Shown here piece by piece: positions 1 to 41,489 of a DNA stretch of 41,489 bases. The notes below the pieces were generated by a model. The model did not search any database. It was not told the origin of the DNA and saw only the letters and a program-made list of their open reading frames with translations. Made by a program: the position numbers and the translations under genes. The stretch is from Chlorobiaceae bacterium (GTDB lineage: Bacteria; Bacteroidota; Chlorobiia; Chlorobiales; Chlorobiaceae), in contig JAAXXK010000012.1 in NCBI GenBank assembly GCA_013334525.1, positions 14,800 to 56,288 on the forward strand, written 5' to 3'. Every line of letters starts with the position of its first letter. The stretch's first letter is position 1.

Positions 1-98
1 AGGAGGACATCGACATTGAGCCATACGCTTTGACCGGCATCAACAAACTTGCGGTTGGCGGCTTTGGCAAAAATCTTCTGTGTTATCGTTTGTGCCAT
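1..98 (-). CDS. leuC: 3-isopropylmalate dehydratase large subunit, N-terminal fragment
   Basis: Only the first 32 codons are present; the gene runs off the left edge. The reading begins MAQTITQKIFAKAANRK and continues through DAGQSVWLNVD, which matches the N-terminus of the LeuC/homoaconitase-like large subunit of the aconitase superfamily. LeuC isomerises 2-isopropylmalate to 3-isopropylmalate in leucine synthesis, as a [4Fe-4S] enzyme working with LeuD. The Fe-S cysteines and most of the active site lie outside the window. It follows leuB in the same direction after a 203-nt gap that contains a structured RNA, so it may have its own regulated leader. A homoaconitase-type substrate cannot be excluded from this fragment, but the ilv/leu context favours leucine synthesis. 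Confidence 0.8.
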   Translation of the reverse strand, partial: MAQTITQKIFAKAANRKFVDAGQSVWLNVDVL

Positions 99-128
99 GG
101 TGAATCAGATTCCGTTATCAGTGTTCCT

Positions 129-301
129 TCATTGAACTGTTTGGGGAGAAGAGGGGAGTTCGATACTCCATTTCCACTCCCAAAGCCGAAAGCCGGTGAC
201 TGACAGAGCCCCGGCTTTTCCGGCGGCGGTTTCCCGCCGCACTTGCTCTGTCATGGTTCCTGCCGTCAATATTGCTGCTTCGGCAGGAGATTTCGCCCTG
301 G
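129..301 (-). ncRNA. structured RNA element between leuB and leuC
   Basis: Read on the minus strand, this spacer holds several strong helices. The first is an exact 8-bp hairpin, TCCTGCCG/CGGCAGGA (258-288). The second is a closing helix, TGACAGAGC/GCTCTGTCA, of 9 bp (245-253 with 201-209). It encloses a 7-bp GC helix with a GAAA loop (223-240) and a short CCGG/CCGG hairpin (211-223). The third is a 5-bp GGAGT/ACTCC hairpin (155-169). An alternative GCCGG/CCGGC pairing (211-215 with 192-196) would compete with the CCGG hairpin and closing helix, so a two-state leader is possible. A 41-codon frame (254 to 129) with an AGGA upstream and a Trp-rich stretch (LWEWKW) overlaps the element and may be fortuitous. 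I do not recognise a named RNA family. Confidence 0.45.
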
Positions 302-1357
302 TCAGATACGGGCGACAATAGCTGCGGTCATCTCTGTCGTAGAGGCTGTTTTCTCTCCGGGTTTGGCGATGTCGGCCGTGCGGATGCCGGTGGCAAGAGC
401 CGCCTCGATGGCATCGTAGATCTCTTTGGCCACTTCGGGCAACGCGAAGCTGTTTTCGAACATCATGGCAACCGAAGCGATGGTCGCAATCGGGTTGGCC
501 TTGTTCTGTCCGGCGATGTCGGGCGCGCTTCCATGGATCGGTTCGTAAAGCGCATGATCCGAGCCGATGCTCGCAGAGGGAAGCATGCCGAGGCTGCCGG
601 TGATCATGCCGGAAATGTCGCTCAGGATGTCGCCAAAGAGGTTGCTCGTCACAATCACGTCGAACTGCTTCGGGTTGCGCACGATCTGCATGGCCGCGTT
701 GTCGACGTACATGTCGGCAAGCTCGATCTCCGGGAAATCCTTGTGCACTTCGTGCACAACATTACGCCAGAACTGGGATACTTCAAGCACGTTGGCCTTG
801 TCGATCGAGGTGACCTTCACGTTGCCGCGATTGCGGGCATATTCGAAGGCCAGCCGGGCAATTCGCTCGACTTCGTAACGCTCGTAGACCATCGTGTTCC
901 AGCCCCTGTTTTCGTCGTAGCCCCTGGGCTGTCCGAAATAGATGCCGCCGGTCAGCTCCCTGAATACCATGAAATCGGTGCCGCCCACCACTTCGGACTT
1001 GAGCGTCGATGCGTCCACCAGGGCTTCGTAGACCTTTGCAGGGCGAAGGTTGGCGAACAGGCCAAGCTCCTTGCGGATCTTGAGCAGTGCCGCTTCAGGC
1101 TTTTCGGCGTGAGGCAGGCTTTCCCATTTAGGGCCGCCTACAGCACCGAGCAGCACGGCGTCGCAGTTCCTGCATGCTTCAAGCGTTTCGTCGGTCAGCA
1201 TGTTGCCGTGAACCTCGTACGATGCACCCCCGAAGAGGTGCTCCTCGATGAGGACTTCGAAACCGTGTTTTTTTGCTACTGCGTTGATCACGTCAACAGC
1301 ACCGGCAACCACTTCCGGGCCGATACCGTCGCCGGGAATAGAGACAATCTTGTACAT
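302..1357 (-). CDS. leuB: 3-isopropylmalate dehydrogenase
   Basis: LeuB oxidises and decarboxylates 3-isopropylmalate to 2-oxoisocaproate with NAD+ in the cytoplasm. The 351-residue product starts MYKIVSIPGDGIGPEVV, the family N-terminal signature. It carries RELTGGIYFG near residue 135, the YVDNAAMQI segment, and NLFGDILSD with the metal-binding aspartates. The length is typical. The start at 1357 is preferred over an in-frame upstream ATG at 1483 because the longer version would overlap ilvC, and because CGGAG lies just upstream of 1357. The gene begins 11 nt after the ilvC stop, so the two are probably translated from one message. Confidence 0.96.
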   Translation of the reverse strand: MYKIVSIPGDGIGPEVVAGAVDVINAVAKKHGFEVLIEEHLFGGASYEVHGNMLTDETLEACRNCDAVLLGAVGGPKWESLPHAEKPEAALLKIRKELGLFANLRPAKVYEALVDASTLKSEVVGGTDFMVFRELTGGIYFGQPRGYDENRGWNTMVYERYEVERIARLAFEYARNRGNVKVTSIDKANVLEVSQFWRNVVHEVHKDFPEIELADMYVDNAAMQIVRNPKQFDVIVTSNLFGDILSDISGMITGSLGMLPSASIGSDHALYEPIHGSAPDIAGQNKANPIATIASVAMMFENSFALPEVAKEIYDAIEAALATGIRTADIAKPGEKTASTTEMTAAIVARI

Positions 1358-1368
1358 GGCGCTCCGGG

Positions 1369-2367
1369 TTACTTCTTCTTGAGCCAGCTCATCATCTCGC
1401 GCAGCTTGGCACCAACCGTTTCGATCGGGTGGTTGCGGTTGCTCTCGCGAAGGCTGCTCAGGGAGTTGTATCCCGAATTGCACTCGTCGATGAACTCTTT
1501 TGCGAAGCGGCCGTCCTGGACCTCTTCGAGGATCTTCTTCATCTCGGCCTTCACGGCGGAGGTGATGAGGCGCGGGCCCCTTGTCATGCCGCCGTATTCG
1601 GCAGTGTCACTGACCGAATAGTTCATGCGGGACAGTCCGCCTTCATAATAGAGATCCACGATGAGCTTCAGTTCGTGCATGCACTCGAAGTATGCCAGCT
1701 CGGCAGGGTAACCTGCTTCGGTCAGGGTTTCGAACCCGGCCTTGATCAGCTCGGCCGATCCGCCGCAGAGCACTGCCTGCTCGCCGAACAGGTCGGTTTC
1801 GGTTTCGTCCTTGAAATTGGTTTCGATGACGCCGGCCTTGGTGCCGCCGATACCCTTGGCCCATGCAAGCGCCGTTTTCTTGGCCTCGCCGGTGAAGTCC
1901 TGGTGCACCGCGATGAGGCATGGCACGCCATTGCCTTCGGTGTAGGTTCTGCGGACCAGGTGGCCCGGGCTTTTCGGTGCGATCATGATCACATCGATGT
2001 CGGCCGGAGGCACGATCTGCTTGTAGTGGATATTGAAGCCGTGTCCGAACGCGAGGGTGTTGCCCGGTTTCAGGTTCGGCAGGATTTCGGTGTCGTAGAC
2101 GCTTTTCTGTGTCTGGTCCGGCAGCAGCACCATGATGATGTCGGCCCATTTGACCGCTTCGGCGACGGTGTCGACCCTGAGGCCGGCCTCGCGTGCCTTG
2201 GCACATGAAGAGCTGTCGGTGCGGAGGCCGACGCATACGTTCATGCCGCTGTCCTTCAGGTTCAGTGCATGTGCGTGTCCCTGGCTTCCGTAACCGAGGA
2301 TGGCGATATTTTTGTTCTGCAGTACCGCGAGATCGGCATCCTGCTCGTAAAAGACATTCATTGACAT
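1369..2367 (-). CDS. ilvC: ketol-acid reductoisomerase
   Basis: The enzyme isomerises and reduces acetolactate and acetohydroxybutyrate to dihydroxy acids, using NADPH and Mg2+. The product is 332 residues, the size of a class I (short) KARI. The Rossmann motif [15 protein letters not shown] lies near residues 23-37. The metal-binding helix is seen in [14 protein letters not shown] near residue 190, and the C-terminal knotted domain is intact through EMMSWLKKK. The start could be Met1 or Met3, which makes little difference. It lies between ilvN (33 nt upstream) and leuB in a same-strand operon. Confidence 0.97.
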
Positions 2368-2400
2368 AATCGTGTTGACTGGTTAGACGTAATAATAAAA

Positions 2401-2880
2401 TCAGTTTTCACCGCGGTGAATGGCAACCGCGCCGGAACGCGCCAGTTCCCGGATGCCGAAAGACCTGAAAAGGTCAATTGCCGTATTAATTTTGTCCGGC
2501 GAACCGATGACCTCAATAGTAATGGATTTTTGCTTTATATCCACGACTTTTCCCTTAAAAACGTTGATCAGCTCGAAAATCTCGTGCTGTGCAGATTTGG
2601 TCAGTTTCAGGCTCATCAGGAGCAGCTCCCGCTCGACATGCGGCTGGTGTGTGAGGTCCGTCACCTTGATGGTATCCACAAGCCTGTTGAGTTGCTTGAG
2701 GACCTGGCTGATGATACGGTCTTCACCCCTGGTGACGATGGTCATGCGTGAAACTTCAGGGTCTTCGGTTTCGCCGATGGAGATGCTTTCGAGGTTGAAG
2801 CCTCGGGCGCTGAACATGGCGGCGACCCGGTTGAGTGTGCCGAACTTGTTTTCGACAAGGACTGATATAAGGTGTTTCAT
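2401..2880 (-). CDS. ilvN: acetolactate synthase small (regulatory) subunit
   Basis: This is the ACT-domain subunit that binds valine and activates or feedback-inhibits the catalytic subunit IlvB. The 159-residue protein starts MKHLISVLVENKFGTLNRVAAMF, the beta-alpha start of an ACT domain (about residues 3-75). A C-terminal ALS_ss_C-type region follows (HEIFELINVFKGKVVDI and onward). The length fits IlvN/IlvH. The ilvB stop lies only 12 nt upstream of its start, consistent with coupled expression of the two subunits. Confidence 0.95.
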   Translation of the reverse strand: MKHLISVLVENKFGTLNRVAAMFSARGFNLESISIGETEDPEVSRMTIVTRGEDRIISQVLKQLNRLVDTIKVTDLTHQPHVERELLLMSLKLTKSAQHEIFELINVFKGKVVDIKQKSITIEVIGSPDKINTAIDLFRSFGIRELARSGAVAIHRGEN

Positions 2881-2892
2881 AGGTGCTTAAAC

Positions 2893-4623
2893 TTAAACCA
2901 TGGTTTTAGGATTCAGCCGGGCAAGCAGCATGTCTGAAATAGAGCCGCCGGCAGGGACCATCGGGAACACCATATCCTTTCTGACGACACGGAATTCGAC
3001 AAACGCGGGGCCGTCGTTGTAGGCGAGGGCATCCGTGATGGCTTTTTTCGCCTCTTCCTGCGTGGTGGCGCAGACAGCCTTGCACCCGAACGCTTCGGCC
3101 AGCTTGACGAAATCGGGGTTACTCGACTCAAGGTCGGTGAACGAATATTTCTCCTTGTGGAACAGCTCCTGCCACTGACGGACCATGCCGAGATAGGAGT
3201 TGTTGATCAGGAATATCTTGATCGGCACCTTGTTGTAAACGGCCGTCACCATCTCCTGGATGTTCATCATCAGGCCTCCATCGCCGCAGAACAGGGCCAC
3301 CGGACGGTCGGTGACGCCGAACGCGGCTCCGATCGCTGCCGGCAGGCCGAAGCCCATCGTGCCGAGCCCTCCGCTGGTGATGATCGAGCGTGGTTCGGTG
3401 AACTTGTAATATTGCGCGGTCCACATCTGGTGCTGGCCGACGTCGGTCACGATCACCGCATGTCCTTTCGTCTGCTTTGAGACCTCGTCGATGACGAACT
3501 CGGTTTTCAGCGAATCCTCTCCGTCGGAGTAGGTCATCGGGCACTGCTCCTGCCACGCATTGATCTGGGCGAGCCACGGGCTCCTGCTCTCATGGCTCTT
3601 CGGAAGCTCGTCGAAAATTGAGGCCAGGAAATCCTTTGCATCGCCGACGACCGGCAGGTCGACCTTGATGTTCTTGTCGACGTTGGTCGGGTCGATGTCG
3701 TTATGGATCTTGAAGGCCTGCGGGGCGAAGGTGTCCACCTTGCCCGTGACGCGATCGTCGAACCTTGCGCCCACGGCAATGAGCAGGTCGCAGTTGTTGA
3801 CTGCCTGGTTGGCCCAGAATGTGCCGTGCATGCCGAGCATGCCCATCGACAGCGGATTGTCGGCAGGGAACGCCCCGAGCCCCTGGAGGGTCATCGTGAC
3901 GGGAATATCCTGGGCGATGGCGATCTTTCGCAGCTCTTCGGAGGCTCCGGAGGTAATGACGCCGCCGCCGATGTAGAAGAGCGGGCGTTTGGCTTTCGCG
4001 ATCATCTTCGCAGCCTTCTGGACCTGGTTCGAGTGGCACTTGATCGTTGGCTTGTATCCACGGATATCGACACTTTCAGGCCATTCGAACGCACACTCGG
4101 CGTTGAGCACATCTTTCGGCATGTCGACCAGCACCGGTCCTGGCCGGCCTGTTGTGGCCAGGAAGAATGCCTTGCGGATGGTGGAGGCAAGCTCCCTGAC
4201 ATCCTTGACAAGGAAGTTGTGCTTGGTGATCGGGCGGGTTATGCCCACGATATCCGCTTCCTGAAAAGCGTCGTTACCGATGAGCGAGCTCGGCACCTGT
4301 CCGGTGAAGACCACCATCGGCGTGGAGTCCATGTAGGCATTCGAGATGCCCGTGACCGTATTGGTGGCGCCGGGGCCCGAGGTGACGAGCACCACGCCCG
4401 GCCTGCCGGTGGCACGCGCATAGCCTTCAGCCATATGGGTCGCGCCCTGTTCGTGGCGGACGAGGATATGCTTGATGTCCTTGACATCATGCAGGGTTTC
4501 GTAGACCTTCAGCAGGGCTCCGCCGGGGTAGCCGAAAATATACTCGACGTTTTCACGCCGCAGACACTCGAAAAATATCTCGGATCCGTTCAGTTTCTGT
4601 CCGGGTTCTGTCATGGTTTGCAC
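2893..4623 (-). CDS. ilvB: acetolactate synthase large (catalytic) subunit
   Basis: This thiamine-diphosphate enzyme condenses pyruvate with pyruvate or 2-oxobutyrate, the first common step of Val/Ile/Leu synthesis. The product is 576 residues. The N-terminal PYR domain has the cofactor-activating Glu in HEQGATHMAEGYARATG. The middle domain contains IGGGVITSGASEELRKIA. The C-terminal PP domain has the GDGGLMMN...NNSYLG ThDP/Mg motif. Met4 (MTEPGQK) is an equally plausible start. It sits between ilvD and ilvN on the same strand. Confidence 0.96.
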   Translation of the reverse strand: MQTMTEPGQKLNGSEIFFECLRRENVEYIFGYPGGALLKVYETLHDVKDIKHILVRHEQGATHMAEGYARATGRPGVVLVTSGPGATNTVTGISNAYMDSTPMVVFTGQVPSSLIGNDAFQEADIVGITRPITKHNFLVKDVRELASTIRKAFFLATTGRPGPVLVDMPKDVLNAECAFEWPESVDIRGYKPTIKCHSNQVQKAAKMIAKAKRPLFYIGGGVITSGASEELRKIAIAQDIPVTMTLQGLGAFPADNPLSMGMLGMHGTFWANQAVNNCDLLIAVGARFDDRVTGKVDTFAPQAFKIHNDIDPTNVDKNIKVDLPVVGDAKDFLASIFDELPKSHESRSPWLAQINAWQEQCPMTYSDGEDSLKTEFVIDEVSKQTKGHAVIVTDVGQHQMWTAQYYKFTEPRSIITSGGLGTMGFGLPAAIGAAFGVTDRPVALFCGDGGLMMNIQEMVTAVYNKVPIKIFLINNSYLGMVRQWQELFHKEKYSFTDLESSNPDFVKLAEAFGCKAVCATTQEEAKKAITDALAYNDGPAFVEFRVVRKDMVFPMVPAGGSISDMLLARLNPKTMV

Positions 4624-4649
4624 CTATTAGTGTTTAATGGAAGCGCCCA

Positions 4650-6332
4650 TCAGTATGATGTTTTCAGGATTGCGCCGGTATTTGCCGATGTGACCATCTG
4701 CGCATAGCGGGCGAGGTATCCTCTCTTTATTTTTGGCTCGAAAGCCGGCAGGGCGGCGATTCTCTGCTTTATCGTCTCGTCGTCGAGTTCGACGGACATG
4801 GTGCGGCCCGGGATGTCGATGACGATCGTATCTCCCGTTTCAAGGGCGGCTATGGGACCCCTTTCGGCTGCTTCCGGAGAAACATGGCCGATACATGCGC
4901 CTCTCGATCCTCCGGAAAAACGACCGTCGGTGATCAGTGCGACCGAGTCGCCCAGTCCGCGCCCCATGATGGTGCTGGTCGGGGAGAGCATTTCAGGCAT
5001 ACCCGGACCGCCGCGCGGACCTTCGTAGCGTATGACCACAACGTCGCCCGCCTTGACATCCCCCGACATGATTCCCTCGATGGCGTCATCCTGGCAGTCG
5101 TAAACCTTTGCCGGGCCGGTGTGCTTCATCATCGACGGGCTGACCGCGCCGGTCTTCACAACAGCCCCGTTCGGCGCGAGATTCCCGTAAAGCACGGCCA
5201 GGCCTCCTGTTGCCGAATATGGGTCGCTGACCGGCCGGATGACCTTGCTGTCGAGTATTTCCGCCCCGGCGATGTTCTCTCCAAGCGTCTTGCCGGTGAC
5301 GGTCATGGCCGAAAGGTCGAGCAGCCCGTCGATTTTCGACAGCTCCTTCAGGATAGCCGATATACCGCCGGCACGATCCACATCCTCAATGTGCACCTCT
5401 ATGGTGGCAGGGCTCACTTTGCAGATGTATGGCGTTTTGGCGGAGAGGCCGTTGAGTTCCGCAAAATCGAAATCAAGCCCCGCTTCGTTGGCGATAGCCA
5501 GCGTATGCAGGATGGTGTTGGTGCTTCCGCCCATTGCCAGATCAAGTGCGAAGGCGTTGAGTAGGGCCTGGCGCGTCAGGATCTGCCTTGGCCTGACATC
5601 CTCCCTGACCAGGTCGACGATCCGTCTCGAAGCGGTTTTGACCAGTTCCAGCCTTCTCGGGTCGATGGCGAGAATGGTGCCGTTGCCCGGCAAGGCGAAG
5701 CCGAGCGCCTCGCAGAGGCAGTTCATGGAGTTGGCCGTGAACATGCCGGAGCATGAACCGCAGCCTGGACATCCGCACTCTTCGATGGTCTGGAGTTCAT
5801 CCTCGCTGATCTCGCCGGTGCTGAACTTGCCGACGGCCTCGAAGACCGAAATGAGGTCAACGGTCTTGCCTTCAGGGGTATGGCCGGCCTGCATTGGCCC
5901 GCCTGAAACGAAAATGACCGGAACGTTGGTCCTGAGCGCCCCCATCATCATGCCGGGAGTGATCTTGTCGCAGTTCGGAATGCAGACCAGCCCGTCGAGG
6001 CGGTGGGCTTCGACCATGGTCTCGACCGAATCGGCGATGATTTCACGGCTGGCGAGGGAATAACGCATGCCGACATGTCCCATGGCGATGCCGTCACAGA
6101 CTCCTATGGTATTGAACTCGAACGGGACGCCGCCGGCCTCGCGCACCGCCTCCTTGGCGATCCTGCCCAGTTCCTGGAGATGGGCGTGGCCGGGTATCAG
6201 TTCGTTGAACGAGTTGCAGATCCCGATAAAGGGCTTTGAGAAATCGCTTTTGGATTTAACGGCTCCGGTAGCCTTGAGGAGGCTGCGGTGGGGAGCCTTC
6301 TCAAATCCTTTTTTTATGGTGTCAGATCTCAT
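4650..6332 (-). CDS. ilvD: dihydroxy-acid dehydratase
   Basis: IlvD dehydrates 2,3-dihydroxy acids to the 2-oxo acids that are the immediate precursors of valine and isoleucine. The 560-residue protein is full length. The Fe-S ligand cysteines lie in [17 protein letters not shown] and [18 protein letters not shown], and the [19 protein letters not shown] and SDGRFSGG-like segments of the IlvD/Edd family are present (here [11 protein letters not shown]). It is the first gene of the operon. The start at 6332 lies 24 nt after the U-tract of a predicted terminator in the leader, so its expression is probably set by attenuation rather than only by the promoter. Confidence 0.96.
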
Positions 6333-6355
6333 CGGTGTAAATGGTTAGTGCAATT

Positions 6356-6391
6356 AAAAAACAATATCCGGGGCCTGCCTGTCCCGAAGCC
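6356..6391 (-). terminator. candidate attenuator terminator before ilvD
   Basis: On the minus strand the arms UUCGGG (6383-6388) and CCCGGA (6367-6372) form a 6-bp stem, followed by a U-rich tract UUGUUUUUU (6356-6364). This is the shape of an intrinsic terminator and it lies 24 nt before the ilvD start. The 5' arm, extended as GGCUUCGGG (6383-6391), is also complementary at 8 of 9 positions to CCCGUAGCC (6452-6460) at the end of the leader reading frame. The terminator and that antiterminator therefore exclude each other. Folding energies were not calculated. Confidence 0.6.
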
Positions 6392-6448
6392 TTGGAGTCT
6401 GATGTATTGTCGTGGAAAATACGATGGACTTGGGAAAGGTCTGACGGG

Positions 6449-6628
6449 TCAGGCTACGGGAATAAGTACCTGTACCAGCGGTACCGATACTGCCTGGCCA
6501 ATGCCGGAGAAGAGGATGTTCTGGTGGCGACGCGCAGCCAGGCTGGCGGTCGTCCGGTATGAGGGGCCCAGATCGCCTGTACAACAGGTGAATGCGGCCT
6601 CGAAACGATTGATGGTCGAAAACGGCAT
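6449..6628 (-). CDS. candidate branched-chain amino acid leader peptide
   Basis: This is a 59-codon frame in the ilvD leader. Most of it is unremarkable, but it ends AVSVPLVQVLIPVA: in the last 13 codons there are five Val (all GTA), two Leu and one Ile. It stops 58 nt before the 5' arm of the predicted terminator. Its final codons (CCC GTA GCC) form one side of the possible antiterminator. A small GTACC/GGTAC hairpin (6472-6484) falls inside the Val codons. This is what is expected of a leader peptide in which ribosome stalling at low Val/Leu/Ile controls ilv transcription, as in enterobacterial ilv operons. Cautions: it is long for a leader peptide, and no clear Shine-Dalgarno sequence precedes the ATG. 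The functional part could be translated from elsewhere. Confidence 0.5.
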   Translation of the reverse strand: MPFSTINRFEAAFTCCTGDLGPSYRTTASLAARRHQNILFSGIGQAVSVPLVQVLIPVA

Positions 6629-6674
6629 GGCTATGGATCAGTTGTCGCGCCAGTTTAAGGAATAAATTGCAAGC

Positions 6675-6703
6675 AAGTTACATTTTCCCAACTATTAAGT
6701 CAA
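6675..6703 (-). promoter_or_regulatory. candidate sigma-70 promoter of the ilv-leu operon
   Basis: On the minus strand, TTGACT (6698-6703) and TAACTT (6675-6680) are separated by exactly 17 nt. Transcription would start near 6668, giving a leader of about 335 nt that contains the short reading frame and the terminator. The -35 match is strong and the -10 match moderate. The site sits where the sequence changes from GC-rich leader to AT-rich spacer. Confidence 0.45.
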
Positions 6704-6844
6704 GGAGATCGACTGTCAAAACTATTGAAAAACAGAAAATATTTACATAAACCAAAGTGGTGTAAAAAATTAAAAAATCTTATTTTTGTTAACTAAAGAG
6801 GTCGCCACATGCTGCTCATGCCCCAACCCTAAAATGTCAGCGTT

Positions 6845-8422
6845 ATGTTGAGTATCCAGCCCCTGTCTTCACAGGATTTACCTTCGTTTTTCCTCCTTCT
6901 GACCATTATCGGCTCATTTCTGCTCCTCGGTGAACTCCTGACCCGAAAGTTCAACGTCAGCTCCCTGGTTGTTCGAAAAGTGCTTCACCTGAGTATGGGA
7001 GTGGTGATTTTCTTCATTCCATCCCTCTTCACCTCCAACGCCTATCCTCTGCTGGTCTCCCTGCTGTTTTCCGGAATCGGCCTTTTGAGCCTGCGTACCG
7101 GATTTTTCAGGTCGTTGCATGGTGAACCCGGCAAATCCGGGCCTGAAGAGGCTGTTGTCAGTTACGGGCCGGTGCTGTTCCCCCTGGTGTTATTTTTCCA
7201 GTTGCTCTTTCTCTGGGATTCGCATATCTGGATACTGCAGACCTCGATGCTGGTGCTCGGCATCAGCGACGCCCTTGCAGCCCTTGTCGGCACTGCCTTT
7301 GGAAGCCGCCACATAGAGCATATGACCAGGAGCCGGAAGACTGTCGAGGGCTCGATCGCCATGTTCGTCTCAAGCCTGCTCATTCTTTCCGCCTCACTGT
7401 TCCTGTTCAGGGGCTCATTCACCGGCGGTCTTGCAGGACAGCCGATATGGATGCTTTTATGCCTCGCCCTGCTTCTGGCCCTTATCGCCACGGCTGTAGA
7501 GGCTTTACTCTCCTATGGCCTTGACAACCTCTTTATTCCGGCATCGATAGCCTATGTGCTTTTCCTGATCGACGTAAACAAAATGGTGACCATCGAGGGG
7601 TTCCTCATGGGCGGCCTTTTCGCCCTTGCAGTGGCGCTCTTTTCGATCAAGGTCAAGTTCCTCAACAACAGCGGAGCCACGGCGACATTCCTGCTCGGGT
7701 CGACGATTTTCGGAATAGGGGGGCTTGACTGGACCGTGCCGCTGCTGACCTTCTACTTTCTCTCCTCGATCCTCTCGAAGCTTGGTCACAAGCGCAAGGC
7801 GAAATTCGATCTCGTGTTTGAAAAAGGATCGCAGCGCGACGCCGGCCAGGTCTATGCGAACGGCGGCGTAGCATGGATCATGATGGTGATCTATTCGCTG
7901 ACCGCTGACCCGAACATTTTCTTCGCCTATCTCGGCACGCTTGCCGCTGTGCAGGCTGACACCTGGGCCACCGAAATCGGCACTATGTGGCCAAACCCGA
8001 AGGCGATTCTCGTCACCACCTTCAAGCCGGTTCCTGTCGGGACTTCAGGCGGCGTATCCATACCGGGGACTTCGGCTTCGTTCCTCGGCTCCCTTTTAAT
8101 CTGTTCGAGCGCCGTGCTCCTGAACGTTAAGTGGATCGGCACGGTTGGTATTGTACCGTCGCTTCTGATCATCGGCATCGCCGGTCTTTTCTCAAGCCTC
8201 GTCGACAGCTTTTTCGGGGCGACGGTTCAGGCGCAGTATTTTGACCCGATCAGGGAAAAGGTGACCGAACGAACCCACAGCATCGCTCCCGACGGAAGCA
8301 AGGTGCTCAATGAACTTATCAAGGGATATCATTTTGTAAACAACGATATGGTCAATACATTGTGTGCAATATCCGGTTCCGTCGTCGCCTATTTCGTCGT
8401 TCGGAATCTTGTGACTTTTTAA
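6845..8422 (+). CDS. fused prenyl-alcohol kinase (VTE5-like) and prenyl-phosphate kinase (VTE6/DUF92-like)
   Basis: This 525-residue polytopic membrane protein appears to join two families. Residues about 15-245 resemble the SEC59/dolichol kinase and phytol kinase (VTE5) family: RKVLHLSMG near 44-52, GISDALAALVGTAFG at 139-153 with RKTVEGS at 164-170 (the CTP-binding region), and YGLDNLFIPASIAYVLF at 224-240. Residues about 250-525 match DUF92/TMEM19, the family of phytyl-phosphate kinase VTE6: NNSGATATFLLGS, DAGQVYANGGVAW, ADTWATEIG, KPVPVGTSGGVS and SLVDSFFGATVQ. Together they would convert free phytol, geranylgeraniol or farnesol to the diphosphate in two CTP-dependent steps, recycling alcohols freed from (bacterio)chlorophylls. 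Substrate is inferred. It lies 26 nt before tolQ on the same strand, perhaps by chance. Confidence 0.75.
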   Translation: MLSIQPLSSQDLPSFFLLLTIIGSFLLLGELLTRKFNVSSLVVRKVLHLSMGVVIFFIPSLFTSNAYPLLVSLLFSGIGLLSLRTGFFRSLHGEPGKSGPEEAVVSYGPVLFPLVLFFQLLFLWDSHIWILQTSMLVLGISDALAALVGTAFGSRHIEHMTRSRKTVEGSIAMFVSSLLILSASLFLFRGSFTGGLAGQPIWMLLCLALLLALIATAVEALLSYGLDNLFIPASIAYVLFLIDVNKMVTIEGFLMGGLFALAVALFSIKVKFLNNSGATATFLLGSTIFGIGGLDWTVPLLTFYFLSSILSKLGHKRKAKFDLVFEKGSQRDAGQVYANGGVAWIMMVIYSLTADPNIFFAYLGTLAAVQADTWATEIGTMWPNPKAILVTTFKPVPVGTSGGVSIPGTSASFLGSLLICSSAVLLNVKWIGTVGIVPSLLIIGIAGLFSSLVDSFFGATVQAQYFDPIREKVTERTHSIAPDGSKVLNELIKGYHFVNNDMVNTLCAISGSVVAYFVVRNLVTF

Positions 8423-8448
8423 AATGAAACCATCAGAGCAAGCAGAAT

Positions 8449-9108
8449 ATGAGTGAAAATGCCGGCGGAGGAATTTTTTCGATGCTTTCGGGCGCTGGAC
8501 CAGTCGTTATACTGGTCCTCCTGGTATTGATAATGTTTTCGATCATCTCATGGGCGATCATAGCCTATAAGTTCGGGTTTGTAAGGAAGTCGATCAGGGA
8601 GTCCCAGGACTTTCTGGATTCTTTTTTCCAGTCCCCGAATGCAGACAGGCTGTTCGCTTCGAGCGAGAGCTTCCGGAACGGTTCGCTTCCCAGGGTGTTC
8701 CGGGCCGGCTATGTCGAATACAGTTCCATGCGCGACAAGAGCACCATCACCCAGCTCAGGGAGCGTGTTACCCTTGCCGTCAAAAGGGAGGTCAACGCCG
8801 AAAGCAAGCGCCTGACGCATCTGGTTCCCTTTCTTGCAACCGTCGGCAATACCGCACCCTTCATCGGTCTTTTCGGAACGGTATGGGGAATCATGAGCTC
8901 TTTCCAGAACATCGGCCTCATGAAAACGGCATCGCTCGTCGCGGTCGCTCCCGGTATTTCCGAAGCGCTTGTCGCAACGGCCACCGGCCTTGTCGCCGCC
9001 ATCCCGGCCGTCATGGGATACAACTATTTTACCCAGCAGATCGGCCAGATAGAACGGGATCTTGAAGATTTCGTTCCTGACTTCATCGACTCCTACCTCA
9101 ACCAGTAA
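8449..9108 (+). CDS. tolQ: TolQ, proton-channel subunit of the Tol-Pal motor
   Basis: This is an inner-membrane MotA/TolQ/ExbB-family protein of 219 residues, the usual size. It has an N-terminal transmembrane helix (about 15-40), a large cytoplasmic loop, and two more helices ([25 protein letters not shown] near 124-148 and [23 protein letters not shown] near 166-188). The conserved Gly/Pro/Thr residues lining the proton channel are visible in these helices. With TolR it converts proton-motive force into motion of TolA, keeping the outer membrane drawn in during cell constriction. TolQ rather than ExbB is called because tolR, tolA, tolB and pal follow. Confidence 0.93.
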
Positions 9109-9126
9109 CCGGGGAGGCCCCAAGCG

Positions 9127-9549
9127 ATGATGACTGGACAGAAGACAAGGCTCATGAGCGAGATCAACGTGACGCCTTTCGTTGACGTCATGCTGGTGTT
9201 GCTCGTCATTTTCATGGTGACGGCCCCCATGATGACCAGCGGTGTGAAGGTAGAGGTTCCCCAGACGACCCACGATCAGATGGATATCGACTCCAAGGGG
9301 CTGGTTATCAGCATCGACGGGTCACGCAAGGTTATGATCAACGATTACCAGCTCGATGCCAGCGAAATAGCCGAGCGACTACCGAAGATTCTCGAGTCCA
9401 AAAAAGCCGAAGAGGTCTACCTCAAGGCAGATAAATCCCTGCCCTACGGATTCGTCATGTCTGTCATGGCCTCGATCAGGCAGGCCGGGGTTGAAAAAAT
9501 TGGTATGGTCACCGAGCCTGCGGCGGTGTCGAATCACAATAAACGTTGA
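9127..9549 (+). CDS. tolR: TolR, ExbD-family stator subunit
   Basis: This 140-residue single-pass inner-membrane protein has the signature [26 protein letters not shown]. The Asp of FVDVMLVLL is the proton-carrying residue of the TolR/ExbD/MotB group. The periplasmic part (about 40-140) is the usual dimerising and peptidoglycan-binding domain. A GGGGAGG sequence precedes the start; either of two adjacent ATGs (9127 or 9130) could be used. It is 18 nt after tolQ and 15 nt before tolA, so the three are surely co-expressed. Confidence 0.93.
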
Positions 9550-9564
9550 TTCGGCGGACACCGT

Positions 9565-10554
9565 ATGAGCACAAGGGATGAACTGAAAAAGGGGCAGAGG
9601 GAGTTTTCCTTCTGGATAGGCGTGGCTGCGGCGGGGCACGTCGCCGTGATAATCGCCGTCGTCCTGCTTCAGGTTTTGTACGTTCGCCTTCATCCTCCGG
9701 TGAAGATCGTCAACGTCAGCCTCGTTTCGCTGCCTGGACTTCCCGGTCCGGCTGGTGGCCCGAAAATCCCGGCGGCTCCTGCAGAAGTTAAAAAAGCGGC
9801 TGAACCCAGTCCGGCCCCGCCGAAACAGGCTGCGGTCAAGAAAGTACCGGAGCCGACGCCTCCCCAACAGAAAAAAGCGCCCGAACCGGTTGTTGCCAAA
9901 AAGGTTCCGGTGCCTGTGGTGCCGCCCAAAAAGGTTCCTGATCCGGTTGTGCCGAAGAAGCTTCCTGAACCGGTGGTGGCAAAGAAGGTGCCCGAGTCTG
10001 TAGTTCCGAAAAAAGAGGTGCCGACTGATGCAGCAAAACAGCGCCAGCAGAATCTCGACGCTGCTATTGATCGACTGAAGAATAAAACCGAAACCCAGAA
10101 GCCTGCCGCCAAGCCTGCCGCCAGCGATGTCAGCGACTTGAGCAGCAGCATGGCCAATCTTCAGAAAAAGATAACGACACAGGGGGGCGGCGGACCGGCG
10201 TCGATGGGCGCGGGTCGTGGCGGCGGTGGCGGTGCGTATGGCACCGGCGGTGGAGCGGTGGATGCATACAAGGCAAAAATCAAGGAGATCGTTTCAGGAA
10301 ATTGGGTCACCCCATCAAGGGCGTTGCTCAGGAAACTGAACGGAATGGAGGTCATAGTCAGGATCTGGATCATGCCTGACGGGTCGATAGGGGAACGGAA
10401 ATATATCAGGCCTGCGCCAAGTGAATTCATGAACAACTCTGTTGTCCAGACGCTTAATAAATCGGTACCATTTCCACCGCCTCCCAAAGAGTATGGGCCC
10501 CGGGGGGTCGTATATGATCTTAATTTCACGCCTGAAGATTTGGTCGTAAAATAA
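9565..10554 (+). CDS. tolA: TolA/TonB-like energy transducer
   Basis: The 329-residue protein has one N-terminal transmembrane helix (FWIGVAAAGHVAVIIAVVLLQ, about residues 16-36). A long periplasmic Pro/Lys/Val linker follows (about 55-150), built of imperfect (K)KVPxPVVPKK repeats, then a Gly-rich hinge (about 208-228). A C-terminal TonB/TolA-type domain (about 230-329) contains VIVRIWIMPDGSIGE and ends in a family-like beta strand (GVVYDLNFTPEDLVVK). It would link the TolQR motor to TolB and Pal across the periplasm. The linker is TonB-like (Pro/Lys) rather than the Ala/Lys helix of enterobacterial TolA. Position in the cluster decides for TolA. Confidence 0.85.
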   Translation: MSTRDELKKGQREFSFWIGVAAAGHVAVIIAVVLLQVLYVRLHPPVKIVNVSLVSLPGLPGPAGGPKIPAAPAEVKKAAEPSPAPPKQAAVKKVPEPTPPQQKKAPEPVVAKKVPVPVVPPKKVPDPVVPKKLPEPVVAKKVPESVVPKKEVPTDAAKQRQQNLDAAIDRLKNKTETQKPAAKPAASDVSDLSSSMANLQKKITTQGGGGPASMGAGRGGGGGAYGTGGGAVDAYKAKIKEIVSGNWVTPSRALLRKLNGMEVIVRIWIMPDGSIGERKYIRPAPSEFMNNSVVQTLNKSVPFPPPPKEYGPRGVVYDLNFTPEDLVVK

Positions 10555-10752
10555 TTTGATGAAATAAATGCGTATTAATTCCTGCAATTCGAACCGGAAG
10601 GAATTGATCGCAAGGGATTTATTAACACCTTACATGGTTATATTAATTACGAAGATATATTTGTTGTTGTTCAAGAGTCATTATTCTGTTTTTTCATTTC
10701 TTTCAGCTGCGTCAGTTGACCGGCAATAAATTATATACTGATTCAAAATATT

Positions 10753-12057
10753 ATGAAGTTCAGGAAGATCTTGGTAGCTGGTATATCAGTGTTGCTCTGG
10801 TTCCAGATGCTTGTGCCTACGATTCTCAGGGCGGAAGATGCTGTCGATACGATTGATATCCGGAAACAGGTTTCCGGCCGTATTTCAATTGTGCTCGATA
10901 ACTCAATGGCAAAAGGAGGACGGGAGTCTGAATGGGCAAAAAGCCTTGACGCCACCATCAAGGGAGGCCTCGATTTCACCGGCCTTTTCAACCTGATGGC
11001 CCCCCCATTAAATATCAGGAACCCCCAGGATGGCGCTATCAATTTCGGAGCCATCGGTTCCGTGGGCAGCGATATTTACGTCACGGGTTCCGTGTCCAAA
11101 AAAAGGGGAGATCCCAGCCTGGAGATGTTTGTTTACGATGTTACTGGCAAGCAGCTGCTCAATAAAATTTATAGCGGCCCTGAAAAACAGCTTCGTCCCA
11201 TCGGTTTGCAGTTCTGTGCAGATCTTGTCGAGCTTCTTACCGGTAAAAAGTCGGTTTTCGGCTCAAAAGTCGTTTTTGTTTCGAACCGCACAGGCGCCAA
11301 AGAGATATTCATGTGTGATTTTGATGGACAAAACATCGAACAGTTCTCCAGTACGAGATCGATTTCCCTGACCCCGGCAGTTTCAAGTGATGGCAGGTAC
11401 CTTGCCTGGACCGATTACACGAGTGGCAGGCCCGACCTGTATATCAAGAACCTCGCGACCAGGACGACCGTGGCGGTAAGGAAAACCGGAGTGTGCATCG
11501 ATCCGGGATGGGTGCCTGGCAGGGATGAACTGGCCACGACACTCTCCATCGATGGGGATCAGGAGATCTATCTCCTCAGGGTTGACGGAAGCGTTTCCCG
11601 TAGGCTGACCAAAAGCAGGGGCATCGATGTATCGCCTACCTTCTCTCCTGACGGTTCGAGGATGGCCTTCGTTTCGACTCGTGAAGGCAGGCCCCAGATA
11701 TTCATACAGGATATGAATTCAGGCGTCGCCCGCAGGCTTACTTTCAACGGAACATACAATACCCAGCCGGCCTGGGCTCCTTCGGGTGATAAAATCTTGT
11801 ACTCTTCCCTGCAAAAAAACGGCGAAATAAATATATTTACGATTAATGCAGATGGTTCGGGCCTGATGCAGCTCACCAGTGGCACAAGGGACAATGAATA
11901 TCCTTCATGGTCTCCAGATGGTAGCATGATCGTATTTACATCGACACGCCAGGGGAGGCGGAAAATGTTTGTTATGAATGCTGACGGCACCAATCAAAGA
12001 GCATTGGTTCAGATGGATGGGGAGCAGCAGCAGCCGTCATGGTCAATAATCAGGTAG
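10753..12057 (+). CDS. tolB: TolB, periplasmic beta-propeller
   Basis: The 434-residue protein has a signal peptide (about residues 1-27, cleaved around ILRAED). An N-terminal alpha/beta domain (about 30-165) is followed by a six-bladed propeller whose repeats read [21 protein letters not shown] and similar ([31 protein letters not shown]). TolB binds Pal and TolA in the periplasm and recycles Pal. It starts 198 nt after tolA. That spacer shows an AATTCC/GGAATT inverted repeat but no clear terminator, so tolB may have its own promoter as well as read-through. Confidence 0.93.
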
Positions 12058-12094
12058 TACAGTAATATTTTCGTTAACTAATCATGGAGGATAT

Positions 12095-12559
12095 ATGACA
12101 AATGTCAAACCAAGAGCAAGATACCTGTACATTCCTGCTCTTCTGATTCTTGGTGCATGCTGCTGTGACAATGTGGTCGTGCCACCACCGCCGCCACCGC
12201 CGCCACCACCGCCGCCGCCGCCCGTAGTGGCACCAATGAGCGATGTATTCTTCGATTTTGACCGTTCAGAGCTGACCGCTCCGACGCAGTCACAGCTGAA
12301 GACCAACGCGAACTGGATTGCTGCCAACGCCGGCAAGAAGGTTATTCTTGAAGGCCATTGCGACGAACGCGGCACAAACGAGTATAACATTGCTCTCGGC
12401 GAGCGCAGGGCCCAGTCAGCCAGGGAATACCTTGTGAGTCTCGGCGTCGACCCGGCACGTCTCAAAACCGTCAGCTACGGCGAAGAGAGGCCTTTTGATT
12501 CCGGGCATAACGAAGAGGCCTGGGCAAAGAACAGAAGGGTTCATTTCGTTGAGGATTAA
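12095..12559 (+). CDS. pal: Pal, peptidoglycan-associated lipoprotein (first copy, poly-Pro linker)
   Basis: The 154-residue outer-membrane lipoprotein has a lipobox LGAC with the acylated Cys at residue 22, then two more Cys and an uninterrupted run of 14 prolines. The OmpA-type peptidoglycan-binding domain spans about residues 47-154: [33 protein letters not shown] and the ending [10 protein letters not shown]. The NxxLGxxRA-type diaminopimelate-binding motif is present. A good GGAGG lies 6 nt before the ATG. It anchors the outer membrane to the wall and binds TolB. The polyproline tether replaces the usual flexible linker and should be stiff and extended. Confidence 0.92.
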
Positions 12560-12588
12560 ACTTCACGGAATAAAAAAGTAATGATTTA

Positions 12589-12625
12589 GCCCGGGGAGCG
12601 CTCAAGCTTTCCGGGCATATTTTTA
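12589..12625 (+). terminator. intrinsic terminator-like hairpin after first pal
   Basis: A GCCCGG/CCGGGC stem (12589-12594 with 12611-12616) is followed by ATATTTTTAT. It lies between the two pal genes, so the second copy may be expressed at a different level. Confidence 0.55.
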
Positions 12626-12650
12626 TAAACAGCTCAACGATAGAAACATC

Positions 12651-13187
12651 ATGAGACATACTTTACCATGTATTATCGGTGCCGCCATGATTATTCTGGC
12701 CGGTTGTTCTTCAAAAAGTGCAGTATCTACCGGTGATGCGTCCGGCGCAGGATCGGGTGCAGGATCGGGTACCGGAGCCGGAGTCGTTGTTGAAGACGGT
12801 TCAGGAGCAGGTAAGGGTGCTGGTTCAGGCTCAGGTGCTGGAAATACTTTTGCCGGTCCGGTACTTGGCGATGTATTTTATGATTTTGACAGCTCTGCGC
12901 TGAGCCCTGAAGCCCAGGATCAGCTTAAGCAGAACGCCGTATGGTTCCAGAGGAACTCTGTTCCGGCAGTGATCGTTGAAGGCCACTGTGACGAGAGGGG
13001 AACCGACGAATACAATATTGCGCTCGGTGAACGCCGTGCAGTTGCAGCCAAAGAATATCTGGTCAACCTCGGAGTCGGCAATGGCCGTATTACGGCGGTC
13101 AGTTTCGGTGAAGAGCGTCCTTTCGATCCTGGCCACAACGAAGAGGCCTGGGCAAAAAACAGAAGAGCCCATTTTTTAACGAAATAA
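12651..13187 (+). CDS. Pal-like lipoprotein (second copy, Gly/Ser/Ala linker)
   Basis: The 178-residue lipoprotein has a lipobox LAGC with the acylated Cys at residue 19. A low-complexity linker of GAGSG/GSGAG repeats spans about residues 30-67, and an OmpA/Pal domain about 70-178 ([58 protein letters not shown]). The domain is clearly a paralogue of the preceding pal, while the linker is of a wholly different type (flexible, not poly-Pro). It probably also binds peptidoglycan. Whether it binds TolB, or acts in another envelope complex, is not known. Confidence 0.88.
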
Positions 13188-13205
13188 GCGTCTGATTGTA
13201 ATGTT

Positions 13206-13239
13206 ATGCCAGTGGCGGGTTTGATCCTTCCACTGGCAT
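13206..13239. other. 10-bp hairpin between second pal and cpoB
   Basis: ATGCCAGTGG/CCACTGGCAT arms (13206-13215 and 13230-13239) form an exact 10-bp stem. No U-tract follows, so it may protect or process mRNA rather than terminate. Confidence 0.5.
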
Positions 13240-13266
13240 TATCAGTAATGAACAAACAACAGTTCA

Positions 13267-15660
13267 ATGATGAAAACCAGATCACTGCTGTTTCTCCCTT
13301 TCGTTGTACTTTCTGCGTGTGCATCGCAAACAGATCTGAGCTACGTCAAAGGGCAGGTATCCCAACTGAAGGAAGAGTCGCAGGTAATAAAGAGTCAATC
13401 AGCAGGCTCCTACTCTGAAATTACCCAATACCGTGAAGAGGTGGCAACACTTCATGGCGGTATCAGTGAGTTGCGGCACGATCACAGCGAGTCGCTCAGG
13501 CGGCTTGATGTTGAGGATTCGCTCCTTGTAAAAAAGAATATTGAACTCGAGAACCGGCTTGCCAGGCTGGAGAAGTATCTCGACCTGATAGATGCTGCTC
13601 CCAAGTCGCCGGCAATACCTGCACCGCCGCCATCCCGTGCAGGCTCGGACACGCCGGCACCAGCACCTGCACCTGCTCCTGCGATCAGGACTGCTCCAGG
13701 AGCGGTAGAAACGCCTGTAAAGCCGGTATACCCGGTATACCCGGTTTCCGAAGTCACCGCGCCAGCCGCCGCCCCCGCAGCAGCTGAAGCCACGGCCCCG
13801 GCACCAGCACCAGCACCAGCACCAGCAGAGGCCCCGATAAAACCAGAAATCCCTGCTCCCGAAGTTGCCAATGCACCAACCGCCGCCCCGGTAGCAGCTG
13901 AAGCACCAGTCCCAGCGCCGGCAGCAGAGGATACCACTATAAAACCATATATTCCGGCCCCAGCTGTAGTATCTTCGCCGTCAGTCGTTTCAGCAGCAGT
14001 TGAAGCACCAGCAACGGCTCCTGCGCCATCAGAAGCTTCGGTAAAACCGGAAATTCCGGCCTCAGCCGTAGTATCTTCGCCTTCAGCCGTTCCTGCAGCA
14101 AATGACGTCCCAGTAGCGGCTCCTGCGCCATCATCAGAAGCTCCGGTAAAACCGGAAATCCCGGCCCCAGCCGTAGTATCTTCTCCATCAGTCTTTCCGG
14201 CAGCCACCAAAGCCCCGGAACCTTTCGCTGCGCAGCCCATAGCCGTTGCTCCAGCGACGACAGAAGCACCGGTCAAGCTTGATGCGCCAGCACCAGCAAT
14301 TTCAAAGCAATCATCTCCAGTTAAAGGACGGACGCCGAAGTCCCGAGCTGTGGCATCAACTTCGGTTAAACCGGCAGTCGCATCTGCCCTTGAAGCACCA
14401 GCACCTGTTGTTGCATCGGCACCAGTGCCTGTCGTCGCACCCTCCATAGCCGCTGCTCCAGCAGCGTCAGAAACACCGGCCAGGCTTGAACCCCCGGCGC
14501 CCGTTGTCGCCAAGGAACCCGCTCCGGTGAAAGCATGGACACCGAAGTCCGTAACTGTTGCGTCAGCTCCTGTTAAGGCCCCAGCCACTGCGGCATCTCC
14601 CGCACCGGAGAGTTCGCCAATAGCAGTAGAATCACCTGCACCAGCAGTCGCCAAGGAGCCCGCTCCGGTGAAAGCATGGACACCGAAGTCCGTAACTGTT
14701 GCGTCAGCTCCTGTTAAAGCCCCAGCCCCTGCGGCATCTTCCGCACCGGAGAGTTCGCCAAAAGCCGCACAAGCACCTGCGCCCTCTGTTGCGCCGTCTC
14801 CGGCAGCCGCTCCTGCCGCTGTTACCCTCAAGCCTGAAGCGCCAGCACCGGCAGTCGCCAGGGAGCCAGCTCCGGTGAAAGCATGGGCAGCAAAGCCTCG
14901 GAATGCCAAGTCTCGAACTGAGGTGTCAGCTCCGGTTGAAACACCTGCTCCGGCAGCTGTTCCTGCCCCTGTCGTCAAGCCGACCGAAGCTCCGGTAACG
15001 GCCGTTGTTCAGGAGCCAGCTCCAGTCAAGGCATGGGCGGCAAAACCACGAAATTCCGCTACGGCACCTGTTGTAGCTGTGCCTGCGCCTGTAGTTTATA
15101 CCCCAGCCCCAGCTCCTGCTAACAGCGAAACGCCGGCCCCGGTACCAGCCTGGGCAAGGGTCAGGACTGTTGCTGAAGCAAAGGCAGCCAGGAATAAGAC
15201 AACCGCAGCTCCAGTTCCCGCTGAAACTCCAGCTCCGGTTCCGGTAGCATTTGTTGCCCCGGTTCAGGCGAAAAACCAGAGTTCGGTTCCTGCAACTGGT
15301 GAAGATGCCATGCTCCAGAACGGGCTGGCTAAACTGCAAATGGATGATTATGCAGGCGCCCGCGTCGATTTCACCTCATTCATGTCGCAGAACCCGAACT
15401 CGCCTCAGGTTGGTGAAGCGCAGTTCTACATTGCAGAATCCTATTTCAACGAGAAATGGTTTGAAAAGGCAATTCTTGAATATCAGGTGGTGATCGCCAA
15501 ATACACCAAGAGCAGCAAACGGCCGGCTTCGCTTTACAAACAGGCGCTATCTTTTGAGAAGATAGAGGACGAAGTCAACGCTAATGCCCGTTTCAAGGAT
15601 GTTATCCGTAACTATCCATTGTCTCCCGAAGCCAAGCTTGCCAAAAAGAGGCTCAAATAA
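13267..15660 (+). CDS. cpoB: CpoB/YbgF-like Tol-Pal accessory lipoprotein with giant Pro/Ala-rich insert
   Basis: The product is 797 residues against roughly 250-350 usual for this family. Residues 1-18 form a lipoprotein signal (LSAC). Residues about 24-110 are a heptad-like coiled coil (VKGQVSQLKEESQVIKS...LENRLARLEKYL). Residues about 112-670 are a low-complexity region dominated by Pro, Ala, Val, Glu and Ser. Its repeating motifs include APVKPEIPAPAVVSSPS (several copies) and EPAPVKAW (four copies). Residues about 675-797 are the TPR-type tol_pal_ybgF domain (NGLAKLQMDDYAGARVDFTSF...GEAQFYIAESYFNEKWFEKAILEYQ). CpoB coordinates peptidoglycan synthesis with outer-membrane constriction. The insert would give a very long periplasmic tether. 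The gene ends the tol cluster and is followed by a good terminator. Confidence 0.8.
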   Translation: MMKTRSLLFLPFVVLSACASQTDLSYVKGQVSQLKEESQVIKSQSAGSYSEITQYREEVATLHGGISELRHDHSESLRRLDVEDSLLVKKNIELENRLARLEKYLDLIDAAPKSPAIPAPPPSRAGSDTPAPAPAPAPAIRTAPGAVETPVKPVYPVYPVSEVTAPAAAPAAAEATAPAPAPAPAPAEAPIKPEIPAPEVANAPTAAPVAAEAPVPAPAAEDTTIKPYIPAPAVVSSPSVVSAAVEAPATAPAPSEASVKPEIPASAVVSSPSAVPAANDVPVAAPAPSSEAPVKPEIPAPAVVSSPSVFPAATKAPEPFAAQPIAVAPATTEAPVKLDAPAPAISKQSSPVKGRTPKSRAVASTSVKPAVASALEAPAPVVASAPVPVVAPSIAAAPAASETPARLEPPAPVVAKEPAPVKAWTPKSVTVASAPVKAPATAASPAPESSPIAVESPAPAVAKEPAPVKAWTPKSVTVASAPVKAPAPAASSAPESSPKAAQAPAPSVAPSPAAAPAAVTLKPEAPAPAVAREPAPVKAWAAKPRNAKSRTEVSAPVETPAPAAVPAPVVKPTEAPVTAVVQEPAPVKAWAAKPRNSATAPVVAVPAPVVYTPAPAPANSETPAPVPAWARVRTVAEAKAARNKTTAAPVPAETPAPVPVAFVAPVQAKNQSSVPATGEDAMLQNGLAKLQMDDYAGARVDFTSFMSQNPNSPQVGEAQFYIAESYFNEKWFEKAILEYQVVIAKYTKSSKRPASLYKQALSFEKIEDEVNANARFKDVIRNYPLSPEAKLAKKRLK
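14506..14787 (+). repeat. cpoB: two tandem 141-bp units inside cpoB
   Basis: Nearly identical DNA begins at 14506 and again at 14647, giving a 141-bp (47-codon) period. Each unit encodes VAKEPAPVKAWTPKSVTVAS followed by APVKAPA and APESSP. The first part of each unit, to about 14620 and 14761, is almost exact and the rest is degenerate. This indicates recent in-frame duplication within the Pro/Ala-rich region. Confidence 0.8.
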
Positions 15661-15710
15661 GGCCAGCTGACCAGTTGGGCCATATCAGGGTATATTTGTT
15701 ATTCTTGAAA

Positions 15711-15748
15711 AGAGGCTGTCTCTCAATATGAGGCAGCCTCTTTTTTTT
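15711..15748 (+). terminator. intrinsic terminator of the tol-pal-cpoB cluster
   Basis: The stem AGAGGCTG/CAGCCTCT (15711-15718 with 15734-15741) is followed by eight T's, about 50 nt after the cpoB stop. Its 5' half is part of a 14-nt sequence repeated at 15878, so the terminator may derive from the end of a mobile element. Confidence 0.8.
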
Positions 15749-16050
15749 ACCTTCTTGAGCCTTCTTAGGTTAAGCTCTCGCTGTTTATGGTGTTTTCATA
15801 GCCGATAATAAGCTTCAAAAGTTAAGGCTATAGAGGCGCGGTTCGCGAACCGCCCGTATTCCAGGAGCACTCAGGGGAAGAGGCTGTCTCTAAAGGGTAT
15901 TCGGCCAACGGAGGGCGGACATTCCTGTCCGCAATTCGAGTTTCCGGTAGTCGATGACTGTAATGAGCGGATATTATCTTGACTTATGAGTCAGATTCAT
16001 ATCAGTCTGATATTATTGAACTATGCAGACAGCCGTTATTGTTTTTCAGA

Positions 16051-16086
16051 CAAAAAGAAAGCCATGCTTTTAATGGCATGGCTTTC
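16051..16086 (-). terminator. terminator of the 16.1-16.6 kb hypothetical gene
   Basis: An exact 11-bp stem GAAAGCCATGC/GCATGGCTTTC (16057-16067 with 16076-16086) is followed on the minus strand by TTTTTG. It lies about 40 nt after the stop codon of the minus-strand gene. Confidence 0.75.
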
Positions 16087-16127
16087 CTGAACAGATCTGT
16101 TTGGTAATGCTGCTGAAACAAGCCTGT

Positions 16128-16559
16128 TTATTTGAAAAACTCGTCGACAGTATAGGTTCTGCGATCGATCTCAACGCATAGCCCTTTACCTCTGTCGTAA
16201 AACACGGGTATGTCCCTCATGGTCCATTTCACACCGCGATTGTCGAAATCGATGACATAACGGTTCTCGTTGTCGAGAACCTTCTGTCCCAGGTTGATGG
16301 CGATATCCGGTTGCGTGGTCATCACCCAGATCTCGATTTCACCATTGATGAGTTTCTGGATCATCTCTTTGGTAGGGGAGAGCTTCCTGCGTCCGGAAGT
16401 TGGCACAATCTCAAGCTGAAGCTTGTCGTTGCGATCCCTTTTAGCTGAGGTGATAAAATATTTCTCTGCCTTGTGAGCCGCATTGCCTGACCAGGGACCT
16501 GAAACATTCCTGCGAACCTGGTTGGATTCGGTGTATGGTCTACTAAGCTGAGACTGCAT
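16128..16559 (-). CDS. hypothetical protein, 143 residues
   Basis: I do not recognise a family. From Met at 16559 the protein starts [19 protein letters not shown] and is basic and mostly hydrophilic. It has no signal peptide or membrane segment. The C-terminal half alternates charged and hydrophobic residues in a beta-rich pattern ([20 protein letters not shown], then [15 protein letters not shown]). It has its own terminator downstream, and phnA lies upstream with another terminator between, so it is probably a separate transcript. An in-frame start at 16592 is possible; neither start has a clear ribosome-binding site. Confidence 0.7.
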
Positions 16560-16642
16560 GGTTATGCTTGGTTTAATTGGCTGACGGGGCACCAGTTACG
16601 GTACAAACCTTAAACAGATTTAAATTAGCAAAAGGTCAGCAA

Positions 16643-16667
16643 ATAAAAAAGGGATTCATGTGAATCC
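16643..16667 (-). terminator. terminator downstream of phnA-like gene
   Basis: On the minus strand the hairpin GGATTCA-CA-TGAATCC (16652-16667) is followed by CTTTTTTATTT. It starts about 11 nt after the stop codon. Confidence 0.7.
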
Positions 16668-16677
16668 ATTCGTGCCA

Positions 16678-17013
16678 TCAGGCTTTCTTGACGAATTCCG
16701 ATTTCAGCTGCATCGGCCCGAAACCATCGATTTTGCAGTCGATGTCGTGGTCGCCCTCGATGAGACGGATGTTTCTCACCTTTGTGCCGCCCTTGAGCAC
16801 CGATGAGGCGCCCTTGACCTTGAGATCCTTGATCACCGTTACGGTATCGCCGTCCTGCAAATGATTTCCGTTGGCATCTTTCCATACGCGCGATTTTTCT
16901 TCAGGGGGAGCCGAGTTGCTCCATTCGTTGCCGCATTCAGGGCAGGTCAGGAGGGTTCCAACCTCATAGGTGTATTCAGAGTTGCATTTCGGGCAGTTGG
17001 GCAAGTCGCTCAT
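16678..17013 (-). CDS. phnA: PhnA/YjdM-family zinc-ribbon protein
   Basis: The 111-residue protein begins [19 protein letters not shown] with a zinc ribbon (CPKC...CPEC, about residues 7-29). The PhnA C-terminal domain follows: [47 protein letters not shown] and [13 protein letters not shown]. The length equals E. coli PhnA (YjdM). Despite its historical name, a role in phosphonate use is not established for the family and no phn genes are nearby. The start at 17013 is chosen because the zinc ribbon begins there and the upstream in-frame extension to 17214 is AT-rich, unconserved-looking sequence. Confidence 0.9.
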
Positions 17014-17359
17014 GATGTTCCTTGTTCGATGATTATCCGGTAAAGATTTTGCGACATAATAATGATTTTTTAACAACACTGCGCTCCTGAAAACCATTTG
17101 CCGTGTTTTGTCCATGAGCCAGGCTTGCCTAACAATTTCTCTGTAATCAATACGGAATCTCAGGTAAATCCTCTTGTATAAATGTCTGGATATATATATT
17201 ATATGTGAGCGCATTGTGCTAATAAATAGTTAATATAGAATCACTTAGAATAATAAATTAGCTTTGTGATTATAATAATATCTATATTTGTGTAGTGGTA
17301 TTTCGAGTGATATGTTCATGAGCTGCATCAGTTGCAGAATTTCCATTTCCCAAGATACG
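17014..17359. other. AT-rich divergent spacer
   Basis: This 346-nt spacer separates phnA from the next plus-strand gene. It is distinctly AT-rich from about 17180 to 17290. It contains TATAAT at 17271-17276, without a good -35 at the right distance, and an AATCAC/GTGATT inverted repeat (17239-17244 and 17267-17272) overlapping it, which could be an operator. Nothing else was recognised. Confidence 0.3.
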
Positions 17360-18040
17360 ATGAGTGACCATCACGAGCCTGACAAGAGCGCACATGCAAC
17401 GAAGCGAGTTACGTTGTCCCTGACTGATGACGCAGGTGAACTGTTGGAATCGGTCTCGGCGACCTTTACGGCTGATGATATAAGTTTGCTGCAGAAATAT
17501 GTATGCCGGGTAGGACGAGTGCGCTTATGCAGGGTGCTTAAACGCGGAATGCCGACCATTTCAAGCCTTGCCACGATCATGGGCTTCAACCTTGATCCAT
17601 ACACCAAGGCTGAGCTTCACGATTTGCTGCACCAGCTTACCCCGTTGATTCTCCAGGATGAGGCAGCATCTTTCCATAACATATCCGGTTTACTGAGTCA
17701 AAAAATCCAGGGCAGTAACTTCGCTGATAACCTGACCGTGGTGCGCCAGATTTTCGAGCACGGCGAGGATAGCCTTTACAAGCAGATTGGACAGACAGGG
17801 CAACAACTATTCCATTCCTCGTTAAGCAATACGGAGGTAATCGAAACTGATCGTGGCACTGATATCAGGACGGTGGAACGCGGAGCGAAACCTGACAGGA
17901 AACCCTTCCCGAAAAAAGAGCAATCTGTCGGCGTAAAACAGCTTCAGGGTAAGGTTAAGGCCCTGTTGATGCTGGAGTATATCGTCAATTTGGTCCTTGA
18001 GAACGGTAGTCAGGCTGAAATGATCAGTAAAGGGGCATGA
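17360..18040 (+). CDS. hypothetical protein, 226 residues
   Basis: The family is not recognised. From MSDHHEPDKS the protein is soluble, with no signal or membrane helix. The middle (about residues 40-130) is predicted helical. It includes a segment with the spacing of a small helix-turn-helix (LKRGMPTISSLATIMGFNLDPYTKAELHDLLHQL, broken here by PTIS), which suggests but does not show DNA binding. The C-terminus has a basic stretch (RGAKPDRKPFPKKEQ) and a final amphipathic helix. The longer in-frame start at 17288 adds a Cys/Ser-rich stretch of doubtful value, so the ATG at 17360 is preferred. It stands alone, followed by two hairpins. Confidence 0.6.
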   Translation: MSDHHEPDKSAHATKRVTLSLTDDAGELLESVSATFTADDISLLQKYVCRVGRVRLCRVLKRGMPTISSLATIMGFNLDPYTKAELHDLLHQLTPLILQDEAASFHNISGLLSQKIQGSNFADNLTVVRQIFEHGEDSLYKQIGQTGQQLFHSSLSNTEVIETDRGTDIRTVERGAKPDRKPFPKKEQSVGVKQLQGKVKALLMLEYIVNLVLENGSQAEMISKGA

Positions 18041-18493
18041 ATACGCAATGAATCTATATATCGATGCTTGTCGATAGACAGTTGGATTCATTACCAACTG
18101 AATACCCGGTTTTTGCCGGGTTATTTATTTACCGGAATCCCGTCCCATTTTTGTTGATGGTGAAAGAGGCAGGCGAATTGGAGTATCGGGGAGGTTATGA
18201 ACACCAATTCGATAACGGAGCAACGGCACCAGCGTTTTCCAGTCCGTATATTTATTTGAGTATCGGTATCTTTGACGTATTGGCAGCAGAGTCACTCCCC
18301 CTTGGCTGAACCGGTATTTCCCGGCCATTTCGATGCTCTCGAATGCATCCGCTGATATTGCCGGTGTTAACCACGATCACAAATGTTCATCACTATCAAT
18401 GACGATGATGATAAACAGACAGGAGGGCGTGAAACAGGCATAGCCAACATACAACCGAAGCTGAAAGTCACAATAAATAATGAAAGGACCATT
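18041..18493. other. spacer without a recognisable gene
   Basis: Apart from the two hairpins near its left end, this 453-nt stretch shows no convincing gene. A reading frame of 81 codons crosses the terminator (18064-18309) but has no plausible ribosome-binding site or protein-like features. The right end carries the ribosome-binding site AAAGGA of the next gene. Confidence 0.4.
18079..18130 (+). terminator. tandem hairpins ending in terminator after the 226-residue gene
   Basis: A CAGTTGG/CCAACTG hairpin (18079-18100) is followed closely by ACCCGG-TTTTTG-CCGGGT (18104-18121) and TATTTATTT. The second has the form of an intrinsic terminator. Confidence 0.65.
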
Positions 18494-19219
18494 ATGAGTG
18501 AAGCAACACAACGCATAACACAAACCGATGCCCCGGTCCGCGTCGAATTTATGGGTCATGCACTTGGGCTGTTCGGGCGAATTTTGTTGGCCGGATTACT
18601 CTCTTTTCTGGTTATCCCGGCCCCCTGGCTGGCCGTTTGGTTAAATCGCTGGATAGTCGGCAATTTTCGAGTTTCAGATGGTACGAAGGTAGCTTTTACA
18701 GGGCAGGCCGGGGATATCTGGTTTCCGATCATGGCAGTGCAGGTGCTTTCCCTTGTTGGCCAATCCACGGGCAGGACGCATGGAGGTGCTGACGGGCATG
18801 TTTCCTTTATTCCATTTTTGCTGATACCGGTGAGTTGCTTTTTTTCGCTTCTCATTGTCCGGTGGTTCTGGAAAAACATTCAAACAGATAACGGTACGAA
18901 GATGTCGTTTGAGGGCAAGTATCTGCCATACCTAGGGTGGACTCTGTTTATCAGCGTATCAGTTTTGACCATTATCGGATGGGCCTGGGTTTTGGTTGCC
19001 CAAATGAAATGGTATTGTCGCAATATAAAGGGAGATGGCTTTACTGTTGATTTTCAGGGTGACGGATGGAATGTGTTGTGGCGTACGTTCGTATTTGCCA
19101 TCTCGTGTATCCTGATCATCCCTATTCCCTGGACTTCGTTATGGCTTATGAAGTGGTATCTGGCCAATATCACGGTAAGAAATACAAGGCAAGCTTCAAT
19201 TCCTCAGTTCGGATCATGA
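18494..19219 (+). CDS. DUF898/YjgN-like polytopic membrane protein
   Basis: The 241-residue inner-membrane protein starts MSEATQRITQTDAPVRVEFMG, with AAAGGA about 6 nt upstream. It has about six hydrophobic segments. Three repeats each join a membrane segment to a short strand of the type NRWIVGNFRVSDGTKVAFTG, WFWKNIQTDNGTKMSFEG and KWYCRNIKGDGFTVDFQG. A final KWYLANITVRNT ends the protein. The (W)xxxNxxxxDGxxxxFxG pattern is typical of DUF898 (E. coli YjgN). Function is unknown. The preceding in-frame ATG at 18383 would add a non-hydrophobic, poorly structured 37-residue extension. Confidence 0.65.
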   Translation: MSEATQRITQTDAPVRVEFMGHALGLFGRILLAGLLSFLVIPAPWLAVWLNRWIVGNFRVSDGTKVAFTGQAGDIWFPIMAVQVLSLVGQSTGRTHGGADGHVSFIPFLLIPVSCFFSLLIVRWFWKNIQTDNGTKMSFEGKYLPYLGWTLFISVSVLTIIGWAWVLVAQMKWYCRNIKGDGFTVDFQGDGWNVLWRTFVFAISCILIIPIPWTSLWLMKWYLANITVRNTRQASIPQFGS

Positions 19220-19306
19220 AGTCCCGGATGATTGGCGTAACCTGATTCGCGGACTTAACGGCGTAAGCGACTTAAGGCGCCGGTTCCGGTTTTATTGGAT
19301 GAATAC

Positions 19307-19346
19307 GCGAAAGCCCCGGGTTTAGAGTTCCGGGGCTTTCGCTTTG
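19307..19346. terminator. bidirectional terminator between converging genes
   Basis: GCGAAAGCCCCGG/CCGGGGCTTTCGC (19307-19319 with 19330-19342) forms a 13-bp stem. It stands between the DUF898-like gene (plus) and the epimerase gene (minus). A closely similar stem (AAAGCCCCGGG) is used after dnaK at 21578. Confidence 0.75.
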
Positions 19347-19397
19347 TACATCGGCAATCAGAACTGGCGTGCTGGATGTCATTCGTTATCGTCGATC

Positions 19398-20375
19398 TCA
19401 AAACCCATTGCCGGAAAGGAGCTGTCCGGCGACCCAGTGGTAGGTCTTTTCCAGGCCCTCGCCCAGATTCATTGTGGGTCTCCAGCCCAGCATCTGTTCT
19501 ATCAGGCGGTTGTCTGAATTGCGGCCACGAACCCCCAAAGGCCCTTCGATATGTTTCTTTGTCAATTTTTTACCGGCAATGGCCATAACCATGTCAGCAA
19601 GCTGGTTGATGGTCACCATTTCATCAGAACCGATATTGACAGGACCAGTCCAATCTGACCTGGTCAGCCGAATAGTAGCCTCCAGGCATTCGTCTATGTA
19701 TAAAAACGACCGCGTCTGTTGACCGTCGCCCCAAATTTCAATCTCACCGCCATCGTTCAACATGGCTACTTTTCTGCAGATAGCAGCGGGGGCTTTTTCT
19801 TTTCCGTCATTCCATGAGCCATAGGGCCCAAAAATATTGTGGTACCTGGCTACCCGGACTTCCATTCCCTTGTTTCGATGAAATGCAAAATATAGTCGTT
19901 CGCTGAACAGTTTTTCCCAGCCATATTCACTGTCTGGACTTGCCGGGTAGGCTGAAGCTTCAGAACAATCGGGGTTATGCGCATCCAGTTGATTGTTTTC
20001 TGGGTATATGCAGGCTGATGAAGAATAGAATATCCGTTTGACATTACGTTTATGGCAGGCATCAAGTATGTTGAGGTTTATCTGCGCAGAATTATGCATA
20101 ATGTCAGCATCATGTACACCAGCAAAAACATAACCAGCCCCACCCATATCGGCGGCGAACTGATAAACTTCGTCAAACTTTCGATCTATAATCTGTCTGC
20201 AAAAATAGTTGTCCCGTAAATCACCGACAACAAAATCGTCAGCGGCTGTCTCCCAATATGCAGGAAATTTCATGTCCACACCGCGAACCCAATATCCTTC
20301 TTTTTTGAGCCTGTTGACCATATGTGATCCAATGAATCCGCCAGCGCCACAAACAAGTGCAGTTTTATTTGTCAT
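19398..20375 (-). CDS. GDP-mannose 3,5-epimerase-like extended short-chain dehydrogenase
   Basis: The 325-residue NAD(P)-dependent sugar-nucleotide epimerase has a Rossmann motif GAGGFIG at residues 10-16. It has the plant GME-specific segments FAADMGGAGYV, SSSACIYPE, EKAPAAICRK, GDGQQTRSFLYIDECLE, VNIGSDEMV and GVRGRNSDNRLI. The catalytic residues of Arabidopsis GME (Cys145, Tyr174, Lys178, Lys217) correspond to Cys122, Tyr151, Lys155 and Lys194 here, with one constant offset of 23. GME converts GDP-D-mannose to GDP-L-galactose (and GDP-L-gulose). In bacteria, GME-like enzymes serve surface polysaccharides. It starts 18 nt after the glycosyltransferase stop, so the two are co-transcribed. 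Confidence 0.85.
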   Translation of the reverse strand: MTNKTALVCGAGGFIGSHMVNRLKKEGYWVRGVDMKFPAYWETAADDFVVGDLRDNYFCRQIIDRKFDEVYQFAADMGGAGYVFAGVHDADIMHNSAQINLNILDACHKRNVKRIFYSSSACIYPENNQLDAHNPDCSEASAYPASPDSEYGWEKLFSERLYFAFHRNKGMEVRVARYHNIFGPYGSWNDGKEKAPAAICRKVAMLNDGGEIEIWGDGQQTRSFLYIDECLEATIRLTRSDWTGPVNIGSDEMVTINQLADMVMAIAGKKLTKKHIEGPLGVRGRNSDNRLIEQMLGWRPTMNLGEGLEKTYHWVAGQLLSGNGF

Positions 20376-20393
20376 TAAAGCGTACTGGAATAA

Positions 20394-21215
20394 TTATCGT
20401 TTTTTCAGGCTTTTGTAAAAGCGTATAAATTGCCCGGCTACAGTATTGTAAACTGAATTAAGTTCATGTTTTAACTTGTGTATCTCTTTATCTTTTTCAG
20501 ATAGAGCCTCAATAAAATACGAATAGTAAAGGTCTACAAAATCTTTCGGGAAAAAATTTCGAATCAGCATATCCTTGTCCCTGGCAAAATTCAAATCCAT
20601 ATTTTTGGATGAATATCCCTCGGGATTAAAGATGGCTATTACCTTGTCGATATATTTTATCCTGATGCCGGCCATCCCAAAGAGCTTCATATTTAATACC
20701 CAATCAGCATATACATTGTATTTGATGTCATATTTGCCTGAAACCTTAAACAGGTCCCGTCGAAAAAACATGGCCTGGTGGCATATGTTTTTCTCGATTA
20801 GTTTCAGGAGTGAAAACTCGCTATCGTATAAATAGCCATAATTTCCCCATATGACGTTGCCGTAAATGACATCAGATTCGTTGGCTTCATGGGAGGTAAA
20901 GATCTCCTCAAGCACCTTGTCGTTATATATGAGGTCATCGCATCCCAGAAAATAGAGCCACTCACCCTCGCTCAGGTCAATAGCCTTGTTCATGGCGTCA
21001 TATATGCCGCGATCTTTTTCTGATAACAGGCGGATGTGTGGATACCTGGCTGCATATTCACGAATGATCTCAACGGTCTTGTCATTTGAGACGTTGTCAA
21101 TAAAAAGATGCTCTTTACCCGGATATGTTTGATCAGCTACGCTTTTTATGCACTTCTCAATATCTTTTTCGGAGTTATACGTAGGAGTTATAACGGTAAT
21201 TTTTGGTCTGCTCAT
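20394..21215 (-). CDS. family 2 glycosyltransferase
   Basis: The 273-residue protein has a GT-A fold. KITVITPTYNSEKDIEKCIKSV begins at residue 5, the nucleotide-binding acidic residue lies in IDNVSNDKT, and the region around LYFLGCDD near residue 90 is in the place of the DxD metal site. RGIYDAMNKAI is typical of GT2 enzymes related to WcaA/colanic-acid type transferases. There is no membrane segment; the C-terminus is a basic helical tail (HKLKHELNSVYNTVAGQFIRFYKSLKKR) that could attach to the membrane surface. The gene is clearly more AT-rich than its surroundings. With the epimerase it forms a small polysaccharide cassette, probably acquired. Acceptor and donor are unknown. Confidence 0.85.
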   Translation of the reverse strand: MSRPKITVITPTYNSEKDIEKCIKSVADQTYPGKEHLFIDNVSNDKTVEIIREYAARYPHIRLLSEKDRGIYDAMNKAIDLSEGEWLYFLGCDDLIYNDKVLEEIFTSHEANESDVIYGNVIWGNYGYLYDSEFSLLKLIEKNICHQAMFFRRDLFKVSGKYDIKYNVYADWVLNMKLFGMAGIRIKYIDKVIAIFNPEGYSSKNMDLNFARDKDMLIRNFFPKDFVDLYYSYFIEALSEKDKEIHKLKHELNSVYNTVAGQFIRFYKSLKKR

Positions 21216-21577
21216 AATGGAGTAAAAAAATATTAACTGGCTATACTCCGTATTCTCGCCGGGACTTCTTCTGGTATTGCGGCATATCTTCAGGATTATG
21301 CTGCGTAAGCGTATTTAATCTCAGCCTGCATCATTGGTATTATAATGTAATCTGCACGGAGTGAGGTGCTAATAATGATAAAGTTTTGACGGGTAAGCAG
21401 TTGAGGGGTTTGTCATGGCCTGGAAAAGGTAAGATTCATATCAGGAAAACAACCGTCGGTCAATGGCCTCAAGCCCGAATCCTTAAGTTTTTCGAAATAT
21501 GGTTTCGGGGACTGGAGAGGGTAAATGAGAATGGGTAGCTCCGGTGCTGTTGTTTGATTTATTTTATATGAATAACA
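21216..21577. other. spacer between the sugar cassette and dnaK
   Basis: I see no gene or recognisable repeat in this stretch. It would contain the promoter of the glycosyltransferase-epimerase pair near its left end; no clear -35/-10 pair was found. Confidence 0.3.
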
Positions 21578-21613
21578 AAAGCCCCGGGTTTTGATGCCCG
21601 GGGCTTTCTCTTT
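21570..21613. terminator. dnaK: terminator after dnaK
   Basis: The stem AAAGCCCCGGG/CCCGGGGCTTT (21578-21588 with 21597-21607) forms 11 bp, flanked by T-rich sequence on both strands, about 40 nt beyond the dnaK stop. Confidence 0.75.
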
Positions 21614-21643
21614 TGCGGTTAATAACCGGGCTGTTCGGGCCGG

Positions 21644-23596
<1,953 letters not shown>

Positions 23597-23638
23597 CTAA
23601 ACTTTTTTCAGCCTTGCCTGCTCGCTTGCGCCGGGCGA

Positions 23639-24037
23639 TCAGCTGATTGATATCTCTTTTGTCTTTCTGACCGGCAACGCTTTCGGCAGGGTTACATGCA
23701 GCACGCCGTTGTCGAACGCTGCACCGATATGTTCCTGGTCGATGAGTTCACCGATATTGAAGCTTCTCGAAAATCCCCCGTAGGTTCTCTCGATCCTGTG
23801 ATAGTCTTTCTTTTTCTGTTCATCCACCTGCTCGCGTTCTGCCTTGATGGTAAGCACATCATCCTCAATGTGCAGGGTGATCTTCTCCTTGCTTATGCCG
23901 GGAAGTTCTGCATCGAGATGAAAGGCCTGTTCATCTTCGGAAATGTCGACCTTGAAGGATGGGGCAGCAGCCATCTGCGCTCCGCTCCAGATGTCGTCGA
24001 AAAGTCTCATCGGATCTTTTGCAATTTTCATCAGCAT
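23639..24037 (-). CDS. small heat-shock protein Hsp20
   Basis: The 132-residue protein has an alpha-crystallin domain at about residues 27-120: [42 protein letters not shown], then [34 protein letters not shown]. The A-x-x-x-n-GVL motif is intact. The C-terminal I-x-I-type anchor is seen as ISIS. It is an ATP-independent holdase that keeps unfolding proteins soluble for DnaK, which is encoded next. AAGGAG lies about 7 nt before the start; Met3 is an alternative. It is likely transcribed with dnaK. Confidence 0.93.
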
Positions 24038-24108
24038 GATAATCTCCTTGATTGGCTTTTAATTGATCGTTGTTTCATGTTGACCGGCAGGCATCTGCCC
24101 GCACATGC

Positions 24109-24133
24109 ATTATATGGAACAAATACCGTGCCA
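24109..24133 (-). promoter_or_regulatory. candidate promoter elements upstream of hsp20
   Basis: On the minus strand a TATAAT box (24109-24114) lies directly after TGGCACGGTATTTGTT (24118-24133). The latter fits the sigma-54 consensus TGGCAC-N5-TTGC except for the last base (TTGT). No good -35 hexamer is spaced correctly for the TATAAT, so either the sigma-54 site or an activator-dependent sigma-70 promoter is possible. A GGCAG/CTGCC hairpin (24086-24099) would sit at the very start of the leader from a sigma-70 start. Confidence 0.35.
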
Positions 24134-24195
24134 AACGTGGATAGTGGATAGGAAGATCTTTGTGGTGTGACAATTGTGCGGTGCACGACAAGCTG

Positions 24196-24224
24196 TCTGA
24201 CATTATTGCATTAATATTGTCAGA
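24196..24224. promoter_or_regulatory. 29-bp imperfect palindrome, operator-like
   Basis: TCTGACATTATT-gcatt-AATATTGTCAGA is a 12-bp inverted repeat with one mismatch around a 5-nt centre. It lies about 160 nt upstream of hsp20 and about 230 nt beyond the end of the ArsR-family gene. No U-tract follows on either strand, so a protein-binding site is more likely than a terminator. GAAGATCT occurs close on both sides. Confidence 0.45.
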
Positions 24225-24456
24225 GATGAAGATCTCATGCACGATGGTATATGGTCGGATGCCTCTGGAATGTTATGAAGCATGAATACCGGGGAACAGG
24301 GTAAAGGGATTTTGTCCGACGGCATTACACCCTTTCCAGGGTGTGGGCGATCATGTAACGATGGATAAACGGGGAGTAAGAGGGGTTGTTTCACTGGAAG
24401 GTCGCAGATTCTTTCACCTTGAAGCTGGCAAGGAGCTGCGGACAATCAGGTCGGAA

Positions 24457-24843
24457 TCAGGCCGACATGTTGTTGACTTTCTGGATCCAGCTGAGCCGAT
24501 CCTGCAGGTTTTCGACTACGCTTTTCGAAATGAGGAAGCATGCGTAAACGATGCTTTCGTCGGTAATGCGGTAATAGCATCTGAGCCCTTCCTTTCTGCG
24601 GCTGACAACGCCGTTGTCATGCATGAGCGCGAGATGCTTGGAAATATTCGCCTGGCTGGCGCTGACTTCGTTGACGATCTCCTGGACGGTACGTTCTCCA
24701 TCGCAAAGCGCTCTCAGGATCTTCAGGCGCATGGGTTCTGACAACAGTTTGAATCGGTTCGACACGGCATCAAGCATCTCATCCGGCATATTGAAATGCC
24801 ATTTATTCACATCTTCTTCTGTTATGGAGATTGTTTTGCTCAT
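24457..24843 (-). CDS. ArsR/SmtB-family winged-helix transcription regulator
   Basis: The 128-residue protein has a winged helix-turn-helix at about residues 28-95. [64 protein letters not shown] is the standard ArsR fold with recognition helix [12 protein letters not shown]. The classical metal motif ELCVCDL is replaced by [10 protein letters not shown]. The three Cys present (48, 90, 101; only Cys48 lies close to the DNA-binding helices) do not reproduce a known metal site, so the signal may be redox or another ligand. It probably represses itself through the inverted repeat in its promoter (24893-24918). Its position between a sigma/anti-sigma pair and hsp20-dnaK suggests a stress role. 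Confidence 0.88.
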
Positions 24844-24892
24844 GACGAAGCCTTGTTAATACCTCTTATTGTCGGCCTGCTAACGGAACCTA

Positions 24893-24926
24893 TAAGAATA
24901 TATAGTTATTTATTCATATTAATCAA
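24893..24926 (-). promoter_or_regulatory. promoter and candidate operator of the ArsR-family gene
   Basis: On the minus strand TTGATT (24921-24926), an 18-nt spacer and TATATT (24897-24902) form a sigma-70-like promoter. An inverted repeat TAAGAATA-N10-TATTCATA (24893-24918, 6 of 8 positions symmetric) covers the spacer and the -10. ArsR-family repressors commonly bind AT-rich repeats of this type, so autorepression is likely. Confidence 0.5.
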
Positions 24927-25006
24927 ACCAAAAACTCTCCACTTGCTGATTCTTATACAACGTCAATATCCCAGGGCAGGGCCTGGAATATATGTACGAT
25001 GAATCA

Positions 25007-25231
25007 TCAAGTCATGATGCTCATGTTGATAATCGAGTCCATAAGAGTTTGAGGCGCCTGTACCCGCACTATCCGCTCCCTCAGGATTACCTTCGTGTTC
25101 CTTGCATCCTGATACTCGGCGCGGCATTCTGCGCACTCGTCAAGATGTGTTAAAAGATCTTGCTCCTCTTTCGCGGTTAGCTCGCCATCGATAGCCGCAC
25201 TCATTAGCACCATCGCTTTTGTACAAATCAT
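25007..25231 (-). CDS. zinc-binding anti-sigma factor (ZAS type)
   Basis: The 74-residue soluble protein carries the ZAS signature His29-x3-Cys33-x2-Cys36 in LTHLDECAECRAEY, with another Cys at position 3. Proteins of this kind (RsrA, ChrR N-terminal domain) clasp their ECF sigma factor. In the redox-sensing members, zinc release on oxidation frees the sigma factor. There is no membrane segment, so it senses inside the cytoplasm. It follows the sigma gene by 35 nt on the same strand, the normal order for such pairs. Whether it senses thiol stress, singlet oxygen or something else is open. Confidence 0.85.
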   Translation of the reverse strand: MICTKAMVLMSAAIDGELTAKEEQDLLTHLDECAECRAEYQDARNTKVILRERIVRVQAPQTLMDSIINMSIMT

Positions 25232-25266
25232 AATAATGAACTGATTGGTTGGGTGATTACAGCGGC

Positions 25267-25863
25267 TTACTCACCGGAATCGGTGTCGTAACCATGCTTC
25301 TTTGCATAATCCTCAAGCTTGGCACGCAGGAGCTTCCTGCCTCTGTACAAACGGGATCTTACCGTTCCGATGGGACTTTCCACCATATTGGCAATCTCTT
25401 CGTATGTAAATCCTTCAATATCACACAACTGTATGACCTCCCTGAACTCTTCCGGCAGAGACTGCAGTGCCTGATAAACTTCTTCATGCAACAGTGAATG
25501 GAAAAAATCCGACTCGGCTTCGGTGGTGTCGCTTTGTACGTCCTTGATCGTGTGATAAAAATCCTTGATCAGGTCGTAATCGACTTTACCTGGTTCCCTC
25601 GCGTTTTTTCGAAACTTGTTAATGTAGTTGTTCTTCAGGATTTTGAACAGCCACGCCTTGCAGTTTGTTCCCCGCTCGAAAGAATTGAAAAATTTATAAG
25701 CCTTCAGATAGGTTTCCTGAACCAGATCTTCGGCATCGGAAGGGTTCATCGTCAAATGCAGTGCATAGTTATAGAGCGCATGGATGTGCGTGATGGCTTC
25801 CTGCTGAAACTCTTTCTGTTTGATCTCTTCCTGCGACGAGAGAAGTTGTTTGTTCTCTTTCAT
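25267..25863 (-). CDS. ECF-type RNA polymerase sigma factor
   Basis: The 198-residue protein has sigma region 2 at about residues 24-90 ([32 protein letters not shown], then [20 protein letters not shown]). Region 4 is at about 130-185 ([47 protein letters not shown]). There is no region 3, as usual for ECF factors. It resembles the SigR/RpoE-like groups that pair with soluble ZAS anti-sigmas, and such a gene follows directly. It is transcribed away from crtH, so both share a 237-nt control region. Confidence 0.93.
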
Positions 25864-26100
25864 ATCCTTGGTTGCTGCCGGATGTGTGTATCATGTTCTG
25901 ACTGAACAAAGCCGGGGAATCAATTACATACCCATGATGCTTCTGTCTACTAAATATAAAAATATATCTTTAGAGAGTTTAGAGTCATTTGGTAATTCAA
26001 TTGTAACCCTGGAATTCCTGGCGACCTTCAAGTCAGGGATGGGAATCGCGGCCTGGTATTCAGTGCCTGGCAGGCTAAAGAAGAAATCAGATCGTTAATC

Positions 26101-27612
26101 ATGGCTGAAACTGTCGATGTTATTGTAATCGGAGCGGGTATCGGTGGCCTGACGGCTGCGGCATTGCTGCAGGAGAGGGGACTGTCGACCATCGTTTACG
26201 AGAAAAATTCATTTCCCGGCGGTAGCTGCTCTTCGTTCAGTAAAGGTGGTTACCGGTTCGATGCCGGTGCATCGGTTTTTTACGGTTTCTGTGACGAGGA
26301 TGCAAGGGGGACGCTTAACCTTCATGCGCGAATATTCAGGAAGCTCGGCATTCCGGTTTTGACCATTCCCGATCCGGTGCAGATTCACTACCACATGCCG
26401 GCGGGCTTCGATGTGCCGGTGCATTACGATCGTAACCGCTTTCTTGAGTGCCTTTACGGTCGCTTTCCGCATGAAAGGGAGGGAATACGGCGCTTTTATG
26501 ACGAACTGGAGTCGGTATACGATATCCTGAGTTCACTGCCTGCGGGTTCACTGGAAGATCTGTTCCATCTTGCGGCCGTTGGCGGCCGGCATCCGATCAA
26601 GGCGGTCGCCCTCGGGGTCAAGACCCTTTTTTCCATGGGCGGGACGGCTCGCCGGTATATCCATGACCAGGAACTTTTGCGCTTCATCGACCTGGAATCC
26701 TATTCGTGGGCGGTGCAGGATGCGCTGTCGACTCCACTGGTCAATGCCGGTATCTGCCTGGCCGACAGGCATCATGGCGGCATCAATTACCCGGTAGGCG
26801 GTTCAGGAGCCATTCCTGAAGCGCTGGTGAAGGGAATCGAAAAGTTCGGAGGATCGGTTCGGTTCAAAAGCGAGGTTGAGCAGGTGATCATGGAGGAGGG
26901 TGCGGCCAAAGGGGTGAGGCTGCGAGGCGGTGAAGAGGTCCGGGCGCGCGCCGTTGTCAGCAATGCTACCGTCTGGGATACCTTCAACAGGATCGTGGAT
27001 GATCCGCGCCTGAAGGTTCCTGACGAGCGCTTTGTCAAGGCTCCGAGCTGGTTCCAGATCTATCTTGGCGTCGATGGTTCGGTGATTCCCGAAGGTTTCG
27101 ACATGCACCATATCATTGTCGACGACTGGACAAAATACGACCAGTACGGCGGCACGATCTACTTCTCCGCTCCGACTGTCCTGGATCCCTCGCTTGCCCC
27201 TTCAGGCAAACACGCCCTGCACATTTTCGTGACGGCAGAGACATGGCAATGGGATAAGTTCGATCGCCACGGCGAAGAGTATAAGCGTGCAAAGGAGGAG
27301 TATGCCCGTTCAATCATCGCAAGGGTTGAAAAGATTCTGCCGGGTTTGCAGGATTGTGTCGAACTCATGGTTACGGCCACGCCGCAGACTCACGTGCGAT
27401 ACCTGAACAGGAGGGATGGCTCATACGGGCCGTTGCTCAAGCCTGGCCAGAACGTGCTTCTCAAGCCGCAGAACAGGACGCCGGTAAAAAACCTCTATGC
27501 CGCCGGCGACAGCACATTCCCGGGACAGGGAGTGATTGCCGTAACCTATTCGGGCGTCTCCTGCGCCTCCTATGTCGCCAGGCAACTGGGCCGCCCGCTC
27601 GATTATCTCTGA
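26101..27612 (+). CDS. crtH: carotenoid cis-trans isomerase (CrtH/CrtISO-like)
   Basis: The 503-residue FAD-dependent protein of the phytoene desaturase/CrtISO family begins DVIVIGAGIGGLTAAALLQERG (dinucleotide-binding fold) with EKNSFPGGSCSSFSKGGYRFDAGAS. It ends with the FAD-contacting segment NLYAAGDSTFPGQGVIAVTYSGVSCA. CrtISO converts prolycopene (7,9,7',9'-tetra-cis-lycopene) to all-trans lycopene in the poly-cis pathway, which green sulfur bacteria share with cyanobacteria and plants. A retinol saturase-like activity is an alternative within the family. It is divergent from the ECF sigma gene, so sigma-controlled expression under photo-oxidative stress is a reasonable idea, not shown. 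Confidence 0.85.
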   Translation: MAETVDVIVIGAGIGGLTAAALLQERGLSTIVYEKNSFPGGSCSSFSKGGYRFDAGASVFYGFCDEDARGTLNLHARIFRKLGIPVLTIPDPVQIHYHMPAGFDVPVHYDRNRFLECLYGRFPHEREGIRRFYDELESVYDILSSLPAGSLEDLFHLAAVGGRHPIKAVALGVKTLFSMGGTARRYIHDQELLRFIDLESYSWAVQDALSTPLVNAGICLADRHHGGINYPVGGSGAIPEALVKGIEKFGGSVRFKSEVEQVIMEEGAAKGVRLRGGEEVRARAVVSNATVWDTFNRIVDDPRLKVPDERFVKAPSWFQIYLGVDGSVIPEGFDMHHIIVDDWTKYDQYGGTIYFSAPTVLDPSLAPSGKHALHIFVTAETWQWDKFDRHGEEYKRAKEEYARSIIARVEKILPGLQDCVELMVTATPQTHVRYLNRRDGSYGPLLKPGQNVLLKPQNRTPVKNLYAAGDSTFPGQGVIAVTYSGVSCASYVARQLGRPLDYL

Positions 27613-27639
27613 GGGGCGTCAACATGAATGCAGAAGATG

Positions 27640-27811
27640 TTGGACTGAAGTCCGAAGAGTATTTGATTTTATCGCTCTGATCCCCCGGGTTGAAACCCGG
27701 GGCAACTGGGGAGGGAGAAGATTTGAATGTCCGCAGGGTTAAAACCCTGCTGAATGTAAGAGGTTGAAACCCGGGGCAACTGGATCAGGAAATGAATGGA
27801 CTTCAGTCCAA
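27640..27811. mobile_element. small inverted-repeat element (MITE-like) with internal repeats
   Basis: The 172-bp unit is bounded by exact 14-bp inverted repeats, TTGGACTGAAGTCC (27640-27653) and GGACTTCAGTCCAA (27798-27811). Inside are two identical 22-bp direct repeats (27688-27709 and 27762-27783; core GTTGAAACCCGGGG) and a near-perfect 18-bp palindrome GCAGGGTTAAAACCCTGC (27733-27750). There is no reading frame of note. The layout fits a non-autonomous transposable or REP-like cluster. It lies between crtH and the convergent peptidase gene. No convincing target duplication was seen. Confidence 0.5.
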
Positions 27812-27875
27812 TTTCATCCCTGTTGAGAATATCCGGAACAGCAATCTGTTCTGGAATCAAGGCCCCAATCATTTC

Positions 27876-30077
27876 CTACTGTTTCGGCTGGAACTCGGGG
27901 TGGCCGGTATTCCAGAGGCCGAAGCTGAGCATGTCGGCAAGGGATTCGAACTGTTTGGTTTTTGAATCGCCGATACCGTGGCCGGCCTTGTAGTCGGTGA
28001 AAAAGAGAACCGGTTTTTTCGATGCCGTCGAGACCTGGAGGCGGGCGGCGAACTTGCCCGGCTGCCAGGCGATGACTCTCGGATCGTTCATGCCTGCTGT
28101 AACAAGGGTGGCGGGGTAGGAGACTCCATTCTGAAGGTGCAGGTACGGGTCCATTTCGATCAGCGCCCGGCACTCATCCGGAACCCTGACGGTGCCGAAC
28201 TCAGGCACGTTGACCGGTCCGTTGGGCGACTCTTCGCCGCGAAGAGGGTTCAATGCACCCACCTGCGGCATGGCGGCCGCAAAGAGGTCGGGTCGTTCCG
28301 TCATTGCCCTTCCGACAAGTATTCCACCGGCGCTCGCCGCGTTGATGGCGATATGCTTCGGCGATGTGTAACCTTCTCGGATCAGGTATTCTGCGCAGGC
28401 GATCAGGTCTTTCCAGGTATTGGGCTTGGTGGTTTTCATGCCCGCCTTGTGCCAGGCGTCTCCGAGTTCCCCGCCCCCACGGACGTGGGCGACAGCCAGG
28501 ACACCACCCTTGAGCGTCCAGAGCAGCAGTGACGGACTGAAGAAAGGGGTCATCGAGTTGCCGTATGCTCCATAGCCGTAGATCAGCACAGGAGCGCTGC
28601 CGTTCTTTGCCAGGGCGCGGTTATGGATGAGCGACAATGGAACCATTACGCCGTCATGGGAGGGAACCATTACCTCTTCGACCTTGAGATCGGCATATTC
28701 AGGATATTCGGCTGGCGAAGAGAGTGTTTCGTCGATGAATCGATTCTGTTTCAGCTCGTAACGGAAACGTCGGTAGTCATGGCTCCAGCCAGCCATGATG
28801 GCCCAGACCTCTTGTTTGTCGTACCCTTTGGAACCGAGGTGGATCGTGCCGGCATCGAAGGGCAGGGTGATCTTTTCTGCCGATTTTTTACCATATCCGA
28901 GATGGTAAAACTCCTCTTTGACACCGTTGATCGACAGGGTATAGAAGATGCCATCGCTGGTGAGTGCGTATCCGGAGAGGGAAGCCCCGGGCTGTTCGGC
29001 GATGACGGTCCGGGCGTGGGCGATGTCCGGCTTGTCGAGTGAAGTTTTCAACACCTTGAACCTGGGTGCGTTTTTCGGGGTGTAAAGGTAGATGTCGCTT
29101 TTTGTCGTGGCGAAATCGTACACCTCATCTTCAGGCCTGATCAGCCGTTTCCATGGAATGGTTTTTTTCGAAACTGTTTTGACGGGGGCGTACCAAGCGT
29201 TGATTTTCGGGTCGACGCTTTCTGTGGAGGCATAGAGACGGTTGCTTTTCCTGTCATAGGCTACGGCAGGGATGTCTTCGGGGCGAATTCCCATGTCGGG
29301 GTTGTTCGTGCGGGAAAATATTTCACGATCCCGGGAGGGGTCGGTCCCGGTGACGTGCAGGAAGATGCGGCTGTCCTTTTCCCGATCCTTGTCGTGCATG
29401 GCTCCAGGGTTGAGCCTGTTGTAGAAAAACGATTTGCCGTCCGGCAGCCATGAGGGGGCTGCGAACCAGCAACGGTCGATCCTTTCGGTGTGGATTTTGC
29501 CGCTCTCGACATCCATGATGAGCAGAACCGAGTTTTCCGATCCGTTGGGGGAGAGGCTGACGACGATTTTCGAGCCGTCGATGTTTGGCGAAACCTTGCT
29601 TATGACGAAACTGTTGCCGCCTTCCGAATAGGTCGCCGGATCAAGCAGTTTGCTCTCTTTTCCGTGGAACCCCTTGCGAAAGTAAAGCTTGCCGGTTTCG
29701 TCAGCCGGTGTCTGCTTCAGGTAGAAATAGACATCGTTGTCGGTGATGACCAGGTCGTAGACCTTGGCAGGCCTTCTCTTGTCGAACTCCTGCATTTTGA
29801 CAATGAGCTCACTGCGGCCGGGGATGGCGTCGAGGGCAGCTCTTGCCCGATCCGATTCCTGGCGGTACCAGGCCTGTACCTGCGGATCTTTCAGGTTTTC
29901 AAGCCCACGGTAAGGGTCCGGCACCTTTTCGCCGCAGAGGGTTTCGACGACTTCGCCCGTGGGTGCGGCGAACTCCGGCTTCTGGTCGGCCAGGGCCGGC
30001 AGGCAAGGGGTTGTCAAAATAGCTGAAATGCACAGGATTGCCGATAACCGGCCGGTGAGCGTGGTTCTTTCTGTCAT
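27876..30077 (-). CDS. exported prolyl oligopeptidase (S9A family)
   Basis: The 733-residue serine peptidase has an N-terminal signal (LSAILCISAILTTPCLPALA, about residues 10-29). A seven-bladed propeller (about 80-440) is followed by an alpha/beta-hydrolase domain (about 460-733). The catalytic triad can be assigned: Ser582 in NAASAGG, Asp665 in GMNDPRV and His700 in KAGHGIG. The nucleophile elbow NAASAGG differs from the common GGSNGG. It would cleave short peptides after proline in the periplasm; most S9A enzymes are cytoplasmic, so export is a point of interest. It lies 36 nt after the flavoprotein gene on the same strand. Confidence 0.9.
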   Translation of the reverse strand: MTERTTLTGRLSAILCISAILTTPCLPALADQKPEFAAPTGEVVETLCGEKVPDPYRGLENLKDPQVQAWYRQESDRARAALDAIPGRSELIVKMQEFDKRRPAKVYDLVITDNDVYFYLKQTPADETGKLYFRKGFHGKESKLLDPATYSEGGNSFVISKVSPNIDGSKIVVSLSPNGSENSVLLIMDVESGKIHTERIDRCWFAAPSWLPDGKSFFYNRLNPGAMHDKDREKDSRIFLHVTGTDPSRDREIFSRTNNPDMGIRPEDIPAVAYDRKSNRLYASTESVDPKINAWYAPVKTVSKKTIPWKRLIRPEDEVYDFATTKSDIYLYTPKNAPRFKVLKTSLDKPDIAHARTVIAEQPGASLSGYALTSDGIFYTLSINGVKEEFYHLGYGKKSAEKITLPFDAGTIHLGSKGYDKQEVWAIMAGWSHDYRRFRYELKQNRFIDETLSSPAEYPEYADLKVEEVMVPSHDGVMVPLSLIHNRALAKNGSAPVLIYGYGAYGNSMTPFFSPSLLLWTLKGGVLAVAHVRGGGELGDAWHKAGMKTTKPNTWKDLIACAEYLIREGYTSPKHIAINAASAGGILVGRAMTERPDLFAAAMPQVGALNPLRGEESPNGPVNVPEFGTVRVPDECRALIEMDPYLHLQNGVSYPATLVTAGMNDPRVIAWQPGKFAARLQVSTASKKPVLFFTDYKAGHGIGDSKTKQFESLADMLSFGLWNTGHPEFQPKQ

Positions 30078-30113
30078 GAAATAGGTGTGTCTGGAGCCTG
30101 GTTTTCGGATCGT

Positions 30114-30695
30114 TCAGTGATTGTGGAGTTTCTTGAGCAGGAGCGTCATCGAGCTGCCGAGGTCGCGCATGTTTTCGAGCCCTTCGGCATCATTGAGTAC
30201 TTCGTCGCCTTCACGGCCACCGAACCCGAGGTTCCAGTATGTCGAGCCGACGATGAACATCTGGCTCATCTGGAACATGTGGTTGATGCTGTCGAAGGCA
30301 TGGATGGCGCCAGCGCGCCTGAGGGTAACGACTGCAGCCCCGGCTTTGTGGCGGAACAGGCCGCCGTTGGCCCTGGCGATAAAGCCGGAGCGGTCGATCA
30401 GGGCCTTCAGTTCGGGAGTGATGTCGGCGAAATAGGTGGGGGACGCCAGGATCAAGCCCTGTGCCGCGACCATTTTTTCGAAGATTTCGTTGAAGCCATC
30501 ATTTTTTGTCGCACATCTGGAATCCTTGTTCCGGATGCAGGCGAAGCAGGCGCGGCAACCTTTGATATCGGTACCTCCTACCTGGACGAGTTCCGTTTCG
30601 ATGCCTTCCCTGTTGAGCGTTTCCAATGCGAGCCCGAGCATTTTCGATGTATTGCCCGAAGGCCGCGGACTGCCGTTGATACCGATTACTTTCAT
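30114..30695 (-). CDS. iron-sulfur flavoprotein (Isf/NADPH-dependent FMN reductase family)
   Basis: The 193-residue flavodoxin-like protein starts MKVIGINGSPRPSGNTSKML (FMN phosphate loop at SPRPSGNT). It has a compact cysteine cluster Cys47-x2-Cys50-x2-Cys53-x7-Cys61, the [4Fe-4S] motif of archaeal and bacterial Isf proteins. ASPTYFADITPELKALIDRSG is the second FMN-contacting region. Isf passes electrons between ferredoxin and oxygen, peroxide or quinone-like acceptors; a role in oxygen detoxification suits a strict anaerobe. No Shine-Dalgarno is near the start. A strong hairpin covers a GGAGG just upstream (30709-30732). Confidence 0.87.
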   Translation of the reverse strand: MKVIGINGSPRPSGNTSKMLGLALETLNREGIETELVQVGGTDIKGCRACFACIRNKDSRCATKNDGFNEIFEKMVAAQGLILASPTYFADITPELKALIDRSGFIARANGGLFRHKAGAAVVTLRRAGAIHAFDSINHMFQMSQMFIVGSTYWNLGFGGREGDEVLNDAEGLENMRDLGSSMTLLLKKLHNH

Positions 30696-30708
30696 CTGGT
30701 GACATTGT

Positions 30709-30732
30709 TCCGGAGGAGATCACTCCTCCGGA
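30709..30732. promoter_or_regulatory. 10-bp hairpin upstream of the Isf gene
   Basis: TCCGGAGGAG-ATCA-CTCCTCCGGA forms an exact 10-bp stem ending 13 nt before the Isf start codon. On the message (minus strand) it buries CGGAGGAG, the only Shine-Dalgarno-like sequence there. It could control translation or mark the end of the upstream transcript; no U-tract follows. Confidence 0.45.
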
Positions 30733-30781
30733 GATTCATTATTGAGCCCTTTGAATTCAGGAGGGCTTCAGTTTCGTGCCC

Positions 30782-31258
30782 TTAACGCCAGCGGTCAGGG
30801 TTATGTGGCCCACGGTGGTCACGAGGCCCGCGATCATAGCGTTCGTCGTCGCGGTAGCGGCGGTATTCGTGGTCGCGGTAGCGCCTGATCTCTTCGTGGC
30901 GGAACCTGCGAAGCCGTCCGGGTAGTCGGCGGTCATCGATGTAATCCCAGGGGCCGTTGTATTCCGATGACCAGTACCATCGGCCATCGTCGTAAACATA
31001 ATATCGGTCTTCGTAGTAGACGATATCGTAGGGGCCATCGACCGAAACATAGAAGCCGAGCGGTGGAGTGTAGAGAAACCGGGGCCTGTTTTCAATGTGG
31101 AACCGGTGTCTCGGAGGCGGTGGAGGCTCAGGTACGACGATGACCCGGCCGGGAGACCCGAGATGCAGATCGACATCAACTCTGGCAAGGGCCGGAGCAG
31201 AACCTGCTCCCAGTGAAGCAGCGGTCAGAACCGCTATCTTGATTGCGTTTTTTCTCAT
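30782..31258 (-). CDS. exported Arg/Tyr/Asp-rich protein
   Basis: The 158-residue protein has a signal peptide (about residues 1-25, ending PALARVD). A Pro-rich segment (VPEPPPPPRHR) follows. The central part is Tyr/Trp-rich (YEDRYYVYDDGRWYWSSEYNGPWDYID), repeating the D-x-x-YYVYDDGRWYW pattern seen in YXWGXW-type secreted proteins. The tail is highly charged, with RRYRDHEYRRYRDDERY repeats. No catalytic residues are visible. It may be a periplasmic or envelope-associated structural or polyanion-binding protein; function unknown. Confidence 0.75.
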   Translation of the reverse strand: MRKNAIKIAVLTAASLGAGSAPALARVDVDLHLGSPGRVIVVPEPPPPPRHRFHIENRPRFLYTPPLGFYVSVDGPYDIVYYEDRYYVYDDGRWYWSSEYNGPWDYIDDRRLPGRLRRFRHEEIRRYRDHEYRRYRDDERYDRGPRDHRGPHNPDRWR

Positions 31259-31437
31259 GGCATGTAGTTTTTATACTGATGGGGAGCAGTTATTGTTCCA
31301 TCAAACTTTATACATGTGACACAGTCGTGAGGAGGCATATGCCCCTCGACGGTGCTCCATGGTGAAATATACAAGAAACCGGCGTAGTACAAATGGCCGG
31401 AGGGCGATTCTGCATTGCAACCAGAATCGGTGATAAG

Positions 31438-32487
31438 TCAGTGTACGTCGACGGGACAGATGCTTCTGATCTTGTCGAGCACGCCCAGCATATCATCCGG
31501 CAAGGGAGCGCTGAAGGAGAGCAGTTCGCCGGTTGTCGGCTGGCGGAACCTGAGCGTTTCGGCATGAAGGGCCTGTCGGGGTATCATGTCGAGCAGGTTG
31601 CTGGTGAAATGGTCGCTTTTGCTGAACGGCAGGGTGCGTGCCACAGTCCCGCCATAGGTATGGTCGCCGAGGATGGGGTGGCCCAGATGTTGCAGGTGCA
31701 CCCTGATCTGGTGCGTCCTGCCGGTATGAAGCGTTACGCTGATCAGTGAGAAGTAGCGGAGGCTTTCGGCTACCTCGTAATCGGTTATGGCGTGTTTGCC
31801 TTCGAGCCCTTCATATGGGAAATTGGCCATTACCTTGCGGTTTTTCCTCGATCGGCCGATGTTGGTTTTGATCGTGCCAGAAGGTGGGACAGGTACGCCC
31901 CATACGATGGCATTGTATACCTTTTCGACCTGCCGCCTGGCGAATTGGGTGGCGAGCCGGTGCAGGGCGGTCGGGTTCTTGGCGATGATGATGAGCCCCG
32001 AAGTGTCCTTGTCGAGCCGGTGCACGATGCCGGGCCTGAGTCCGCTTTTGTCGAGCTCGTCGGCATCCTTGCCGATGTGGTGCAGGATCGCGTTGGCCAG
32101 CGTGCCTGTCCAGTTGCCGAACGCCGGGTGCACCACCATGCCTGCCGCCTTGTTTATCACCATGAGGTCATCGTCTTCGTAGAGGATGTCGATCGGGATA
32201 TCTTCAGGCTCCAGGTCAGGAGCTGGAGGGCGGAGGAAGGTGATCTGGATCAGGTCGCACGACTTGATCCGGTAGTTGGATTTGACCGTCTTGCCATTGA
32301 CCAGCACCCGATTTTCCTCGATTGCCTCCTGAACCTTGTTTCTTGTGGCGTTTTCGACCTGCTGTGCGAGGTACACGTCGATGCGCATCGAGGTCTGTAC
32401 GCGGCTGACCTGGATGGTCATTTTTTTTGGCTCGGGCTCAGCAGCGAGGCTGGCTTCCGATTCGGTTTTTACTGGCTCTTTTTGCAT
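31438..32487 (-). CDS. rluD: ribosomal large-subunit pseudouridine synthase (RluD type)
   Basis: The 349-residue protein starts at the ATG at 32487 (MQKEPVKTESE). It has an N-terminal S4 RNA-binding domain (about 27-85), then the RluA-family catalytic domain with HRLDKDTSGL (catalytic Asp159), VHPAFGNWTGTLANAIL and the C-terminal TGRTHQIRVHLQHLGHPILGD. RluD-type enzymes modify U1911/1915/1917 in helix 69 of 23S rRNA; the S4 domain and length favour RluD over RluA. An in-frame upstream ATG (32589) gives a 34-residue extension of doubtful value. It is divergent from lpd across 165 nt. Confidence 0.9.
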   Translation of the reverse strand: MQKEPVKTESEASLAAEPEPKKMTIQVSRVQTSMRIDVYLAQQVENATRNKVQEAIEENRVLVNGKTVKSNYRIKSCDLIQITFLRPPAPDLEPEDIPIDILYEDDDLMVINKAAGMVVHPAFGNWTGTLANAILHHIGKDADELDKSGLRPGIVHRLDKDTSGLIIIAKNPTALHRLATQFARRQVEKVYNAIVWGVPVPPSGTIKTNIGRSRKNRKVMANFPYEGLEGKHAITDYEVAESLRYFSLISVTLHTGRTHQIRVHLQHLGHPILGDHTYGGTVARTLPFSKSDHFTSNLLDMIPRQALHAETLRFRQPTTGELLSFSAPLPDDMLGVLDKIRSICPVDVH

Positions 32488-32652
32488 CTTGAAATCACTT
32501 GAAAAGCAGCCTGGCCCGATGGGTCGGCTTTCCTTATATATAGTCAAAGAATCGTACGGTGCAACCGGTTTCGCTTTTCCGCCTGCCACATCGCCGGGGC
32601 AGCATCGGTCAGGCGGAATGCCGGAGATCGCCGTCCAACCAATTGTTATAAA

Positions 32653-34062
32653 ATGCAGCAGTCAGAAGTAAATCCCGAGGCGGGCTTCGATCTCGCCGTC
32701 ATCGGTTCAGGACCGGGCGGATATGAAGCGGCCCTTCATGGCGCACGTCACGGCATGAAGGTATGCCTGGTCGAAAAAGGGTCGCTTGGCGGTGTTTGTG
32801 TAAACTGGGGCTGTATTCCGACCAAGGCGTTGCTCAGGAGTGCCGAAGTGTATGAACTGGTCAGGAATCCGGCTTCGTTCGGAGTGAACGCCACAGAGGT
32901 TTCATTCGATCTTGCCCAGGCGGTCAAGCGCAGCAGGAACGTTGCCCTGAAAAGCTCGAAAGCGGTGGAATACATGCTGCGCAAAGCGGGAGTGGAGGTA
33001 AGGCAGGGCGAGGCCTTGCTTACCGGGGGTGCCGGATTGGAGGTTCTCGGAGCGGACGGGTCACGGAAAGCCATTACGGCAAGGAACATCATCGTAGCCA
33101 CCGGCTCTCAACCTCGTGTGATTCTTGGGCTGAAGCCGGACGGGAAGAGGATTATAACCAGCAGGGAGGCGCTGATCATGAAGGAGGTTCCCGCATCGAT
33201 GATCGTGGTCGGCGGCGGGGCAATCGGTGTGGAGATGGCATGGTTTTATGCGAAGGCCGGCTCGAAGGTAACCATCGTCGAGATGATGTCCCGTATCCTG
33301 CCCGCAGAAGAGGCTGAGATTTCGGAAGCCCTGAAACGCTCGTTCGAGAAGGCAGGCATTACGGTGCTGTGCGGCGCCCGGCTCGACAATGTCCAGCGCA
33401 ACGAGGCAGGTGTCGGCGCTGAAATCATCATCGAGGGACAGGAACCACAGCGGGTGGAAGCAGAGTGCGTGCTTGTGGCCGTCGGGGTTACCGGGGCGAT
33501 CGAAAACCTCGGTCTTGAAGAGGCCGGCGTGGTGACCGAACGCGGCTTCATCAGTACCGATGCTCTTTGCCGTACATCGGTTCCGGGCATTTATGCCATC
33601 GGCGACGTCAGGGGCGGCATGTTGCTTGCGCACAAAGCATCAGCTGAGGCTGCCATAGCGATCGAGGCCATTGCCGGAGGTTCGCCGGAACCGTTGAGCG
33701 AGCCCCTGATTCCTCGCTGCGTCTATGCCCAGCCGTCGGTGGCTTCGGTCGGCCTGACCGAAGAGGTTGCGCTGAAGCTTGGCCATAAGGTGAAGGTCGG
33801 CCGTTCGCTCTTTGCGGCCTCAGGCAAAGCCAACGCCTTCGGGCAGCTTGAAGGGTTTGTCAAGCTGGTGTTCGACGCTGAAAACTCCCGAATGCTTGGT
33901 GGACACCTCATTGGCCACGATGCCGTCGAGCTGATCGGTGAACTCGGCCTGGCGTGCCGTTTCGGGCTGAGCGCATCCGAGATCGTCGGGACGGTGCACG
34001 CCCATCCGACCCTTTCGGAGACGATCAGGGATGCGGCTTTCAATGCCGTTTCACCCGCATGA
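32653..34062 (+). CDS. lpdA: dihydrolipoamide dehydrogenase
   Basis: The 469-residue flavoprotein disulfide reductase has an FAD motif GSGPGG (18-23), a redox-active disulfide Cys49/Cys54 in GVCVNWGCIPTK, an NAD motif VVGGGAIGVEMAW, and the second FAD site GIYAIGDV. The C-terminal interface has the catalytic His-Glu in HAHPTLSE. It reoxidises lipoamide of 2-oxoacid dehydrogenase or glycine cleavage complexes. In green sulfur bacteria carbon flow runs mainly through ferredoxin-linked oxidoreductases, so glycine cleavage is a likely partner (inference). No E2 or H-protein gene is in the window. Confidence 0.93.
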   Translation: MQQSEVNPEAGFDLAVIGSGPGGYEAALHGARHGMKVCLVEKGSLGGVCVNWGCIPTKALLRSAEVYELVRNPASFGVNATEVSFDLAQAVKRSRNVALKSSKAVEYMLRKAGVEVRQGEALLTGGAGLEVLGADGSRKAITARNIIVATGSQPRVILGLKPDGKRIITSREALIMKEVPASMIVVGGGAIGVEMAWFYAKAGSKVTIVEMMSRILPAEEAEISEALKRSFEKAGITVLCGARLDNVQRNEAGVGAEIIIEGQEPQRVEAECVLVAVGVTGAIENLGLEEAGVVTERGFISTDALCRTSVPGIYAIGDVRGGMLLAHKASAEAAIAIEAIAGGSPEPLSEPLIPRCVYAQPSVASVGLTEEVALKLGHKVKVGRSLFAASGKANAFGQLEGFVKLVFDAENSRMLGGHLIGHDAVELIGELGLACRFGLSASEIVGTVHAHPTLSETIRDAAFNAVSPA

Positions 34063-34094
34063 TGATGCTGAATGAGTAGCGTATTTCTTTAACA

Positions 34095-34103
34095 TGCTAC
34101 AAT
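34095..34103 (+). promoter_or_regulatory. candidate extended -10 promoter for bchI
   Basis: TGCTACAAT is an extended -10 (TGn-TACAAT) about 145 nt upstream of bchI. No good -35 is present, as expected for extended -10 promoters. The leader would be about 135 nt. Confidence 0.35.
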
Positions 34104-34247
34104 CGTGAAAACCGTTTGTTATGTCTATGCTAAAAGCATAAATTCAGAGTTCATTATTGAATTTTTTCTCTAAACCAAGCAAGCCCCAGCCCGAAATAAA
34201 GAGATAACCAGAAGTTCCCGGGCCGGGTTTTAACCATCAAATCGACT

Positions 34248-35474
34248 ATGACCCAGACTGTCAAAGCCGCCAAGAAATCCTCTTCTGCCAAGGCAACGGC
34301 GAGTTCCGAAGCCAAGGCAAAGGCACCTGCACAAGCCAAGGCAAAGGCGACCCCGGTAGCCAAGGCAAAGGCACCAGCAGTAACAAAGGCTGCCACTGAA
34401 GCGAAAAAGCCCTCTTCGAAAAAGAAGCAGGCACTGGCATTTCCTTTCACGGCCATCGTCGGCCAGGAGGAGATGAAGCTCAGTCTGATCCTGAACATCA
34501 TCGATCCGAGGATCGGCGGCGTTCTGGTCATGGGTCATCGCGGTACAGGCAAGAGCACCACGGTCAGGGCCCTGGCAGAAGTGCTTCCGCTCATCACCCG
34601 CGTCAAGGATGATATCTACAATCGCACCGTCGAACAGTATGTTGAAGCTGAATCGGGCAAGAAAGGAGCCGCAGCGATCAATCCTGACGATGTCAAGACC
34701 GAGCAGATTCCCGTTCCTGTCGTCGATCTTCCTCTCGGTGCCACCGAAGACCGCGTCTGCGGAACCATCGATATCGAAAAGGCTCTCACCAGCGGCGTCA
34801 AGGCTTTCGAGCCCGGCCTGCTCGCCCAGTCCAATCGCGGTTTCCTCTACATCGACGAAGTCAACCTGCTCGATGACCACCTTGTCGACGTGCTGCTCGA
34901 CGTTGCCGCCAGCGGAAAGAACGTCGTCGAACGCGAAGGTATCAGCATCCGCCACCCTGCCCGCTTCGTGCTGGTCGGTTCCGGCAACCCGGAAGAGGGT
35001 GAACTGAGGCCCCAGCTGCTCGACCGTTTCGGCCTTCATGCCCGTATCATCACCATCAACGACGTGGCCAAGAGGGTCGATATCGTCAAGCGTCGTCGCG
35101 AGTATGATGAAGATCCTGAGGCGTACATGAAAAAATGCACCCGTGAACAGCAGAAGCTGCAGAAAAAGATCGTTGCTGCACAGGAGCTGCTCACCCAGGT
35201 TTCGATGGACGACAAGGTGCTCACCGACATTGCAAGGCTATGCATGAGCCTCGGCATCGATGGACACCGCGGCGAACTGACCATCACCAGGACAGCCTAC
35301 GCCTTCGCCGCATACAAGGGCCAGACGACGGTCACCATGGAGCACGTCAAGGAGATCGCCGGACTCTGCCTTCGCCACCGCCTGCGCAAGGATCCGCTTG
35401 AGACCGTCGACGCCGGTGAAAAGATCGACCGCGAGCTTGCAAAAGTACTTGGAGAAGCCGAAGCAACAGCATGA
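34248..35474 (+). CDS. bchI: magnesium chelatase subunit I (AAA+ ATPase)
   Basis: BchI is the ATPase of the three-part enzyme that inserts Mg2+ into protoporphyrin IX, the entry to bacteriochlorophyll synthesis. The protein is 408 residues. Walker A GHRGTGKST lies at 96-104, Walker B in FLYIDEVNLLDDHLVD, and the sensor/Arg-finger region in GNPEEGELRPQLLDRFG. The C-terminal helical domain is intact. Residues 1-61 are an unusual basic Ala/Lys-rich tail of AKAKAPA-like repeats, absent from most BchI. The start is supported by the lack of another Met before the AAA+ core (next Met76). Its last codons overlap bchD by 4 nt (ATGA), so translation is coupled. Confidence 0.97.
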   Translation: MTQTVKAAKKSSSAKATASSEAKAKAPAQAKAKATPVAKAKAPAVTKAATEAKKPSSKKKQALAFPFTAIVGQEEMKLSLILNIIDPRIGGVLVMGHRGTGKSTTVRALAEVLPLITRVKDDIYNRTVEQYVEAESGKKGAAAINPDDVKTEQIPVPVVDLPLGATEDRVCGTIDIEKALTSGVKAFEPGLLAQSNRGFLYIDEVNLLDDHLVDVLLDVAASGKNVVEREGISIRHPARFVLVGSGNPEEGELRPQLLDRFGLHARIITINDVAKRVDIVKRRREYDEDPEAYMKKCTREQQKLQKKIVAAQELLTQVSMDDKVLTDIARLCMSLGIDGHRGELTITRTAYAFAAYKGQTTVTMEHVKEIAGLCLRHRLRKDPLETVDAGEKIDRELAKVLGEAEATA

Positions 35475-37324
35475 TAGCATTTACCGATATTGTAGGAATG
35501 GATCTGGCCAAGCAGGCGCTTATGCTGCTGGCCGTCGATCCCTCCCTTGGCGGTGTAGTAATTCCTTCGGCCGTAGGCTCTGGAAAGTCGACACTCGCAA
35601 GGGCATTCGCCGGTATTCTTCCTGAAGAGACTCCTTTCGTAGAGCTTCCGCTTAACGTGACCGAAGATCGCCTGATCGGCGGCGTCGATCTCGAAGCGAC
35701 CCTGGCCTCCGGTCAGCGCGTCGTCCAGCATGGTGTGCTCTCAAAGGCTCACAAGGGTGTACTGTACGTCGATTCACTCAGCCTGCTTGACAGCTCTGCC
35801 GTATCGCATATCATGGATGCCATGTCGCGCGGCCTGGTTCTCGTTGAACGGGAAGGGCTCAGCGAGGTGCATCCGGCAAATTTCATGCTGGTCGGCACCT
35901 ACGACCCGAGCGATGGAGAGGTGCGCATGGGGCTGCTCGACAGGATCGGCATCATTGTGCCATTCACAGCGCAGAACGATTACCGTGCCCGCAAGAAAAT
36001 CGTGAACATCGTGATGGGCACCAGGGACCAGGAGGATACCGAAGACGAGCTTCGGATGCTCCGTGGGCTGATTGAAGCCGCCAAGGAGCAGCTGCTTCGC
36101 GTCTCCATGACCAACGAGCAGATCAAGGGCCTGATACAGACCGCCATCAGCCTTGGTGTCGAGGGTAACAGGGTCGATATTTTCGCCATTCGTGCGGCAA
36201 TTGCCAGCGCAGCGCTTGCACAGAGGACAGAGGTCGACGACGAAGACCTGAAGCTCGCAGTAAAGCTCGTGCTTGTGCCGAGGGCCACCCGCATGCCCGA
36301 GCGCGAGGCGACTGAAGAGGATATGGCCCAGGACCAGCCACCTCCCGAGGATGAGGAGCCGGAGGGCGAAGACGAGAACGCACCGCCGGATGAGCCGGAT
36401 GCCGATGCCGAGGAGGAGCAGGAAGAGACTCCCGACATGATCGAGGAGCTTATGATGGATTCCATCGAGACCGAGCTTCCCGACAACATCCTGAACATCT
36501 CGCTTGCTTCGAAGAAGAAGGCCAAATCAGGCAGCCGTGGTGAAGCCCTCAACAACCGTCGTGGCCGCTTCGTACGTGCACAGGAAGGGGAGATGAAGAG
36601 CGGTAAGGTCGCGCTTATACCTACCCTTATCTCTGCCGCACCATGGCAGCAAAGCCGCAGGCAGGACAAGAAAATGGCCGGTCGGCCGGCAGGCGCCCTT
36701 ATTATCAATAAAGAGGACGTCAAGATCAAGAAGTTCCGCGACAAGTCCGGTACCCTTTTCATCTTCATGGTGGACGCATCAGGCTCCATGGCCCTTAACC
36801 GTATGCGCCAGGCAAAGGGCGCCGTGGCGAGCTTGCTCCAGAACGCCTACGTACATCGTGACCAGGTCGCACTGATCTCTTTCCGCGGCAAGCAGGCTCA
36901 GGTGCTTCTGCCCCCGTCACAGAGCGTTGACCGCGCCAAGCGTGAACTCGATGTGCTGCCTACAGGAGGAGGAACCCCACTTGCATCGGCCCTCTTTACC
37001 GGCTGGGAGACGGCCAAGCAGGCCCGTACAAAGGGAATTTCGCAGATCATGTTCGTCATGATCACCGACGGAAGGGGCAACATTCCGCTGCAGGCGGCGT
37101 ACGAGCCAAACGCAGAGAAAGCTCCCAAGGAGGAGCTCGAAAAAGAGATCGAAGCCCTGGCTCTTTCGATTCAGGCCGACGGAGTAGCCTCGATCGTAAT
37201 CGATACACAGATGAACTACCTCTCCAGGGGTGAAGCACCCAAGCTTGCCCAGAAACTTGGAGGCCGCTATTTCTACATGCCCAACGCCAAAGCCGAGCAG
37301 ATCGTCGAAGCTGCCCTCAGCTGA
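35471..37324 (+). CDS. bchD: magnesium chelatase subunit D
   Basis: The 617-residue protein has an AAA+-like N-terminal domain, an acidic Pro-rich linker (about residues 280-330, DEEPEGEDENAPPDEPDADAEEE) and a C-terminal von Willebrand A domain with a complete MIDAS (MVDASGSMA near 435). The P-loop reads SAVGSGKST (33-41), with Ser in place of the first Gly. The Walker B region reads VLYVDSLSLLD, with Ser in place of the catalytic Glu, so it is probably a non-hydrolysing partner that forms a platform with the BchI hexamer. It overlaps bchI by 4 nt. Confidence 0.97.
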   Translation: MIAFTDIVGMDLAKQALMLLAVDPSLGGVVIPSAVGSGKSTLARAFAGILPEETPFVELPLNVTEDRLIGGVDLEATLASGQRVVQHGVLSKAHKGVLYVDSLSLLDSSAVSHIMDAMSRGLVLVEREGLSEVHPANFMLVGTYDPSDGEVRMGLLDRIGIIVPFTAQNDYRARKKIVNIVMGTRDQEDTEDELRMLRGLIEAAKEQLLRVSMTNEQIKGLIQTAISLGVEGNRVDIFAIRAAIASAALAQRTEVDDEDLKLAVKLVLVPRATRMPEREATEEDMAQDQPPPEDEEPEGEDENAPPDEPDADAEEEQEETPDMIEELMMDSIETELPDNILNISLASKKKAKSGSRGEALNNRRGRFVRAQEGEMKSGKVALIPTLISAAPWQQSRRQDKKMAGRPAGALIINKEDVKIKKFRDKSGTLFIFMVDASGSMALNRMRQAKGAVASLLQNAYVHRDQVALISFRGKQAQVLLPPSQSVDRAKRELDVLPTGGGTPLASALFTGWETAKQARTKGISQIMFVMITDGRGNIPLQAAYEPNAEKAPKEELEKEIEALALSIQADGVASIVIDTQMNYLSRGEAPKLAQKLGGRYFYMPNAKAEQIVEAALS

Positions 37325-37335
37325 CCAGAAAAATT

Positions 37336-37372
37336 ATTTTATCGGCCCGCAATCGAAGCGGGCCGATAAAAT
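37336..37372. terminator. 15-bp hairpin between bchD and bchH
   Basis: ATTTTATCGGCCCGC/GCGGGCCGATAAAAT is an exact 15-bp stem around a 7-nt loop, 11 nt after the bchD stop. The stem ends in A/T pairs, so it can act as a terminator on either strand. It likely lowers bchH transcription relative to bchID or protects the bchID message. Confidence 0.65.
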
Positions 37373-37480
37373 GATCTCTTCGGAATTATTCTCTTCTTTT
37401 ATACATTAGTATAACGACAAATAGGGTTTACCTATATGTCAGTAGTTTTTTTTTACCAATTTGCACTGAATTATTTCGTT

Positions 37481-40400
37481 ATGGCAACACGTCGTAAAAT
37501 CACTGCCATTGTAGGCCTTGAGCAGTACAATGCCGGACTCTGGAAGAGAATCAAGGGCATGCTTGAAAAGGATGCGGACCTTGTTCAGTTAAGTGATGTC
37601 GATCTTGAAAAGCAGAGCCCCGAAGCTGCGACAGCAATTCGTGAGGCTGACTGTGTTTTCATGAGCATGATCAACTTCAAGGAGCAGATCGATTGGTTCA
37701 AGGAGCAGATGGATCAATCCACCAACGAAAAAACAGTATTTATTTTTGAGTCCATGCCTGAAGCCATGGCGCTTACGAAAGTAGGAAGCTATGCGGTCGC
37801 CGAAGGCAAGTCGGGTATGCCCGACATGGTCAAGAAGATCGCCAAGATGCTGGTCAAGGGGCGTGACGAGGATGCGCTCTATGGTTACATGAAACTCATG
37901 AAGATCATGAGGACCATATTGCCGCTGGTCCCCAACAAGGCGAAGGATTTCAAGAACTGGCTGATGGTCTATTCCTACTGGCTGCAGCCTACTCCTGAAA
38001 ACATCGTCAACATGTTCCGCCTGATTCTCCGCGAATATTTCGATGTTCAGGTCAAAGTTGAGCCGATCGTAGAAGTGCCCAATATGGGTCTCTATCACCC
38101 GGACTCCCAGGAGTACTTCAAGGATGTCAAGAGTTACAAGGGATGGGCCAAAAAGCGGGGGATCAACTTCGACAAGACCCAGAAGGTGGCGCTTCTCTTT
38201 TTCCGCAAGCACCTCCTGCAGGAAAAGAGCTATATCGACCAGACCATCAGGACCCTGGAAAAACAGGGCGTCAACGTTTTCCCGGCTTTTGTGATGGGCG
38301 TTGAGGGCCATGTGCTCGTCAGGGACTGGCTGATGAAGGAGAATATCGACCTCCTGGTCAACATGATGGGCTTTGGCCTGGTCGGTGGCCCGGCAGGATC
38401 GACAAAGCCTGGTACTGCAGCTGATGCGCGTCACGAGATTCTCTCCGGCCTGGATGTGCCCTATATCGTCTCGCAGCCGCTTCTGATCCAGAGCTTCGAG
38501 TCATGGCACGAGCTTGGCGTATCGCCGATGCAGGTGACCTTCACCTACTCGATTCCCGAAATGGACGGCGCCATATCGCCGATCATCCTTGGCGCTCTTC
38601 GGGACGGCAAGATTGAAATTGTGCAGGAACGGCTTGACAGGCTTACCCTTATGTCGAAAAAGTGGCTGCGCCTGCGCGCCACCCCGAATAAGGAGAAGCG
38701 CCTGGCGTTTGTCGTCTACGACTATCCGCCCGGACTCGGCAAGAAGGCCAGTGCTGCCCTGCTTGATGTGCCGAGGTCGCTGCTCCAGATACTTCAGCGC
38801 CTGAAGAAAGAGGGATATAACGTCGGTACCCTGCCTGAAACCTCGGAACAGCTGTTCGCGGCGCTTGACAGGGCTACAGATCACCAGATCATGCACAACA
38901 AACCCGATGCCATCAAGGTCAGCCGGGAGAAATTTTCCGAAATTGCTTCCTACAAGGAGCGCGAGCGCGTCGATGAGCGCTGGCAGGGTTTCCCTGGCGA
39001 AATCGCTCCGGTAGGAACCGAAGAGGTATTTATCGGAGGCCTGCGGTTCGGCAACGTCTTTATCGGTGTACAGCCTCGTATGGGTGTTCAGGGCGATCCG
39101 ATGAAGCTGCTTTTCGACAAGGCAAATACACCGCACCACCAGTACCTCGCGTTCTACCGCTGGATCAGCCGCGAGTTCGACGCCCACGCACTGGTGCATG
39201 TCGGCATGCACGGATCGGTCGAATGGATGCCTGGCCTCCAGACCGGCCTGACCGGAGATTGCTGGCCCGATGCGATGCTCGGTGAAGTTCCCCATTTCTA
39301 TATCTACCCGGTTAACAACCCGAGCGAATCGACCATTGCAAAACGACGTGGCCTTGCTACCATGGTATCCCATGTGGTGCCGCCGCTGGCAAGGGCCGGC
39401 CTCTACAAGGAGCTTCCTGCCCTCAAGGATCTCCTGACCGATTATCGCGAGCGTCACCATGCAGATGCCGAGGACATCGATACCGTCCAGGAAGCGATCA
39501 TGAGCAAGGCCGAGCTGCTCAACCTGACCGACGATTGTCCACGCAGGCCCGACGAAGCGTTCTCCGAATTTGTCAGTCGCCTGTATGTCTACATCCTTGA
39601 GCTCGAAAACAGGCTGATTTCGAACTCCATGCACGTATTCGGCGAGTCCAGCCCGATCGACTCACAGATCATCACGATCACTGAAACAGTCAAGAACAGG
39701 GGAGAGGAGGGTCGTACGCTGCCTTATATCCTGTTGACCAGTGCAGGCAAGAACGGTCATTTCCTCAGCTACGAAGAGCTCTCGGGTATGGCCCGTAAAG
39801 GCGACGAGAATTCCATCCAGCTTCGTGAGTGGGCAGAAGAGGCCTGCAAGGAGTTCGTCAAGCAGGTCATGTTCGACCACAAGAATCCGGCATCTGTTTT
39901 CCAGTCGCTTACCGGCGGCAGCAGGATTCCGCAGGAGGATGTGCCGTTCATCCAGCGCATAATCCAGGAGGGTAGCCAGATGATCCAGGCGCTGAGCGAC
40001 AACAGGGGCGAAATGGACTCCCTGGTCAAGGTGCTGAAAGGAGGTTACATCCCATCCGGTCCTGGCGGAGACCTTGTCAGGGACGGCATGAACGTGCTGC
40101 CTTCAGGCCGCAACATCCACTCCATCGATCCATGGAGAATCCCTTCGGAAACCGCCTTCAAGAGAGGCAGCCTGATCGCTGACGGCCTGATCGCCAAGCA
40201 TCTGGCCGAGAACGACGGGCAGTATCCTGAAACCATTGCAGAGGTTATCTGGGGCCTTGACACCATCAAGACCAAAGGCGAAGCTGTGGCCGTGGTGATC
40301 AGGCTCATGGGCGCGGAACCGGCCTATGACGCTTTCGGAAAGATCAGCCACTACAACCTGACTCCGCTCGATAAGCTCAAACGTCCGCGAGTTGATGTGC

Positions 40401-41296
40401 TTATGCAGCTCAGCCCGATTTTCCGCGACGCTTTCGGAATCCTGATGGATCAGCTCGACCGTCTGGTGAAGGATGCCGCCAAAGCCGACGAGCCGCATGA
40501 GATGAACTACATCAAAAGGCATGTCGACGAGGCCCTGGCTGAAGGAATCGATTTCGAAACAGCCACGTCGAGACAGTTTACACAGCCCCCGGGCGCTTAC
40601 GGTACCTATGTGGACGACATGATCGAAGATTCGGCATGGGAGAACGAAAGCGACCTCGACGACCTGTTCATCCGCCGCAACAGCTGCGCCTATGGCGGCA
40701 ACCGCAAGGGTGAGAAGCAGTCCGAGATCCTGCAGAAGCTCCTCGGATCGGTCGACAGGGTTGTGCATCAGGTTGACTCGACAGAGTTCGGTATTTCGGA
40801 TATCGACCACTACTTCTCGTCTTCGGGATCGCTGCAGCTGGCTGCAAGGCGCAGGAATACGAAGACTTCCGACATCAAGCTCAACTATGTCGAATCGTTT
40901 ACCTCGGACATCAAACTTGACGATGCAGACAAGTCCCTTCGCGTGGAGTACCGTTCAAAGCTGCTGAACCCGAAGTGGTTCGAGGGAATGCTCAAGCACG
41001 GACACAGCGGCGCAGGCGAGATCAGCAACAGGGTGACCTACATGCTTGGTTGGGACGCAGTGACCAAGAGCGTCGACGACTGGGTCTACAAGAAGACCGC
41101 CGAAACCTATGCGCTTGATCCCGAGATGCGCGAAAGGTTGGCCACACTCAATCCCCAGGCAATCAAGAACATTGTGGGCAGGATGCTCGAAGCCCACGGC
41201 AGGGGTATGTGGAAAGCCGACCAGGACATGATCAATGAGCTGCAGGAGATCTACGCCGACCTTGAGGACAGGCTGGAAGGGATGGTCGATGAATAG
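37481..41296 (+). CDS. bchH: magnesium chelatase large subunit (BchH/BchS/BchT family)
   Basis: The porphyrin-binding catalytic subunit of Mg chelatase, of the CobN/BchH superfamily, has 1271 residues from MATRRKITAIVGLEQYN. The N-terminal domain contains GLVGGPAGSTKPGTA. The core region has the conserved FHALVHVGMHGSVEWMPG-like segment (here FDAHALVHVGMHGSVEWMPG), with the His/Glu that line the metal-insertion cavity, and LPSGRNIHSIDPWRIPS. The in-frame ATG at 37436 would add 15 hydrophobic residues (MSVVFFYQFALNYFV); the family usually begins at MATRRK, so 37481 is preferred. Green sulfur bacteria carry up to three paralogues (BchH, BchS, BchT); the one beside bchID may be BchT in some strains, which cannot be settled here. 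The stop codon is the first unit of a heptamer repeat. Confidence 0.93.
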   Translation: MATRRKITAIVGLEQYNAGLWKRIKGMLEKDADLVQLSDVDLEKQSPEAATAIREADCVFMSMINFKEQIDWFKEQMDQSTNEKTVFIFESMPEAMALTKVGSYAVAEGKSGMPDMVKKIAKMLVKGRDEDALYGYMKLMKIMRTILPLVPNKAKDFKNWLMVYSYWLQPTPENIVNMFRLILREYFDVQVKVEPIVEVPNMGLYHPDSQEYFKDVKSYKGWAKKRGINFDKTQKVALLFFRKHLLQEKSYIDQTIRTLEKQGVNVFPAFVMGVEGHVLVRDWLMKENIDLLVNMMGFGLVGGPAGSTKPGTAADARHEILSGLDVPYIVSQPLLIQSFESWHELGVSPMQVTFTYSIPEMDGAISPIILGALRDGKIEIVQERLDRLTLMSKKWLRLRATPNKEKRLAFVVYDYPPGLGKKASAALLDVPRSLLQILQRLKKEGYNVGTLPETSEQLFAALDRATDHQIMHNKPDAIKVSREKFSEIASYKERERVDERWQGFPGEIAPVGTEEVFIGGLRFGNVFIGVQPRMGVQGDPMKLLFDKANTPHHQYLAFYRWISREFDAHALVHVGMHGSVEWMPGLQTGLTGDCWPDAMLGEVPHFYIYPVNNPSESTIAKRRGLATMVSHVVPPLARAGLYKELPALKDLLTDYRERHHADAEDIDTVQEAIMSKAELLNLTDDCPRRPDEAFSEFVSRLYVYILELENRLISNSMHVFGESSPIDSQIITITETVKNRGEEGRTLPYILLTSAGKNGHFLSYEELSGMARKGDENSIQLREWAEEACKEFVKQVMFDHKNPASVFQSLTGGSRIPQEDVPFIQRIIQEGSQMIQALSDNRGEMDSLVKVLKGGYIPSGPGGDLVRDGMNVLPSGRNIHSIDPWRIPSETAFKRGSLIADGLIAKHLAENDGQYPETIAEVIWGLDTIKTKGEAVAVVIRLMGAEPAYDAFGKISHYNLTPLDKLKRPRVDVLMQLSPIFRDAFGILMDQLDRLVKDAAKADEPHEMNYIKRHVDEALAEGIDFETATSRQFTQPPGAYGTYVDDMIEDSAWENESDLDDLFIRRNSCAYGGNRKGEKQSEILQKLLGSVDRVVHQVDSTEFGISDIDHYFSSSGSLQLAARRRNTKTSDIKLNYVESFTSDIKLDDADKSLRVEYRSKLLNPKWFEGMLKHGHSGAGEISNRVTYMLGWDAVTKSVDDWVYKKTAETYALDPEMRERLATLNPQAIKNIVGRMLEAHGRGMWKADQDMINELQEIYADLEDRLEGMVDE

Positions 41297-41391
41297 TTGA
41301 TAGTTGATAGTTGATAGTTGATAGTTGATAGTTGATAGTTGATAGTTGATAGTTGATAGTTGATAGTTGATAGTTGATAGTTGATAGTTGA
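41294..41391. repeat. 14 exact tandem copies of heptamer TAGTTGA
   Basis: Exactly 98 nt are made of 14 uninterrupted TAGTTGA units. The first unit supplies the bchH stop codon (TAG) and the last abuts the terminator stem. The perfect copies point to recent slippage. Copy-number change cannot alter BchH because the stop lies in the first unit, but it would change the distance to the terminator. Similar heptamer arrays (STRR) are known in cyanobacteria. Confidence 0.97.
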
Positions 41392-41418
41392 GGGCGGCTC
41401 TTGGGGGCCGCCCTTTTT
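41392..41418 (+). terminator. intrinsic terminator of the bch operon
   Basis: GGGCGGC/GCCGCCC (41392-41398 with 41407-41413) is followed by five T's, right after the heptamer array. Confidence 0.85.
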
Positions 41419-41474
41419 ATTGGTAAGTCGGCAACCTCGCATTTCCGGTATCATTCATTCCTCTTGAAACCCTT

Positions 41475-41489
41475 ATGTCTTTTTGGTCC
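41475..41489 (+). CDS. possible start of a further gene, cut by window end
   Basis: An ATG at 41475 opens a frame MSFWS to the last base of the window, 57 nt after the bchH terminator. Five codons are too few to identify anything, and no strong ribosome-binding site is present. Confidence 0.2.

Follow-up and report, generated by a model that had tools for sequence, protein, structure and literature searches.

What controls the branched-chain amino acid operon of this member of the Chlorobiaceae? The stretch of DNA that we analyzed (41,489 nt; "the window") is G000:C32:14800-56288, from a genome assembly of 79 contigs. Its minus strand encodes, in this order, ilvD (4650-6332), ilvB (acetolactate synthase large subunit; 2893-4623), ilvN (acetolactate synthase small subunit; 2401-2880), ilvC (ketol-acid reductoisomerase; 1369-2367), and leuB (3-isopropylmalate dehydrogenase; 302-1483). 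We named these genes with NCBIfam models, and each match is over the model's cut-off: TIGR00110 (808.9 bits), TIGR00118, TIGR00119, TIGR00465, and TIGR00169, respectively. The listed frame of leuB overlaps ilvC, and its match to TIGR00169 begins at residue 45. Farther along the contig, on the same strand, is a leuA-like gene (G000:C32:11214-12743) that scores under its family's cut-off. At 6845 is a divergent gene, whose match to TIGR00297 is under the cut-off.

A preliminary description of the window had proposed that Val, Leu, and Ile codons control ilvD by ribosome-mediated attenuation. Our results support this proposal, as the codon cluster and the stems are conserved in the family. We are confident that the ilvD leader is a ribosome-mediated transcription attenuator: comparison and folding support the leader frame, its codon cluster, a helix between segments 2 and 3 of the RNA (2:3), a possible alternative helix between segments 3 and 4 (3:4), and the switch point. 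All of the attenuator features before ilvD are on the minus strand.

A leader frame that ends with Val, Ile, and Leu codons

The leader frame has 59 codons, from an ATG to a TGA stop codon (6449-6628). As previously described, its final 13 codons (6452-6490) include five Val codons (all GTA), two Leu codons, and one Ile codon. Given the frequency of V/I/L in nine genes from the window, the probability of 8 such codons in 13 is about 0.005. The leader does not fold better than shuffled sequences (z = -0.64 and z = -1.0), and a simple terminator scan of the window did not list the hairpin in the ilvD leader. Taken alone, the window is only suggestive; the support comes from its relatives.

We found ilvD in 82 of 86 genomes from the family at E 1e-100, and we took the upstream DNA from 78 of these 82 (not G008, G056, G066, or G067). 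With one more locus (L031), this gave 79 upstream regions. The last 440 nt before ilvD are identical in L031 and in L013, which is from the window's genus, and L031 was excluded from our alignment (A1) as a duplicate. We also excluded L122, L128, and L138, in which the motif is absent, so A1 contains 75 of the 78 regions.

In all 75 rows of A1, the stop codon is at identical alignment columns (58 TGA and 17 TAA), and in 74 of them, an ATG frame reaches this shared stop. (L025 has no ATG frame.) So, nearly all of the aligned regions have a short frame with a cluster of codons for the end products: in the 74 leaders, V/I/L account for 49.9% of the last 20 codons, versus 11.5% of the remainder. 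Within the window's genus, 92% of the 99 Val codons among the last 20 codons of the leaders are GTA, versus 8% of the 275 Val codons in nine genes from the window; these counts are not independent because the leaders are related to each other. Across the 74 leaders, the number of V/I/L codons is not correlated with the strength of the U tract (rho = 0.08). We found no relative of the leader peptide in a collection of viral contigs.

Distribution of the element within the Chlorobiaceae

A model of the element, R1, has one match in each of 78 of the 98 genomes from the order, and all of these are in Chlorobiaceae. They include G008, G056, and G066, none of which were used in building the model. 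(In G066, the match and a piece of ilvD are on different contigs.) For each genome, we scored R1 on no more than 35 first-look candidates, and the filters were strict, so it may have overlooked additional weak copies. An additional hit beyond the family (in G135, E = 0.005) lies inside a sigma-factor-like frame, and we judged it to be due to chance.

Thus, the element is present in 78 of the 82 Chlorobiaceae genomes that have ilvD. The motif is lacking from three of the others, namely G021 (locus L138), G028 (L122), and G038 (L128). In the fourth, G067, we have just a partial ilvD, whose match starts only at residue 218. The other genomes of the family without a match to R1 (G017, G048, G071, and G081) have no match to ilvD either. 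The three loci that lack the motif retain ilvD and a similar promoter-like stretch, not the attenuator, and a very short frame is left. Two of these three genomes are small (1.6 and 1.8 Mb).

Three other leaders (L120, L130, and L137) have kept the hairpins, have just 3 U in their best 8 nt, and end with SVR. Of their last 16 codons, 5 to 6 encode V/I/L. Judging from their sequences, these look like attenuators in decay.

As for trpE, a comparison of 12 loci from the genus gave no shared Trp-rich frame upstream of it (3 of the 12 choices of trpE are doubtful).

Alternative pairings downstream of the leader frame

The stop codon is 6 to 11 nt before segment 2 (column 54 of the alignment) in all 75 leaders. 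Segment 2, the 5' arm of the putative antiterminator, is CCUUUCCCAAGUC in the window (6427-6439), and segment 3, which could pair with either segment 2 or segment 4, is GGCUUCGGGACAGG (6378-6391). The core of segment 2 (CCCAAGU) pairs with the core of segment 3 (CUUCGGG), and compensatory changes are present. Segment 2 reads GCCGnUCCCAAGU/C in the sister genus, and segment 3 reads GGCUUCGGGAACGGC.

Because RNAalifold returned no pairs for the consensus fold of the leaders, we counted a stated structure across the rows instead. The 2:3 helix (6439-6427 with 6391-6378) has standard pairs in 89.9% of cells, versus 24 to 50% when one arm is slid. Two-sided changes were found in 28 cells, as compared to 7.8 in shuffles, and the covariation score is also above that of the slid versions. 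For instance, G-C is replaced by U-A at columns 57-126, and C-G by U-A at columns 70-115. Two other measures, the number of pairs with two-sided changes (6) and the number of pair types (17), were not above their values after a slide of -1 (7 and 18, respectively); of 500 shuffles, 14 and 25, respectively, reached them. The 2:3 helix was first spotted by eye; it was later ranked by a covariation scan of all helices. The core of 2:3 had the top rank for the sister genus (53 rows) and also for a set of 72 rows, which excludes six leaders that are lacking or degenerate and one duplicate. Within the window's genus (19 rows), two parts of 2:3 ranked second and tenth.

The preliminary description had noted a different pairing, with 8 of 9 positions complementary between the end of the frame (6460-6452) and 6391-6383. 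This pairing is real in the window, and it is not the conserved antiterminator: across 74 distinct rows, it has 66.1% standard pairs and 2 two-sided changes, versus 1.7 in shuffles. Its covariation score was reached by 5 of 500 shuffles and its percentage of paired cells is higher than when it is slid, so it might have a minor role.

Segment 4 (CCCCGGA, 6367-6373) is the 3' arm of a terminator-like hairpin, and it is followed by a U-rich tail, UAUUGUUUUUU (6356-6366). The stem and the tract that were noted before ilvD are indeed there, at 6388-6356, 23 nt ahead of the ATG. The 3:4 helix has standard pairs in 83.9% of cells, with one-sided changes only: there is no two-sided change, and its pairing is not above that of shuffles. 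If segment 3 serves two partners, then the missing covariation is expected; still, there is no positive covariation for 3:4. An intrinsic terminator between the leader and ilvD is thus recognizable as sequence only, while a mutually exclusive antiterminator that shares segment 3 is indicated by the covarying 2:3 helix. The conservation that was anticipated for relatives of this leader was seen for the codon cluster and, as covariation, for the antiterminator, but not as covariation for the terminator.

We also considered whether the leader contains a protector (1:2) hairpin. The columns for such a hairpin across the stop codon (CUGA-CCCG-UCAG, 6441-6452) could pair in 99% of cells from the 19 leaders of the same genus. 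In equilibrium folding, its probability is low (0.03 to 0.23; a range of 0.03 to 0.07 was also obtained). The protector hairpin of a classical attenuator is weakly predicted here.

Folding suggests a switch as the ribosome nears the stop codon

We computed partition functions while masking the RNA stepwise from its 5' side, and we measured the distances from the first base of the stop codon. For the 53 leaders from the sister genus, with the RNA free from 10, 13, or 19 nt, the mean probability of the antiterminator was 0.79, 0.46, and 0.00, respectively, and the mean probability of the terminator was 0.09, 0.26, and 0.53. The 19 leaders from the window's genus shift more weakly, with the antiterminator falling from 0.64 (RNA free from 1 nt) to 0.11 (from 16 nt) and the terminator rising from 0.06 to 0.38. 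With segment 2 masked, the mean probability of the terminator is at most 0.53 in the sister genus and at most 0.38 in the window's genus. In the window itself, the antiterminator is at 0.84 to 0.96 with the RNA free from 1 or 4 nt (0.96 at 4 nt); the terminator is at 0.67 to 0.74 from 7 to 19 nt (0.70 at 13 nt) and at 0.11 at 25 nt. So, the window's leader flips already at 7 nt, ahead of the ribosome reaching the stop codon.

A ribosome at the stop codon should cover segment 2, given the spacing of 6 to 11 nt and the shift at 13-19 nt in the sister genus. From the usual size of its footprint, we infer that such a ribosome would mask roughly the length at which the structure switches.

In leaders from the window's genus with no part of the region masked, segment 3 pairs mostly with the end of the leader frame or the nucleotides after its stop codon (0.54 to 0.66). 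In the minimum-energy fold of the window's leader, its partner is the CCCG directly after the stop. According to these models, such pairing would also block the terminator, and because segment 3 is sequestered when the region is free, a leader that is not translated is predicted to read through. In this respect it would differ from the textbook trp leader.

Promoter-like elements and start sites

The promoter hexamers of the preliminary description are present upstream of the leader frame at 6703-6675: a -35-like element, TTGACT (6698-6703), and, after a 17-nt spacer, a -10-like element, TAACTT (6675-6680). A generic sigma-70 scan favors an overlapping candidate, TTGACA-17-AATAGT (6719-6691), which is likewise upstream of the leader. 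The pattern TTG-N20-TA[AG]NTT, which was composed only after the conserved sequence had been seen, is found upstream of the leader's ATG in 19 of 19 leaders from the same genus (versus 0.4% of shuffles) and in 50 of 55 leaders from the sister genus (versus 1.5% of shuffles). The generic sigma-70 score is below the null in the sister genus and barely above the null in the window's genus.

None of the 74 leaders has a Shine-Dalgarno-like site at its start. The lack of a ribosome-binding site had been considered a weak point of the attenuator, but such sites are rare at other starts as well: we found them at just 2 of 79 ilvD starts and for 2 of 10 other frames in the window (so that 77 and 8, respectively, are without).

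Proposed mechanism and alternatives

We propose that transcription starts about 40 nt before the ATG of the leader and that a ribosome translates the leader. If tRNAs for Val, Ile, or Leu are short of charge, the ribosome would stall in the terminal codon cluster. Segment 2 would then be free to pair with segment 3, and the polymerase would read on into ilvD-ilvB-ilvN-ilvC-leuB. If charged tRNAs are plentiful, the ribosome would arrive at the stop codon and would cover segment 2, which is 6 to 11 nt farther on; segment 3 would pair with segment 4, forming a terminator ahead of the U tract.

Alternatively, the leader might act via translation, by affecting access to the start of ilvD, or via Rho, instead of by an intrinsic terminator. 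Some of the distant leaders described below (L184-L189 and L034) are similar in layout and have no canonical U tract, and the 3:4 helix is modest in folding, which favors this idea. Within the Chlorobiaceae, on the other hand, there is a U tract after 3:4 (the best 8-nt window averages 6.3 U across 74 leaders), and for 77 of 79 ilvD starts, there is no Shine-Dalgarno-like site that could be hidden. We consider control by these other routes to be improbable.

It is quite unlikely that segments 2 and 3 are the binding site for a metabolite or a protein, as in a riboswitch or a protein-binding leader, with the short frame being secondary. In our judgement, CCCAAGU and CUUCGGG do look more conserved than pairing demands. 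Yet the codon cluster and the stop position are conserved along with the hairpin, and in a search of positions 5500-7500 of the window against Rfam (E up to 5), we found only one sub-threshold match, to an sRNA, which lies outside of the leader. There was no match above threshold for the window region or for 11 related loci, which leaves no candidate T-box, ppGpp riboswitch, or other Rfam element among the covariance models.

Could the leader frame encode a functional small membrane protein, with the RNA structure as a separate element? Many leaders have the same frame length (57 codons in 32 of the 74 listed frames, and 39 of 74 leaders have an ATG exactly that far from the stop), and the C-terminal tail is hydrophobic. 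But A/F/M/W make up just 9.1% of the last 20 codons, versus 20.1% of the remainder (74 leaders), so the V/I/L tail is not simply hydrophobic. Also, the stop codon keeps its position with respect to segment 2. In 24 pairs of close relatives, changes before the last 20 codons are spread almost evenly over the three codon positions (93, 109, and 111), which means that there is no visible constraint at the protein level in that part; the last 20 codons have 35, 20, and 36 changes, respectively. We give very little credence to a membrane protein. Finally, the statistics for the window alone are modest enough that a random frame, hairpin, and U tract might come to mind, but chance is already refuted by the comparison: R1 is found in 78 genomes, the stop position is fixed, and there are compensatory changes.

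This leader provides comparative evidence for leader-peptide amino-acid attenuation in green sulfur bacteria, and its sensor codons span each of the branched-chain amino acids. It could be tested directly, thanks to its rare GTA codons and to the three lineages without the element.

Similar leaders outside of the Chlorobiaceae

The preliminary description placed the attenuator in a green sulfur bacterium. This holds in the Chlorobiaceae, and leaders that end with V/I/L also occur elsewhere in the phylum. In a second family of the order, two genomes have ilvD, both with a V/I/L-ending leader; the order's ten other genomes do not have ilvD. Outside of the order, among homologs from the phylum whose IlvD is 62-74% identical, 16 of 17 are preceded by a V/I/L-ending leader (at least 50%). 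Among the homologs with lower identity (about 42-48%) that we retrieved, 3 of 20 have such a leader. Given the leaders in the sister family and before the 16 homologs, the element is not confined to green sulfur bacteria. In 14 of the 16 (not L186 or L196), there is a stem 4 to 9 nt past the stop (p at most 0.04 by shuffling). As for the stop-proximal stems of the two loci from the second family, that of L179 was matched by 2.5% of shuffles, and that of L180 is not significant (p = 0.24).

In a multi-phylum set of 78 ilvD loci (from the best 80 of 593), 7 have a leader whose last 16 codons are at least 55% V/I/L, versus 0.4 expected. These are from a Bacteroidetes MAG, Caldithrix abyssi, three Marinimicrobia, CSSED10-310, and Staphylococcus rostri. 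The Marinimicrobia leaders have no stop-proximal stem.

To compare the distant leaders, we aligned 19 of them: 15 of the 16 from the phylum, along with L034, L032, L179, and L180. L196, L033, L035, L036, L038, and L049 were left out; since loci without the stem were omitted, this set is selected for the stem. In these 19 leaders, GGUCAAUCCC/GGGAUUGACC is paired in 89.9% of cells, with 8 two-sided changes versus 2.7 in shuffles. Fragments from segment 3 onward formed an alternative hairpin that uses the G run in 19 of 19 cases (minimum-energy folds, without a shuffle control).

The layout is common to the leaders from Chlorobiaceae and to those from outside; their common descent is unproven. 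R2, a model built from the distant leaders, misses the ilvD leaders of the window and of nine other Chlorobiaceae loci that were supplied to it. When R2 was run on Chlorobiaceae genomes at E = 0.5, the ilvD leaders were unmatched, and its two matches were on contigs other than those with ilvD. Because R2 is blind to the Chlorobiaceae leaders, the model does not support common descent, and the Marinimicrobia leaders without the stem also count against it. R2 did match L042, which it does not include, weakly but at the right place (E = 1.9), and L042 has a V/I/L-ending frame there that is listed only if TTG starts are allowed. Weak hits of R2 in G233 and G122 have no ilvD downstream, and we judged them to be due to chance.

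With these results in mind, we tentatively suggest that the ilvD attenuator might be one ancient family across several phyla around Bacteroidota. Its members would have a leader of 50-odd codons that starts with M.NT.KNI and ends with LLGII...LG, and a stop codon that is followed, after 4 to 10 nt, by a conserved GGUCAAUCCC/GGGAUUGACC antiterminator, whose G run can re-pair with the C run after it. Most descriptions of leader-peptide attenuators portray them as evolving quickly. Should the similar layouts from other phyla prove to be homologous, then such attenuators can persist across phyla. If the family really is ancient, then this attenuator has lasted far longer than is generally expected of such leaders, and the outer members, which have no U tract, would have changed their read-out and kept the sensor.

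In several of the leaders from L184-L189, which lack the canonical U tract, we noticed UAUAUCU and a second hairpin near AGAGG before ilvD. These features might point to a translational read-out. In two loci from Desulfobacteraceae MAGs (L096 and L105), the region upstream of ilvD has short frames that are rich in V/I/L and, after them, hairpins with U tails; from their sequences, these are perhaps separate attenuators. L219 has a short frame, MFANIIVVVVVILCTQTV, before a distant type of Bacteroidota ilvD, and is another candidate for a separate attenuator.

Comparison to known systems

In E. coli and Salmonella, ilvGMEDA and ilvBN have leader-peptide attenuators with clustered Val, Leu, and Ile codons. 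The Chlorobiaceae element shares with them a leader frame with these codons, alternative antiterminator and terminator structures, and a location before ilv genes. It differs from them in that the leader most often has 57 codons, with the control codons at the end only; ilvD is the first gene; there is no Shine-Dalgarno-like site at the leader's start; and the 1:2 hairpin is weakly predicted. Also, the six leader peptides that we scanned have no match above the cut-offs of Pfam or NCBIfam. (There was one sub-threshold match, to DUF1576, with E = 0.0044.) The curated models for the enterobacterial ilv leader peptides did not match these six either, and given this lack of a family match, it is plausible that the Chlorobiaceae element is independent of the enterobacterial attenuators.

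According to PMC5794164, the ilvD leader of Staphylococcus aureus is similar in that it is rich in codons for branched-chain amino acids, has a terminator and an antiterminator, and precedes an ilv-leu operon with ilvD first. That leader is distinguished by its length of 26 amino acids, its response to Leu, its putative ribosome-binding site, and its antiterminator, in which GAAUGG pairs with UUGUUU from the tail. Corynebacterium ilvB-II and the ilvB-OMG motif, as summarized in PMC10272879, include a conserved upstream frame that is rich in these codons; attenuation was inferred. By that description they are like the Chlorobiaceae element, except that they stand before ilvB. The ilvD motif of Veillonella is also a conserved RNA before ilvD; it has been reported from Veillonella only, as a weak riboswitch candidate with long stems, and the part of PMC8632094 that describes it mentions no leader frame.

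Naville and Gautheret (2010; PMC2965389) state that leader peptide systems had been shown, to their knowledge, only in Proteobacteria and Actinobacteria, and they add Firmicutes; they also mention a T-box before hisS in Chlorobia. By one account, Chlorobia were sampled too sparsely to judge (PMC4833913). The main text of a survey of RNA motifs that included Chlorobiales has no word beginning with ilv and no mention of "leader peptide" (PMC3766115). We recognized no report of an ilv leader attenuator from Chlorobi among the open-access papers that we searched; Lopatovskaya et al. 2010, which may contain such a prediction, was not among them.

Other features of the window

On the plus strand, an open frame of 125 codons (6288-6665) is antisense to most of the leader. 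Elsewhere in the window, at 13267-15660, is a frame of 797 codons whose long middle part is repetitive and rich in Ala and Pro. It is preceded by two neighboring frames (12095-12559 and 12651-13187), which we take to resemble Pal-type lipoproteins.
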